The notes beneath the pieces were generated by a model, which worked only from the letters and a program-made list of their open reading frames with translations, was not told the DNA's origin and made no database searches. 64,000 nt of DNA, taken from Panopea generosa. Its lineage: Eukaryota > Mollusca > Bivalvia > Adapedonta > Hiatellidae. Shown in pieces: positions 1 to 64,000 of this stretch. The number at the start of each line of letters is the position of its first letter. Position 1 is the first letter of the stretch. Location of the stretch: assembly GCA_029582155.1 (NCBI GenBank), contig CM055898.1, positions 20,782,229 to 20,846,228 of the forward strand, read 5' to 3'. The translations under genes and the position numbers were made by a program.

Positions 1-207
1 CTGCCACATTTTCAATGATGACTGATATACACCATTGTGTCTCATTATCCTTCATCTCCTATCACTGTTCAAGTGGAAAAAATATCAGTTATTTGCTAAG
101 ATGGCTGTACTTGAGTACTGGTAAAACGTTCAGAATCCCATGAAAGAGTAGATCATCTGTTAGCCCTCTATGGCATACAAATAAGGCTAGATATTTAAAC
201 AAACAAA
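1..207 (+). mobile_element. SINE S1, body only, cut by the window edge
   Basis: This matches the body of the S1 family, whose full copies lie at 26781 and 39764. Shared blocks are the early CTCATTATC segment, the middle CAAGTGG...TCAGTTA segment, GAGTACTGGT, and a 3' end reading GTTAGCCCTC then TGGCATA. The tRNA-like head would lie left of position 1. S1 is a non-coding retroposed element. Confidence 0.7.
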
Positions 208-2763
208 CAGTTTCATAGGAGCTGTATTTTGTTCATAGGTAAATGTGTTGCATTTTTTTGTTTATCTGAGATAATGCAAACAGTTTTTAACATGCATCTT
301 TCCTATTACAGGTAGCAGTTAGAGGTAAAGGAACATGTTAACATGCGACATACAAGATGGGGAATAATGACACATTTTAGAGAAATTATGGTACAAATAA
401 ATCTGTAGATCAAATGCCAAATTAAACATTTGAATGCCGGCTGATTCAATGTGTTTATTACCATTTACAGCACATTCTAGACAAAAGCTGGTATACAGTT
501 TTATTATTGAAGTGCGACCTCAGATGCATATATCATATAAGATCTGGCTCACACAATTTGCAACTCATCATTTTATACATGCTACCTAGTTACAATGCAT
601 GGCCAAGCAAGATCCTTACAATGCACACTTGCATATATTACATTTCCTGTTATTGACAGATGATTACAATGTCATGTGCAGAGCAAAACCACTGTAAGTA
701 ATAGTAATATTAATAAAGCTGAAAGTCTGAACTCATTGGAACAATTATATCTACCATGAGGCCCTCAAATAACAAACATGCTAACTCTGATCCAAACTAT
801 ATTGGAACCCATGACCTAAGTAGTAAATGCATGTGATCCTGAAACAGTGATGTAGAGCAGCCAGTCAGTTGTATAAACCTACCTTTGACATGAGCAACCA
901 GCACTCTATCCACTGCACTACCGCTGCCCCACTTAATTCATTAAGGTAGACAGTTTCTGATGAAGACTTAGTAGCTCTTGCAGAATCAACTTGTACAATT
1001 TTGTTTTTTAAATTTCCATTCTTGGTATGATGATAGGACAATTTTCCATATTAAACTGGTAATGCTATTTGAATGGACTAATTATATGGCTTATATTGTC
1101 TTCTTTAATAACTTTTCTCAATATTATATACAAATAAACTCAATAAACTTACCGACTAAAGCTGCTATAAATAAACTCAAATGAGGTTTGCTTTTAAGGG
1201 AATTTATCATGATTTTTCAAACTTTGAAATTGGTTAAAAACATTTTTTTCCTATATATACTAACTGACTCTGTATTGCGAAAAGGATATCTATTTAATTA
1301 TGCTGAAATAATATATACTGAAAAGTGATTTCTTAACTAAGAGCTATGTGTCTAGGTTAGACTAAAATATATTTCCTGCTTAAGTTACTGCAACATATTT
1401 TGTGAGTATCAAATGAGTCACGTGATTTCATTTTGATTTCAGTTTGGTCCATTATACAGGTTTACATGTAGTAAAAATGGTTTCACCTTAGAAAGAGTCT
1501 GAATGACGATGCGAAGTCATCAAACATGTTTTAAGTGCTCTCTATTTTTAGAATGGGGATTTCATTTCAAGTTTATCACTCAAATTTAAATATTGATTTT
1601 GTCACATTTTGGTGGATTTGACACACAAAAACCATTCGGATTTTATTAATTGATGATAACGAGATGCTTTTCATCCATTTAAAAGTTTTTTTATTTTTTA
1701 AGACATTTATGATGTTTTTTTCCTGATATAATCCCTTTAAGCCTTAGAAATAGATAGGCAAATTTCTACCAATCATTACAGTTATGCATTTTTCCATGCT
1801 ATTTTAATGGGGTGAACATAATTTTCAACACATTACAGAATGAATGTAGCATTCAGTATTATTTGGGAGGAAGGAAGAACTTTTAATGAATCCATCCAAG
1901 AGCCATTGTCTTTACACAATCCTGGCAAACTTTCTGATTGGGAGGTTTTGGACAGTGTTGGAGTCAAACCCAAGACTGTATGTAAAGATGAGATAATGTG
2001 TTAAAGTACTAATGGCCATGGAGAACCTTCTCACTGTTGTACAAACTCTTCTGATTCATCATTATTGTATTCAACCTGTGATTTTCAGGTTCCATATTTT
2101 AACATTTAGCTGTAATCTATTATTCTAATGATTTGATCAGGTAATTTGCAGAAATTAGATATGATGATTTGGTAACAATACTACAATGTAAGTTAAGTTA
2201 TGATTTGAAGAAAATGTGAGAGCTTGGATGATGGACACAAGTTACAGGGTTAAAACGAGAAATCAAAACTAAAAATATGTAATCAGAAATCAAAACAAAA
2301 AAACCATAACAGGTTAAAACCTTCAGGCTTCTCGGCAACATTAAACTGGCCTAATGTTTTTCATCAACCAAGAAAACTCAAAATTCGGCTTTTAATCCTT
2401 ATATTTACATTATAATTTATTTTAATTTATTTTAGATAAAACTATAATGTTATTTTTGTAATTTTGATATTTAAAAAGCAAATTATATGCATTAAACCAC
2501 ATAGCCAATGTCATGAATGTAACGGCGACATTGTCAACATACTGAATAAGTGCACACATTTGTCGGACAACATACGGCAAAAGTCACATGAAACTAACAG
2601 CAACGTGACTTCTCACCAGCAAAACAAAATCGTGCAACCAATGAAATGCAAACTGGTCCTTTTTAGCTCCGCCTAGCTGTAAGTGTTTTTCATTGGGAAA
2701 TGAAATGCAGTAAATCTGTATACCAGTAGTTCATTTAGGCCGATTGTAGTGGGAATGTAAATT
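208..2763. other. AT-rich non-coding stretch with one dispersed repeat copy
   Basis: No coding exon is recognised. Positions about 1195-1765 form one copy of a dispersed sequence whose second copy spans about 30960-32515; shared landmarks include TTATCATGATTTTTCAA, TAGGTTAGACTAAAATA and GTGATTTCATTTTGATTTCA. The copy here lacks two insertions found in the other copy. The rest is AT-rich single-copy-looking DNA, with short frames consistent with chance. Confidence 0.5.
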
Positions 2764-3946
2764 TAACAGGAATAAAAACAATAAATACATAACTGGGTAA
2801 ATCCAGAAATCCATAACATTTTAAAATCAGGTCAGAAATAAACAACACAATAAAACCAGAAATCCATAACATTTTAAAATCAGGTCAGAATACAGAAGTA
2901 AATAACAGAAAAAAAACATGAAATCTGAAACATTTTAAAATCAGTTCAAAATACAGAATAAAATAACAGAATAAAACAAGAAATCTGTAACATTTTAAAA
3001 TAAAGTCAGAAAACAGAAGCAAATAACAGAATAAATGAAGAAATCCATAACATTTTAAAATCATGTCAGAAAACTAGTTAATAAGAAAATAAAACCAGAA
3101 ACCTGTAATATTTTAAAATCAAGTCAGAAAACAGAAGAAAATAACAGAATAAAACAAGAAATCTGTAACATTTTAAAATCAGGTCAGAAAACAGAAGCAA
3201 ATACCAGAATAAATGCAGAAATCCATAACATTTTAAAATCAGGTCTGAAAACTTGTTAATAAGAAAATAAAACCAGAAACCTGTATTATTTTAAAATCAG
3301 GTCAGTAAACAGAAGTAAATAACAGAGTAAAACTGGAAATCCGCAACATTTTAAAATCAGGTCAGAAAACAAAAATACACTAAAACCAGAAATCCATAAC
3401 ATTTTAAAATCAGATCAAATAACAGAAGTAAATAACACACTAAAACCAAAAATCCATAACATTTTAAAATCAGATCAAATAACAGAAGTAAATTACAGAA
3501 TAAAACCAGATATCCATAACATTTTAAAATCAGATCAAATAACAGAAGTAAATAACAGATTAAAACCAGATATCCATAACATTTTAAAATCAGATCAAAC
3601 AACAGAAGAAAATAACACACTAAAACCAGAAATCCATAACATTTTAAAATCAGATCAAACAACAGAAGAAAATAACAGAAAAAAAACAGAAATCCATAAC
3701 ATTTAAAATCAGGTCAGAAAACAAGTAAATAACGAAATAAAACCAGAAATCTGTAATATTTTAAAATCACGTCAGAAAACAAGTCAATAAGAAAATAAAA
3801 CCAGAATCTGTAACATTTGAAAATCAGATCAAATAACAAAAGTAAATAACAGAATAAAAGTAGAAATCAATAACATTTCAAAATCAGGTCAGAAAACAGA
3901 AGTAAATAACAGAATAAAACCAGAAATCTGTAACATTTAAAAATCA
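2764..3946. repeat. 60-bp minisatellite, about 19-20 units
   Basis: The unit contains AACATTTTAAAATCAGGTCA, then GAAAACAGAAGTAAATAACA and AATAAAACCAGAAATC. Units differ by substitutions and small deletions. Because the period is a multiple of three, an antisense frame at 3357-3662 stays open with a repeating 20-residue pattern; I treat that as a by-product of the repeat and not as a gene. Confidence 0.9.
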
Positions 3947-4139
3947 TGACATTCTTTGAAAGGTTTTTCCACCAATGTTTTGGATAATTGCATTATAACT
4001 TAGAGGTGGTGACTGAGAGTCAAAAAATGTTCACCCTTTCATACTTTTGACAATATTATGTCATAGTTTTGAGCAGAAAGCTAAATGCTTAATTGAGCTA
4101 AATCTGGATATATAACTATAGTGCATTTTTGGTTAAGAT

Positions 4140-5300
4140 TCTTTAAAAAAATGGGGGTGATATTGCATTTAAGAGAAAAAGGTTAACAGACAGACAGACA
4201 ATTTACAATGACATAAGACCTGCTGACCTTTGTCCAGTAGACCTCCAATATGGGGGTGCTATCAACCATTTTTGGGGAACTCCATATTTGTACAAATAAA
4301 ATATATAAGGTCTATGGCTGGTACTTCCAGAGAAACTATTTTTATAAACCTTCCTCTTAAAATATGCTTATAAGCCCTGTGGCGAGGGAATGTTCGGTTG
4401 TAAATAAATGAATACGAGATCTTGTGATAATACTGTGCAAGTTTGTTAAAGAATTTTTGAAAAATGGTTTGCTTTCGTGCCTATGAAAAAAAGTTAAAGA
4501 GAGTCTGACAGATGGACAACAGAGGATGGATGATTTATACAATTTACCATGACATAAGGGCTGCTGGCCTTTGACCATTAGAACTAAAAATTGGGTTGCT
4601 ATTGTGTTTACATGGAAATCTTAACATTTTCCCTATGTAATTCAATGTAAAACAGTGATCCCTGTGGCAGCCCCAAATTTGACCCCTGGGATCTGACTTC
4701 TACAACCCTTTGTGGTTAAATCAAACTGATTCAACAACTTGTCCCAAGATCATGTGGTTAAAATTATATACTAGTAACTCATGCTGTGCAAGTTTGGTTA
4801 AGATTCAATGAAAAATGGAGATGCTACTGTGTCTACATGAAATTTTTTAGCATTTCCCCTTTATAATTATATGTAAAACAGTGACCTGTGTGCCAACAAC
4901 CCTTTTTAGGAGAACTCCATAATGCTACATGTAAAATATCTTAGGTCTATTGGTTGAACTTTCAGAGAAATTATTTTTTAAAATTTCCTTTAAAATGTGC
5001 TTATAAGCCCTGTGGCAGGGGCATTTGTGGTCAATCATGCTGGTTCAAAAATTCATCTGAGATCTTGTGGTTATATAACTGCTGTGCAACTTTGGTTGAT
5101 TGATTCAATGAAAAATTGGGGTGCTATCATGTGTCTTCATGAAAATTTTAACATTTTCTCTATATGACTCTATGTAAAACAGTGACCCCAGTGGTGGCCC
5201 CAAATTTGACCTTGGTGACCTGACTTTAACAACCATTTTAGGAGACCTCATTATGATGTTTTATATATAAAATATCTAAAAACTTTTCAAGACTATAGTC
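4140..5300. repeat. Irregular long tandem repeat, units roughly 220-440 bp
   Basis: Several segments recur in the same order: AAAATGGGGGTG-like, a CATGGAAATCTTAACATTTTC-like segment, TGTAAAACAGTGA, ATATCTTAGGTCTAT-like, and TGCTTATAAGCCCTGTGGC. Recurrences of the first landmark fall near 4148, 4586, 4808 and 5110, so spacing is uneven and units are partly deleted. No coding potential is apparent. Confidence 0.6.
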
Positions 5301-6056
5301 CTTTGGACTCGAGATATTCCAAAAACCTCACAGATTGTAGTCCATAAATAACAGAATCACTAAAAATAACATTAAGTTTCATTTTCTAAATTTCTATTTT
5401 TCAATCAAAATAAATTATATAAATTTCTCCCAATATCTTGATAAAAGTTTTCCATTTTGATATAAAGTCATAAAAATAGCCTGGCTATACATTTGGAAAA
5501 CATTTGTAGTCCCCTTAAAAATGTCATAGACTGGGTCTCCGACTATATCTGTTTTTCGCAGATTGCATAAGCCCTTCTGGCATTTGACCAGTAGAGTTAA
5601 AATTTTGATAAAATCCCTCCTCCTTCCAAAAATTTGGATTAGCATGTAGTTGCTTAGTTGCGACATATGGCATGTCTCTATTATTAGGTACATTTTGATG
5701 AGTATTTGTAATGTCTCTTAAGATGGACAGCGCTTCGAAAATGTCCCCTTGATATCCTAGGGAGATTAAAAGTACCATGCCATGTCTCCAAACTCCATGT
5801 CTTCTAAGGAGCCTCTAACAAGAGAAATTTGATGTTCCCTTGAACATAATTATATAGTTACAATCATCTTATCACAGTATTTCCCACTAAATTTCAATAG
5901 TGAGAAAAGCAAAAGGCTATAAGAACAAACTACATGTAGTAAGTAAATACAGTTTAAATTTCTTGTGCAGTTTCAAAATGTTAGTAACTTTGACGTGACG
6001 TTGGGAATTAATCATGACCACTGAGTGTATAATGGATTCACAAGAGCTTTATAATT
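5301..6056. other. Non-coding stretch, start shares a repeat with 57425-57510
   Basis: Positions about 5280-5350 resemble the reverse complement of about 57425-57510; both carry AAAACTTTTCA and GACTATAGTC. Minus-strand open frames of 84 and 92 codons lie within 5415-5778. They overlap in different frames, and I recognise no family or splice pattern, so I do not call them genes. Confidence 0.35.
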
Positions 6057-6625
6057 ATGTGTCTACTTGAACTTGACATGGATTCTCAAGAACTATATAT
6101 ATGTGTCTACATGAACTATAAAAGAATTCACAAGAACTATATATATATTATGCATGTATATGCGTCTACAATAACTATACATGTATTCATAAGCACTAAA
6201 TACATGGTTAAATGAACTTTACATGTATTCATAAGCACTAAATATATGGTTACATGAACTTCACATGGATTCACAATAACTAAATACATCATTACATGAA
6301 CTTTACATGGATTCACAATAACTAAATACATGTTTACATGAACTTTACATGGATTCACACTAACTAAATACATGGTTATGTGAACTTTACATGGATTCAC
6401 AATAACTAGATACATGGTTACATGAACTTTACATGGATTTACAATAATTGTATATTTGTCTACATGAACTATACATGGGTTTATAAGAATCATATACTCT
6501 CGTACATGAACTTTACATTTATTCACAAGAACTGCATGTGCCTACATGAACTTTACATCAATTCATAAGAACTATAAATGTGTTGTGATGTTTTACATGA
6601 AATAATATGAACATTTAATAGCTTT
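6057..6625. repeat. 42-bp minisatellite, about 13 units
   Basis: The unit includes ACATGAACTTTACATGGATT followed by CACAATAACTAAATACATGG. Period 42 keeps an antisense frame open from 6526 to 6137 with a 14-residue repeat. Edge units (near 6060 and 6560) are more diverged than central ones, as expected of an old array. Confidence 0.85.
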
Positions 6626-6890
6626 ACATAAACTAAAAAAATGTTGATTTTCAAAATTGTAATTGTAATCAAACAAAGAAGTATAGCAAATTTTAGATTT
6701 GCATTCAGTTACAAGTTATATATCATGGATTCTCATTGGACTAAGTTGAAGGCTAAGTGATGTTGGTTGTTATGCCATTACCATTCAAAGAATGATAAAG
6801 AGGTGTTAACTTATTAAGTGTTACAGTATTGTTATCCCTGTCATCCGTCTGTTCATCCGAGGTTAAATTGGTATTCAATCAATTACTTAA

Positions 6891-7198
6891 TTCTGATTGA
6901 TTCATTCATTCATTCATTGAATATTTAGTGTCATTTTTATGCCATCGAGGGCTAACAGATGATCAGTTATTCTAACTACTGTTTCCTGGGATCCTGGAAG
7001 GTTAACTAGTACTCGAGCATACTCCATCTCGCAAGTAACTGATAACTTTCCCACTTGAATCAGCAGTGACAGACAAATGATAATGAGACCAATGTTGTAT
7101 ATTGACCATCACAGAGATTGTGGCCGGATGGGTATTCAAATCCCGACCCTTTGATTGATAGACAGACGTGCTAACGACTGAGCTAAATGGGCCCAGCA
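6891..7198 (-). mobile_element. SINE S1, near full length
   Basis: Read on the minus strand this begins with a tRNA-like head: GGGCCCATTTAGCTCAGTCG (A-box-like) followed by a T-arm-like GGGATTTGAATACC. The S1 body follows, and it ends at GTTAGCCCTCGATGGCAT and an ATTCA simple tail. It is a pol III-type retroposon head and not a working tRNA gene. Confidence 0.8.
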
Positions 7199-7552
7199 CT
7201 TAACTTGAAAGAGTCTATGTATTAAATTTATATTTCATGATGTATAGCTGTATATTTATTTGTCAAATTTCACTTGAGTTATGGCCCTTTTTAAAAAAAA
7301 TATTTTCTATAAAATAATGTATTCTAATCAATAACTTTTGAAAGGGTCTATGTAGCTATGTAATTACAATGTACAGGTAAAGTTAGATATTTAACAATGT
7401 TGGTCAAATTTTACAAGAGTTGTAGCCCTGTTTCAATTTAGTTTTTGGTAAAATTTACTAATATAAAGCTGTGACTTCCATGTCCTATGGAGACATGTGT
7501 AGTTCTAGACCTGAGTGACAAACAACTTTTTTTTAGTTTTTCCCCAACCATT
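7199..7552. other. AT-rich spacer
   Basis: Nothing coding or RNA-like is recognised. It separates the S1 SINE from the start of the duplicated segment. Confidence 0.4.
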
Positions 7553-8336
7553 AAGGTTACCCAGATAGTCTCCCTGTAGTATACATAGGTGGCATTGCCA
7601 AGGACCATCCTGTCACAATATACGGAGCAAAATAATGTATAGTACAAGTATTGAAAAAATGGAGTAAATTATTTATAAACAATATGATTAAAAGATTGAG
7701 AGATCATTCTTAAAGATGTTCAGTATATATAATTATGTAGAAATAAAAATAATATATTCATATGTGTATGAAATTGTATCAGTTCCTTGGTCAATCAATT
7801 GAAGAAATGTAGTGCAGGTAATGTAAAGGGTTTACATAAAAATATTTGTAAAGTTTGATTACCTTTATTTAAATGGAAGCTATATTATTATTGTTTACAA
7901 ATTAATCTAATAGTCTTATGATTTTTTCCGTTGCTTCTTGAGTGTAAATTCAATGCTTGATGGACTTGATTCAATTTAGAATGATATATTATGTAATATT
8001 TACTTTCAAATATTATCATTTTATTTATTGTACACAAATGTTAGTTACTCTCCATGGCCAAGTGGTCCTAGGGATTGTACACAAATTTGAAAATTAATTA
8101 GTCCAACTTTCAAAACCTTATGATTACAAAACCATGGCATACAAAGGGAAGGACAAACCAATTTACAGCTCTACCAATCAAAGACTAGATAAGTTTATGG
8201 GATTATGTTTCAGTGTCAGTGTCTCCAGCACCTTTCCCTCCCATGTTAATCTCCTTGATCAACCAATAACTCACACCACCCAGTAGCTCTGTCCATACAT
8301 TCTCTTGTGGAATGCTCCTTCTGCCTCTATGTTTTA

Positions 8337-8340
8337 ATGC

Positions 8341-8380
<40 letters not shown>

Positions 8381-8925
8381 CCCATGCACATTGTACATGC
8401 ATCACACACACACACAGACACACAGACACACACACTCTTACACCCAATACCCACCCAACAGCACACCCACCCACACAAAAATACAACCCCCTGACACACA
8501 CAGAGAGAGCTCAAACATATATTACACATACACATTAATACACACACCACAGAGAGAGAGAGAGAGAGAGTGCTGACACACACACACTCTTACATCCATC
8601 CACCCACACAAAAATATAACCTCACCACAGACAGAGCTCACAAACACATCTTACACCCACACATAAATACACCCCCCACAGAGAGAGCTCACAAACACAT
8701 CTTACAACCACACATAAATCACACCAAAGAGAGAGAGAGAGAGCTCACACACACACTTTTACACCCACCCACCCACCCACACACAAATACAACCCCTACC
8801 CCCACAGAGAGAGCTCACAAACACATCTTACACCCACATATAAATACACACACCACAGAGAGAGAGAGACAGAGCTCACACACACATCTTATAGAGAGAG
8901 AGAGAGAGAGAGGCCCCCACACAAA
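8337..8925. repeat. Compound (CT)n, (CA)n, (GA)n simple-sequence tract, copy A
   Basis: A pure CT run near 8340-8377 is followed by CA-rich sequence with recurrent ACAGAGAGAGCTCACA blocks, so a short unit has been propagated irregularly. Open frames on both strands here (60-149 codons) have only Ser/Leu/His/Thr or Cys/Val low-complexity content and are shadows of the repeat. Confidence 0.9.
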
Positions 8926-9059
8926 CAGAACTCAAATGCATATTCATGATTCAGCAACATTAATGCACACATACAACAACTGGAGAAGGGCCTATAACAA
9001 GATAGATGAGTTCCAATGAAAGTTGATGAAAAGATAGATCACACAGGCAGAAGGTTTTA

Positions 9060-9122
9060 ATACGATACGATACGATACGATACGATACGATACGATACGA
9101 TACGATACGATACGATACGACG
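9060..9122. repeat. (TACGA)n microsatellite, copy A
   Basis: About twelve perfect TACGA units. Each unit has one CpG, unusual in this CpG-poor surrounding. The orthologous position in copy B carries a longer tract. Confidence 0.95.
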
Positions 9123-9689
9123 ATAATATACAATCAATATAATATGATACAATACAATATAATACAATTCAAATAGAGTACAGAGTAAAAGAAATATTAA
9201 AGAAGCTTATTGTTGAACAGAAATGCATAGTTGATCCATTCAGTATTGCAACTTTTTCTGATATCAATGTTATTATAGATGTGATAATGCCCAGATATCA
9301 CATCCATAGTTATACAGCATAAGTAATCAGTTAAGATGCAACACTTAATTTATCATCATCCAAATTATGAAAAGAATGTTAACAATAACATAAAAATAGC
9401 TATAAAATAAAATAATAGATATCTAAAAACATAAAGTACAAACTGATTAGAAAAAAAAGTGAGAAAACGAGTAAATTTTGACAGATATTTAGTTATCAGA
9501 AGTCAGGAGGGATATTTCAACAGATATCTAAATTTGGGTTAAATAGGGGTTGGGATGAGACAAGACAGAAGTGCATAAACACATCAAATGGGGCTGTTAT
9601 AAGCGGATGGTTGCCATGAAGGTTGATAAAATGGTAGATCACACAGGTGGAATATTACTGCACATTACAGTACAGTGCAGTGCAGTGGA

Positions 9690-9794
9690 ACAATACAATA
9701 CAATACAATACAATACAATACAATACAATACAATACAATACAATACAATACAATACAATACAATACAATACAATACAATACAATACAATACAAT
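9690..9794. repeat. (CAATA)n microsatellite, copy A
   Basis: About 21 near-perfect CAATA units followed by degenerate ATTATACAATA sequence. Long frames on both strands here are repeat artefacts. Confidence 0.95.
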
Positions 9795-11429
9795 CATTAT
9801 ACAATACAATATAATACACTCATTATACAATATAATTCATTATACAACACAATACAGATAAATGAAATATTAGAGGCATTTTGGTGGACAGACATGCACA
9901 ATTGATCCATTCAGCATTGCAACTTTTTCTGATATCCATGTTTTAAAGATATGATATTGCCCAGATATCATGTCCTTAGTTTGTAATGTCAATATTAATC
10001 AGACAAGATGCAACATTAAATTGATCATCTGTCATTTCTGTTCATCAAAATAATATTATATTAAAAACAAAATGGATATATATGAAATATTTTACAATAA
10101 TTACAAAAATACAATTAAATATATATATAAACATAAAATGTAAGTTATATTGTAAAGATATAAAAAATAAAAGAGTTAATTTTAGTAGAAATAGAGTGAG
10201 ATAGTGGGGAGGGGAGGGAAGACCATGAGAATACATGGCAAAATGCATGCATTGAATAAGAATGCTTTAATAAACATTTGACATCAGGCAAGACAAAGAG
10301 CCCCAGGTGTGGGCTGGCAATGTCAAGTTTCGATAAACATGGCAGGTCAGTGCTTGGGGACCCTAACACTAAAACATATACCATAAACCAGTCAGGTCTT
10401 CAACCCGTAGACCTGGAAATGGTTTGTCCTCTTACCCCTTGATGCCAATAATTTTGTTATCAAATGAATCGAAAGTTGGACACTTTAAAGTGGCATAACC
10501 AGTGTCTGAAGTTATTTCTCTTATCAAGAAAGAAACAACTTGTTTATGAACGACAAATATTTGCCTAAATTTTCATGACTTTTGATACATTTATAACAGC
10601 CGATACCTCTCCTAAACATGAATGATTGGTATTTTAAATCTAAATTTACTGATTAGTAATTCGCTGATGGAAATTATCATAATTTTTTTTTTTATTCAAT
10701 TGTATATACTCAGGCAGTTCTGTCATTCTTGATCAGTATTAAAAGGGTCTCTTTCTTAAGATATGGACAAAGATATAAATGCATAATTATATAGACAACT
10801 TTTCTGTCTTCATTTTGTTGGAATGCAAGATTCTTTTGATATTGGAAGCCATTTATGGAGCACTACAAGAAAATATAGTGTTGCTAGGGAAATGAACAAA
10901 AACACTAAAGTATGTGTTACAGATTCGAATTCAGGTTGGCCGAGTGACAATCTGCAGTTATAATCACTACGCATATATCAAGATCAGCGTTAAAAATCTA
11001 AGTGGATACTTAAACATTTATCCAAATCTAAATGTTGTTACCCAGAAATTTGATGTTAATGTATATAACTATTAATTTAAAATCATTAATGTTATTCTAT
11101 GGGTCAGTTCTAATTCAAACATCGGTGATAGCAGTGCATTTAAATCCATGTTTTTTTATGACAAACAACAATATTTTGGACCAGACATTATTTAAATAGT
11201 CACAATTTAAGCATAATGTTACAATATACCAGTTTTATATTGATTTGAAAAGACATAGATACCGATTATGCCACTTAAAGCGACAAACAATTAAACGCTC
11301 TGAAAAAATAGAAGTTAAGATGGGAGAGATCAGATTGAGATGTCCCCCACCCCCACACAAGTACAAGAATTATTACTAACCTAAAAGGTAATCCAAGATA
11401 ATCTTTACTTATTACAAAAATGTTATTTT

Positions 11430-11502
11430 GTTTTTTGGTGGTAGGTTCGGGGGAGATCTTGAAACAGCGCTTTTAACCACTCAGCCACGGATGACCCTCT
11501 TA
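11430..11502 (-). mobile_element. SINE S4 head fragment, copy A
   Basis: Contains the S4 tRNA-like motif in reverse: ACCACTCAGCCA preceded by a GAAACAGCGC-type arm. It lies inside the segmental duplication; the partner fragment is at about 17925-17993. The fragment is heavily truncated. Confidence 0.5.
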
Positions 11503-11706
11503 GTATAAATATTCATAAGTATACTACATGTATAACAGATCAGTTGCTACACAACTTAAGAGTAATCGTATTTGATGCTGTGATTGCTTTGTCCTTTTTA
11601 TGCTAGTCTCCCGCTACTCATACTCTATTTGTTTATTTTAAATACGACAGTCACCCGAATATAATTCTCATTTTAACTGGATGTTCGTAGTAAATATTTT
11701 TACCAG

Positions 11707-12732
11707 AATTGTGAGGTGAAAACTTGAAGTAATGAATTTAATGTATTATGATTTTTTACTAATATTATTAGGTAATATTCATTTAATTGATTATTATTCA
11801 TTTATTCATTTATTTCTGCTGATTTTATTTCATGTTACTGTTTTCATTTTAGTGACTTCATTATTATTATTCTCTCTTTTCCTCAAGTTCATGTCCTACA
11901 ATCAAGATTGACTTATTCATAATCCATATAATTCATTATCATTCAATTGATATTCATTATCATTCATAATATTCATTATTCTTAATAATAAACATAACAA
12001 TATATATAATATCATTATCATTCATTATTATTCATTTATTTCTGTCAATTCTATTTCATATTTAATGTATTCACTGTTATTCTAATCATTTTTCTGCAAG
12101 TCCATTTCTAATAATTAGGGAGATATCTGTTCCTTTTGTTTTATTACAAGAGTCCTGTTAAAAACCCAACTTATATACAAATACCATATTTCTCTGTATG
12201 AATACTCCTCCCTTATAAACTTAATGAATTAAATGAATGGAGTTTTGTTGACTTGGACAAATCTGTTCGATTTTTTTTTATCTTTTTTTAATATTTTTAA
12301 TTAAAGACTCCCATACTGAAATTCCAGAATCAATTTGCATATTTGATAGACAAGTCAAATTGGTTCTAGAACATTAGTATCTGCAGAACTTAAGTATACA
12401 AGCCAAAACTGAGAGTCATTTTTTACAAGTAAAACATTGAACATAATTTTATCTACAAAAACTGTTAATTTATATTGATGAATTAAACTAATCAAATACA
12501 TTATTTTCTTTATATTTTACATAATTTTTATATTTTCAATAACTCCATTACTATTAGTTTTCTCTCAAATTATTATTCAATCCTTGGACAAACAGTGTAC
12601 AAAAGAAAAGAGCTCATGCTAATAAAGCATTATTTAAATATTTACATATCAATGTAATTTTTGCAAGTTTTTAATTTCCAAAGAATATAACCAGTGATAC
12701 ACGATACTGAAATCAGTTTGGAGATCACAGAG
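11707..12732. other. AT-rich spacer between the duplicate copies
   Basis: About 1 kb of very AT-rich DNA, with ATTCATTATCATTCAT-type cryptically simple sequence at 11760-12060. No coding exon or RNA gene is recognised. Confidence 0.5.
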
Positions 12733-13912
12733 CCTGTAGTATACAAAGGTGGCATGACCAAGGTTACCCATTTAGTCTTCCTGTAGTATACATAGGTGGC
12801 ATGACCAAGGTTACCCATTTAGTCTCCCTGTAGTATACATAGGTGGCATGACCAAGGTTACTCATTTAGTCTCCCTTTAGTCACATAGGTGGCATGACCA
12901 AGGTTACCCATTTAGTCTCCCTGTAGTATACATAGGTGGCATGACCAAGGTTACCCATTTAGTCTCCCTGTAGTGTACAAGGGTGGCATGGCCAAGGTTA
13001 CCCATTTAGTCTCCCTGTAGTATACATGGGTGGCATGGCCATGGTTACCCATTTAGTCTCCCCGTAGTATACATAGGTGGCATGACCAAGGTTACTCATT
13101 TAGTCTCCCTGTAGTATACATAGGTGGCATGACCAAGGTTACCCATTTAGTCTCCCTGTAGTCACATAGGTGGCATGGCCAAGGTTACCCATTTAGTCTC
13201 CCTGTAGTATACATAGGTGGCATGACCAAGGTTACCCATTTAGTATCCCTGTAGTATACATAGGTGGCATGGCCATGGTTACCCATTTAGTCTCCCCGTA
13301 GTATACACAGGTGGCATGACCAAGGTTACCCATTTAGTCTCCCTATAGTCACATAGGTGGCATGACCAAGGTTACCCATTTAGTCTCCCTGTAGTATACA
13401 TAGGTGGCATGGCCAAGGTTAACCATTTAGTATCCCTGTAGTATACATAGGTGGCATGACCAAGGTTACCCATTTAGTCTCCCTGTAGTATACATAGGTG
13501 GCATGACCAAGGTTACCCATTTAGTCTCCCTGTAGTATACATAGGTGGCATGGCCAAGGTTACCCATTTAGTCTCCCCATAGTATACACAGGTTGAATGG
13601 CCATGGTTACCCATTTAGTCTCCCCGTTGTATACACAGGTGGCATGACCAAGGTTACCCATTTAGTCTCCCCGTAATATACACAGGTGACAGGTGGCATT
13701 GCCAAGGTTACCCATTTAGTCTCCCTGTAGTATACATAGGTGACATGGCCAAGGTTACCCATTTAGTCTCCCTGTAGTATACATAGGTAACCCTTTTAGT
13801 CTCCCTGTATTATACATAGGTTACCCATTTAGTCTCCCTGTAGTCACATAGGTGGCTTGACCAAGGTTACCCATTTAGTCTCCCCGTAGTATACACAGGT
13901 GGCATGGTCAAG
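12733..13912. repeat. 47-bp minisatellite, about 25 units
   Basis: The unit contains GGTTACCCATTTAGTCTCCC then TGTAGTATACATAGGTGGCA then TGACCAA. Several units have a short deletion turning GTAGTATACATAGG into GTAGTCACATAGG (about 12880, 13158, 13348, 13838), so unit types recur. The array ends directly in the left edge of duplication copy B. Copy A has only one unit at the matching edge. Confidence 0.95.
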
Positions 13913-14651
13913 GACCATAATGGCACAATATACGGAGCAAAATAATGTATAGTACAAGTATTGAAAATATGGAGTATATTATTTATAAACAAAATGATTA
14001 AAAGATTGAGAGATCATTCTTAAAGATGTTCAGTATATATAGTTATGTAGAAATAAAAATAATTTATTCATATGTGTATGTAATTGTATCAGTTCTTTGG
14101 TCAATCAATTGAAGAAATGTAGTGCAGGTAATGTAAAGGTTTTACACAAAAATATTTGTAAAGTTACCTTTATTTAAATGGAAGCTATATTATTATTGTT
14201 TACAAATTAATCAAATAGTCTTATGAATTTTTTCTGTTGCTTCTTGAGTGTAAATTCAATGCTTGATGGACTTGGATCAATTTAGTATGAAATATTATGT
14301 AATATTTAGTTTCAAGTATTATCATTTTATTTATTGTACACGAATGTTAGCTACTCTCAATGACCAAGTGGTCCAAGGGATTGTACGCAAATTCGAAAAT
14401 TAATTAATCCCTTTGAGTTCAAACTTTTAAAACCTTATGATTACAAAACCATGGCATACAAAGGGAAGAACAAACCAATTAACAGCTCTACCAATCAAAG
14501 ACTAGATAAGTTTATGGGATTATGTTTCAGTGTCAGTGTCTCCAGCACCTTTCCCTCCCATGTTCATCTCCTTGATCAACCAATAACTCACACCAACCAG
14601 TAGCTCTGTCCATACATTCTCTTGTGGAATGCTCCTTCTGCCTCTATGTTT

Positions 14652-14656
14652 TAATG

Positions 14657-14705
<49 letters not shown>

Positions 14706-14726
14706 CCCACACACATTGTACATGCA

Positions 14727-14774
<48 letters not shown>

Positions 14775-15712
14775 AGAACCACAGACACACACACACACAC
14801 AGACACACACACTCTTACACCCAATACCCACCCAACAGCACGCCCACCCACACACAAATACAACCTCCCTCCCCCCCTCCCCCCCCCACTCACACAGAGA
14901 GAGCTTAAACGCATATTACACATACACATTAATACACACACCACAGAGAGAGAGCGTTCACACACACACACACTGTAACACCCATCCCCCCACACAAAAA
15001 TTTAACCTCACCACAGACAGAGCTCACAAACACATCTTACACCCACACATAAATACACCCCTCACAGAGAGAGCTCACGAACACATGTAACACTCACGCA
15101 CCCACACACAAATACACCCGCCACCCCCCAATAAGAGAGCTCACAAACATATTGTACACCCACACATAAATATACACACCACAGAGAGAGCTCACAAACA
15201 CATCTTACACCCACACATAAATACCTCCCCCCCCCCCACAGAGAGAGCTCACAAACACATCTTACACTCACCCACCCACACACAAATACCCCCCCCCCCC
15301 CCCCCCCCAGCAATTAGAGAGCTCACAAACATATTGTACACCCACACATAAATATGACCACCACATAGAGAGAGCTGGAGAGCTCACAACACACACTCTA
15401 ACAGTCACCCCACCCACCCACAGAGAGAGCTCACAAACACATCTCACACTCACACACAAATACATCCCCCCACCCCCCACCCCACAGAGATAACTCACAA
15501 ACACATCTTACAACCACACATAAATCACACAAATGAGAGAGAGAGAGCTCACACACACACTTTTATACCCACCCACCCACACTTAAATACAACCCCCACC
15601 CCCACAGGAAGAGCTCACAAACACATCTTACACCCACATATAAATACACATACCAAAGAGAGAGAGACAGAGCTCACACACATCTTACCTATATATAGAG
15701 AGAGAGGCCCCC
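14652..15712. repeat. Compound (CT)n, (CA)n, GA/CA simple-sequence tract, copy B
   Basis: Counterpart of 8337-8925 but nearly twice as long. It has a pure CT run at about 14658-14702, a pure CA run at about 14729-14770, many ACAGAGAGAGCTCACA blocks, and a 20-C run at 15289-15308. Open frames here are low-complexity artefacts. Confidence 0.9.
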
Positions 15713-15852
15713 ACACAAACAGAACTCAAATGCATGTTCATGATTCAGCAATATTAATGCACACATACAACAACTGGAGAAAGGCCTATTACAAGATAGA
15801 TGAGTTCCAATGAAAGTTGATGAAAAGATAGATCACACAGGCAGAAGGTTTT

Positions 15853-15928
15853 AATACGATACGATACGATACGATACGATACGATACGATACGATACGAT
15901 ACGATACGATACGATACGATACAATACG
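15853..15928. repeat. (TACGA)n microsatellite, copy B
   Basis: About 14-15 TACGA units, slightly longer than the copy A tract, with one TACAA variant at the right end. Confidence 0.95.
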
Positions 15929-16461
15929 ATCAATATATGATAATATACAATATAATACAATTCAAATAGAGTACAGATTGAAAGAAATATTAAAAAAGCT
16001 TATTGTTGAACAGAAATGCATAGTTGATCCATTCAGTATTGCAACTTTTTCTGATATCAACATTATTATAGATGCAATATTGCCCAGATATCACATCCAT
16101 AGTTATATAGCATAAGTAATCAGTTAAGATGCAACACTAAATTTATCATCCTCCAAATTATGAAAAGAATGTATACAATTACATAAAAATAGCTATAAAA
16201 TACAATAATAGATATCTAAAAACATAAAGTACAAACTGATTAGGAAAAAAAGTGAGGAAACAAGAGTAAATTTTGACAGATATTTAGTTATCAGAAGTCA
16301 AGAGGGATATTTCAACAGATATCTAAATTTGGGTTAGATAGTGGTTTGGATAAAACAAGACAGAAGTGCCTAAACATATCGAATGGGGCTGTTATAAGTG
16401 GATGGTTGCCATGAAGGTTGATAAAAAGGTAGATCACACAGGTGGAATATTACTGCACATT

Positions 16462-16636
16462 ACAGTACAGTACAGTACAGTACAGTACAGTACAGTGAAG
16501 TGCATTGGAACAATACAATACAATACAATACAATACAATACAATACAATACAATACAATACAATACAATACAATACAATACAATACAATACAATACAATA
16601 CAATACAATACAATACAATACAATGTAATACAATCA
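16462..16636. repeat. (CAGTA)n and (CAATA)n microsatellites, copy B
   Basis: A short CAGTA tract (16464-16497) precedes about 23 CAATA units. Copy A shows only about two CAGTA-type units before its CAATA tract, so both motifs changed length after the duplication. Confidence 0.95.
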
Positions 16637-17924
16637 TTATACAATACAATACATTATACAACACAATACAGATAAATTAAATATTAGAGTCCTTTTGGTG
16701 AACAGACATGCACAATTGGTCCATTCAGCATTGCAACTTTTTCTGATATCCATGTTTTTAAAGATATGATATTGCCCAGATATCATGTCCTTAATTTGTA
16801 ATGTCAATATTAATCAGACAAGATACAACATTAAATTGATCATCTGTCATTTCTGTTCATCAAAATAATATTATATTAAAAACAAAATGGATATTTATGA
16901 AATATTTTAACAATAATTACAAAAATACAATAAAATAAATCTAAAAACATAAAATGTAAGTTATATTGTATAAATATAAAAAATAAAAGAGTTAATTTTA
17001 GTAGAAATAGAGTGAGATAGTGGGGAGGGGAGGGAAGACCATGAGAATACATGGCAAAATGCATGCATTGAATAAGAATGCTTTAATAAACATTTGACAT
17101 CAGGCAAGACAAAGAGCCCCAGGTGTGGGCTGGTAATGTCAAGATTAGATAAACATGGCAGGTCAGTGCCTGGGGACCCTAACACTAAAACATATACCAT
17201 AAACCAGTCAGGTCTTCAACCCGTGGACCTGGAAATCATTTGTTCTCTTATCCCTTGATGCCATTGATTTTGTTATCAAATGAATCGAAAGTTGGACAAT
17301 TTAAAGTGGCATAACCAGTGTCTGAAGATATTTCTCTTATCAAGAAAGAAACAACTTGTTTATGAACGACAAATATTTTCCTAAATTCTCATGACTTTTG
17401 ATGCATTTATAACAGCCGATACCTCTCCTAAACATGAATGAATGGTGTTTTAAATCTAAATTTACTGATCAGTAATTCACTGATGGAAATTATCATAAAT
17501 TTTTTTTTTATTCCATTATATATACTCAGTCAGTTCTGTCATATGGGTCAGTTCTAACTTAAACATCGGTGATAGCAGTGTGTTTAAATCCATGTTTTTT
17601 TATGATAAAGAACAATATTTTGGACCAGACATTATTCAAATAGTCACAATTTATGCATAATGTTACAATATACCAGTTTTATATTGATTTGAAAGAATAA
17701 ATACTGGTTATGCCACTTAAAGGGACACACAAAAGCTCTGAAAAAAATAGAAGTTAAGATGGGAGAGATCAGATTGAGATGTCCCCCCCACCCCCTCTCC
17801 AAGTAACACAAGTACAAGAATTATTACTAACCTAAATGGTAATCCAAGATAATTTTTACTTATTACAAAAATGTTATTTTGTTGTTTTGTTTTTGGTGGT
17901 GAGTGGGGGGACTTTAGCCTATGA

Positions 17925-17993
17925 CCGTAGTGGTGAAAGGTAAGTGACCTTGAGACAGCACCTTAAACCACTCAGCCAATTAGGACCCTCTTA
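17925..17993 (-). mobile_element. SINE S4 head fragment, copy B
   Basis: Partner of the fragment at 11430. It retains more of the head, including GGTGAAAGGTAAGTGACCTT and ACCACTCAGCCA, which match the reversed S4 head at about 36330-36385. Confidence 0.5.
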
Positions 17994-18213
17994 GTATAAA
18001 TATTCATAAGTAAACTACATGTATAATAAATCAGTTGCTACATAACTTGAGAGTAATCTCATTTGAATTGACTCTAATTGATGCTGTGATTGCTTTGTCC
18101 TTTCTATACTAATCTCCTGCTACCCATAGTCTATTTGTTTATTTTAAATACGACAGTCACCCGAACATAATTCTCATTTTAACTGGATGTTCGTAGTAAA
18201 TATTTTTACCAGT

Positions 18214-19140
18214 CTTATAAATGTTAATTTGTTTAGCAAAATCTATCCGCTTATCGTACCTGTGATAAACACTTTATTAACTTATCTGTTCTTGTTGGAA
18301 AGCCATCAGCCTACAATTAATCTATGCAGCTATTATCAATTCAAAACTTCTTACACGAGGGGGGGGGGATGTTAGTAAGATAAAAAAATCCCACCGAAAA
18401 GTATTGTTTTTAATTGGTTACTATAGGTCACAATCATGTGCTAGTAACATTAAACACCTTTTAGTTATGAAATATGAGTTAATGGGTTAGGAGTTAGTCG
18501 CAGCGTACCTTAGTTGCATTCTTTAGTTTTCGGAATTCAACATTCACAATGTAGTTTTGAAGTTATGTAGTGGTTTTGGCCAATAGGCGCAATGCATGGA
18601 TTCTGCGAACGTGCTTTATGCTTAATCAGGATTTCTAACTGACATTTTTATCATTTTAACTTCAAACAGGAACAATAACAACTTCAGACAAATATGTTAA
18701 ATAGCAGTGACTATGCAACTCTATACTATATTACTATAGTGTATATTTGTGGACATGCGATGTACAAGTGTTTTTCCTGTTATATTTATATGATTCTGTG
18801 AAAGTGTATATACTGCTATTTACTAAACGGATGTTTATGTTGTATCATTATGTTTATTGAATATACAAATTTAAATACAATTGCTGAACTTTACACCAAG
18901 TGTTTATCTTCCACAAGATATGAAGCAAAACAACAAAAAGCTATATCCCAAAACAACAGATATTGGCTAATGGAAATGTAAAATAAAAGTAAACATCCTT
19001 TATTAGTTCTATTTAAACTTCCCTCAACCATCTGCGCTGCTTGAAAACCTATCGTAACCACTCGGCCCTTTCTGAGAAAAAAGGGAATGCTTTGTGATTT
19101 ATTGAGTAAAAACCGAAGTATTTGGAATATTAAATAACTG
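18214..19140. other. Non-coding spacer with a G-run
   Basis: AT-rich DNA with no recognised gene. A nine- to ten-base G run is at 18359-18368. Confidence 0.4.
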
Positions 19141-19450
19141 GTAACACAAACATTATCCAGTTATCCAGTTAGCTAAGTAGATATGTGGTGGTAGTTGCAG
19201 AGCAGTAAATAGGCAACTTTTCGCTTTAAGATATTTATCGTAACTAGAAACTTATCGCCTTAGTTAACTAGATAACTAGATAGTTTTCACAATAGTTATC
19301 TAGATAAGTGGTGGCAGTAAGTGGCACTAACAGTGATTTATTTTATTTATGCTATTTATTGTACTTAGAAACTTATCTTGTTAGTTAACTAGATAACTAG
19401 ATCATTTTCGTGAAAATTAAGTGGATAACTGGTGGCAGAACTATGCCACC
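19141..19450. repeat. Degenerate tandem repeat of about 120-130 bp, 2-3 units
   Basis: The block AAACTTATC then TTAGTTAACTAGATAACTAG then GTGGTGGCAG recurs at about 19248 and 19367, with a more diverged partial unit before it. TAACTAGATAACTAGAT is itself an internal short duplication. No coding potential. Confidence 0.6.
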
Positions 19451-19845
19451 ATACAACAGACATTTGTTCAGTACAATTTAAAAACAATAACGTTTCTGGA
19501 TTACTCATGAATTAAATGGACACACAAGACATTTTAGCCAAATAAATATAAATGTTGACAAAAATGAAATTTTAGGACAACAAAATAATGTAATAAAATA
19601 CAGTGAAATATTATGAAAAAAGGGTGACCATTTAAATTAACAACAAAAAATTAGAAAAGGTGTTTAAAAGTTGTTAGAATTTGTATCAAATACTTCCTGT
19701 TAAGAAAATGTTTAAAACCATTGAAATCTTGATTTCATGTTGTCCTGTTGATGTATCAAAGTACCTTGAATCCAGAAACTATCGTTAACTCTCTATTAAA
19801 AGCCCCCTCCACAATAAGAGCCTCCCAATGCTTGTTTTTATTTGT
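19451..19845. other. AT-rich spacer
   Basis: Nothing recognisable as a gene, RNA or mobile element. Confidence 0.4.
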
Positions 19846-20094
19846 TTGTTTGAATTGATGGCTAACAAATGATCAGTTAACCAAACCACTCTTTCAGGGT
19901 ATCCTGTAAGGTTAACTAGTACTCAGCCATGCCCATCTCCACAATAAACTGATAATTTCCACTTGAATCAGTGGTGAGAGATTAATTACAATGAGATACA
20001 TGTTGTATATCAACCATCATGGAAACTCAATTTGAACTCACAACCCCTTGATTAATAGCCAGATGTGCTACCGACTGAGCTAACCATGTCCTAA
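19846..20094 (-). mobile_element. SINE S1
   Basis: On the minus strand the head reads GGTTAGCTCAGTCGGTAGCA (A-box region) and continues through CTGGCTATTAATCAAGGGG and a GAGTTCAAATT box-B-like segment into the S1 body, ending at GTTAGCCATCAATTC. Confidence 0.75.
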
Positions 20095-20870
20095 TATATT
20101 CTATATTATTGTATATCATGGTTTCTAATGTGGTTTGGCTATCTCTTTCTCTCTCTCTTTGTATGTATTGTATTTAGTACTATTGTGTTGCATTTTGTAT
20201 TGCATTACACTGTATTGTACCATATCATTGTACTGTATCACCTCATTGTATTATATTGTATTGTAATCTATTTAATGTTGTGCATATCATTGTGCATCTT
20301 TTATTCTTTCCCTTAAAATGGACTGTGTAAAGCCAACACCCTCTATTTATAAAATAGGTTACATAAAACCAATTCCCTCCCAATAAGCAGAACAAGCTAA
20401 CCGAATTTTTCAATTAATTTTCCTGGAAGCTGGAAGATATACTCTGGATATAGCTGGATGCTAAATATCAACACTACAAAACCATCCTTGACAGATGTCA
20501 ACATTAAAACCAACAGACTTAACCAAACTTAACCAGAGCCAAATTTTGTCACCTTTTACAGTCATGCTATGGGGAAGCAGTGGTCCCAATTCTTTTGCTT
20601 AAATAAACAACCCGGAACCACACGGGATTAATTACCTTTCATACAGGCTGTGATAAAATCACTTAAAATTAAAACAACAAATATCCCAACAAAAAATCTT
20701 ACATGGACTGTAACACAGCAATTTGGGGAAATAATATAACTTCTGGGGCTACTTCTAAAACAAAAACATCTTTAAAAAAGATATGGTATTTCCTTGAACT
20801 TTTTTCAATAATACTTATAAAAAACAAAGAAATTGCACTATCTTTATTACACTTTCTGTCTTAGATAACA
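20095..20870. other. Non-coding spacer
   Basis: A pyrimidine/TG-rich stretch at 20140-20290 gives a low-complexity plus-strand frame that I do not accept as a gene. Nothing else is recognised. Confidence 0.4.
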
Positions 20871-20904
20871 ACAAAATGGGAAGCTTCGCTATTAACCTTT
20901 TTAA

Positions 20905-21075
20905 TGATGATAGAAATACAATAGTGATGATGATAGTAATTATAATGATGACAATGGGTATAATGATGGTAATGACAATGAAAATGAATACAATGGTGAT
21001 GATGATAATAATTATAATGATGACAATGGGGATAATTATGATCCCAATGACACTGGGGATGATCATGATGATGAG
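20905..21075. repeat. Degenerate ATG/ATGATA cryptic microsatellite
   Basis: Interrupted AATGATGATA / ATAATGATGACAATGGG blocks, the last duplicated at about 20942 and 21015. Met/Ile-rich frames arise on both strands and are not genes. Confidence 0.8.
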
Positions 21076-21254
21076 CATATTTTTATTTATATATATATAT
21101 ATCTCCCTCTTATTTCTAATAATGAGAAAAAATGCAGATTTTTGGCATTGTGTTCAATAATAAATAACACCACTGCCATTACAGTTTTCTCCCACAATCC
21201 TTGGAGAAATAGTTACAAGCTCACACATTTTGATATCAATGTTGTTCATCAATG

Positions 21255-22178
21255 TTGTGTTTATCATGTAAAATGAATGAATTATTCATGTAAATCCATG
21301 TAAATATTTAATGTACTCAATACCATGGAAATAACTGCATAAACCCTAAATCACATCATATACACACTATGTTTTAAATACTATACTACTATGTCAAACT
21401 GCCCTATAAAACATCATGTACACTGCATGCATATAGACCTCTATATCACATCACGTACACACTATATTATTAATGCTATACCACCATATAAACCTGCCCA
21501 ATAAAACATCATGTACACTGCATGACTGTATAGACCCATATCACATCATGTACACACTATATATATATATATATATATATTATTGTATTACCATAAAAAC
21601 CAACCCTATAAAACATCATGTACACTACATGACTATATAGACCTCCATATCACATCATGTACACACTGTATATAAAAAGTTACTACCATATAAACCACCC
21701 CTATAAAACATCATGTACACTACATGACTATATAGACCTCCATATCACATCATGTACACACTGTATATAAAAAGTTACTACCATATAAACCACCCCTATA
21801 AAACATCATGTACACAACATGACTGTATAAACCTCCATATCACATCATTTACACACTGTATATATTACTGTACTACCATATAAACCAGTCCTATAAAACA
21901 ATGTGTACACTGCATGACTGTATATACCTCCATATCACATCATGTACACACTGTATATATTATTATATTACCATATAAACCAGCCCTATAAAACATCATG
22001 TACACTACATGACTGTATAGACCTCCATATTACATCATGTACACACTGCATATATCACTGTACTACCATATAAACCAGCCCTATAAAACATCATGTACAC
22101 AGCATGACCATATCATACGATGTATACACTGTAGATTGTACTACCATATAAATCACCCTATAAAACATCATGTACACT
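21255..22178. repeat. Minisatellite of about 95 bp, about 9 units
   Basis: The unit contains AAAACATCATGTACACTACA, TGACTATATAGACCTCCATA, TCACATCATGTACACACTGT and TACTACCATATAAACCA. Two neighbouring units (about 21610-21800) are nearly identical. A pure AT dinucleotide run occupies 21558-21580 within one unit. Confidence 0.9.
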
Positions 22179-22446
22179 GGTATTTTTTCAGGCCTTGAAG
22201 AAAATGACCATTAAGGCACATTAAAATTATCCTGCTAAAGCTGGATGTCCTGTACTGGACGGAGTTTAACATGGTTTTCAGGAATATATCAGTTATATCA
22301 GAATAGTAGCTATTAGGGATACTAAAGCAGTTAGGGGCAAACATATGAAAATACTCTGGATTTAGTCATAGTTTTCTGATTAGCCAAAACAAGCAGACAA
22401 AATTTAATGATTAAACTAAATTTCATGACATACATCTACTAACAAT

Positions 22447-22585
22447 AAGGATCATTCCAGGCTCACTCTTAATTCATGTATAGGGGAGAAAACACCCGAA
22501 AGGACAAATTTAATTATATTGTAAAAATGTAAAAATGATAATATTACATGAAGACAAAAAAGAATGAGCCTGGAACATTCTTACC
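22447..22585. mobile_element. MITE-like inverted repeat element, about 140 bp
   Basis: The left end ATCATTCCAGGCTCACTCTT is the imperfect reverse complement of the right end AAGAATGAGCCTGGAACATT. There is no coding content. A related right-end sequence occurs at about 25364-25395, so this belongs to a dispersed family. Confidence 0.5.
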
Positions 22586-22888
22586 TTTTTTTCTATTAAA
22601 AATGACCAGTATTATATGTCATCATTGACCTTTTTGTCCTTCCATAGTTTAATGTTTGTCATTCTCATAATTGTTTATAAAGCACCTGAAATATTAACAT
22701 AAAATATCAATCTTTTATATTTAAGCCATCAAGGGCTAACAATCATTTAATCTTAGACTAACCACTCTTTCCTGGGAAACTTGAAAGTTGACCAGAACAT
22801 GAGCACATCTCCATAAGTAACTGATCACTTATGGTATGCCACTTGAAGCAGCAGTGAGAAACAAATGACTATGAGATGCAAGGCCATA

Positions 22889-22919
22889 TATTAATTAATT
22901 AATTAATTAATTAATTAAT
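22889..22919. repeat. (TTAA)n microsatellite
   Basis: About seven perfect TTAA units between the S1 body and the 61-bp array. Confidence 0.95.
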
Positions 22920-24875
22920 ACTATGGCTGGGCCAGGTTTCACATTCACAACCCATGGATTGATAGTCAGATACACAACCGATGGTGGCCGGACCAGGATT
23001 CACACTCACGACCCATGGATTGATAGTCAGATACACTACTGACTGTGGCCAGGCCAGGATACACACTCATGACCAATGGATTGATAGTCAGATACACTTC
23101 CAACTGTGGCCAGGCCAGGATTCACACTCACGATCATTGATTGATAGTAAGATACACTTCCAACTGTGGCCGGGCCAGGATTCACGCTCACGACCCATGG
23201 ATTGATAGTCAGATACACTTCCAACTGTGGCCGGGCCAGGATTCACACTCACGATCCATTGATTGATAGTAAGATACACTACTGACTGTGGCTGGGCCAG
23301 GATTCACGCTCACGACCCATGGATTGATAGTCAGATACACTACCGACTGTGGCCGGGCCAGGATTCACACTCACGATCCATTGATTGATAGTAAGATACA
23401 CTACTGACTGTGGCTGGGCCAGGATTCACCCTCACGACCCATGGATTGATAGTCAGATACACTTCCAATTATGGCCGGGCCAGAATTCACACTCACGACC
23501 CATGGATTGATAGTCAGATACACTACCGACTGTGGCCGGGCCAGGATTCACACTTATGACCCATGGATTGATAGTCAGATACACTACTGACTGTGGCCAG
23601 GCCAGGATTCACACTCACGACCCATGGATTGATAGTCAGATACACTTCCAACTGTGGTCAGGCCAGGATTCACACTTACGACCCATGGATTGATAGTCAG
23701 ATACACTTCCAACTGTGGCCAGGCCAGGATTCACACTTACGACCCATGGATTGATAGTCAGATACACTACTGACTGTGGCAAGGCCAGGATTCACACTCA
23801 AGACCCATGGATTGATAGTCAGATACACTACTGACTGTGGCAAGGCCAGGATTCACACTCAAGACCCATGGATTGATAGTCAGATACACTTCCAACTGTG
23901 GCCGGGCCAGGATACACACTCACGACTCATGGATTAATAGTCAGATACACTAACGACTGTGGCCGGGCCAGGATTCACACTCACGACCCATGGATTGATA
24001 GTCAGATACACTTCCAGCTGTGGCTGGGCCAGGATACACACTCACGACTCATGGATTGATAGTCAGATACACAACCCACTGTGGCCGGGCCAGGATTCAT
24101 GCTCACGATCCATGGATTGATAGTCAGATACACTTCCAACTGTGGCCAGGCCAGGATTCACACTTACGACCCATGGATTGATAGTCAGATACACTTCCAA
24201 CTGTGGACAGGCCAGGATTCACGCTCACGACCCATGGATTGATAGTCAGATACACTACTGACTGTGGCAAGGCCAGGATTCACACTCAAGACCCATGGAT
24301 TGATAGTCAGATACACTTCCAACTGTGGCCGGGCCAGGATACACACTCACGACCCATGGATTGATAGTCAGATACACTACCGACTGTGGCCGGGCCAGGA
24401 TTCACACTCACAACCCATGGATTGATAGTCAGATACACTTCCAGCTGTGGCTGGGCCAGGATACACACTCACGACCCATGGATTGATAGTCAGATACACT
24501 TCCAACTGTGGCTGGGCCAGGATACACACTCACGACCCATGGATTGATAGTCAGATACACTTCCAGCTGTGGCTGGGCCAGGATACACACTCACGACTCA
24601 TGGATTGATAGTCAGATACACAACCCACTGTGGCCGGGCCAGGATTCACACTCACAACCCATGGATTGATAGTCAGATACACTACCGACTGTGGCCAGGC
24701 CAGGATTCACACTCACGACCCATGGATTGATAGTCAGATACACTACTTACTGTGGCCAGGCCAGGATTCACACTCACGACCCATGGATTGATAGTCAGAT
24801 ACACTTTCAGCTGTGGCTGGGCCAGGATTCACACTCACGACCCATGGATTGATAGTCAGATAAACTACCGACTGA
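22920..24875. repeat. 61-bp satellite array, about 32 units, derived from a SINE head
   Basis: The unit contains GGCCGGGCCAGGATTCACAC, TCACGACCCATGGATTGATA and GTCAGATACACTTCCAACTG. Read in reverse it matches the S1 head from its anticodon arm (ATCTGACTATCAATCCA) to its T arm (GTGAATCCTGGCC). Variants (CTTCCAACTG, CTACCGACTG, CAACCCACTG; GGATTCACAC or GGATACACAC) recur in patterns. A rare variant block starts at 24011 and again at 24560, 549 bp or nine units apart, which suggests block duplications. Frames crossing the array are artefacts. Confidence 0.95.
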
Positions 24876-24892
24876 ACCAACCAGGTCCAGCA

Positions 24893-26780
24893 AATATGAA
24901 GAAAAATACATTAAGTTTGTGTACAGTAGACCTTTGATGGCTAGAACCTGAGGTGGCTTGAGTCAAATATTTTTTAACATCATAATCATACATATACATC
25001 AAATAGAAATTTGGCTGAGACCAATAAGTGGTCTGAGCTATATGTGGTTTCCAGTCATGCGTGTCTGAGCTAACAAAGTTTTTCAGTTTTTCTGAATGAC
25101 CTGCTGATTACATTTTCTTATAATTGAACTAAATAATGAATATACTGTAATTGTTATATGTCCCTGGTTCCATGATGTGATGTAATAGCAATAAAGGTTA
25201 TTACAGATTCACTTTTTACATCTTGTGGGAAGTAGGGGGGAGGTAAAAATAATGAACAGGTAGACATTGTATTGAAAAAAGAACTACTGAATACAGACTG
25301 AAAGTAAATTGAATATTTTAAATTAATTTGCCTCTATTGCATAAAAAAGAAAGATAATCAGAATGAGTCCAGAACATTCTTACCTTAATTTCAAGTCCTG
25401 TTATCATTTTATTTTCTCATTCTTCAATCCTGTGTTTGAATAATTTGCAGCTCCTGAAATAAATTAATACAAAATATAAAATTAATGAAATTTATTTAAC
25501 CATATTAAATTAATCTAGGTAAATAGTAATATATGAAACACATACATACCAAGAAATACAGCCAACCATAAATCCAACCTTAGAATTTTGAATGTGCAAG
25601 GTTTGTTTTAACACAGTGCTATAACCAACTCAAGGGTTCACAAGCATGCACATAGTGAGTGAAAACTTCTCACTCACAGTTGGGACCAATACAGTATAAT
25701 TATGATGTCAATAAGTTGTTAATGGTCAGTGACATTTAATCTTTCCCCATTTGGGACCTCACCTACAGTGTCCAAATTTGGTTTGACCATGATGATGTAA
25801 CTAACTCTATAACCTGTGTAACTGTAAACTAATTTGTCATAATTGAAAAATAAATAAACAGCAATTATATATAAATACTATTTAACAAAACACTTTTGGG
25901 CAATGCATGGGGCAGATCAAGACTTTATGTTTTTATTTACAGCATTAAGGCATTGACATTTTTTCACAATTTTTTTTAAAAAAACACAGTATTTTACATA
26001 AGACCTTTTTACAAAAAGTGAAAGATTTTGGGGTTAAAACATCACAAAATATGCAGCAACATAGCATTTTAGAGGGTCCCAGATGTTTGTCAAGATCCTC
26101 TCTTTCTCTCTTGATGCCCAGAACAATGGCATGCATTCAGCACATAGATCTATTTCATTATTTTTCTAGACATATTCCCCTTGCCACAGGATGTCAAAAT
26201 ATATTGGACTAAGCCTAAAGTCAATTATTTTATAACACTTATGGTACATTTATATAGAAAAATACATGTATATAGTTTGATATATTCTTAAATAAACACA
26301 CATTTAGGTTCCCATTACCATGCAGGTAACTGACCATTCACCAGTTTTTGTGGAGCCTCGGTGCATGGTATGCAGAAAAACTGAAATTAACCTAACTGTA
26401 GCCTCAGGTAGCATCAGTTTCTTTAACCACTGACAGATATTTTTAAGAGGGGAATTTTTAGTACAATAAGGTGAAAATGTAGGGGCAATGGGGCCAAATT
26501 TCGACCCTAAAAATGATCTAGCGATGGCCCTGTTATATATATATATATAAATATTAAAATATGAATTTGAAATCTGTCAAAATATGACAAAAGCAATATT
26601 TTAAATCAGATTGACTCAACTGAAAAGAAATCCCCATTCTAAAAACAAATATCACAAGCACAGCCATTCAAACTTTTCCTTATGATTCTTTAAAATTCCA
26701 TGCAGAGCGAAATCTGTCTTGAGTCTAACCTGAGCACATATATAGGCAATGTTAGGAGATCCCATTTAAATACATTAATT
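24893..26780. other. AT-rich non-coding stretch
   Basis: No exon is recognised. About 25364-25490 is similar to about 22559-22715, so related dispersed sequence lies on both sides of the satellite-bearing SINE. A short TA run is at 26532-26548. Open frames of 61-64 codons on both strands around 25945-26212 have no recognised content. Confidence 0.4.
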
Positions 26781-27075
26781 GGGCCCGATTAGCTCAGTCA
26801 GTGACGCATCTGACTATCAATCCAGGGATCATTAGTTCAAATCCCCATCCAGCAATAGTCTCCGTAATGATTGATATACGTAATGTGTCTCATTATCATT
26901 CACCTCTCACCACTGATTCAAGTGATAAAGTTATCAGTTACTTGCAGAGATGGGTGTGTTCAAGTACTGGTTAACCTTTCAGGATCATAGGAAGCAGACT
27001 GGTTAGGTTAACTGATCATTTGTTAGCCCTCAATGGCATAAAAATGATGCTTAATAATCAATCAATCAATCATTA
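26781..27075 (+). mobile_element. SINE S1, full-length reference copy
   Basis: The tRNA-like head starts GGGCCCGATTAGCTCAGTCA (A box) and has ATCTGACTATCAATCCAGGG (anticodon arm) and AGTTCAAATCC (B box). A body of about 200 bp follows, with CTCATTATCATTCACCTCTC, ACTGATTCAAGTG and CAAGTACTGGTTAACC. It ends with TTAGCCCTCAATGGCATAAA and an AATC tail. There is no coding sequence; such elements depend on a LINE for mobility. Confidence 0.85.
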
Positions 27076-27237
27076 AAGAATACATTACTTTAGCATGTTT
27101 AATAGATATTAGTATGGCAATAGCAGCACAGTGAGCATAATTATAATATAGACATGATGAAGAAAAAATATGCATTACTTGCCAACACTAACATTTCTAA
27201 ATATCCTGATATACTTCCTTGTAAGAAGGACACAATG

Positions 27238-27413
27238 CAAATTCAGTACTCAAGCACACCTATCTATGCAAGTTACTGATTACTTTCCCTTTTGAATCAG
27301 TGGGGAGATATGAATGACAATGAGATACAATGTCATATATCAATCATCACTGACAGGCAAGATTCAGACTCATGACTTCTGGATTGATAGTCAGACACAC
27401 TACAGCTATTGAA
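27238..27413 (-). mobile_element. SINE S1 fragment
   Basis: Minus-strand copy retaining part of the head (GTGTCTGACTATCAATCCAG, then ATGAGTCTGAATC) and the first half of the body. The 3' half and the A-box region are missing. Confidence 0.7.
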
Positions 27414-28940
27414 ATTAAGATGCAGACCAGTCCTTTAATTATGTTGTTTTTTTTGAAAGGGGCATAACTCCAGTTATTGATGTACACAAATCCTCTAAGT
27501 TTTATGTAAGTTAACACATCTATGTTCATCAATGGCAAAAAGTGAACTTACTTTATTTTTATTTTAAACCAGAAGTTAAGCCACAATGATCCTGTGCTTG
27601 CCATCTGTATTAAAACACTATCAGTAAAGCATGTACATGTACTTACAGAAATATCCCTAGTTCTTGAATAAGGATGCAATTTATGAAGACAGGGGTGGGA
27701 TAAATGCCAGTACAGTATGTGTGTGTTGGGGATGCCAAGTATAATATTGTATGCACCTGATAACACAAACTAATTATCTGGCTATAACAATTAAATGGTA
27801 TAGTTTACAGTGATAGAAATATAAAAATAACTTGTCTCTATTTATATGTCATTGATTGAGTGAGTGAGTGAGTGAGTGAGTGTGAATGAATGAAATAAAT
27901 GAATGAATGAGTGGGATAAATATATGGAATGAATGAGTGGAATGAATGAATGGACACAGTTGTTTTGATGTCTTGCATGAGTCTGTGCAATTCTAAGGTT
28001 TGACTCCCTTTGTAAAACTGACACTTATTGTTGACAAATTTGAATTAGCCTCTGATGGTGAAGTATATGTTAATTTATTTACATTTGGGCTGTAACATGA
28101 TTTTGCTTATATGCTGACATCAAAAAGAAACACACTACTGTATGTTAAATGACATTGTATTACTTGTATACAAATAACCTCAACAGTTTGAAGTGTAAAG
28201 TATATTAGTGGTATATCTTGCATAGGAATATAAAATTACTTTCTAAACATATGGATGTGTAAAATAATGATAAAAATGCAAAAACCCAGCAGAAAATTTC
28301 CATATTATGCTTGTCTGCCATGACTATTAGTCACTTTCCTCAGTCTGTGATGCAGTTAAGAACCCTAACTAGGGGTACCAAAAACTAAGGTTCAAATGGC
28401 TACTGATGTTACAAAGCAGTCACTCAGACCATGTTGACATAATATTATTATGTTAACTTGTCTTACTGACGTCACATGAGCAGCACCGGATCTGGGTATA
28501 TCTGCTACTGTTTTGGTAGTATTTACACTTTGTATTAACCTGAAAATGATTGATCTCGCCCCGTGGAAATGTCTTGCAACTTCAGACTGAGAAAGCCCAC
28601 ATTCAAATTTCAGTTAGCCCAAAAATGTGCCTACTGTTCTCCAAATTTAACCTTGGCATTCTGAATTTTAAAACCATCCAAAAACTGTTTGAAATCATCT
28701 AATGCACATACACAATAAGGGTGTTAGCATAGCACTAATTGCATGGGTGACATCACATTATTTGACCAATAACAAGAGGCCCGAGAGAGCCTGAGAACGC
28801 TCTATTGGCTAATAGTGGCCATAACACTTTTTGAAATTTCACGATGATAATACTCTTTCAGGGTTATCTTAGCCCCTTATGGATAAATACCCTCCCCATA
28901 ATCTTACTGAAGAAAAAGTTAATTATTATGAAAAGAAAAT
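27414..28940. other. Non-coding stretch with GAGT/GAAT microsatellite
   Basis: Contains a (GAGT)n run at 27856-27881 followed by degenerate GAATGAAT sequence to about 27955. At 28768-28800 there is AACAAGAGGCCCGAGAGAGC, similar to a motif I associate with repeats in molluscan DNA (from general knowledge, not searched). No exon is recognised. Confidence 0.4.
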
Positions 28941-28941
28941 A

Positions 28942-29110
28942 CAGTCAAACCAGTGCAAATGGTCACCTCTATTAAGCAGCTACTTGTCTTAAGCAGCCAT
29001 TTTCCATTTCTATGCTTTCAGAGCAAATTCACCTGTATTAAGCAACAACCTGTCTTAACAGGTCATTTTTGTTCCGTATCTTGACTGGCTACTTATGACA
29101 GGTTTGACTG
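28942..29110. mobile_element. MITE with CAGTCAAACC termini and TA flanks (Tc1/mariner-like), copy 1
   Basis: Ends are CAGTCAAACC and GGTTTGACTG, each flanked by TA, as expected for a target-site duplication of Tc1/mariner-type elements. At about 169 bp it has no transposase. The internal block GTATTAAGCAACAACCTGTC is shared with the copy at 30717. Confidence 0.7.
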
Positions 29111-29139
29111 TACTGGTACTTTAAATTCCCATACCATTC

Positions 29140-30575
29140 ATATGAAAAAAAATAGTCCTCAAACAGGACCCTTATACATCCCAGCCCCTTTATTTGTCAA
29201 AACATCAATCATCCACTCATAGAGATTTGCTATGAGCAGACAATACTTTACAAGTTTTTTTACAAATGGATGCGAAGATGAAACATTTCATTTTCCCCAT
29301 AATATTCCTATGTAAAAGTAAAATTCACCATACAGGGTGCCTTTATATCCCAGACCACAGTGTGGTCTAGTGGTAGAGCATCTGCCTCGCAAGTGGAAGC
29401 TCATGGGTTTGATCTCCGATCGGGTCATACCAAAGACTTTAAAAATGGTACTAGAAGCTTCCTCGCTTGAGTTCAGCATTTAGAGGAGAGTTCTAGGTCT
29501 GATCTGCCTGGTGTCAGTATAATATGACTGGGTGGGGTATCATACCATGTGTCTGCGGCATGATACTCCAGTGTGACAGCACTCAGAATACTTTCTCAAG
29601 TAGACACTGTCGTGATATGATTGAACATTTTTTGAAAGCAGCGCTAAACATCATACAACAACTTTATATCACAGCCCCTTGCATTGCAGAATTGTCAATC
29701 ACTTGCTGGTGTAAGGATAATATATATTACACATGAACAAGTTTGACAGATGGGTTACTGAGAGGAATATTTTTTAAATTTCATAATTTCAACCCTTTTG
29801 GTGTCCTTTAAAAGAAAATGGGCCCTTTTGGAAATTTCATCCTCCTAATTGAACCAAATCTAATTTGCATTGACTAGACAATGCTTCAGATATGAAACTA
29901 TAAATAAGTATTAAAAAATGGATAAGAAAATGGGATTTTTCTTTCTTTTCCGAAAGTTTTTGTATATAAAACTGAGTTTCATTACAAGGCCCCTATATAC
30001 CATAGTCCAGGTCCATATTTGACTGACTGGCTGTTGAGAAAAAACTTTTATGAAAAATTCCCAAATTTAACCATATTGGACTCTCCCAAACTCCTGGCCA
30101 TTACAGAAATTCAATCCTCTTTATTGAACAAAGTCAAATTTAGTATTACTAGACAATGCTTTAGATCTCAAATTGAACAACATATTAACACAAATGGACA
30201 AAAACATGAGAATTTTCAGATTTCCCCATAGTATTCCAATGTAAAATTCAAACTTCCCTTACAAGCCTCCATACATCTCAGTACTTGGACCTTGATTTGT
30301 ACAAACTTAGAACTCTTTATCATAGGGATATATCATAATAAACTTGACTGACCGGTTGTTTAAAGAATTAGGTTTTTGAGAATTTTCAGTTCCAACCCTT
30401 TTGTGACCCCATCTGGCCTCTTACAGAAATTCAATCCTGCGTATTGAACTAAATCTTATTTGCAATGACTAGCAGATACTTCAGACCTCAAACTGAATAA
30501 AATTCTGCAAAAATAGAATTCCTCATTTTCCCATAGTATTGCTAAGTAAAACTGGAAATCCCCTTGCACAGCCAA
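29140..30575. repeat. Tandem long repeat, units about 275-300 bp, interrupted by a SINE
   Basis: Landmarks recur in order: CCCTTATACATCCCAG or CCCCTATATACCATAG or CCTCCATACATCTCAG, then ACTGACTGGCTG-like, CATCCTCCTAATTGAA or ATTCAATCCTCTTTATTGAA, CTAGACAATGCTT, and TTCCCCATAGTATTCC. About four units are visible. S2 SINE 29353-29672 sits inside one unit. No frame is conserved across units. Confidence 0.65.
29353..29672 (+). mobile_element. SINE S2, full-length copy
   Basis: The tRNA-like head includes GTGGTCTAGTGGTAGAGCAT (A box), GCCTCGCAAGTGGAAG (anticodon region) and GGGTTTGATCTCC (B box). The body begins GGTCATACCAAAGAC and has TAGAAGCTTCCT, ATGACTGGGTGGGGTATCAT and CAAGTAGACACTGT, ending AAACATCATACAACAAC. 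Other copies are at 40382 and 62397. Confidence 0.8.
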
Positions 30576-30716
30576 AATAAATACTAAACTCATTGAATTC
30601 GGGTGTGACATATCTATATTTCATATTATGTCATGAAAGTATAGGACAGTGTGTTTGGTGTTACTATACACCATCACAGATTCAAGTTATAAAGCAACAT
30701 ATTTCGTTTTCAGATA

Positions 30717-30893
30717 CAGCCAAGCCTGTGTATGTGGCCATCAAATATTAAACAGCCACTTGTCTTAAGCAACCACATTTGCTATATCCCATTTTTATGC
30801 TTTGTGCAAATTCACCTGTATTAAGCAACAACCTGTCTTAAAAGGCCACCTTTTCTCCTTCCCTTGACTGGCTGCTTAAGACAGGTTTGACTG
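30717..30893. mobile_element. MITE with CAG...GTTTGACTG termini, copy 2
   Basis: Same family as 28942-29110: the right end GGTTTGACTG followed by TA, and the left end CAGCCAAGCC preceded by TA (diverged). It shares GTATTAAGCAACAACCTGTC and the repeated CTTAAG-rich internal structure. Confidence 0.65.
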
Positions 30894-31257
30894 TACATGT
30901 ATTTTTACATCATGTTAGAACAATGTATATGGATTCAGCTGGATACCCAAAGTTACTTTACAACAAGTTTTAAAGTTTTAAACTTATCATGATTTTTCAA
31001 CCTTTTAAAATTGGCTAAACTATATTTTTTCCAATATATCATGCCTGTATACATACTCTCTTACCTGTATTGCCTAAAATATATATATTCAAACCTGTTA
31101 AAATAATACATTAAAAAGGGATTGCCTAACTTGGGCTATGCTCCTAGGTTAGACTAAAATAGATTTCCTGCTAAAAAGTGCAACATATTTTGTGACATAT
31201 TAAATAAGTCACATGATTTCATTTTGATTTCAAATAAATTGATCTGTTATGCACAGG

Positions 31258-31412
31258 GGTGGATCCAGGACTTCAGTTTAGAGGGGGGTGCAACACAAAA
31301 TCTGAACAGACAAACACATTTTCAGTAGTAATATAATGCATTTTAATAATATATTGGAATTTAGCGGGGAGGGGGTGTACGCTGAGTTTTTAAAGCGTAG
31401 ATCCACCATTGG
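31258..31412. mobile_element. MITE-like insertion with an empty paralogous site
   Basis: Ends GGTGGATCCAGGAC and GCGTAGATCCACCATTG are imperfect inverted repeats. Flanks read CACAGG on the left and TACAGG on the right, a possible 6-7 bp target duplication. The paralogous sequence near 1456 runs through uninterrupted, giving the empty site. Confidence 0.6.
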
Positions 31413-31466
31413 TACAGGTTTATACATAGTAAAAATGGTTTCATCTTAAAAAGAATCCGAATGACA

Positions 31467-32300
31467 TCAAGCAGTAGGTAAGGCAAGCAGTTGTTAAAGC
31501 AAGATCTCTTTCCTGGAACAACATATGGAAGATGGAAGAACACTGGATGGAGTTTTTGCCTACACCAACCAATCTACTCATATGGGGACTTACTGATGAT
31601 CGAAAATGCAAGCTCTGTGGGAAACCAGCCAGCCTGGAACATGCTATCCTCTTGCAGCACAGCATTTTCTGATGGGAGGTAAACATGGTGGCACAACAAG
31701 ATTCTGAGTGAAATAGCAGCCAACTTCATTGCAGCAAGACGAAAGAAGCATGAGGTAATGAAAAGGCCAATATTTATTGATTTTGTGAAGGCAGGGAACA
31801 AGGCACCCAGATCTACAAGAATCCTGGCTACTGCGAGGGACTGGTACCTCCAAGTGGACCACAATACAACTCATAATTCTGGAACTAACCATTCCATGGG
31901 AGCAGAGAATGGAAGAAACTCATGAGAGGAAGGAGCCAAATACCAGCCGCTGATGGAAGAGTGCCAGCGGAGGAGATGGAAGACTTGGTCCTTGCCTGTA
32001 GAAGTCATTAGCTGAGGATTTACTGGGGAGTCACTTTGAAGAGTGTTCAGCATCCTTGGTATAACAGGGGCCATCAGACGAAAGGCCTTCAGCGACATCT
32101 GCCAGCAGGGACAATCAGCCTCATGGTGGTTATGGCAGAAGAGAGAGCAGCGATGGACTAGCTAACCAGCTCCTGGCCGAGACTGATCACCTCGGTCGGC
32201 GCATCTCTTGAGGATGTAGTTGAATGTGCCAAAACGCCCGATGATGGAGACCCCCACCTGATGATGGAGCTGGCTTGCAGTGGACCACCATTATATTTAG
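31467..32300 (+). pseudogene. Decayed C-terminal part of a retroelement reverse-transcriptase ORF
   Basis: Read in shifting plus-strand frames this gives LPTPTNLLIWGLTDDRKCKL, then a CGKPASLEHA stretch (CxxC...H, zinc-knuckle-like), then DGRY/W-type residues, an LELTIPWEQRMEETHERKE block, an ECQRRRWKTWSLPVEVIS block and an ILGITGAIRRKAFSDI block. From general knowledge this order is typical of the region after the polymerase domain in invertebrate retroelement proteins. In-frame stops (for example after the HSIF and VEVIS segments) and frameshifts show it is dead. Polymerase motifs are absent. The exact clade is not determined. Confidence 0.6.
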
Positions 32301-32515
32301 GTAAAAGTGCTGTCTATTTTTAGAATGGAGATTTCGTTTCAAGTTTACCACTCCAGTTTAAATATTGACTTTGTCATGTTTTGGTGGATTTGCCAATAGT
32401 TACCAAACCATTAGGATTTGATTTATTAATGATTGTGGGATACTTTTTATCCATTTTAATAATTATTTATTTTTTTAAGATATTTCTAGCTTGTTTTCCT
32501 GCTATACTCCCTTTT

Positions 32516-33107
32516 AGACCAGTTGTTTAATTAAGAAAAAATGAAAATAAACTCTAATTATCAATTATATTTTGAAAACGATTTCATTTTATGTGTCATT
32601 TGGTATTTCCATAATAATTTCCAGTTACGAAATTGTTCTATTAGATTACTAAATTTTAATGACTTTGGTGTAAAATTCTGATTAGGAATCAATTGAAGTT
32701 CCACTCTCTCCTGGAACATGTATGACCTTTTCATTACTTTTGCAATAAACATTAAAATCCCCCCACAAAAAAACAGCTCTATAATTTATGACCAACAACT
32801 GGAGAAATTTGGAAATATGATTATTAAAAACAACACCCCCTCCACCCCAATCCCACAAACAAACATAAACAAAGACAATGCAGAAACCATTTTGTTATGA
32901 TTTTATTTGGGAATTTGATAAATAACAACACTCCACTCCCATGATATTTTTTTGAAAATAAAGACACCAAATAGTGGAATTTGACACATATTTGAGGGCA
33001 TTTGTTATGATACTTGAGACAGAATTTTATTTAAAACAAGTAAGTACATTTTATTTCAAGTCGGCAAGACAATAACATATAACAAGCTCTACATGAGCCA
33101 ACATAAA
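32516..33107. repeat. AT-rich sequence including a dispersed repeat shared with 52650-52930
   Basis: Around 32820-33050 the blocks ATTATTAAAAACA, GACACCAAATAGTGGAATTT and GACACATATTTGAGG recur at about 52740-52900 in the same order. No coding content is recognised. Confidence 0.5.
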
Positions 33108-33334
33108 TTAAACTATCAATCCAAGAGTCTGAATCCCAGCATGGCAAGTCTCCGTGATAACTGATAAATAACATAGCATCTCATTTCTTTCAACTCTCAC
33201 CACTGATTCAAGTGGTAAAGTTATCAACTACTTTCGAAGACTGGTATGATCGAGTACTGGTACCTCCCAGAAAAGAGTGGCCAGGTTAACTGATAGTCTG
33301 TAAGCCCCTGATGGTATAAATATGAAACTAAACA
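33108..33334 (+). mobile_element. SINE S1, head truncated
   Basis: Starts within the anticodon/T-arm part of the head (TATCAATCCAAGAGTCTGAA) and runs through the S1 body to ATGGTATAAATATGAAACTA. The TTAA-flanked element begins immediately at its 3' end. Confidence 0.75.
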
Positions 33335-35353
33335 TTAAAGGGTAACCAAAATGCTAATTTTTTTTTATATTATTTGAATAAAATCGATTGGTGGTTTATA
33401 AAAATGGTTTAATTTTCATGAAATTCGCTCTTGTTCATCAGTAAATCACGGAAACAGTAACGCACATTACACCTCTCACGGTAATACACGAAAGAATTAA
33501 CGGAGTTACCCGAACGAGGTCCCCGATGACGTCATACCCATAACGCGATCTAATTCAAGATGGCTTCAATGGGCGAAAACATTTCACGAGAGTTATTTTA
33601 ATGGGGATATCGACGTTAGTGACATTTTATTGGACTTATCTGGCTCAAGCAGTGATGGAGAACAGGAAACCATAGATTATGGCATTCAACCATACCAGAT
33701 TATTTACAATAATAATTAAGGACTACCTTTACTACTTATAATAAATAATTTCTACCATAAATATAATTAATACAACTACTACATATTTATTATTAGATCT
33801 ATTGTTATGAATAATTAATAACAATAATAGATAGTGGTAGTTTTAATTATACTAATTGTAGGTCTAGTAACAATTTATCCGTTAATATAACAGTAAAAAT
33901 AGAAATGACTTATTATTATTCTATTATGTGTTCTTCCATTACCATGCTAAAATTTTACCTATGAAAAAAGAAAACAAACTCGTTTTATAACTTTCCCTTC
34001 TTGCGCATTATTAAAAAGAATCTCTGTGCTATATGTTTACATGTAGATCTACATGTATGTAAATAAAAATCGGATCGGACATAAATTCAAAATTTATCTA
34101 AATCGGTAATGCGTATAATATTTATAAATTAATTAAAACGGGATCTTTCACAGACGAGCAGATAATTAAAAAAATAATTACTTTATTATAATGACCAGCA
34201 GACATCATGCTGATCTGCGACACCATATGGTTTTATTGCCCCCTTGATGGTATAAAAATTCCGGTCACAGGTGTCAGCTGTAAAAACAAATCAGTATTGT
34301 CGCATATTGGCGCGTGCATTTGATTAGTCCATATACCCCAGGACAAATATCACGGCTTTGGTAAATTACCGAACTGTAAACTGACATGATTTACGACACC
34401 CCGTCCCCAACTTATAACCTCCCGATGCAATAACGGTAAGCCACATTAGCGCACCGCACAGGATCCTATCCAAGTAATCGCAATTAAAACAAACATTGAT
34501 TTATTAAGGTGCCAATTATCACAACTGGCACGCATGATTTTTCAAAAATATAAAAATAGATCGGTGTACATTTTCGGAAAATAGAATTGACCTAGATCTT
34601 TCTAGAAAATTCCATGACTTCGCGTGATCACAGCCATGGGTATTTACGTTTGGACGCTATTTTCAAATGTAACCTATAGTGTCATGCATAATATTGCTGC
34701 AGACTGCTATGCCACGCGAATATAAACAACCGGTTCTTGAAAAATAAATGTATAAATATATAATATATATTTTGCGGTTAAAAATGGGGAGATTTTAATT
34801 ATTCCCGCGTAAATCTGGACAATTCAATGACCTCGCGTGATCACTGATTAATTGAAATGTATTGTTTTAGCGATTGAAATTGTGGAGATTTGTGTTATTC
34901 CCGCGTATCAAGAGTGTCACAATTTCAATCCATGCACTTTCCAACAAGTTACTGTTAGGAGATTTATGCAAACTAACACTGTTATTACATTTTTATTTCC
35001 AACAATTTCTGATCGAATACTGTTTTCCCACATTGACGTGTGTAAGAGCTTAATTGCGGATTTCTTATAACCATAAACAAGCAGAACGATGCGATTAGTC
35101 ATGTTTGTTTACAGCAAGTGACACGATGACAGGTTGGCGCGATATTTTAATCGGTTATTCTGATTGGTTGGTCCCCGGTGACGTCATTTCGCCATATATG
35201 GAATGGCAAATTTATTTCCGGTGCCGATAAGATTTTACTTGTATAACTGTGCTATATGGCAACTGGTGCTGGTGCGTACTGGCGGATTATATTAAGAATA
35301 CCAATTTGAATTGATTAAGCAAAAATTATTTTTGCATTAAAGTTACCCTTTAA
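33335..35353. mobile_element. About 2-kb DNA transposon-like element with TTAA at both ends
   Basis: TTAA at 33335-33338 and 35350-35353 flank imperfect inverted termini: AGGGTAACCAAAATGC on the left, and on the right the reverse complement AGGGTAACTTTAATGC. TTAA target duplications are known for the piggyBac and Kolobok superfamilies. CpG-containing words are more frequent inside than in the surroundings. No transposase is seen. A short degraded frame occurs at 33560-33719. Most likely a non-autonomous or internally deleted element. Confidence 0.65.
33560..33719 (+). pseudogene. Frameshifted N-terminal coding remnant inside the TTAA element
   Basis: An ATG at 33560 opens MASMGENISRELF, then stops. 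In a neighbouring frame the same region continues as SYFNGDIDVSDILLDLSG, an acidic/serine-rich segment, and DYGIQPYQ, ending at a TAA near 33719. The start, shift by one base and short length suggest a decayed first exon carried by the element. The protein family is not established; an acidic N-terminus ending in a PYQ motif is seen in some transposon-associated invertebrate proteins, which is only an inference here. Confidence 0.35.
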
Positions 35354-36117
35354 CAAACTAGTTGCCAAAACCTGTAATATGCTTTTCAAATATTGAATGC
35401 ATTTTTTTTCCCAGACCTGCTATCATTTTTATCAGTTCATATATATGTCAGCCTAAACTATTGTTTTTATTGCGTTGACAGTGTTAGAATTAAACTGAAA
35501 CAAAGAAAAGTTTTTTCTTGATCTTTAAATCATATCATATCTAGGTTTGACACAATACCAATACTTGTAATTCTACAGGTGTTAAGTATATGTTGGAAAC
35601 GGTGTCCATCGCAATTCAAATATAGAATTCTGTAGAAACCGCTGAATGGTAAATATGGTAAATAAGAGAACATCAACAATTATTTCAATCATAGCATTAT
35701 TTTATTAATCATAAAAAGTTTAATTGAAAACATTTAAACATTCAATTTTCTGTTTAATTATCAAACTTTAAATCTAATCAGAGTTGATTCTCATACTCAA
35801 ATGTTTTAGAGTCTGGGGTTGGTTTCACTAAACATCTCAATCAGAGATCTTTAAAAAAAATCTCAATTTCTCTAAATGATAAATTGTTGCACATTAAATA
35901 ACTATACAGAAATAAAGCTATAACAAATCTTTACTCATTGATAAAGGATAACATGCAAAAATATCAATATTAGTAACTTGAAACAGTTCAAGTCAAGTTG
36001 AAAAAAATCTTAAGATGTTATGTGAAACCAGACCTGGTCAACATATTTCTTAGCAAGTTAGTTGTAAAAAACCCATTGAAAATGTCAATCATTAAAATCA
36101 TGTTTAAAATAAACAGG
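35354..36117. other. AT-rich spacer
   Basis: No gene, RNA or repeat family is recognised. Confidence 0.4.
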
Positions 36118-36387
36118 TTTCTTTGTTATTGTTTTTTAAATGGGGTTCAACTCCATTTTCATCATATTTCAGGATACATTTCAGATGTATGTTTATGGCA
36201 TATCCAGTTTTATTGGTGGAGGCTGACCCCAGAATGAATCTCAGTAGAACCACCGTCCTTCCACAAGTAACCGGCGAACTTTCTTACATAAAGTTTTTGG
36301 AGCAAGCAGGACTCGAACCAACGACCTTAGAGGTGATAGGTAAGTGATTTAGAGATGGCACCCTTGACCACAGACACCCCCTCCCCC
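36118..36387 (-). mobile_element. SINE S4, reference copy
   Basis: Read on the minus strand, the head has a tRNA-like A box near 36385, a long arm containing AAATCACTTACCTATCACCT, and a B-box GGTTCGAGTCC. The long variable-arm layout suggests a Leu/Ser-type tRNA ancestor. The body contains, on the plus strand, CCAGTTTTATTGGTGGAGGC, CAGTAGAACCACCGTCCTTC and CACAAGTAAC. Confidence 0.65.
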
Positions 36388-36484
36388 CAATATAAATGTA
36401 AATCATCTCATCAGTTACTACTTAAATTTGTAATTCATATCTATCAAAACATGACAAAAACAATTTTACCATTGAATTGGTGAA

Positions 36485-36650
36485 TTTGAAACGGAATGAA
36501 TGAATGAATAGGGTTTTACGGCGTACCAACACATTATAGGTTATTCAACGCCAACAGAAGGAAGATTCCAGGTTCACTCTACATGTACAAACACAACAAA
36601 TTAACATACAGATTAAAAAAATACATCAAGAAATGAAACGGAATCCTAAA
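36485..36650 (+). repeat. Dispersed repeat D1 (GGGTTTTACGGCG family), 5' part
   Basis: Begins with a GAAT run and GGGTTTTACGGCGTACCAAC, then ATTATAGGTTATTCAACGCC, AGATTCCAGGTTCACTC and ATTAACATACAGATT. Truncated after about 150 bp relative to copies at 36960 and 37884. Confidence 0.7.
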
Positions 36651-36956
36651 AAACAAATTCAAAACTATGTAAATGATATATAATATTCTATTCTTAAACA
36701 CTTTCCAAAATGCATTGTATTTTTAAGCAAGAATACTTGTTCAAACTGGGCATATAGGTCAAGTGTATAGGTTTACTACAAGATATGTAGCGGAAAAACG
36801 TCTTGTCAATTCACAAGTTCTAGTATTATTTGACAAATAGTTTAAAAACTAGAAATACGCCGGCTGACACAAATGCCCCTGCTATTAAGGAGATGTTGAA
36901 TGCAACTCCATGAATAAAATGTGTATAACTTCTATACTGCATAACAATTGATGCTA
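36651..36956. other. AT-rich spacer
   Basis: Nothing recognised. Confidence 0.35.
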
Positions 36957-37400
36957 CATGAATTAATGAATATGGTTTTACGGCGTCCAAACACATTATA
37001 GGTTATTTGATGCCAACAGGAAGGATCAGGTTCAATCTACATGTACAGAAACAACAAACTAACACACAGATTAAAAAAAAAAATATATCAACAAATGAAT
37101 ATATATGCAGAATGAACCTAGAACCATAATACCTGCAGAACTGCAAAGTTTAAGTAAATTCTACCGTATTACTCAAATTGTCGCTTCCTACGACATGCAT
37201 AAGCCACAGTGATCCTATTCTTGCCATCACTCATATGGCTCCCTGGAACCCCACAGGGGTTGATAATTTAACCACAATAGTGAACATGACAAAAAATGAT
37301 AAAATGAACATGAACATGACACCCATTCTCGGGATTCCTACCCCTCTACAGAGATTGGCAGTGATTCTATTCTAAACCAGAACCACACAGGCTGATGCTT
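36957..37400 (+). repeat. Dispersed repeat D1, long copy
   Basis: Carries the D1 start (GGTTTTACGGCGTCCAAACA) and the full order of blocks: CAGAATGAACCTAGAACC, ATACCTGCAGAACTGCA, AAGCCACAGTGATCCTATTC, GGGGTTGATAATTTAACCAC, GATAAAATGAACATGA, and CCTCTACAGAGATTGGCAGT. Frames within it have no known protein match that I recognise. Confidence 0.75.
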
Positions 37401-37483
37401 CACAAATAGTTTTTGTGAAAATAAGGGATTACATTTACAAAATAGTTCAATACCTAAATCTCAGTACTGGTACTCCCATTCAA

Positions 37484-37680
37484 GTTGGTTGGTAGTGTAA
37501 TGGATAGACTGTTGGCCGCAAATGCCAGAGGTTGCAGGTTCGATTCCCAGCTTGACCGGATACCTCTCATAAAACAACACTCAGTACTGGTTCTACCCAG
37601 GAAGCGGTCTCAAGAGAGGTTCATATAAGCTTTGAGCTTTCAGCGCTATCAAGCTAAGATAATTAATATAAACTAAACAA
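37484..37680 (+). mobile_element. SINE S3
   Basis: The tRNA-like head has GTAGTGTAATGGATAGACTG (A box) and GCAGGTTCGATTCCC (an intact B box). The body carries CACTCAGTACTGGTTCTACC, AAGCGGTCTCAAG and ATAAGCTTTGAGCTTTCAGC. A minus-strand relative is at about 39100-39262. Confidence 0.75.
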
Positions 37681-37883
37681 TCCCATCTGTGGATTATCAT
37701 TTGTGCAAACATAAAGGGCCAGAATTCAATGTTGTATATAAAACCATGAACATGCTGCAAGTCAATTTCATTTCTACAAACTTTCACATCTTAATCAAAA
37801 TTTACAAACAAACCACCAAAACTAATGAAGCAAATAGTTAATCAAGGTTGTTCATAGTACATTGTATTTCAATAATGGTTAAT

Positions 37884-38300
37884 GAATGAATGAATAGGGT
37901 TTTACGGCGTCCAAACACATTAGAGTTTTTTTTGACGCCAACAGGAAGGAAGACTCCAGGTTAACTCTTCATGTACAAAAACAACAAATTAACATACAGA
38001 TTAAAAAAAATACATCAACAAATGAATATGCAGAATGAACCTAGAACCTTGATACCTGCAGAACTGCAGAGTTTCAGCAAAGACAATCGTATTACTCATA
38101 TTGTCGGTTATTATTCTTCCCATCACTCATATGGCATCCTGAAACCACACAGGGGTTGATAATTTAACCACAATAGGGAACATCACAAAAAATGATAAAA
38201 TGAACATGACACACATACAGAGGATTCCTTCCCTTCTGCAGAGATCTGCAGTGATTCTATTCTTAGCCAGAACCACATGGGCTTATAACTGTTAAAGACA
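37884..38300 (+). repeat. Dispersed repeat D1, long copy
   Basis: Collinear with 36957-37400, from GGGTTTTACGGCGTCCAAAC to GCAGTGATTCTATTCTTAGC, with small deletions. Two same-strand D1 copies in less than 1.4 kb, with an S3 SINE between, suggest separate insertions or a local duplication. Confidence 0.75.
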
Positions 38301-38599
38301 AAATAATATTTAACAAATACAAGACTAGCTCATATATACACAAACAAAACAATGACAACAATATGCACAATGTTTTATAAGAGATATAAATTTACATAAG
38401 ACAGATATGAACCGCTTATGCTCTTACTGTCATCACTCATGTAAGGGGTGTTGATAATTTAACAATTTAAATGGCAAAAAATAAAATCGGCAAGAATCAT
38501 TTACAGTTTCTTTTTTTTGAAAAAATAAACCATGCTTATATTTGCATCAGTATTCAACAAGTTTTTGGCAAAAAAAAACCTCCAGTTTTTTGTTTGTTT

Positions 38600-38960
38600 T
38601 AATGGAGTTTAATGCCATTTTCAACACATAAAATGCTAAATAATTATGGCATTTCCCGCTTTTAATGGTGGAAGATCTTGGAACAAATTCAAGTAGAACC
38701 ACAGTACAGCCACAAGTAACTGAGTCCTTCCACAAGTAACCGAGTCCTTCCACAAGTAGAACCACAGTCCTTCTACAAGCAACTGAGTCCTTCCACAAGT
38801 AACTGAGAAAATATCTCATCAGTCCTTCCACAAGTAACTGAGTCCTTCCACAAAAACTGAGAAAATATCTTATCAGAGAGTTTTTTAACCGAGCTGTGCT
38901 CGAACCCACAACAGCAGCGGCGAGAGGAAAATGAAGTAAACTTAGATCACCCGGCTATGG
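38600..38960 (-). mobile_element. SINE S4 with internal expansion of a body motif
   Basis: Has the S4 order on the plus strand: AATGGAGTTTAATGCCATTT, a GGTGGAAGATCTTGG segment, AGTAGAACCACAGT, then a tract in which TCCTTCCACAAGTAACTGAG-like units recur about eight times (38703-38860), then GCTCGAACCCACAAC (reverse B box). Normal copies carry that motif once. Confidence 0.65.
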
Positions 38961-39099
38961 AGCACCAACTCTTTAATTTTAAGCATTTCTAAGAATGCAC
39001 ACTGATGAAGTAACAATTTGTGGGTCATAACACAAGACATTATACATTTATTTGCAGAAGTAACAAAGGCTGTCAATTAGATGTGACGGTTGGTTTATA
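38961..39099. other. Short spacer
   Basis: Nothing recognised. Confidence 0.35.
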
Positions 39100-39262
39100 C
39101 TAATTTATTTTAGCTAGATTTTGATGAAAGCTCAGAGCTTATACGAACTATTTCAGGTCCATTTCCTGGATAGAACAGTCCTAAGTTTTGTTTTATGAGG
39201 CATCGGGTTGAGCTGGGGATTGAATGTACTGCCTCTGGTACATCACCATCCTGCCACCACTG
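39100..39262 (-). mobile_element. SINE S3, minus strand
   Basis: The plus-strand text GAAAGCTCAGAGCTTATACG, GATAGAACAGTCCTAAGT, TTTTATGAGGCATC and GGGGATTGAATGTAC are reverse matches, diverged, to the S3 body and B-box region at 37484. Confidence 0.6.
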
Positions 39263-39763
39263 TCCCAGTTAATCTGCTGGTTTGCCATGATCCTTCATCC
39301 ATCAACTGTCAACAACGTGCATCTAGGAGAACATCCCATTTAAATCTTAGCTCATAAGTGGAACCTTCTGTCTGGTCATGGTTCCTCGTCCAGCAACTGT
39401 CAACACTGACTGTACAGGATGACTGTCACACATAACATTGTCTTTCCATGCTCTTGCAACCTGCCAATACAATAAACTAATATTTTAAAATTATTAATGT
39501 AATGGAGCTTATTTGTTTGAAACCTGTCATTTCCATATCAACCAACAAGAAAATGTATAATATAAAAAGCTTTGTTTACAGAAACACAGAAATCTTTTAA
39601 AATGATTATATAATTTTTTTTGTATAAAATTCAATTGCTGCCAATTTGATATATTTGTGTTTGTTTTACCAGAGAAGCAGCAGAGCTATATAAATGTTTG
39701 TTAGATACGTTTTAATTTGTCAGCATCACTCAGCAGTGAGGTTCCTTTACACCTCTAGCAGGA
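39263..39763. other. Non-coding spacer
   Basis: Contains a short internal near-repeat (CATCAACTGTCAACAACGTG and CAGCAACTGTCAACACTGAC). No gene is recognised. Confidence 0.4.
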
Positions 39764-40054
39764 GCAGTTAGCTCAGTTGGTAACACCTCTATCATATCAA
39801 TCTAGGGCTGCGAGTTCGAATCCACGACTGGGCAGTCTCCATGTTGATTGATATATTAAGACATTGCATGTAATTGTAAATCGTCTCGCACTGCTGATTC
39901 AATGATTCAAGTGGGACAGTTGTCAGTTATTTGCGAAGATGGGTGTGCTACAAGTACTGGTTAACCTATTAGGATCCCAGGAAAGAAGGGTTAAGTTTAC
40001 TAATCATCTGCGAGTCCTAGATAGCATAAAATAATGCTAATATTCAAACAAATT
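39764..40054 (+). mobile_element. SINE S1, full length
   Basis: The head has an intact A box (GTTAGCTCAGTTGGTAACAC) and a perfect B-box core (GAGTTCGAATCC), followed by the body with TCGCACTGCTGATTCA, AAGTACTGGTTAACCTATT and AGTCCTAGATAGCATAAAAT. Its promoter boxes are the best preserved of all S1 copies here. Confidence 0.8.
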
Positions 40055-40094
40055 AGTTTCTTTTAATGGGATGTTATATTCAATACATTAAAAG

Positions 40095-40275
40095 TAATAT
40101 ATGGCATTCAGAGGTTTGGTGGTGTTGGAAGACTTTAGAATGAATTTGAGCCACGCAACTAACCAGCAAACTTTTTTGAGATTGATCTGGGTTCGAACTC
40201 TGATTACATCAGCAGTTGAAGTTAAGTTGTCTTCAGACAGCACCTTGGACCACTCAGCTATGAAGGACCATTATA
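40095..40275 (-). mobile_element. SINE S4, diverged copy
   Basis: The plus strand shows the reversed S4 layout: GGTGTTGGAAGACTTTAGAA, TGAGCCACGCAACTAACCAG, GGGTTCGAACTCTGA (box B region) and CACCTTGGACCACTCAGC. Confidence 0.6.
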
Positions 40276-40381
40276 ATCCATTAATAAGTATATGCAATAT
40301 CTCAAGACTCTTCAACCAACAAAATGTTGAACAAATAATTCTATCAACAGTGCATTCAATTCAACACAATGTACAAGTAAT

Positions 40382-40885
40382 ACACGGTCGGGTCATACCA
40401 AAGACTTGAATAAAGGTACATGTACTAGAAGCTTCCTAGCTTGTCGCTCAGGAGTTCTAGGTTTCATCAATCTGGGATGGTATTCACCAACCATTCTCAA
40501 GAATATTCATGGACATGAACTCAAAAATGAATTTTGAAAAACACATTTAGAGACCATTTTTTTGAGGCCAAAATTTGCAAGTATACAGGGACACCTAATA
40601 TATAGTCAGATAAACTCTTATACTTATTCTATATGTCATGGTAATCTAGATATGTAAGGTTGAAATTTGGATTTTCAAGCTCAAGTCTAAAAATATTCTC
40701 AAGAATGGTTGGTGAATATGGCCCCAGGTGTCGATATCATGCAACTGGGTAAGGTTTCATACCATATGTCTACGACATGATACTCCATTGTAGCAGTGCT
40801 CAGAATACTGTTTCAAGTAGACACAATTGTGATATGACTGAAAAATTGTAAAAAGCAATACCAAACACCACACAAGTAATAATAT
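40382..40885 (+). mobile_element. SINE S2, 5' truncated, split by a nested MITE
   Basis: Starts at CGGTCGGGTCATACCAAAGA, just after the tRNA-like head, and continues to the S2 3' end (ACCAAACACCACACAA). The body is interrupted at 40474-40724 by a MITE-like element, so the SINE was in place first. Confidence 0.7.
40474..40724. mobile_element. MITE with about 30-bp terminal inverted repeats, nested in an S2 SINE
   Basis: The left end GGTATTCACCAACCATTCTC, followed by AAGAATATTC, is the reverse complement (with few mismatches) of the right-end AATATTCTCAAGAATGGTTG plus GTGAATATGGCC. The interior is AT-rich and non-coding. Comparison with the intact S2 at 29353 gives its limits. Confidence 0.7.
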
Positions 40886-41034
40886 TGTTTTAAACTCACC
40901 TTGGTTACCATGCAGTACTGAAGAACACTTGTCCACACATCTGGATATTAAACCAAACCATCAAATCTAAAATTAAAGAAAAAAAAAAATTTAAAACTTG
41001 CCATGAAACTTATTAAAGTAAAATTTATGTATCA

Positions 41035-41690
41035 AAAACCTCATGTCCATTAAGAACCTAAATTTGTAGATGGCAGGGGTGGGACAGTGTGATTGGGTGG
41101 TGGGGATGGTTTGTTGAATAGCAACAGTGCAGACCAAACACACAAGGGGTGGTGTCTATCAAACACACAGGACCAGTGTGGATGTTAAACAGGAAAGAAC
41201 AGTTTTAGTGTAATACATTATAGAGAAAATTGTGAAAGAACAAACCAGTTCATCAAACCGTAAACCAGATTCTCAAGAAATAGACCCCGCTCCTATCATG
41301 AATGATTCATCTATACTTAATTCAGCAATCCAGATATAAGATGGATGTGCTAACTGGGCATTTTTATCAAGTCCATCCAAATCTTGATCTACCAAATGAA
41401 AGATACAAATGACACACTCTTGAGTGAAAGAGGGTCTACTTCTTGAGAATCTGGTCTGTGGTGTGATGGAACTTTTTTGTTCATCCACTTCTCTCTCTAT
41501 AGTGTATTACGCTAAAACTGTTCTTTCTTGTGTAACATCTACACTGGCCCTGTGTGTTAGATAGGCACCACCCCCTGTGTGTTTGGTTTGCACTGTCGCT
41601 CTTCATCAAACCATCCCCACAAACCAATCACACTGTCCCATCCATACCATCAACAGACTTTAGGTTCTTAATGAATATAAGGTTTTTGAT
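41035..41690. repeat. Foldback structure 1 (inverted arms around a 165-bp core)
   Basis: The left arm (about 41035-41275) contains GGTGGGACAGTGTGATTGGG, TGCAGACCAAACACACA and GGAAAGAACAGTTTTAG; the right arm (about 41445-41690) carries these in reverse complement (CTGTTCTTTCTTG, TGTTTGGTTTGCACTG, AATCACACTGTCCCATCC). The core at 41276-41444 is shared with 44264-44430 and 45094-45262. Confidence 0.75.
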
Positions 41691-42229
41691 TCATTCACAT
41701 TTTCAAAATGCAGTTGCCAGAAAAATGGAAGAAGTCCCCTTGGAATGTATGTTAAAATCTGATCAAGTTCTCCCATTTGTCTTAATAGACAAGAATAAAG
41801 CACAGCCTAAGCTATGGCAACACTTGACAGACATAGATGATACTGAGATGGCTCCATCTGGGACCTAATGCATCCTAGAACAACATCTCTGTGAAGGAGT
41901 TCAGCATACTCTTCATGTGTGTCCATTTATAAACAGACATTTTGTTTAAACTTAACCCAAACTGACAGCTACCCATCTAGAGAAAGAATGCCTTCAACAA
42001 ATTCTGCAGGAATATTCTTAAAATGCCTGGAGAAACTGGTCATTTTTAATCATGTAAAAGCCTTTCTTGATGATGTTGAAAGAACTTTCAACGCCGTCAA
42101 GTAGAACAATCCAGGATATTGCTGCTCTGGAAAATATGTTGCTGTTTAAGCACTAGATTAACAGGTTGGCAGAGGACAGTACTAACATACTGGGTAAGGC
42201 AGGAGAGAACTGAAACACTGGGCTGTGGG
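41691..42229. other. Flank of the foldback cluster, with a possible reverse-transcriptase scrap
   Basis: Plus-strand frames at 41554-41868 and 41919-42104 are open. The second contains FLKCLEKLVIFNHVKAFLDD, which resembles the region near the start of a LINE polymerase domain (KCLE+LV..H). This is a weak resemblance over about 25 residues, and no catalytic motif follows. Confidence 0.3.
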
Positions 42230-43850
42230 AGGACAACAGAAACATGGCTGTGGGAAGAGAGAACAGAAACTCTGGACTGAGAGAGGGGAGGATACAATAC
42301 TGTAACATTAAATTGTTGAAGGAAAGGTCTCAATTCTAATATGAAGTAGGAAGAGCAAAAGACCCATGACAACATTAAATTGCAGCAATGCATTTACAAG
42401 AGGGGATTATTCAAGACATTAGGTTGGTGGGGAAGATCTAAGACTAACATAAGTTGGTGGAGGAGAGGATTAAATATTGTAACATTAAGTTAGTGGAGGA
42501 GAGGATCAAAGACTGTAACATTGAGTTGGAGGAGAAGATCAAAGACTGTAACATTGAGTTAGAGGAGAAGATCAAAGACTGTAACATTAAGTTGGTGGAG
42601 GAGAAGATCAAAGACTGTAACACTGTAACATTAAGTTGATGTTGGATAGGATCAAAGACTGTAACATTAAGTTGATGGAGGAGAGGATCAAATACTGTAA
42701 CATTAAGTTGGTGGAGGAGAGGATCAAATACTGTAACATTAAGTTTGTGGAGGAGAGGATCAAAGACTGCAACATTCAGTTGGTGGTGGAGAAGATCAAA
42801 GACTGCAACATTAAGTTGGTGGAGGCGAGGATCAAAGACTGTAACATTAAGTTGGTGGAGGAGAGGATCAAAGACTGTAACATTAAAATGGTGGAGGAGA
42901 GGATCAAAGACTGTAACATAAAGTTGGTGGTGGAGAGGATCAAAGACTGCAACATTAAGTTGGTGGAGGAAAAGATCAAAGACTGTAACATTAAGTTGGT
43001 GGTGGAGAGGATCAAAGACTGTAACATTAAAATGGTGGAAGAGAGGATCAAAGACTGTAACATAAAGTTGGTGGTGGAGAGGATCAAAGACTGTAACATT
43101 AAGTTGGTGGAGGAGAGGATCAAAGACTGTAACATTAAAATGGTGGAAGAGAGGATCAAAGACTGTAACATAAAGTTGGTGGTGGAGAGGATCAAAGACT
43201 GTAACATTAAGTTGGTGGAGGAGAGGATCAAAGACTGTAACATTAAGTTGGTGGTGGAGAGGATCAAAGACTGTAACATTAAGTTGGTAGAGGAGAGGAT
43301 CAAAGACTGTTACATTAAGTTGGTGGAGGAGAGGATCAAAGACTGTAACATTAAGTTGGTGGAGGAGAGAATTAAATATTGTAACATTAAGTTAGTGGAG
43401 GAGAGGATCAAAGACTGCAACATTAATTTGGTGGAGGAGAAGTTCGAAGACTGTAACATTAAGTTGGTGGAGGAGAGGATCAAAGACTGTAACATTAAGT
43501 TGGTGGTGGAGAAGATCAAAGACTGTAACATTAAGTTGGTGGAGGATAGGATCAAAGACTGTAACATTAAAATGGTGGAAGAGAGGATCAAAGACTGTAA
43601 CATAAAGTTGGTGGTGGAGAGGATCAAAGACTGTAACATTAAGTTGGTGGAGGAGAGGATCAAAGACTGTAACATTAAAATGGTGGAAGAGAGGATCAAA
43701 GACTGTAACATAAAGTTGGTGGTGGAGAGGATCAAAGACTGTAACATTAAGTTGCAGGAGGAGAAGATCAAAGACTGTAACATTAAGTTGGTGGAGGAGA
43801 GGATCAAAGACTGTAACATTAAGTAAGTGTTGGTGGAGGAGAGGATCAAA
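42230..43850. repeat. 36-bp minisatellite, about 40 units, coding-like by period only
   Basis: The unit is AAGTTGGTGGAGGAGAGGAT plus CAAAGACTGTAACATT, 12 codons (IKLVEERIKDCN). The centre is homogeneous, while 42230-42450 is made of strongly diverged units. Unit variants (KMVEER, KLVVER, KLVEER) recur in threes, giving a 108-bp higher-order pattern. One plus frame stays open for 396 codons (42636-43826), and two antisense frames stay open for 175 and 179 codons. Both strands being open, and no splice or start context, argue that this is a non-coding repeat. Confidence 0.9.
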
Positions 43851-44850
43851 AGACTGAAACAGTAAGTTAGTGGAGGTTTTAACTGTGATAGTAAGTTGAG
43901 GAGGAGGAGAGGTTGGAAGACAGTAACAGTAATTTTAGGTGGACATGTTCCAAGATTGTTACATTAAGAAACAATTATATAGGAAGGAGGTTAGCAGCAT
44001 GGATGATAGTTGTTGGTAGGTTAATGCTATGTTCTGACCTCAAATTAAGAATCTAAAAACAGTAGATGTCAGGAGTGGGACAGTGTGATTAGATGGTGAT
44101 GATGGTGGTTTGTTGAAGAGTGACAGTGCAGACCAAGTACATAGGACCAGTGTAAATGCCAAACAAGAAAGAATGGTTTTAGCGTAAAACAATAGAGAGT
44201 GAAGTGAAAAAACAAACCAGTTCCATCACACCATAGACCAGATTCTCAAGAATCTCCGACACATTGAATAGACCCCATTTCTATCATGAATGAGTCATCT
44301 GTACTTAATTCAGCAGACCAGGTATAAGATGAATGTGCTAACTGGGCATTTTTATCACATCCATCCAAATCTGGACCTACCAAATGAAAGATACAAATGA
44401 AGCACACATAAGTGAAGGGAGGCCTACAAAATGTTGGAGATTTTTGAGAATTGGGTCTATGGTGTGATGAAACTGATTTGCTTGTCCACTTCTGTCTCTG
44501 TTGCATTATGCCAAAATTGTTTTTCTTGTTTGACATCTACACTGGCCGTATGTATGTGGTCTGCACTATCTCTCTTTAACAAACCACCACAATCACCATC
44601 CAATCACACTGTCCTACCCCTGCCATCTACAGCCTTTGGGTTCTTAATTTGAGGTCAGAACACATTCTTAACCACCCTTCAACTATCATCCATGCTGCTA
44701 GTTTCGTTCCTATGTTACTGTTTCTTAATGTAACAATCTTGTGACGTGTCCTCCCCAACTTACTGTTACTGTCTTGCAACCATTCCTGCTTACCTTACTG
44801 TAACAGGTTTGAACCATTCCTCCACCAACTTGATGTTAAAATCTCAAAAA
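43851..44850. repeat. Foldback structure 2 (large imperfect palindrome)
   Basis: The left arm (about 43856-44250) and right arm (about 44440-44850) are reverse complements. Paired blocks: GTTCTGACCTCAAATTAAGA (44033) with TTAATTTGAGGTCAGAAC (44644); GATTGTTACATTAAGAAAC with GTTTCTTAATGTAACAATC; GCAGCATGGATGATAG with CTATCATCCATGCTGC. The core at 44264-44430 is the spacer. The outer right arm ends in two diverged units related to the 36-bp minisatellite (about 44740-44832). Confidence 0.8.
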
Positions 44851-45420
44851 GCTTAATTTTACACCCAATCAATAAGAGTTTCATTAAGGAAACCAACTTA
44901 ATAATAGATCCCACCACACACAAATGTTGGCATGGCAACCTCATGGACACAAAGTTTTTGGTGGATTTACACTTTCAAAACTCAGTTAGTCAGGAAGATG
45001 AAAGAAAGGAGAGGCTCCATTACCAGACTAACGTCAGTCATCTGTAGACAACATTGGAACTTCTGTTGGCATGACAACACCAAGAATCTCGTACACATTT
45101 AATAGACCCCACTCGGCCACTCCTCAACATGATAGAATCACTCATATTTAATTCAGAAGGATAGATATTAGATAGATATGCTAACTGGCCAATTTTAACA
45201 CATCCATAAAAATCTAAACCTGCCAACAAAAATACAAATGGCCGTTCATGAGTGAAGAGAGGTCGAAAAATGCTGTAGGAGATCTCACCAGACACAACTT
45301 TGTACATAAACAATGTTGACATGGTGACCTCATGGAGATGAGGTTTTTGGTTTACTTGCAATCCATTAAGAACACATGAAGCATTCACTCTTAATGCAGA
45401 TTGTCAAACAAAAGGAAGAA
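44851..45420. repeat. Third, diverged copy of the foldback core with partial arms
   Basis: The core copy spans 45094-45262 (AATAGACCCCACTC, CTCATATTTAATTCAGAAGG, CTAACTGGCCAATTTTA, ACAAATGGCCGTTCATGAGT). A block with CATGGCAACCTCATGGA at 44927 reappears as CATGGTGACCTCATGGA at 45319. Arms are less complete than in copies 1 and 2. Confidence 0.6.
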
Positions 45421-46540
45421 CAAGTTACAGACTGAGGTTACTTCGTTGTGTGTGAATGTTAATTTTGTAAGTGATCAAAGCAGCCACAGTATCATACAAT
45501 TACACTGTCGTTACCATGGAGGTTGGGTTGGGTTTTGGATTAGTCAATGTTTCATACCAACTATGGAGGCATTTGGACACAGGTAAGAAGAGTAAAATTG
45601 CTCAACATCTATTTCATTGATGGATTTGGGGTTCATAAGGGGAATATTTGTTCTTCGTCATACTAAGACACCTATGTTATTGTAAATGGTCACAGGTGGA
45701 TTGGGGGAGAGGTTGGAAGTGAAGATCATATTCTGCATCCTGGTTTATGTCTATGCAATATACAGTATCAGGTGAGGGGTACCGATGGAGACTGACGGGT
45801 GGAGACTGGAAGAAATTGTGATCAAATTTTAATCCATTGACAAGAAGTGGAGAAACATAGTTTGATAAAAAAGTAAACTATAGCTGCACACTTGACTCTT
45901 GCCCATTTTAATCATTTCAGATTTAATTCTCAAATGCCATGATAAAGCAATGATTCCTGTTAAAAGGAAAATTAACATTCATTTATAAAGCAAGACAGTG
46001 ATTGTCTTCATTATCATATAGTATTGTTAAGTAAATCTTGAGGTGATCAAAGAGAATATTAAGTCTCTTAATTTCAACATACTGGTCCATTCTTTTAAAT
46101 AATTGTTCATAGAACAATTTGGCAAGCAGTTTTGGGAGCAACTCAACTGTTTTAATCGATGAAAGTTGAATTAACAGAACATATGTCTTTTAAGTCATTA
46201 GAAATATGGAAAACATTCACATCAAAATCTTATGGCCCTATGAAACATTTCCTGCCATTTAAACAAGCCACATTTTCTCAATAATATGGTCTATATGTGA
46301 AATGTAACTAAATTTGGCTTGACTTTTTTTTAAGATTAAAAAAGGGATGTTGACCTACATTTGATGACTGCACATGCAAATAAATCAATACAGTATTATA
46401 CTTTAAAGAACACTGACTTTCAGTGCAAATCACAGCAGGACTGGACTTTCAACATGTCAGAAACAAGTTAATGCCTCACTTGAAACTCCTAAAAATCTTA
46501 TGAGTGCCCATAAACTTCAACAATACAGCACCACATGATT
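45421..46540. other. Non-coding stretch with one possible weak exon
   Basis: A GTAAGAAG donor at 45583 follows an open plus frame ending TMEAFGH; see findings. The rest is AT-rich with no recognised element. Confidence 0.3.
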
Positions 46541-47110
46541 CCCATGTGGAAGCTCTTACAACAGAAAACAATAGAACAGTATCAGACATCTCATGTGGAA
46601 CATCTGACAACACAAAACAGTCTTACAATAGAACAATATCAGACTTCTCTTGTGGAACATCTGACAACACAAAACAGTCTTACAATAGAACCGTATCAGA
46701 CTTTTCATGTGGAACATCTGACAACACAAAACAGTCTTACAATAGAGCAGTACCAGACTTCTCATGTGGAATTCTGACAACACAAAACAGTCTAACAACA
46801 GAGCAGTATCAGACTTCTCATGTGGAATTCTGACAACACAAAACAGTCTAACAATAGAGCAATACCAGACTTATCATGTGGAACATCTGACAACACAAAA
46901 CAGTCTAACAACAGAGCAGTATCAGAATCTGATGTGGAATTCTGACAACACAAAACAGTCTAACAACAGAGCAGTATCAGACTTCTCATGTGGAATTCTG
47001 ACAACACAAACAGTCTAACAATAGAGCAGTATCAGACTTCTCGTGAGGAATTCTGACAACACAAAACAGTCTTACAATAGAGCAGTATTAGAATTCTCAT
47101 GTGAAACAAT
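46541..47110. repeat. 57-bp minisatellite, about 10 units
   Basis: The unit contains CAGTATCAGACTTCTCATGT, GGAACATCTGACAACACAAA and ACAGTCTTACAATAGAG. Some units replace GGAACATCTGAC with GGAATTCTGAC, changing the frame. Open frames on both strands are by-products. Confidence 0.9.
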
Positions 47111-48480
47111 AGAGAATTACTGCACAATTTACTGCACAATCCATACAAGTGGACAAAACGCACAACAGTATATCAATAACTGCAAATACAGGGGACAAAA
47201 CACAGCAGTATTCCAATAACTGCACATACAGGGAACAAAACAACACAGCAGTATTCTGATTATTGCACATACAGGGGACAAAACTCAGCAATATTTTGAT
47301 AACTGCACATACAGGGGACAAAACAACACGGCAGTATTCCGATAACTGCACATGCAGGGGAAAAACACAATATTATTCCAACACACACACAAACAGTATA
47401 ATACTTAAATAACTACACATACCAGGGACAAGACGCACACACAAAGCAGTATTCCTATTAGTGCACATACCAGGGACAAATCACACACACACACACACAG
47501 AGCAGTATTTCAACTACTGCACATACTTGGAACAAAAAACACACACACAGCAGTATTTCGATTACTGCACATACATGAGAGCAAACAATGCAGCAGTATT
47601 TCAATTACTGCACATACAGAGGACAAAACACACAGCAGTATTCCAATTACTGCACATACCTATGACAAAACACACAAACAGCAGTATCTTGATTACTACA
47701 CATACTGGGGACAAGACAGACACACAAAGCAGTCTTCCTATTAGTGCACATACCAGGGACAAAACACACACACACATGCACAGCAGCATTACTTCGATCA
47801 CTGCACATACAAGGGACAAAACACATAGCAGTATTCAAACTACTGCACATACATGGGACAAAAAAACACACACACAAAAAGAAGCACAGCAGCAGTATTT
47901 CAATTACTGCACATACACAGGATAAAACACACAGCAGTATTCTGATCACTACACATAAAGGGGACAAAACACACAACAGTATTCCGATTACTGCAGAGGA
48001 AATTCAATTACTGCACATACAGGGGGCAAAACATACAGCAGCATTCCCATTTCCAAAGAGGAAATCTGATTACTGCACATACAAACTACTGTACAAACAA
48101 CACAGCAGTATTCCAGTTTCCATAGAGGAAATCTGATTACTGGACAAAGGGTACACATCACACAGCAGTATTCCTGTTTCCAAATCTGAAAATCTGAAAA
48201 ATACTGAATCTGCACATAATATAGTGGACAAACATGGTAATTTATTGTTTTCACAGGAAATCTGATTACTGCACATACAGAATCGAAACACAAAGCAGTA
48301 TTCCCATTTCCATCAGAAATCTGATTACTGCACATACATGAGGACAAACAACACAGCAGTATTCCTGTTTCCAGAGAGGAACTACCTTTGCTGCACATAC
48401 AGAGCATCTGAACAACACAACTTTTTTCAAAAAAATTCTCAATATTTGTCATTATATTATTTCTACAGAGGAAATCTGTT
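47111..48480. repeat. Irregular minisatellite, basic unit about 42 bp, about 25 units
   Basis: The basic unit is AGCAGTATTCCAATTACTGC plus ACATACAGGGGACAAAACACA, with variable CA-rich insertions. From about 47990 a longer unit type appears that adds TTCCATAGAGGAAATCTGAT-like sequence. It directly adjoins the 57-bp array. Confidence 0.85.
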
Positions 48481-49375
48481 TTACTGCTCATACCAAAATT
48501 TAGATACCCTGAAGTGCTACAAAGTTGAACTTGCCAGTACAGACCTCAGTGATTGACTTTTCACTCACTATGGTGAACATTTGTTGCCACTATTTCAATG
48601 TCAAATGTTTACAAAATATTAGAGTGGACAAAAAATGTTGTGCCTATTTCTGACTTTGGACCTCCAAGTGACAAATATATATATAAGATGAAAATCACAG
48701 CCCTGCTGTGCTGCAATTCGAGACTAAAATATTTGAGCAGTAACGTTGTTGGATTGCAATGTTCATAATTCGCAGTAATTGCACTATTTGGCCAGTTTAA
48801 AATGGTTCAAAACATCAAAAATGAAGGAACAGTCAGAGCATAAAAAAGGCAATGCACAAGGTGACCCTGGATATTCTAGTCAATATAGACATCAATATTT
48901 TACTCATTTTTGCTTTTTTGTACAACATATTTTAAAAAAATTTGAGAAAGTTATGTTAAATTATAAAAAAAACAATTACCAAATATATTTAAAGAAAAAT
49001 AAATTTGCTGTTGTACAACAAAATTTAAATCATTTATTTTTAAAGTAAAGTTCATTATAAAGAAAAGCAATTACCAAAACTTATGGTGAGCTAACAGATG
49101 ATTTACCGTAATAAAGAAGTTGAGAAAATAAAATTATAAAAAAAAACAATAACTTAAATTATACTCATGTGTGACAGTTTTAATATTTTTTGAGACACTT
49201 AAAATTTAGGTACTTATAAATAAAAATGATTACCAGAAATATAAAAGATAAAAAGAAAGGTAAATTTTCTGTTGTACGACATAAAATTGATAAGTCAGGT
49301 GAGAGCAAAACATCTATATGTGTAGATAGAGTGCTACACACTATTTAACCTCTTGTTTGGTGTGTTTTGTTTCAG
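48481..49375. other. AT-rich non-coding stretch, likely intron
   Basis: Lys/Asn/Phe-rich chance frames only. It ends in a pyrimidine-rich TTGTTTGGTGTGTTTTGTTT then CAG, a good 3' splice site at 49373-49375. Confidence 0.4.
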
Positions 49376-49532
49376 CAACAAAGTATTTGAAACAAAAGAA
49401 AGGCTACGCAATGATCAGAGATTTCTTAGTCGTACCATTAACTTAATTCTGAGGAATCTGCAAAAATACTTGGAGGACCCCTCTGCTAAACATGAATCCC
49501 AGTTTACCCTTCATTTAAAGGATCAGATATGA
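49376..49532 (+). CDS. Probable terminal exon of an unrecognised gene
   Basis: A strong acceptor (TTTTGTTTCAG) is followed by an open frame of 51 residues ending in TGA at 49530-49532. The frame starts after one leftover base (phase 2). The peptide begins NKVFETKERLRNDQRFLSRT, continues INLILRNLQKYLEDPSAKHE, and ends SQFTLHLKDQI. It is charged and helix-like, with balanced coding composition unlike the surrounding AT-rich DNA. AATAAA at 49733-49738 could serve for polyadenylation. I do not recognise the family. The upstream exons are not securely found; a phase-compatible donor is at 45583. A chance open frame remains possible. Confidence 0.5.
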
Positions 49533-50586
49533 GATTGAAATGTCACTGCCCATATGACATTCCCATCAGAATCAAGTCCCCTAAACAAAACATAAACGGT
49601 TTTCATGAGTAGCAGCACCGTTCCCTCCAAGCATGTGCATGTTCCTTAGAACCTAGCAACCATCTTTTTTGATGCCCAGACAAAAACAATTTTTAGTTGA
49701 TGATCACAAGGGTTATATTTCAACAAAATGTCAATAAAACTGATTCATAAGTTTCGGAGATGACATTTAAAGCTTTAAAACATTTAAGTAACTAGATGTG
49801 GCTCTGTGTGTTATGCTGGATGATCCATGTCACACACACAAACCTGATTCTCTAACATACGTTCTTGCGAAGTTTTATTAAAATTTAACTGATAAGCTGC
49901 CTCAAAGAAGAGAAAACAAAACAAATCCAGTACATAAAATCCTTTGCAAAAAATGGCCAAGCCCTGGCTGCCATATTGTCCGACGCTTCCATAAAAAAAT
50001 TAAACTATGGTTGAGGGTCAATTGGGTAACATTTCATCGAAATTTCAATAAAACTAGTTAACACGTCATCATGTTATGTTGATCATTTGTAGCAAGTCTT
50101 AACAAAATCGATCTATGAATGACAAAGTTACAGGCCGGACACAAAATACCGGTAGGAATGACTGACGGACGGTTTGATTACTATATACCACCCCAAAATT
50201 TGGGGATGGGGGGGGGGGGGGGGGGGGGGGGAATTAGAAAGGTACCACCCAAGGTACAAGTTTTATTAAAAGTAAGTTGGCAGTTTCAAAACGATGAAAT
50301 TAATTGTTGACAGATGAGATGGAGAGGATTGACTCCTGTGATCTAAAAAAAGTATACAATAATTTAAATGCAAAAAAAAATAAAAATAAAGTGATCCCTA
50401 TACAACACTGGACTAAAAATGTCCATGAACTTATTTGAAATTAAATATCACAAGAAAATATTTTTTTGACATTATCTAGGAAAAACAAAACAATAGCATA
50501 AGGTGACTCTTAACAAGACAACCAATATCCAGAAAAAAATAATTAATGATTTCAAAAGTTGCCATGGCTACTAAAAAGTTACCTAC
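49533..50586. other. Spacer or 3' flank, with a G homopolymer
   Basis: No further exon of either neighbouring gene is securely recognised. A 24-base G run occupies 50208-50231. Confidence 0.4.
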
Positions 50587-50673
50587 CAATAGCCATGCAA
50601 TTTTCAAAAAAGCTCTTTCATCAACATAGTTCCTATTATGGATAGACATCCATCCATCAAATATGTTGGTTAT
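50587..50673 (-). CDS. Second exon of an unrecognised minus-strand gene
   Basis: On the minus strand an acceptor (TTTCTATTTTCAG) precedes 29 codons reading ITNIFDGWMSIHNRNYVDER then AFLKIAWLL, followed by a donor GTAGGT; an alternative donor GTAACT four bases later is also possible. The other two frames meet stops early, so the reading frame is fixed. It joins in phase 0 to the ATG of the exon at 51675. The end is hydrophobic (FLKIAWLL), perhaps the start of a membrane segment. Downstream exons would lie below 50587 and were not found. The family is not recognised. Confidence 0.5.
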
Positions 50674-50689
50674 CTGAAAATAGAAATGA

Positions 50690-50747
50690 ATGAATGAACA
50701 AACCAGGGTTTTGCGGTGTACTAACACAGTGTTAGATCTAGACAGGG
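50690..50747 (+). repeat. Dispersed repeat D1 start fragment
   Basis: GAATGAATGAACAAACCAGG then GTTTTGCGGTGTACTAACAC matches the D1 5' end, cut off after about 50 bp where an S4 SINE begins. It lies in the first intron of the minus-strand gene. Confidence 0.5.
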
Positions 50748-50975
50748 GGTCCACAATGGCCAAGAGGTCTTAGGTGCTATCTCAAGATCACTTACCTATC
50801 ACCATGTTGTAGGTTCCTAGTCTCTCTCACTCCAAAAACTTTTATGTGAGAAAGTTTGCCAGTTACTTGTGGAAGGATGGTGGTTCTACTCAGATTCATT
50901 CCAAGGTCCAACTCCACCAATAAAACTGGATATGCCATATATGACCTAAAATGGGTAAACCCGCTTTAAAAACAA
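50748..50975 (+). mobile_element. SINE S4, plus strand
   Basis: The head has AATGGCCAAGAGGTCTTAGG (A box), AAGATCACTTACCTATCACC (long arm) and TGTAGGTTCCTAG (degraded B box). The body has AGTTACTTGTGGAAGGATGG, TGGTTCTACTCAGATTCATT and CACCAATAAAACTGGATATG. It is the reverse orientation of the copy at 36118. Confidence 0.7.
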
Positions 50976-51674
50976 GAAATGTCACTGGTAAGTGTCACAT
51001 GCTCCCCAAATGGTATGTGAAAATAACAATATATATTTTATTATAGGCAGCAATACATCAATGTTGCAGCTGTAAGAGATCAGGGAACAGGGACCCCGAC
51101 TGTGAGGCCTCACTATAGCGCAGTGTTATGAGGGACACTCTACATTGTCGTATTCTCAGCATTCCAGGTCAAAAATACACGTACATTGGAACACAGACAC
51201 AACCACATCAGTTATAAAACTTTAGAAGTGGGACGATTCTCTTTTTTCAGAGCATATATATTTTTATTTAAATTCAATAAATTAAATTGCCCGAGATCAT
51301 TTAATTTCACAAACAGATCTAATTAGCATCTTCACAACTTATTAAATCCAAATCTCCTATCCTGGTTATGCAAATGGCAACTACACAAAACCAAAAGGCC
51401 ACAAACCGTAGGAAATTCAAACTTTCATAGGAGTAGGTACAGCATATACTTTGGGGCCTGGAAGTACATCCTCATACACTCTCTCCTCAGGTTGCCCTCC
51501 CCTCCAACCCAATAAACGAAACGCTACTACGCCCATGACTTCGAAAACCAACATGGTCGGATGGCACTTTAAAACTTCTCAAAATGCAAGTCATTTTTTT
51601 TTTAGAAAACACACGGTTCTCAGCTCAGAAGAAAAATCAAGGGAATGTCTAACAACAATGAAACGTTTACTCAC
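50976..51674. other. First-intron sequence of the minus-strand gene
   Basis: Intronic on the minus-strand model. No repeat family is recognised. A plus-strand frame at 51451-51690 is open, but it overlaps the donor side and has no recognised content. Confidence 0.35.
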
Positions 51675-51677
51675 CAT
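51675..51677 (-). CDS. Start codon of the minus-strand gene; intron follows immediately
   Basis: On the minus strand, GGAGCAGATT is followed by ATG and then GTGAGT, a strong 5' splice site, so the coding part of exon 1 is only the start codon. An in-frame TAG lies nine bases upstream, so translation cannot begin earlier in this exon. The 5' leader extends right, toward the CpG-rich region at 51720-51930. Confidence 0.45.
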
Positions 51678-51719
51678 AATCTGCTCCTAAACACGCAACG
51701 CAAAACTCCTTGTACTCGA

Positions 51720-51930
51720 CTTAGTCAGAGAAAAACACAGCCTTTACTATTAAGAGTGTCATGGCTGTCGCTTGTCTTGCGCGTCACTATTTCTCTCACG
51801 TGACCTGCTTTTCGCGGGCTTCGTGCAGCTGGTTCCCTCTAGTATAACTGTCCACAACCAGTTACATATCTACGTAATAACATCACTGCCACAACGTATT
51901 TTGCCAAAGGCGAAGGAACCGAGGGACAGG
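51720..51930. promoter_or_regulatory. CpG-richer putative promoter region
   Basis: Locally higher CpG density than the surroundings: TCTTGCGCGTCAC, CTCTCACGTGACCTG (contains an E-box CACGTG) and TTTTCGCGGGCTTCGTGC. It sits directly upstream of the minus-strand start codon, so it is a plausible promoter for that gene. It could also serve the plus-strand BAK-like gene, whose 5' leader exon is upstream of 57878; that second role is inference. Confidence 0.4.
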
Positions 51931-52309
51931 GGCAGTTGCTAAACATTTGGAATTAATCATTATATGCATGACATCCATATTTTGATACTAAAACTCACTA
52001 GATCTAATATTTATATAAGTCCTTAATCTAAAATTATTTAGTGTTTGACCTCATATACAAAATTTTACGCTACACTGTTTTTCAATGGGGTTACAGTATG
52101 CCATTCCAAACACAATACAGGCGGTAAACAAAAGTTATTGGTGGAAACCCCAAACAAACACTTCTGTATTGGTGGAGTCAAACGTCCTTACACAAGTTAC
52201 TCACATCAAGTTGAATCATATAGAGATTGCCAGCATGTATGAAATATCCCCTGGACAAGTTCATTATTTGGTACAAGCGCTTTCGCGATATTACAGGGGC
52301 ATAGCAGTT
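51931..52309. other. Non-coding stretch, possibly a diverged S4 relic
   Basis: ATTGGTGGAGTC and CGTCCTTACACAAGTTACTC near 52172-52202 faintly resemble the S4 body in plus-strand order. Too diverged to call confidently. Confidence 0.3.
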
Positions 52310-52316
52310 TGAATTA

Positions 52317-52353
52317 TTGATTTATTGATTGATTTATTGATTGATTTATCGAT

Positions 52354-52405
<52 letters not shown>
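52317..52405. repeat. (TTTA)n and (TTGA)n microsatellite
   Basis: GATTTATTGATTGATTTA degenerate units lead into about 13 TTTA units. Confidence 0.95.
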
Positions 52406-52649
52406 GTTTTAAATTGAAGTTTTAGCCTAGATTTTTACGGGGGGATGTGAACTGCCACCCACACCCCCACAATCACCTTATGTCTTTTTTTAAATGTAAA
52501 TGGCCAATGGTGCATTTTCGGTGTTTTTGTTCGTATTTATTCCTATGTAAAACTAGTGACTAAATTACATGTCTCTGGCAAAACATATCAATTAATTTCA
52601 TTAAAATTTGATTATTTTTCGATAAGATTTTTTCTGGGAAAAGTGCAGG

Positions 52650-52930
52650 TCCCAGTGGCGGATCCAGTAATTTGGCGTAGAAGGGCTGGATGGTTAGGAG
52701 ATTCTGAGACATAGTCTCTACGAAAAAAGGAAAATAAGGACACCAAATAGTGCAATTTCACACATTTTAGAACATTGTGTTACAATTTTAAGACATAATT
52801 TTAATATGATTATTAAAAACACCTTCCCTGAAACTTTTAGAAATTAAAGACCCCAAATTATGCAATTTGACACATATTTGACGACATTTGTTACGATTTC
52901 CTGCCAGAATTTTTATTAGGAAATATGATT
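52650..52930. repeat. Dispersed repeat shared with 32820-33050
   Basis: It begins near AGTGGCGGATCCAG, which resembles the end of the MITE at 31258, and carries GACACCAAATAGTGCAATTT, ATTATTAAAAACACC and TTGACACATATTTGACGACA. The unit appears about twice in tandem here. Confidence 0.5.
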
Positions 52931-52948
52931 AAAATTATTTGAATCGTT

Positions 52949-53443
52949 CAACGTACACCGGATATTGCCCTAAAGTGATAAGATTTTTTTCTAAAATTGC
53001 AAATGAGTTTTGACAACAAGGTAAGTTCAGACCTAATTATCTACTGTTTTTTTGTGACTTCAACATAGATGATGTATGTGAGTAATTAGAAAATGATGTG
53101 TTAATGTTCTATTACACACAATTATATGACTACAAACTATGCTGTAATGATGAAAATTCTATTCGCTGTCAACCTTTTTATTTGATAAATGGGTGTCATG
53201 TGCACATATTACTCAATATCGTCTTATTTTTGCCAGGTTATGTAAATTATGAATATACAAATTTATTTAGCTAAACGCATGGAATAATTAAGCCAGAGTT
53301 CACAGGAGCGTATCGTGACAACTTTGCAAGTTACTCAGGGCAGGATGAGCGAAGATGGTTCCACTTCCGTTGGTTGGAGTCCATTCATCATGCGAAGTTT
53401 TAAAATAAATCTTATCACTTTAGGGCCATATCCGATGTAAGTT
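52949..53443. mobile_element. Inverted-repeat element of about 495 bp
   Basis: The left arm (ACACCGGATATTGCCCTAAA then GTGATAAGATT) and right arm (AATCTTATCAC then TTTAGGGCCATATCCGATGT) are imperfect reverse complements of about 50 bp. The interior has no recognised coding sequence. No clear target duplication is seen. Confidence 0.5.
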
Positions 53444-54789
53444 GTAAAAACATGTAGATACTACCAACTTTTGTAAATGATGATCAGACTTGGTTATTGG
53501 TAAGAAAATATACTGGGAAAACACTCGCACAGTCTAAAATCTCCTTTATTACACAGCAAAAAAATTTATACTAGGGCTATTATTAATTGCAGATTTCGAA
53601 AAAGATTTAATTCGATACTGTTTTATGGTCGTTTATTGAGGAAATTTATACTTTTTTTTCATTTTTTTTCCCATAGTTTTAACAAATTAATTAAATTATT
53701 GTAGATACAGACGTTAAATCGTGCTTTTCAGTAAATGATGGTACTGAAAAAAATCACTTAAATATGCTCTTACAGTTTTAAAATGTCATGCAGAAATCCC
53801 TGGTCTTAAGGTTTATGTTGAAAAAACTAAAATTACATAGTTTTTTTATAAATATAGGTTAAGATATTAAATTATGTACGGACGTAGACTTAAATTGGGA
53901 ACAGGGATATTTTACAGTGCTTGGAATTAATATGTCTACTAATCTTGACAAAATTATTGAGTAAAAAACAATAAATTAAATTAGCGTTACGTTCATGGTT
54001 AAACGAATTCTAACCCATTTTGGACTGATAACAGTTATAACAAAAACGTTAGCCTTACCAGTGAGTTGATAACATGGATAGGCCACTGGCCTTACCAAAA
54101 CTTAAATACTTGTTTTCTTCATTACCAAAACACTCTGAAGACCAAGCTAAATTGTGTCACAAAACATGTGTTAAAGTTTTTTTATGAAACAGCTACTCTG
54201 ATAAAATAAAAAAGAAGTGTTGCTACTCAAAACTACAAATACTTAAGTTGACAGTTCATAAACTCTTTGAAACTAGCTTGGATAAGAGCGCTTCCATCTG
54301 AGGGTGTGTTAGGGCAGGACTGTATGAAAATCTAGGAGCAGATGTAAGGCCTTTTACCAGAAAAATGTTAGTTTTGGTGACATTTATATTAACAATAATT
54401 TACATAAAATAGGCTTTTTGGAAAGATAATTAAAAAAGTTTAAATTTGCTAGTATCTAGATCTACTTTAAAACCATTGTCATGAAAACACCTTTTAAAAC
54501 AACTTCTGTGACATACAGCATATGTTACATATTTATACGCCACTCGTTATCGAACATGGCCAAGTATAACTTAAAATGATATAGTCCGTGACATATTTCG
54601 GCGGTAATATATTAGTTGATTGGGTTCGTTATATATCTTTCCCATACATTTATCTGTTTAGGTACATAATGGCTTATGTCATTTCCGCCTAGTAAACTTT
54701 GTAAACATAAGAGTGAACAAGAATTGTTGAATTAATCATTGCTCTTTGTTTCTAAACCATTGTTGAAAGTGGACACAAAAAAGTGTTTT
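53444..54789. other. AT-rich spacer
   Basis: No gene or repeat family is recognised. Confidence 0.4.
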
Positions 54790-55472
54790 ATTAGGCTTCA
54801 GCCTGCTTATTTTTATTGCCTGGGATTAGGTCTTTTGTGATGAATTGCTGAGAAAATTTCGTCAACGATGGTAGGATAAAGTTGTTCAAGTTCAAACTTT
54901 AGAAATAATAACTCGTAACTGAAACGAAGTTTATAAAAATCTGTTAAAATTGATGTATTTTTGTCGACATGAGGCAACGTTCTATTTTTAATTGTGAAAG
55001 TATGTATATCTATTTTGTTTGCTCGTAAAATAGTGTGGAGTACTTGATAAAAATCTAATTCAGCTAATATTTATTATTATCTAAAAGGAAGATGATCATT
55101 AAAAAGCTATGTTGACATGCTCGTTTAAGGGCTGTTAAATTTTTAAAGTGATATAAAATGGAATAATATTTAAAAAAATACTCTGAGAACTAAGTTTTTC
55201 TCTAACATGTTTTTACTGCAGGAAAACTTCTTTGGACATACCCCACCCATTTTTCATCCTGTTGTTTCCATGCGCTTAAGGAAATAACAGTGTCTTGTGT
55301 GATAAATACAGGGCAATCTATTCTACAGCACTTCTGGTATTTTAAAACAATCTCAGGGATTTCAATTGATGCATACCTTCCGGTATTGATATGCGGAATT
55401 TCTTGTTGACCAGTGATAATTGTGACCGATGCCTAGTTTACACAGTCAGCTATTCAGGCTGAAGCCTTAATT
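54790..55472. mobile_element. Possible element bounded by self-palindromic ends
   Basis: Both ends carry the same self-complementary word: TTAGGCTTCAGCCTG at left and CAGGCTGAAGCCTTAA at right (core AGGCTTCAGCCT / AGGCTGAAGCCT). About 680 bp apart. Because the word is its own inverse, the two could be direct or inverted copies. No coding content. Confidence 0.35.
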
Positions 55473-56114
55473 TGGTTACAGTATATTAGTTGCCTCCAGT
55501 ATAATCTCAAGTTTGTTGAAGGAAATATTCAAGACGCATGTGTAATTTATTGACAGCCAAAAATGGTCAGCTAAGTCAAAGTGCCATATAAATAAACTTG
55601 GTGAAGCTGTCATCTGATAAACAAGTTGAAGAGGTATTTTTTAAACTGCCAAAATTTAGCACCAACTAGGGATAAATCAAAAGTAAATAGACAACCCAGG
55701 GGGTAAAAATGTTTCGCTGTTGGACCCTTGTAATTTTACTTGAACAAAAACAAACACGAAGCGCCGGCCTGTCCTCCAACAAACTAATACAAGCAGTAGG
55801 CCCATTTCTGCATCTCCATTGAGGAATTTAATGTAAGCAGTGACCAAAAAGAACAAATAAGTAATTATTTTATGCAGCATACATAATTGCTGTAGCCAGA
55901 GCTGGTAAACTTTTCTCTGATTTTGAATTGATGTGCTCAGTGCAGTTGAAAAGTAAAGTAAATTTGGGTAATAATTATATCAATGGCTGTGTTTTTTCTA
56001 GCTATGTTGATGTCATTTCATAGGCACTGAGGCTAGTGCAACCTATCAAAAATGAAATGCACAATACACATTTTATCAGTAAATGCCCTGGGTGTGTTTC
56101 AACAGTTTTCAGTT
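55473..56114. other. Non-coding spacer
   Basis: Nothing recognised. A 67-codon minus frame at 55677-55880 has no known features. Confidence 0.35.
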
Positions 56115-56240
56115 ATCCAAGGGCTGTCCGCCCACCTTATTATCATTTCTGGGATCTGCTAGGTGGTTAACCAGTACTAGACATTCTTTTACTTTATCTC
56201 TGGAAGTCACTGACTACTTCCTCAGTATTCAGAGGTAGGG
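56115..56240 (-). mobile_element. SINE S1 fragment, body only
   Basis: Plus-strand text CAAGGGCTGTCC, TCTGGGATCTGCTAGGTGG, TTAACCAGTACTAG and AAGTCACTGACTACTTCC matches the reversed 3' half of S1. The head is missing. Confidence 0.6.
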
Positions 56241-56715
56241 AAATCCGTACTGTAGCTTTGGAACAATCCATAATGCATTACAGAGATTGGTTTCGGATAC
56301 AAACTTCGGATTACTTGAATGGTTTGATTGACAGACTCATTACTAACTGAGGTAGCCTGATACAAACATAGACATGGTGTATATTCTGACCTATTATTTC
56401 TACTTGCACATACATGCATCTACTATTTTACTGATATTTAAGATGGTTTGATTGATAGAGATACGCTTTTATTTTAGATCTATGGTATTTAAGGCATTAT
56501 AGATATGAAATACTGTTCTGTGACTAGGCTAAAATACAGTCAACGAAAAATAGATATAGTCAAAGAACCATTCTTTGACATTTTTAACTAGACTACAACA
56601 GTTTTCCAAATGTATACTCCAACTATTGTTTCGCCACGACGAAGGAGAGACGAGATTAAGGTGTTGCTTTTCCGTCGACAGTTACGGCGACAGCGGTGTC
56701 ATCAAACGTCTATAT
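56241..56715. other. Non-coding spacer
   Basis: A CpG-containing patch at 56630-56705 (GCCACGACGAAGGAGAGACG, GTCGACAGTTACGGCGACAG) opens a 74-codon frame that I cannot assign. Confidence 0.35.
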
Positions 56716-57003
56716 TTAGCTCCAACGTTAAGTTTTCACACTATTTCTCAACAAGTACAAGTGCTAGGACACTCATACTTGGTACATAGTTACAACTAAC
56801 ACCCTGCATCACATTATTTACTGCAGATGCTGAGTGTGACCTACATTTCATGGTCCATTGTCATTGTTTGGTGCTGAATTTTGCATTTACCTCCAATGTT
56901 TTCATTTTTACACTATTTCTCAATAAGTAATATAGCTAGGACACTCATACTTGGATCATAGTTACAACTAACACCCTGCATTATATAATGCAGATGCTGA
57001 GTA
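56716..57003. repeat. Tandem duplication, unit about 165 bp, two copies
   Basis: CACACTATTTCTCAACAAGT...GGACACTCATACTTGG...ACAACTAACACCCTGCAT...GCAGATGCTGAGT at 56737 recurs at 56909 with a few changes and a shorter end. Confidence 0.8.
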
Positions 57004-57877
57004 CCTTTCCTTTTTTTTTAATTTTTTAAAAAAAAATAAATATGTTTTACTTAGAAATACTGGTTAACGTTTTGTGTGCAACTACCATCAAGTTCATTTC
57101 TAAAAAATCACTTAATGTATTTGATGGAAACTTCACACAGTACCGGTACTTCCTGCAATATTTCTTAGTCATTAAACCTATAGTCATTTAACTCTTGCAT
57201 GAATATATTTTAATTTTTTTTCTCTCACATGTGTGTATAAACTGTCAAAGTGGACATGGCAAGACATATCATTCCGTGGAATTCTTGTTTTTATTTATGA
57301 CTTTATATCCAATGGGACACATTGAGCAAGATGTCGGGAAAAATTTACATAGTTAATAAAATTGTGATAAAATGATTATAATTCAGAATATGAAACTTAA
57401 GGTAAATATTACGTCTTCTGCTATTTACAGACTATAACAACTGAAATCGAACTATGTAATTTTGGAATGTCTCTAGTTCAAAAGACTATAGTCCTGAAAA
57501 GTTTTTGGCACAGACTGAGAATTGTCGACGAGTGCTATTCTCTGAGAATACTTGTATTTCCTCTAGGAAATTACGTATATGCATATGGCATTCATTGTAT
57601 TTTTGTACATTAAAATTGTTTAATTTTGTCTTCTACTTTTGAAACTGAGACAAGATAAAGAAACACAAGCATTATTTTGATGTTAGCCTTAATGTTTGTA
57701 AATGAAATAGTGAAGTTTGGGAATTAGACACTAATATTTGTAATTTAATTGAGAGTTCTTTCATTTTATGGTTATAAACATTTTTGGCTGATTCAAACAC
57801 TGAATATTTAAAAAGTCACAATCAGGCTTTGTAACAAAACTATATGACTAATTAAAACTGTATTTTTTTACTTTTAG
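57004..57877. other. Upstream intron of the BAK-like gene (non-coding)
   Basis: AT-rich. Positions 57425-57510 carry the reverse-strand copy of the small repeat near 5280-5350. It ends in the acceptor TATTTTTTTACTTTTAG before the exon at 57878, so at least one further 5' leader exon lies upstream and was not identified. Confidence 0.45.
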
Positions 57878-57916
57878 AAACAATAGATGTAGACAGATTC
57901 ATCACACATTACCAAG

Positions 57917-57979
57917 ATGGCCTCTGGGGGATTTGATCCCCTTAGGCCCCGGAGACCACGTTCTCCTACAGTGAAACAG
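57917..57979 (+). CDS. BAK-like Bcl-2 family protein, first coding exon
   Basis: The exon runs from an acceptor at 57877/57878 through a 39-base leader (ending ACCAAG) to ATG at 57917, and ends at CAG with donor GTATGAGC (57980), phase 0. It codes MASGGFDPLRPRRPRSPTVK plus Q: a basic, proline-rich, probably disordered N-terminus. The family assignment rests on the next exon. BAK proteins are mitochondrial outer-membrane proteins that oligomerise to release cytochrome c in apoptosis. This start is the first ATG in the exon. In human BAK1 the protein also starts MASG, which may be chance. Confidence 0.75.
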
Positions 57980-58042
57980 GTATGAGCATTCCTTACTTTG
58001 TATTTCTTGTGACAGTTTGTTTCTTGCAATATTTAGGGTCAT

Positions 58043-58292
58043 TTTTTGCCATCAAGGGTTAAAAGGTCCCTAGTTAACCTAACTGCTCTTTGCTGGGATA
58101 GTGGATAGTTAATGAGTACTCCAGTACCTATCTCCGCAAGTAATTGAAAACTTTCCCATTGAAATCAGTGGTGAGAGAAGAATGACAATCAGATGATATG
58201 ATGTTTATCAACCTTCACAAAGACTATTACTGTGCTCAGGATTCTAACTTGTGACTCCTGGATTGATAATCAGATGTCCAACTCTCTCAAGA
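58043..58292 (-). mobile_element. SINE S1 within the BAK-like gene intron
   Basis: Minus-strand copy. The plus strand reads GCCATCAAGGGTTAAAAGGT, AGTACCTATCTCCGCAAGTA, GAAATCAGTGGTGAGAGAAG, GGATTCTAACTTGTGACTCC (reverse B-box region) and TGGATTGATAATCAGATG. The A-box region is degraded. Confidence 0.75.
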
Positions 58293-58471
58293 CAGAAGAA
58301 AGCATTAAGAGGTTGGCCAATTGAAATCAAGAATATATATATCTTTCAAAAACAATAAGTTGAGGTTACGAAGGTAGTACTTAATAGAGCTAGAGTAGGG
58401 TCCCTGCTTATGGTAATTTCCTTTGGCATAACAAGATATTATTCTGATAATAGTGTGATTTTTCCTTTTTT

Positions 58472-58640
58472 AGCTCGCCAGGACGAATGTCCAGGAGAGC
58501 TATTGCCATGACAATGGTGGTGACGTCAGTGTCTAGACACCTAAGTTAAACTTGCGTTAAGTTGTATTTAAGTTTTGGTGTTTGCCTCCAATCTCAGTCT
58601 TTGCACGGGTGTTGAGTTTTATCCCATAGACTAGCTTTGT
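58472..58640. repeat. Dispersed repeat with a hairpin start (AGCTCGCC family)
   Basis: Starts TTTTTTAGCTCGCC, and the segment CCAGGACGAATGTCCAGG is partly self-complementary. It continues GAGAGCTATTGCCATGACAA. I associate this kind of start with repeats common in molluscan DNA (general knowledge, unverified here). Confidence 0.4.
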
Positions 58641-59130
58641 TGTCTTCTGACAACTCGGTTTTCTTTATTTCATAATCATATGATTAGCAAAAGCCATGTT
58701 TCATTAGTTTGACAGCTATCAGAAAAGTTACTGTTTAGAATTAAGGTATGTCCTTGTCACTGACACATGGATACCAAAGCAATGAACATGTTGCTGTATA
58801 ACAAACACAAATCCACTGTATTTTCTATAAGCATGATAAGGCCATAATGAATTAATTGCTACATTATCTTCCCCGCCCGCTCCCTAATTTTCATGCTGCT
58901 CCAACCTATTTTATTTTCATAAAAAATAAATAAAAGAAACATATTTTTTTTTAGAAAAAACATCAAAAATGTTAAAAAAAAAAAAAAAATAAAATCCTCC
59001 CGCCCTCCCATTTTTAAGAAAAATTTGGATGATTAATTTATAATGGCCTAATATACAATGTGTGCATTATGCTAAAAAATGATAATATTTCCAGTTTACC
59101 ATATTTCTGACAAATGAATGTTTATTATAG

Positions 59131-59303
59131 GTGCCAAGCCCAGAAAACATATCACCAGACTCTGAGCAGAATGTTGTAGATCAGACAGAGGATGTCTTTC
59201 AGAATTATCTCTACCAAAGTTGGCAGCAAGATCTCGACCGCGAGAAATTTGAATCCACACCATCAGTACCTCAGCTGACAAACTTTACTGCTGACCCTCT
59301 AAG
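59131..59303 (+). CDS. BAK-like Bcl-2 family protein, second coding exon
   Basis: Acceptor TTTATTATAG (59130) and donor GTAGGT (59304) bound 57 codons plus two bases (phase 2). The key segment SEQNVVDQTEDVFQNYLY aligns with the first helix of human BAK1 (SEEQVAQDTEEVFRSYVF, recalled from general knowledge), sharing E, Q, the D/TE pair, VF and Y. A charged QQDLDRE stretch follows, as in BAK. This helix precedes the BH3 region in BAK. The BH3, BH1, BH2 and C-terminal anchor are not in the visible exons and should be encoded past this intron. Joined to the first exon in phase 0. BAK is favoured over BAX or anti-apoptotic members because of this helix. Confidence 0.75.
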
Positions 59304-61952
59304 GTAGGTTTTATTGATTTATTATTACGTCATGGTCTAAAGGAGTAGAGCCAGGAAAGGTAAAAATTGGCCTTATCTACAAAATGCCTGAAATTATGCA
59401 AAATGATGCAATATGAATGGACACTTTTTTGCATGATTAAACGTTTTTTTTGATTGTCTAGACATTTTATTTCACCCAATACTTATTGAAAAATATGTTT
59501 AAATTTTGAAGTTGTCCTTGAAGAATTGTAACATTATGAAACATTATGAAAAGGTGCACTTGATATATAATAAAGACATGCTGTATATAGTTCATTTAAA
59601 TCAATGTAAAATAAAATAAAACTAATATTAAATTAACATTTCTGTTTCATAATATTCATTAAAATATGTATAACTTCATAGATAAGTAAAGAGAGAGCGA
59701 GAGGTATGTTATTTAAAATATGTTTTACAGCGCTAATGTAATAATGATATAGTAGCAATAGGAACGCAAAATTTACTTAAGGAATGGGAATGTAATTTAA
59801 CTTTCAGTGAATAACAGAATGACCAAAATGTGTTGAGCATGAAGAGAAACATGTGGATATGCCCTAAATTGGTGTTGTAATAAAATTATTTGAACATTTA
59901 AACTATATATACTACATGTATGAGTGGTATGGATTGTGATTGCAATCATACTACTATGCTGATATAAAGCACAAACTTCTGAGGAGATTAGTATCCATGA
60001 CAATCAGGTTCCAGTGCAGCGTCGCTAACCTCAGGGGCTACAAAGGCTGAATACACATATTTTAAGGTAAAATTGCGCTTACTTAAAATCTGTCTAATTT
60101 TAGCGCATTGAGGTTCCATCACATCAGTATTTGAAAGTGGTGTTTCAATATCACACAACTAACACAGAAAGCAGGATTTCCTTTATATATTTATTTCTTA
60201 CATTGTTACAACTGTCATTTAAACTTACACTTGTCTAAATATAGTTCAAATACGTTCCCCATTTCATTATAACTGTTTCTACTTAAAACCTAACCATTAT
60301 CTCGATCAAACCATGCAACTTAACCCCCTTGCCTTCAGAAGTAATCTCCTTAAACTAAAACTCGGCTTTCCATCCTGCCTGCCAAAGTAAAACTCCCTAA
60401 ACTATAACTTGACTTAACATATCGCCTGCCAAAGTAACACTCTCCCCCATCTCATCTAACTTGTCCTATTTAAAGGTCTCGATAAAGATAAACTTTAAAA
60501 TCTTCTTGTTATTATAGGAAACACTCAGAAACAAATTGTGAGCATGATTATTGACACCTATGGAACAAAATTGTGAATTTCATGCCCCTGGCTGGTTCTC
60601 ACAGTTTGGCCCTTGTGATGGGGCTTACTTTACTAAATCTTAAGAAAATGACAAAAAACGTTATTTCTTATGACTGAATAGACTTATGTGAATGTTTTTT
60701 GGTGTGATTTGTTGTTGCTGATATGATGGTTAATACCTATATGAATTCCATGGTCACCACCCCATGAGGTATTAGGGTGGGTCATAGATTCATAAAGCTT
60801 TATGCCATAAAGAAAAATCAGGTGTCTGTTAAGGCCCATGACCTCTTGTTATCATTTACACATTATAGATAATCCAGTAGTCTGTAAAAAACATTTTGAA
60901 CAGCAGCAATTTGTCCAAGCATGAACATCAGCACAGTTAGACCATACCCAGTCACTGGCAGCTGTCAACAAAGCCTTGAAGGTGCAGGGCTGAGTTAAAA
61001 AACAGCATGTATACAAACAAATTTGACCCCCTTCCCCCACCCGAATCATTTTTGTTTTATTGTTTAAAAACTCCATACAGTCATCCTTTAACTTCTTTGA
61101 AATAAAAAGTGCCTTTATTGATTAAATTTGCAGATATCGGCAAATCATTGCCAAGTAAGACCTGTAATTCGCTGTCATTGTCATCCTCGTCATCAGTCTG
61201 TAGGAAATAGAAAATGTTAATTTTGATATAGAGTACAGTTGTCGACCACATTAATTTTAGTTTTAGTGATTAACGTGTTTTTTATAATATATATATTTTT
61301 TCTTTTTTTATCAGGGTAGAGGCCTGTGCTCATACTAAAAATAACTATGAAACGCACCAGCTTGCCAGAAATTTGCAAAAAAATGGGAACATAGGGTCTG
61401 TTTGGTTTCACTCTTCATACCCCGAAACACAGTTGATTTTTAGAAATACACCCGGTTTTCAACTTTTGGAAAAATGTTCTATTGAAAATTGTATAAAAAA
61501 ATTGAAAATCTAGACCGTCCTAAAAATCGATAATTTCGTATTGGACGTTAAGGAACAGTAACTCTAACTATATAAAGACTCTGCATATCTCATATATAAC
61601 ATATAAGAGAAATCACTGAAGCACCCCTTATGGATATTGTGTTGTTTGAAACAACAAACAACCTAAATTTATTTGAGAAATTAAAGAATATATTATTCCA
61701 AAACATAAAAATATAATTAAAAAAAAGAAAGAAAATAGCTGTGATAAAAGAATTATATTAATATTGATATATTTATTAAAAAAAGCCAACTTTAATATTA
61801 TAATATTATCAAAATATTGAGATGAACATCAACTACATGTTATTTTTTCCATATTTTTTAAAAGAAATTACCATTTGTTAAAATAAAATGTTTTATAAAA
61901 TTTTCATCTGATATTTTGTTTCATATGAAAAGAACTGGAAGTGAATAATAAA
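59304..61952. other. Downstream intron of the BAK-like gene (part)
   Basis: AT-rich; no BH3-like exon was found. A pyrimidine-rich acceptor-like site (TTTTTTCTTTTTTTATCAG, ending 61314) precedes a 65-codon open frame; see findings. Around 60725-60845 there is a segment with CATAGATTCATAAAGCTTTA and AAGGCCCATGACCTCTTG that looks repeat-like but has no second copy here. Confidence 0.45.
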
Positions 61953-62076
61953 AAGGTAATTATACAGTTCACTGTACAATATGGATTTTATTGTACTCAT
62001 CAATGTTGTGGTGAAAATCGAAAAATACAGGTTTTCACCACAACAGTGACTTGTACAGTGAACTGTATAATAACCT
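61953..62076. mobile_element. Small hairpin MITE, 124 bp
   Basis: The left end AAGGTAATTATACAGTTCAC plus TGTACA is the reverse complement of the right end TGTACAGTGAACTGTATAAT plus AACCTT, with about one mismatch in 26. An inner pair GTTGTGGTGAAAA / TTTTCACCACAAC extends the stem. The transcript would fold almost end to end. Confidence 0.75.
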
Positions 62077-62396
62077 TATATTATTTGACCCAAGAGACAA
62101 TTTTATCCATATATTAGGCTTTGCTTTGACTCACCATAGTGGCTTATTTTACCCACATTCATGCATGTCACAACTGATTTTGAAGTTTCTTTTTTGTTAA
62201 TGAGGTTTGTAAAAGAATGTATTCAGTTTTCAATATATAAGTTAGGTCCTCACTTGATTTTAGTAAATTGAATTATTATACCTCATGTGGACACACTAAA
62301 TGTAAATCTCCACACACCAATAGATAAAGTTTCTAGCCATTTCATGAAAATGTACTGTTAACCTCTCCGGCAGGAAATAGTTATTCAAGTATCACA
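62077..62396. other. AT-rich intron sequence
   Basis: Nothing recognised. Confidence 0.35.
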
Positions 62397-62703
62397 ACAC
62401 CACAGCATGGTCTAGTGGTAGAGCATCCGCCTTACAAATGGAAAGTCGTGAGCTCAATCCTCGGCTGGTTATACCAAAGACATGAAAAATGGTACTAGAA
62501 GCTTCCTTGGTTGGTGCTCAGCATTTAGAGGAAAATTCTGATTCTGATCAGCCCGTTAGTATAATGTGACTGGGTGGAGTATCATATTGTATGTCTGCAG
62601 CATGATACTGCAGTGTGGCAGTGTTCAGAATACTGTCTCAGGTAGACACTGTTGCAATATGACTGAAAAATTGTTGAAAGTGACTCCAAACACCATACAA
62701 CAA
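62397..62703 (+). mobile_element. SINE S2, full length, in the BAK-like gene intron
   Basis: The head has ATGGTCTAGTGGTAGAGCAT (A box) and GAGCTCAATCCTCGG (B-box region). The body has GGTTATACCAAAGACATGAA, CTAGAAGCTTCCTTGG, GTGACTGGGTGGAGTATCAT and CAGGTAGACACTGTTGCAAT, ending AAACACCATACAACAAC. Collinear with 29353-29672. Confidence 0.8.
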
Positions 62704-63235
62704 CAACTTAACTGTCACATATTTTTAAATAGATCCAGTTTTCCAATAAACAGTAATTCCCTTTGGTTGCCAATATTGCTGTCCCCCTCAACATATTGTG
62801 ATATCTATATGCTGTATCACTGAGGTATATGTCATTCTGTCATGCAAATGTATTTGACCAGTGAAGTTAAGTGCCATAATAGAGTCCCAAATATACACAA
62901 ACTTGATTAGTAACTGGTTGTAGACTCTTTCTTTTCTGCATTTTTAGTTGTTTGACAGAGATGTTTCTGTCCACCTGTAAAGTACTGGCCCATGTTTAAC
63001 CTGCTGCTGTAACTGACTAGCTGAATCCATCTTTGCCCAGAGTCATATTTGATGAATTATATTTGTATCCCCTGCTTTTGAAGGAAATTAGGGGATATCT
63101 TGAAATGGCGTTCATATGTTTGTATGTTCATCATGTTTGGTATCGACAAACAGACGTAGGTCCTACCACAGTTTTAACCAAATTCAAGTGAAACTTGCTT
63201 TACAGCTGGTACATGGTTTAACATGAGTCAGCCAA
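62704..63235. other. AT-rich intron sequence
   Basis: No exon or repeat recognised. Confidence 0.35.
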
Positions 63236-63655
63236 GCCAGTGTGGTTCCGGCTAAGAATAGACTCACTGTCAATCTCTGCAGAGGGGTAGGAATCCTCCG
63301 ATGGGTGTTATGTTCATTTTATCATTTTTTGTCATGTTCACTATTATCGTTAAATTTTCAACCCCTGTGTGGTTCCAGGGAGCCATGAGTGATGGCAAGA
63401 ATAGGATCGCTGTGGCTTATGCATGTCGTAAGAAGCGACAAATTGAGTAATACGATAGAATTTGCTGAAACTCTGCAGTTCTGCAGGTATCAAGGTTCTA
63501 GGTTCATTCTGCATATTCATTTGTTGATGTATTTTTTTTAATCTGTATGTTAATTTGTTGTTTTGGTACATGTAGATAGAACCTGGAATTTTCCTTCCTG
63601 TTGGCGTCGAATAACCTATAATGTATTGGTACGCCGTAAAACCCTATTCATTAAC
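63236..63655 (-). repeat. Dispersed repeat D1, minus strand, near full length
   Basis: The plus strand carries the reversed D1 blocks: GGCTAAGAATAGACTCACTG, ATCTCTGCAGAGGGGTAGGA, CACTATTATCGTTAAATTTT, GCATGTCGTAAGAAGCGACA, TCTGCAGGTATCAAGGTTCT and ACGCCGTAAAACCCTATTCA. Collinear with 36957-37400. Confidence 0.75.
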
Positions 63656-64000
63656 AGGAGTCAGGGGTCTTGGTGTTCCAACTCACTGATGTTTATTGAG
63701 TTATGTCGCTTTGTTATTTTTAAAGAGCTTTAAACTTTTTTCACCTTTTTCATCAATTCCTAAAAGACACAACTTCTCCCACAGTTTAACTTAATTAAAC
63801 TGAAACTTAATTTAAAGCAGTTACCTTGTCTAAACGTGAGGCGGTGGTCTTGACATTCCGATTAAATGATTTTTAATAGAATTATGGTGCTGTGTTGTTT
63901 TTTTACATCACAGTTTGGATCAACAACCCTCTGGATGCAAACTATCCTATAAAATGAATAAGTGTCCAGTGGTTAAAGTCTTGGACTTCGAACTCAGATC
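63656..64000. other. AT-rich intron sequence to window end
   Basis: Nothing recognised; the BAK-like gene is expected to continue to the right. Confidence 0.35.

Follow-up and report, generated by a model that had tools for sequence, protein, structure and literature searches.

The closest described counterparts of the tandem array studied here are the SINE-derived satellites of squamates (sSats; Vassetzky et al. 2023), most of which, in the accessible text of that report, keep one SINE end, and for which the authors leave open whether such satellites are limited to squamates (PMC10702118). A second set of precedents concerns minisatellites. As presented in the available sections of one source, Haber and Louis (1998) proposed that repeats of 5–10 bp give rise to minisatellites when slippage or unequal crossing-over occurs between them, and Alu elements are prone to minisatellite birth at short repeats (PMC6947457); in the consulted part of another, 23% of human minisatellites and satellites are TE-derived, with postulated mechanisms explaining 6% of those (PMC3389668). 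For the limpet Patella caerulea, the accessible text describes PcH-sat as 179 bp long, pericentromeric, about 10% of the genome and without boxes A and B (PMC11121367). SINE-derived satellites and tandem-repeat birth at short repeats are therefore already in print, and our literature search, which had little coverage of subscription journals, found no report of one SINE family's site pair being reused independently.

We analysed a 64-kb stretch of DNA (the window) that carries a tandem array within a copy of a SINE, S1, and compared it and related arrays elsewhere in the same assembly with these systems, so far as the sources' available text describes them. Like sSats, the S1 arrays consist of a tandemly repeated SINE part with a longer terminal unit reaching the SINE end, and occur as several independent variants in one genome, with few to hundreds of units (PMC10702118); at the window array the unit is a SINE portion, with terminal S1 sequence on both sides. 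Unlike sSats, they come from a different SINE family and, most likely, another phylum (PMC10702118), and they keep both SINE ends at several loci, with breakpoints on short direct repeats; in a term search of the accessible text of PMC10702118, neither microhomology nor direct repeats came up. Whereas sSats reportedly tend to be subtelomeric (PMC10702118), the S1 arrays do not lie near contig ends: all nine array loci are at least 9.5 Mb from any contig end, indicating no subtelomeric preference. As in Alu minisatellites (Jurka and Gentles 2006), the first duplication would fall between short flanking repeats, and slippage or unequal exchange would then enlarge the array (PMC6947457, PMC3389668, as available); here the repeats are a CAGTC pair 61 bp apart in the S1 consensus, and at the five loci with two readable edges those edges have 4–6 bp in common, partly below 5. 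Unlike Alu minisatellites, the S1 family reuses the same site pair in four separate copies. PcH-sat, also molluscan, likewise holds a segment from a tRNA-type SINE (Nin-SINE), but each S1 array is bound to its locus and takes in the SINE head (PMC11121367, as available). Xenopus satellite 1 (OAX) and Hydromantes Hy/Pol III are, in the text available, similarly said to derive from tRNA-related SINE parts (PMC9659126); their SINE parent is disputed (PMC10702118), whereas the S1 parent and edges are visible.

Read on the minus strand, the window locus opens with the S1 5′ edge and the 61-bp array; four bases remaining from the post-tRNA CAGTC come next, then an ATTA run, and the S1 body closes it (Table 1). 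TRF placed the array at 22920–24874 (period 61, 32.1 copies, 90% matches, score 3028), and splitting it from 24874 to 22924 gave 32 units, all of 61 bp except one of 60 bp. The 5′ edge reads GGACCTGGTTGGTT followed directly by CAGTC, a position that is the 5′ end of S1. A sequence-only reading had given the order as D-arm start, about 32 copies of a 61-bp unit, a TTAA run and an S1 body, and TRF, the edges and the body bear this out; its equation of the unit with the anticodon and T-arm was too narrow, since the units run from the D-arm CAGTC (CAGTT and similar in some) to the base preceding the post-tRNA CAGTC. The S1 body beside the array aligned with seven other S1 stretches in the window (67–76% identity, E 3e-22 to 3e-3). 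Single-head S1 copies in the window include those at 7195–6908, 26776–27080 and 39756–40055, the last two being those that the same reading had placed near 26781 and 39764. It had matched the unit to both heads; we found a match in the former (76% over 50 bp) and none in the latter at E 0.01. An Rfam search of the array found nothing. The ATTA run occupies the place of CTCCGTGATGATTG in S1 and is shorter in the second copy of the locus described below, so the microsatellite at 22890–22919 may have grown in situ from S1 sequence.

Table 1. Features of the window array (window coordinates) and the other S1-head arrays.
Feature	Position	Strand	Remarks
S1 5′ edge GGACCTGGTTGGTT, head part outside the array	24875..24888	-	
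D-arm CAGTC, start of first unit	24870..24874	-	unit list
Tandem array, 32 units	22924..24874	-	TRF and unit list
Unit A05	24570..24630	-	identical to A14 and to the sister array's B02
Unit A14, nine units away from A05	24021..24081	-	identical to A05
Remnant of post-tRNA CAGTC at far edge	22920..22923	-	TAGT in window; CAGT in sister copy
(ATTA)7.5 run, junction of array and S1 body	22890..22919	-	TRF
S1 SINE body	about 22717..22889	-	about 24% from S1 consensus
S1 copy, ordinary single head (comparison)	26776..27080	+	
S1 copy, ordinary single head (comparison)	39756..40055	+	
C8 array			67 units of 61 bp; both S1 edges, both reading CAGTT
C6 array			53 units of 65 bp; both S1 edges
C17 array	D-arm edge 32905373, still running at 32916900		61 bp; about 189 units if unbroken
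C4 array			9 units of 71 bp; both S1 edges
C11 array			16 units of 69 bp; both S1 edges
C3 array			14 units of 86 bp (S1 13–98); S1 body 3′; 5′ side without S1 start
C9 array			about 60 units of 50–52 bp; about 14 nt non-S1 plus S1 15–52; S1 body 3′
C19 array	L075 57–930		11 units of 75 bp; about 26 nt flank plus S1 2–50

To characterize the parent element, we searched the 1.47-Gb assembly to which the window belongs with a 269-bp S1 copy from contig C8 and obtained 7423 first-look candidates, the best 40 of which, when scored, all matched (40/40; 77–100% identity). A consensus was derived by aligning 30 of these 40; because the 30 copies were picked as best matches they lean young (mean 6% from consensus). 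S1 is dispersed in high copy number, its consensus tail is a repeated AATC, and the consensus shows what we take to be the motifs of boxes A and B. The head appears to be tRNA-related, by a narrow margin: the tRNA model RF00005 matched S1 copy L043 over its full length at 28.3 bits (E 1.7e-4) against a gathering score of 29, and gave no match to copy L044, which was supplied inside a longer stretch. ARAGORN called no tRNA within S1 at any of the 30 loci, its one call (in L049) lying outside S1. The consensus holds two CAGTC sites spaced by 61 bp, the first in the D-arm and the second immediately past the tRNA part, and this pair is the only direct repeat of at least 5 bp at a 61-bp offset; both sites were intact in 20 of the 30 copies, at a spacing of 59–62 bp. 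Within the first 200 bp of S1, 58 of 10395 breakpoints tested (0.56%) had at least 5 bp of shared sequence, and the CAGTC pair is one of several such repeats, the first 170 bp containing 13 direct repeats of at least 5 bp at offsets of 20–149. None of the 30 S1 loci had a tandem repeat of period 40 or more overlapping S1 (30/30).

We then compared this head with a majority unit taken from 46 units of the two C5 arrays (the window array and its sister, below; the shortened unit B08 excluded). The two agreed without gaps at 50/61 sites and differed at 11/61, and several of the differences were also seen in ordinary S1 copies (GTAGTGCATC; CCATGG). An origin of the C5 array in the head of one SINE is supported by the S1 5′ edge and S1 body on its two sides and by the unit, which corresponds to an S1 interval with a direct repeat at its ends. 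Within box B, position 43 is T in S1 and G in 45 of the 46 units (A in one), and position 44 is C in S1 and T in 46/46, and this holds for the edge unit too. Most simply, the S1 pol III promoter at C5 would already have been dead before amplification; the box B change may instead have spread later through the array. Box B is altered in every unit. We propose no cellular function for the array and regard it as a mutational by-product.

A search with the unit led to another array on C5, at a distance of 930 kb, in which the S1 edge, the ATTA run, the S1 body and the flanking sequence all recur. This sister array has 15 units, one of them shortened to 38 bp. Its 14 full units chained with the window units in the same order (score 20; 10/14 paired), compared with a mean of 14.0 and a maximum of 21.5 in 5000 shuffles (p 0.003) and a score of 12 in reversed order. 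The shared order indicates that about ten distinguishable units predate the duplication, and the difference between 32 and 15 units that the array lengths have changed since. The locus had been proposed as a visible birth stage of a satellite; with about ten units older than a duplication whose copies are 2–8% apart, and a body 24% from consensus, it is past that stage. Nor does the name satellite suit it: in the strict sense that term implies long, heterochromatic arrays at many loci that are homogenised as a set, and in the unit search made the C5 unit type occurred at two related loci only, every other array having its own unit, so that locus-bound minisatellite is the better name.

What the second array says about timing depends on how the C5 pair arose. 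The window is almost entirely collinear with C5 near 21.71–21.78 Mb and the 1-kb flank of the array has just two full copies, 97% identical, as would be seen if the two arrays were unmerged haplotypes and the 32 and 15 units were alleles. Such an explanation, which would alter the dating and not the origin, seems to us unlikely: the main collinear blocks are 92–98% identical, the lower figure being low for alleles, and a 1.2-kb probe from outside the pair (L053, 21.20 Mb) had seven further relatives in the same orientation (76–95% identity) across C5 19.97–21.50 Mb, which has the look of a segmental-duplication cluster. A cluster of this kind fits the sequences better than unmerged haplotypes would, and we treat the pair as a probable duplication whose copies differ by 2–8%. 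The sister array also carries the A05/A14 variant once (B02). The recurrence of this variant exactly nine units apart in the window had been noted earlier and is correct, and the later block duplication drawn from it is weakly supported: nine unit pairs at that offset differ by 0, 2, 6, 5, 5, 6, 6, 1 and 8 bases, and the lag-9 excess (p 0.014) is accompanied by lag 8 (p 0.0155) and lag 2 (p 0.0245) among 19 lags, uncorrected.

The first unit search yielded the pair of C5 arrays, a lone S1 copy and nothing else. Wider junction patterns and other units found more arrays, so this first result reflected a limit of sensitivity, and the idea of a single birth was rejected. About 100 of 150 matches to one junction pattern, and 100 of 184 to a second, were listed; among 12 fetched were three arrays (C8, C9 and C6) and eight single S1 copies (L067 uncounted). 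Searches with a C8 dimer and a C4 dimer added, among the matches listed, C17, C4, C19, C3 and C11. In all, nine S1-head array loci including C5 were identified, the eight others on other chromosomes. This number is a lower bound, and more S1-head arrays are likely in the genome. Two expectations of the earlier reading were broadly borne out, in that head-probe matches were mostly single S1 copies (among those listed) and nearly all nine loci have S1 sequence at an edge of the array. The D-arm CAGTC and the post-tRNA boundary were used as a pair at 4/9 loci (C5, C6, C8 and C17), a share biased upward because the probes came from S1-head arrays. At C17 the units start at the D-arm CAGTC with the same junction; sequence was read at the array's ends, with listed matches in between and the far edge unread. 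The C3, C9 and C19 arrays are cut differently from the CAGTC-pair loci, and the C9 and C19 units include non-S1 sequence; use of the CAGTC pair at C9 was ruled out by its edges. At C19, the flank piece occurs once more at the array end and there is no S1 body, a layout that suggests exchange between repeats flanking an S1 piece. Directly after the S1 body that follows the C8 array lies an inverted S1 piece (S1 121–214; L058 4634–4903).

These S1-head arrays represent at least nine independent births. The S1 bodies of different loci are 54–80% identical and have 1–8 derived sites in common, in contrast to the 27/28 shared by the C5 duplicate bodies, and the bodies at the seven loci that have one lie 13–35% from consensus, against the mean of 6% for the 30 best-match copies. 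Flanks of different loci are unrelated save for dispersed stretches of 76 and 79 bp. We considered whether copies of a single S1 with an array, or of a master S1 whose head was doubled, could instead have spread across the genome, making the nine loci products of one shared birth. The C6 and C8 units have the same ending, CCACCCAGTCA, and some body pairs share more derived sites than the independence figure (C5–C4, 8 vs 3.8; C4–C11, 5 vs 2.5), an excess that we attribute to subfamilies of S1 and to mutable sites. Set against a shared birth, besides the divergent bodies and unrelated flanks, are the differing unit lengths and boundaries (61, 61, 61, 65, 69, 71, 86, 52 and 75 bp) and the outcome of a consensus-trimer search, in which the best 40 of 93 candidates all matched over at most 69 bp, and none proved to be a tandem head close to consensus. 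A common origin of the nine arrays is accordingly very unlikely.

With independent births as the preferred account, we examined the breakpoints. Five loci have both S1 edges readable, and their edges share 4–6 bp, partly less than 5: at C5 the string is 4 bases in the sister copy and 3 (AGT) in the window copy, and elsewhere it is 5 at C8, 5 at C6, 6 at C4 and, by eye, 4 at C11. Mutation since birth blurs breakpoint edges. Random S1 breakpoints with periods of 45–95 reached 4 shared bases in 1.7% of cases. The C3 junction has about one shared base (by eye), leaving a short-repeat mechanism unsupported there. At C4, the SINE including its array is flanked by an exact 16-bp repeat, ATTTTAAATTCAGCTA; this target-site duplication around both places the array inside one SINE insertion. 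Evidence for a target-site duplication is weak elsewhere, the longest shared strings being 6 bp at C5, 9 bp at C11 and 8 bp at C3.

From a period of 61 that equals the CAGTC spacing, and from the edges, we infer that the first duplication took place between the CAGTC sites. The array very probably arose by tandem duplication at a short direct repeat in one old S1 copy, followed by misaligned exchange. A replication slip or end-joining between the two CAGTC sites would have produced the first tandem duplication of the 61-bp interval, and once two units were in place, misalignment (slippage, unequal exchange or conversion) could have lengthened or shortened the array. Other old S1 copies would have followed the same path independently, three at the same site pair and others at other short repeats. 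Against this account, the initial step itself was not caught: no S1 dimer or trimer turned up at the 12 places fetched, and the 40 scored consensus-trimer matches stay within 69 bp. The further short direct repeats of S1, the C3 junction, the non-S1 sequence in the C9 and C19 units and the three-base AGT at the window copy also weigh against it. The earlier suggestion of slippage or unequal exchange in a single SINE head thus holds for the origin at this locus, where edges and interval speak for it, and the process named is the one we would also presume. We regard as highly improbable that the first duplication was driven not by the direct repeat but by the head folding, during replication, into a hairpin or a tRNA-like structure. 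While at 6/9 loci most of the tRNA-related part lies within the unit, the C9 and C19 units end at S1 50–52, and a single DNA strand of the head folded no better than shuffled sequences (z 0.36; 122/200 as good), a value on which we rejected a stable DNA hairpin as the main driver. That an unrelated minisatellite arose by chance inside or beside an S1 copy, in a window that is rich in minisatellites, is scarcely credible given the ungapped agreement of the unit consensus with the S1 head at 50/61 sites and the continuation of both array edges into S1.

We tentatively propose, as a possibility that falls somewhat short of probable, that S1 acts as a built-in satellite seed, its 5-bp direct repeat repeatedly giving birth to the same 61-bp unit in independent copies. 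If true, satellite births would be seen in replicate within a single genome, at sizes ranging from about 9 to about 189 units, and one of them would come with a segmental-duplication clock. The starts of tandem repeats are usually hidden because the founding sequence has been lost. Here one genome displays the parent SINE, the breakpoints, the C4 target-site duplication, several independent occurrences of the event and one array in duplicate. With parent, breakpoints and repeat events all visible, whether direct repeats in mobile elements set where satellites start becomes testable, as do the growth and homogenisation of arrays after birth. The SINE-derived satellite described in squamates would also be extended to a probably distant animal group.

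The two C5 copies differ at other tandem repeats as well, minisatellites in the window having changed length between them in both directions. Those that differ lie at 2798–3946 (60 bp), 12733–13788 (47 bp), 21350–22108 (95 bp), 42416–43876 (36 bp) and 46567–47108 (57 bp), and the 36-bp array occupies about 1.5 kb in the window and 3.7 kb in the other copy. Window positions 7553–10726 and 13863–17542 form a repeated segment (84–90% identical) with similar ATACG and ACAAT runs. A stretch of about 2.0 kb at 33339–35349 is without counterpart in the second C5 copy, and with a 4-base overlap at the join it may have inserted there, producing a target-site duplication.
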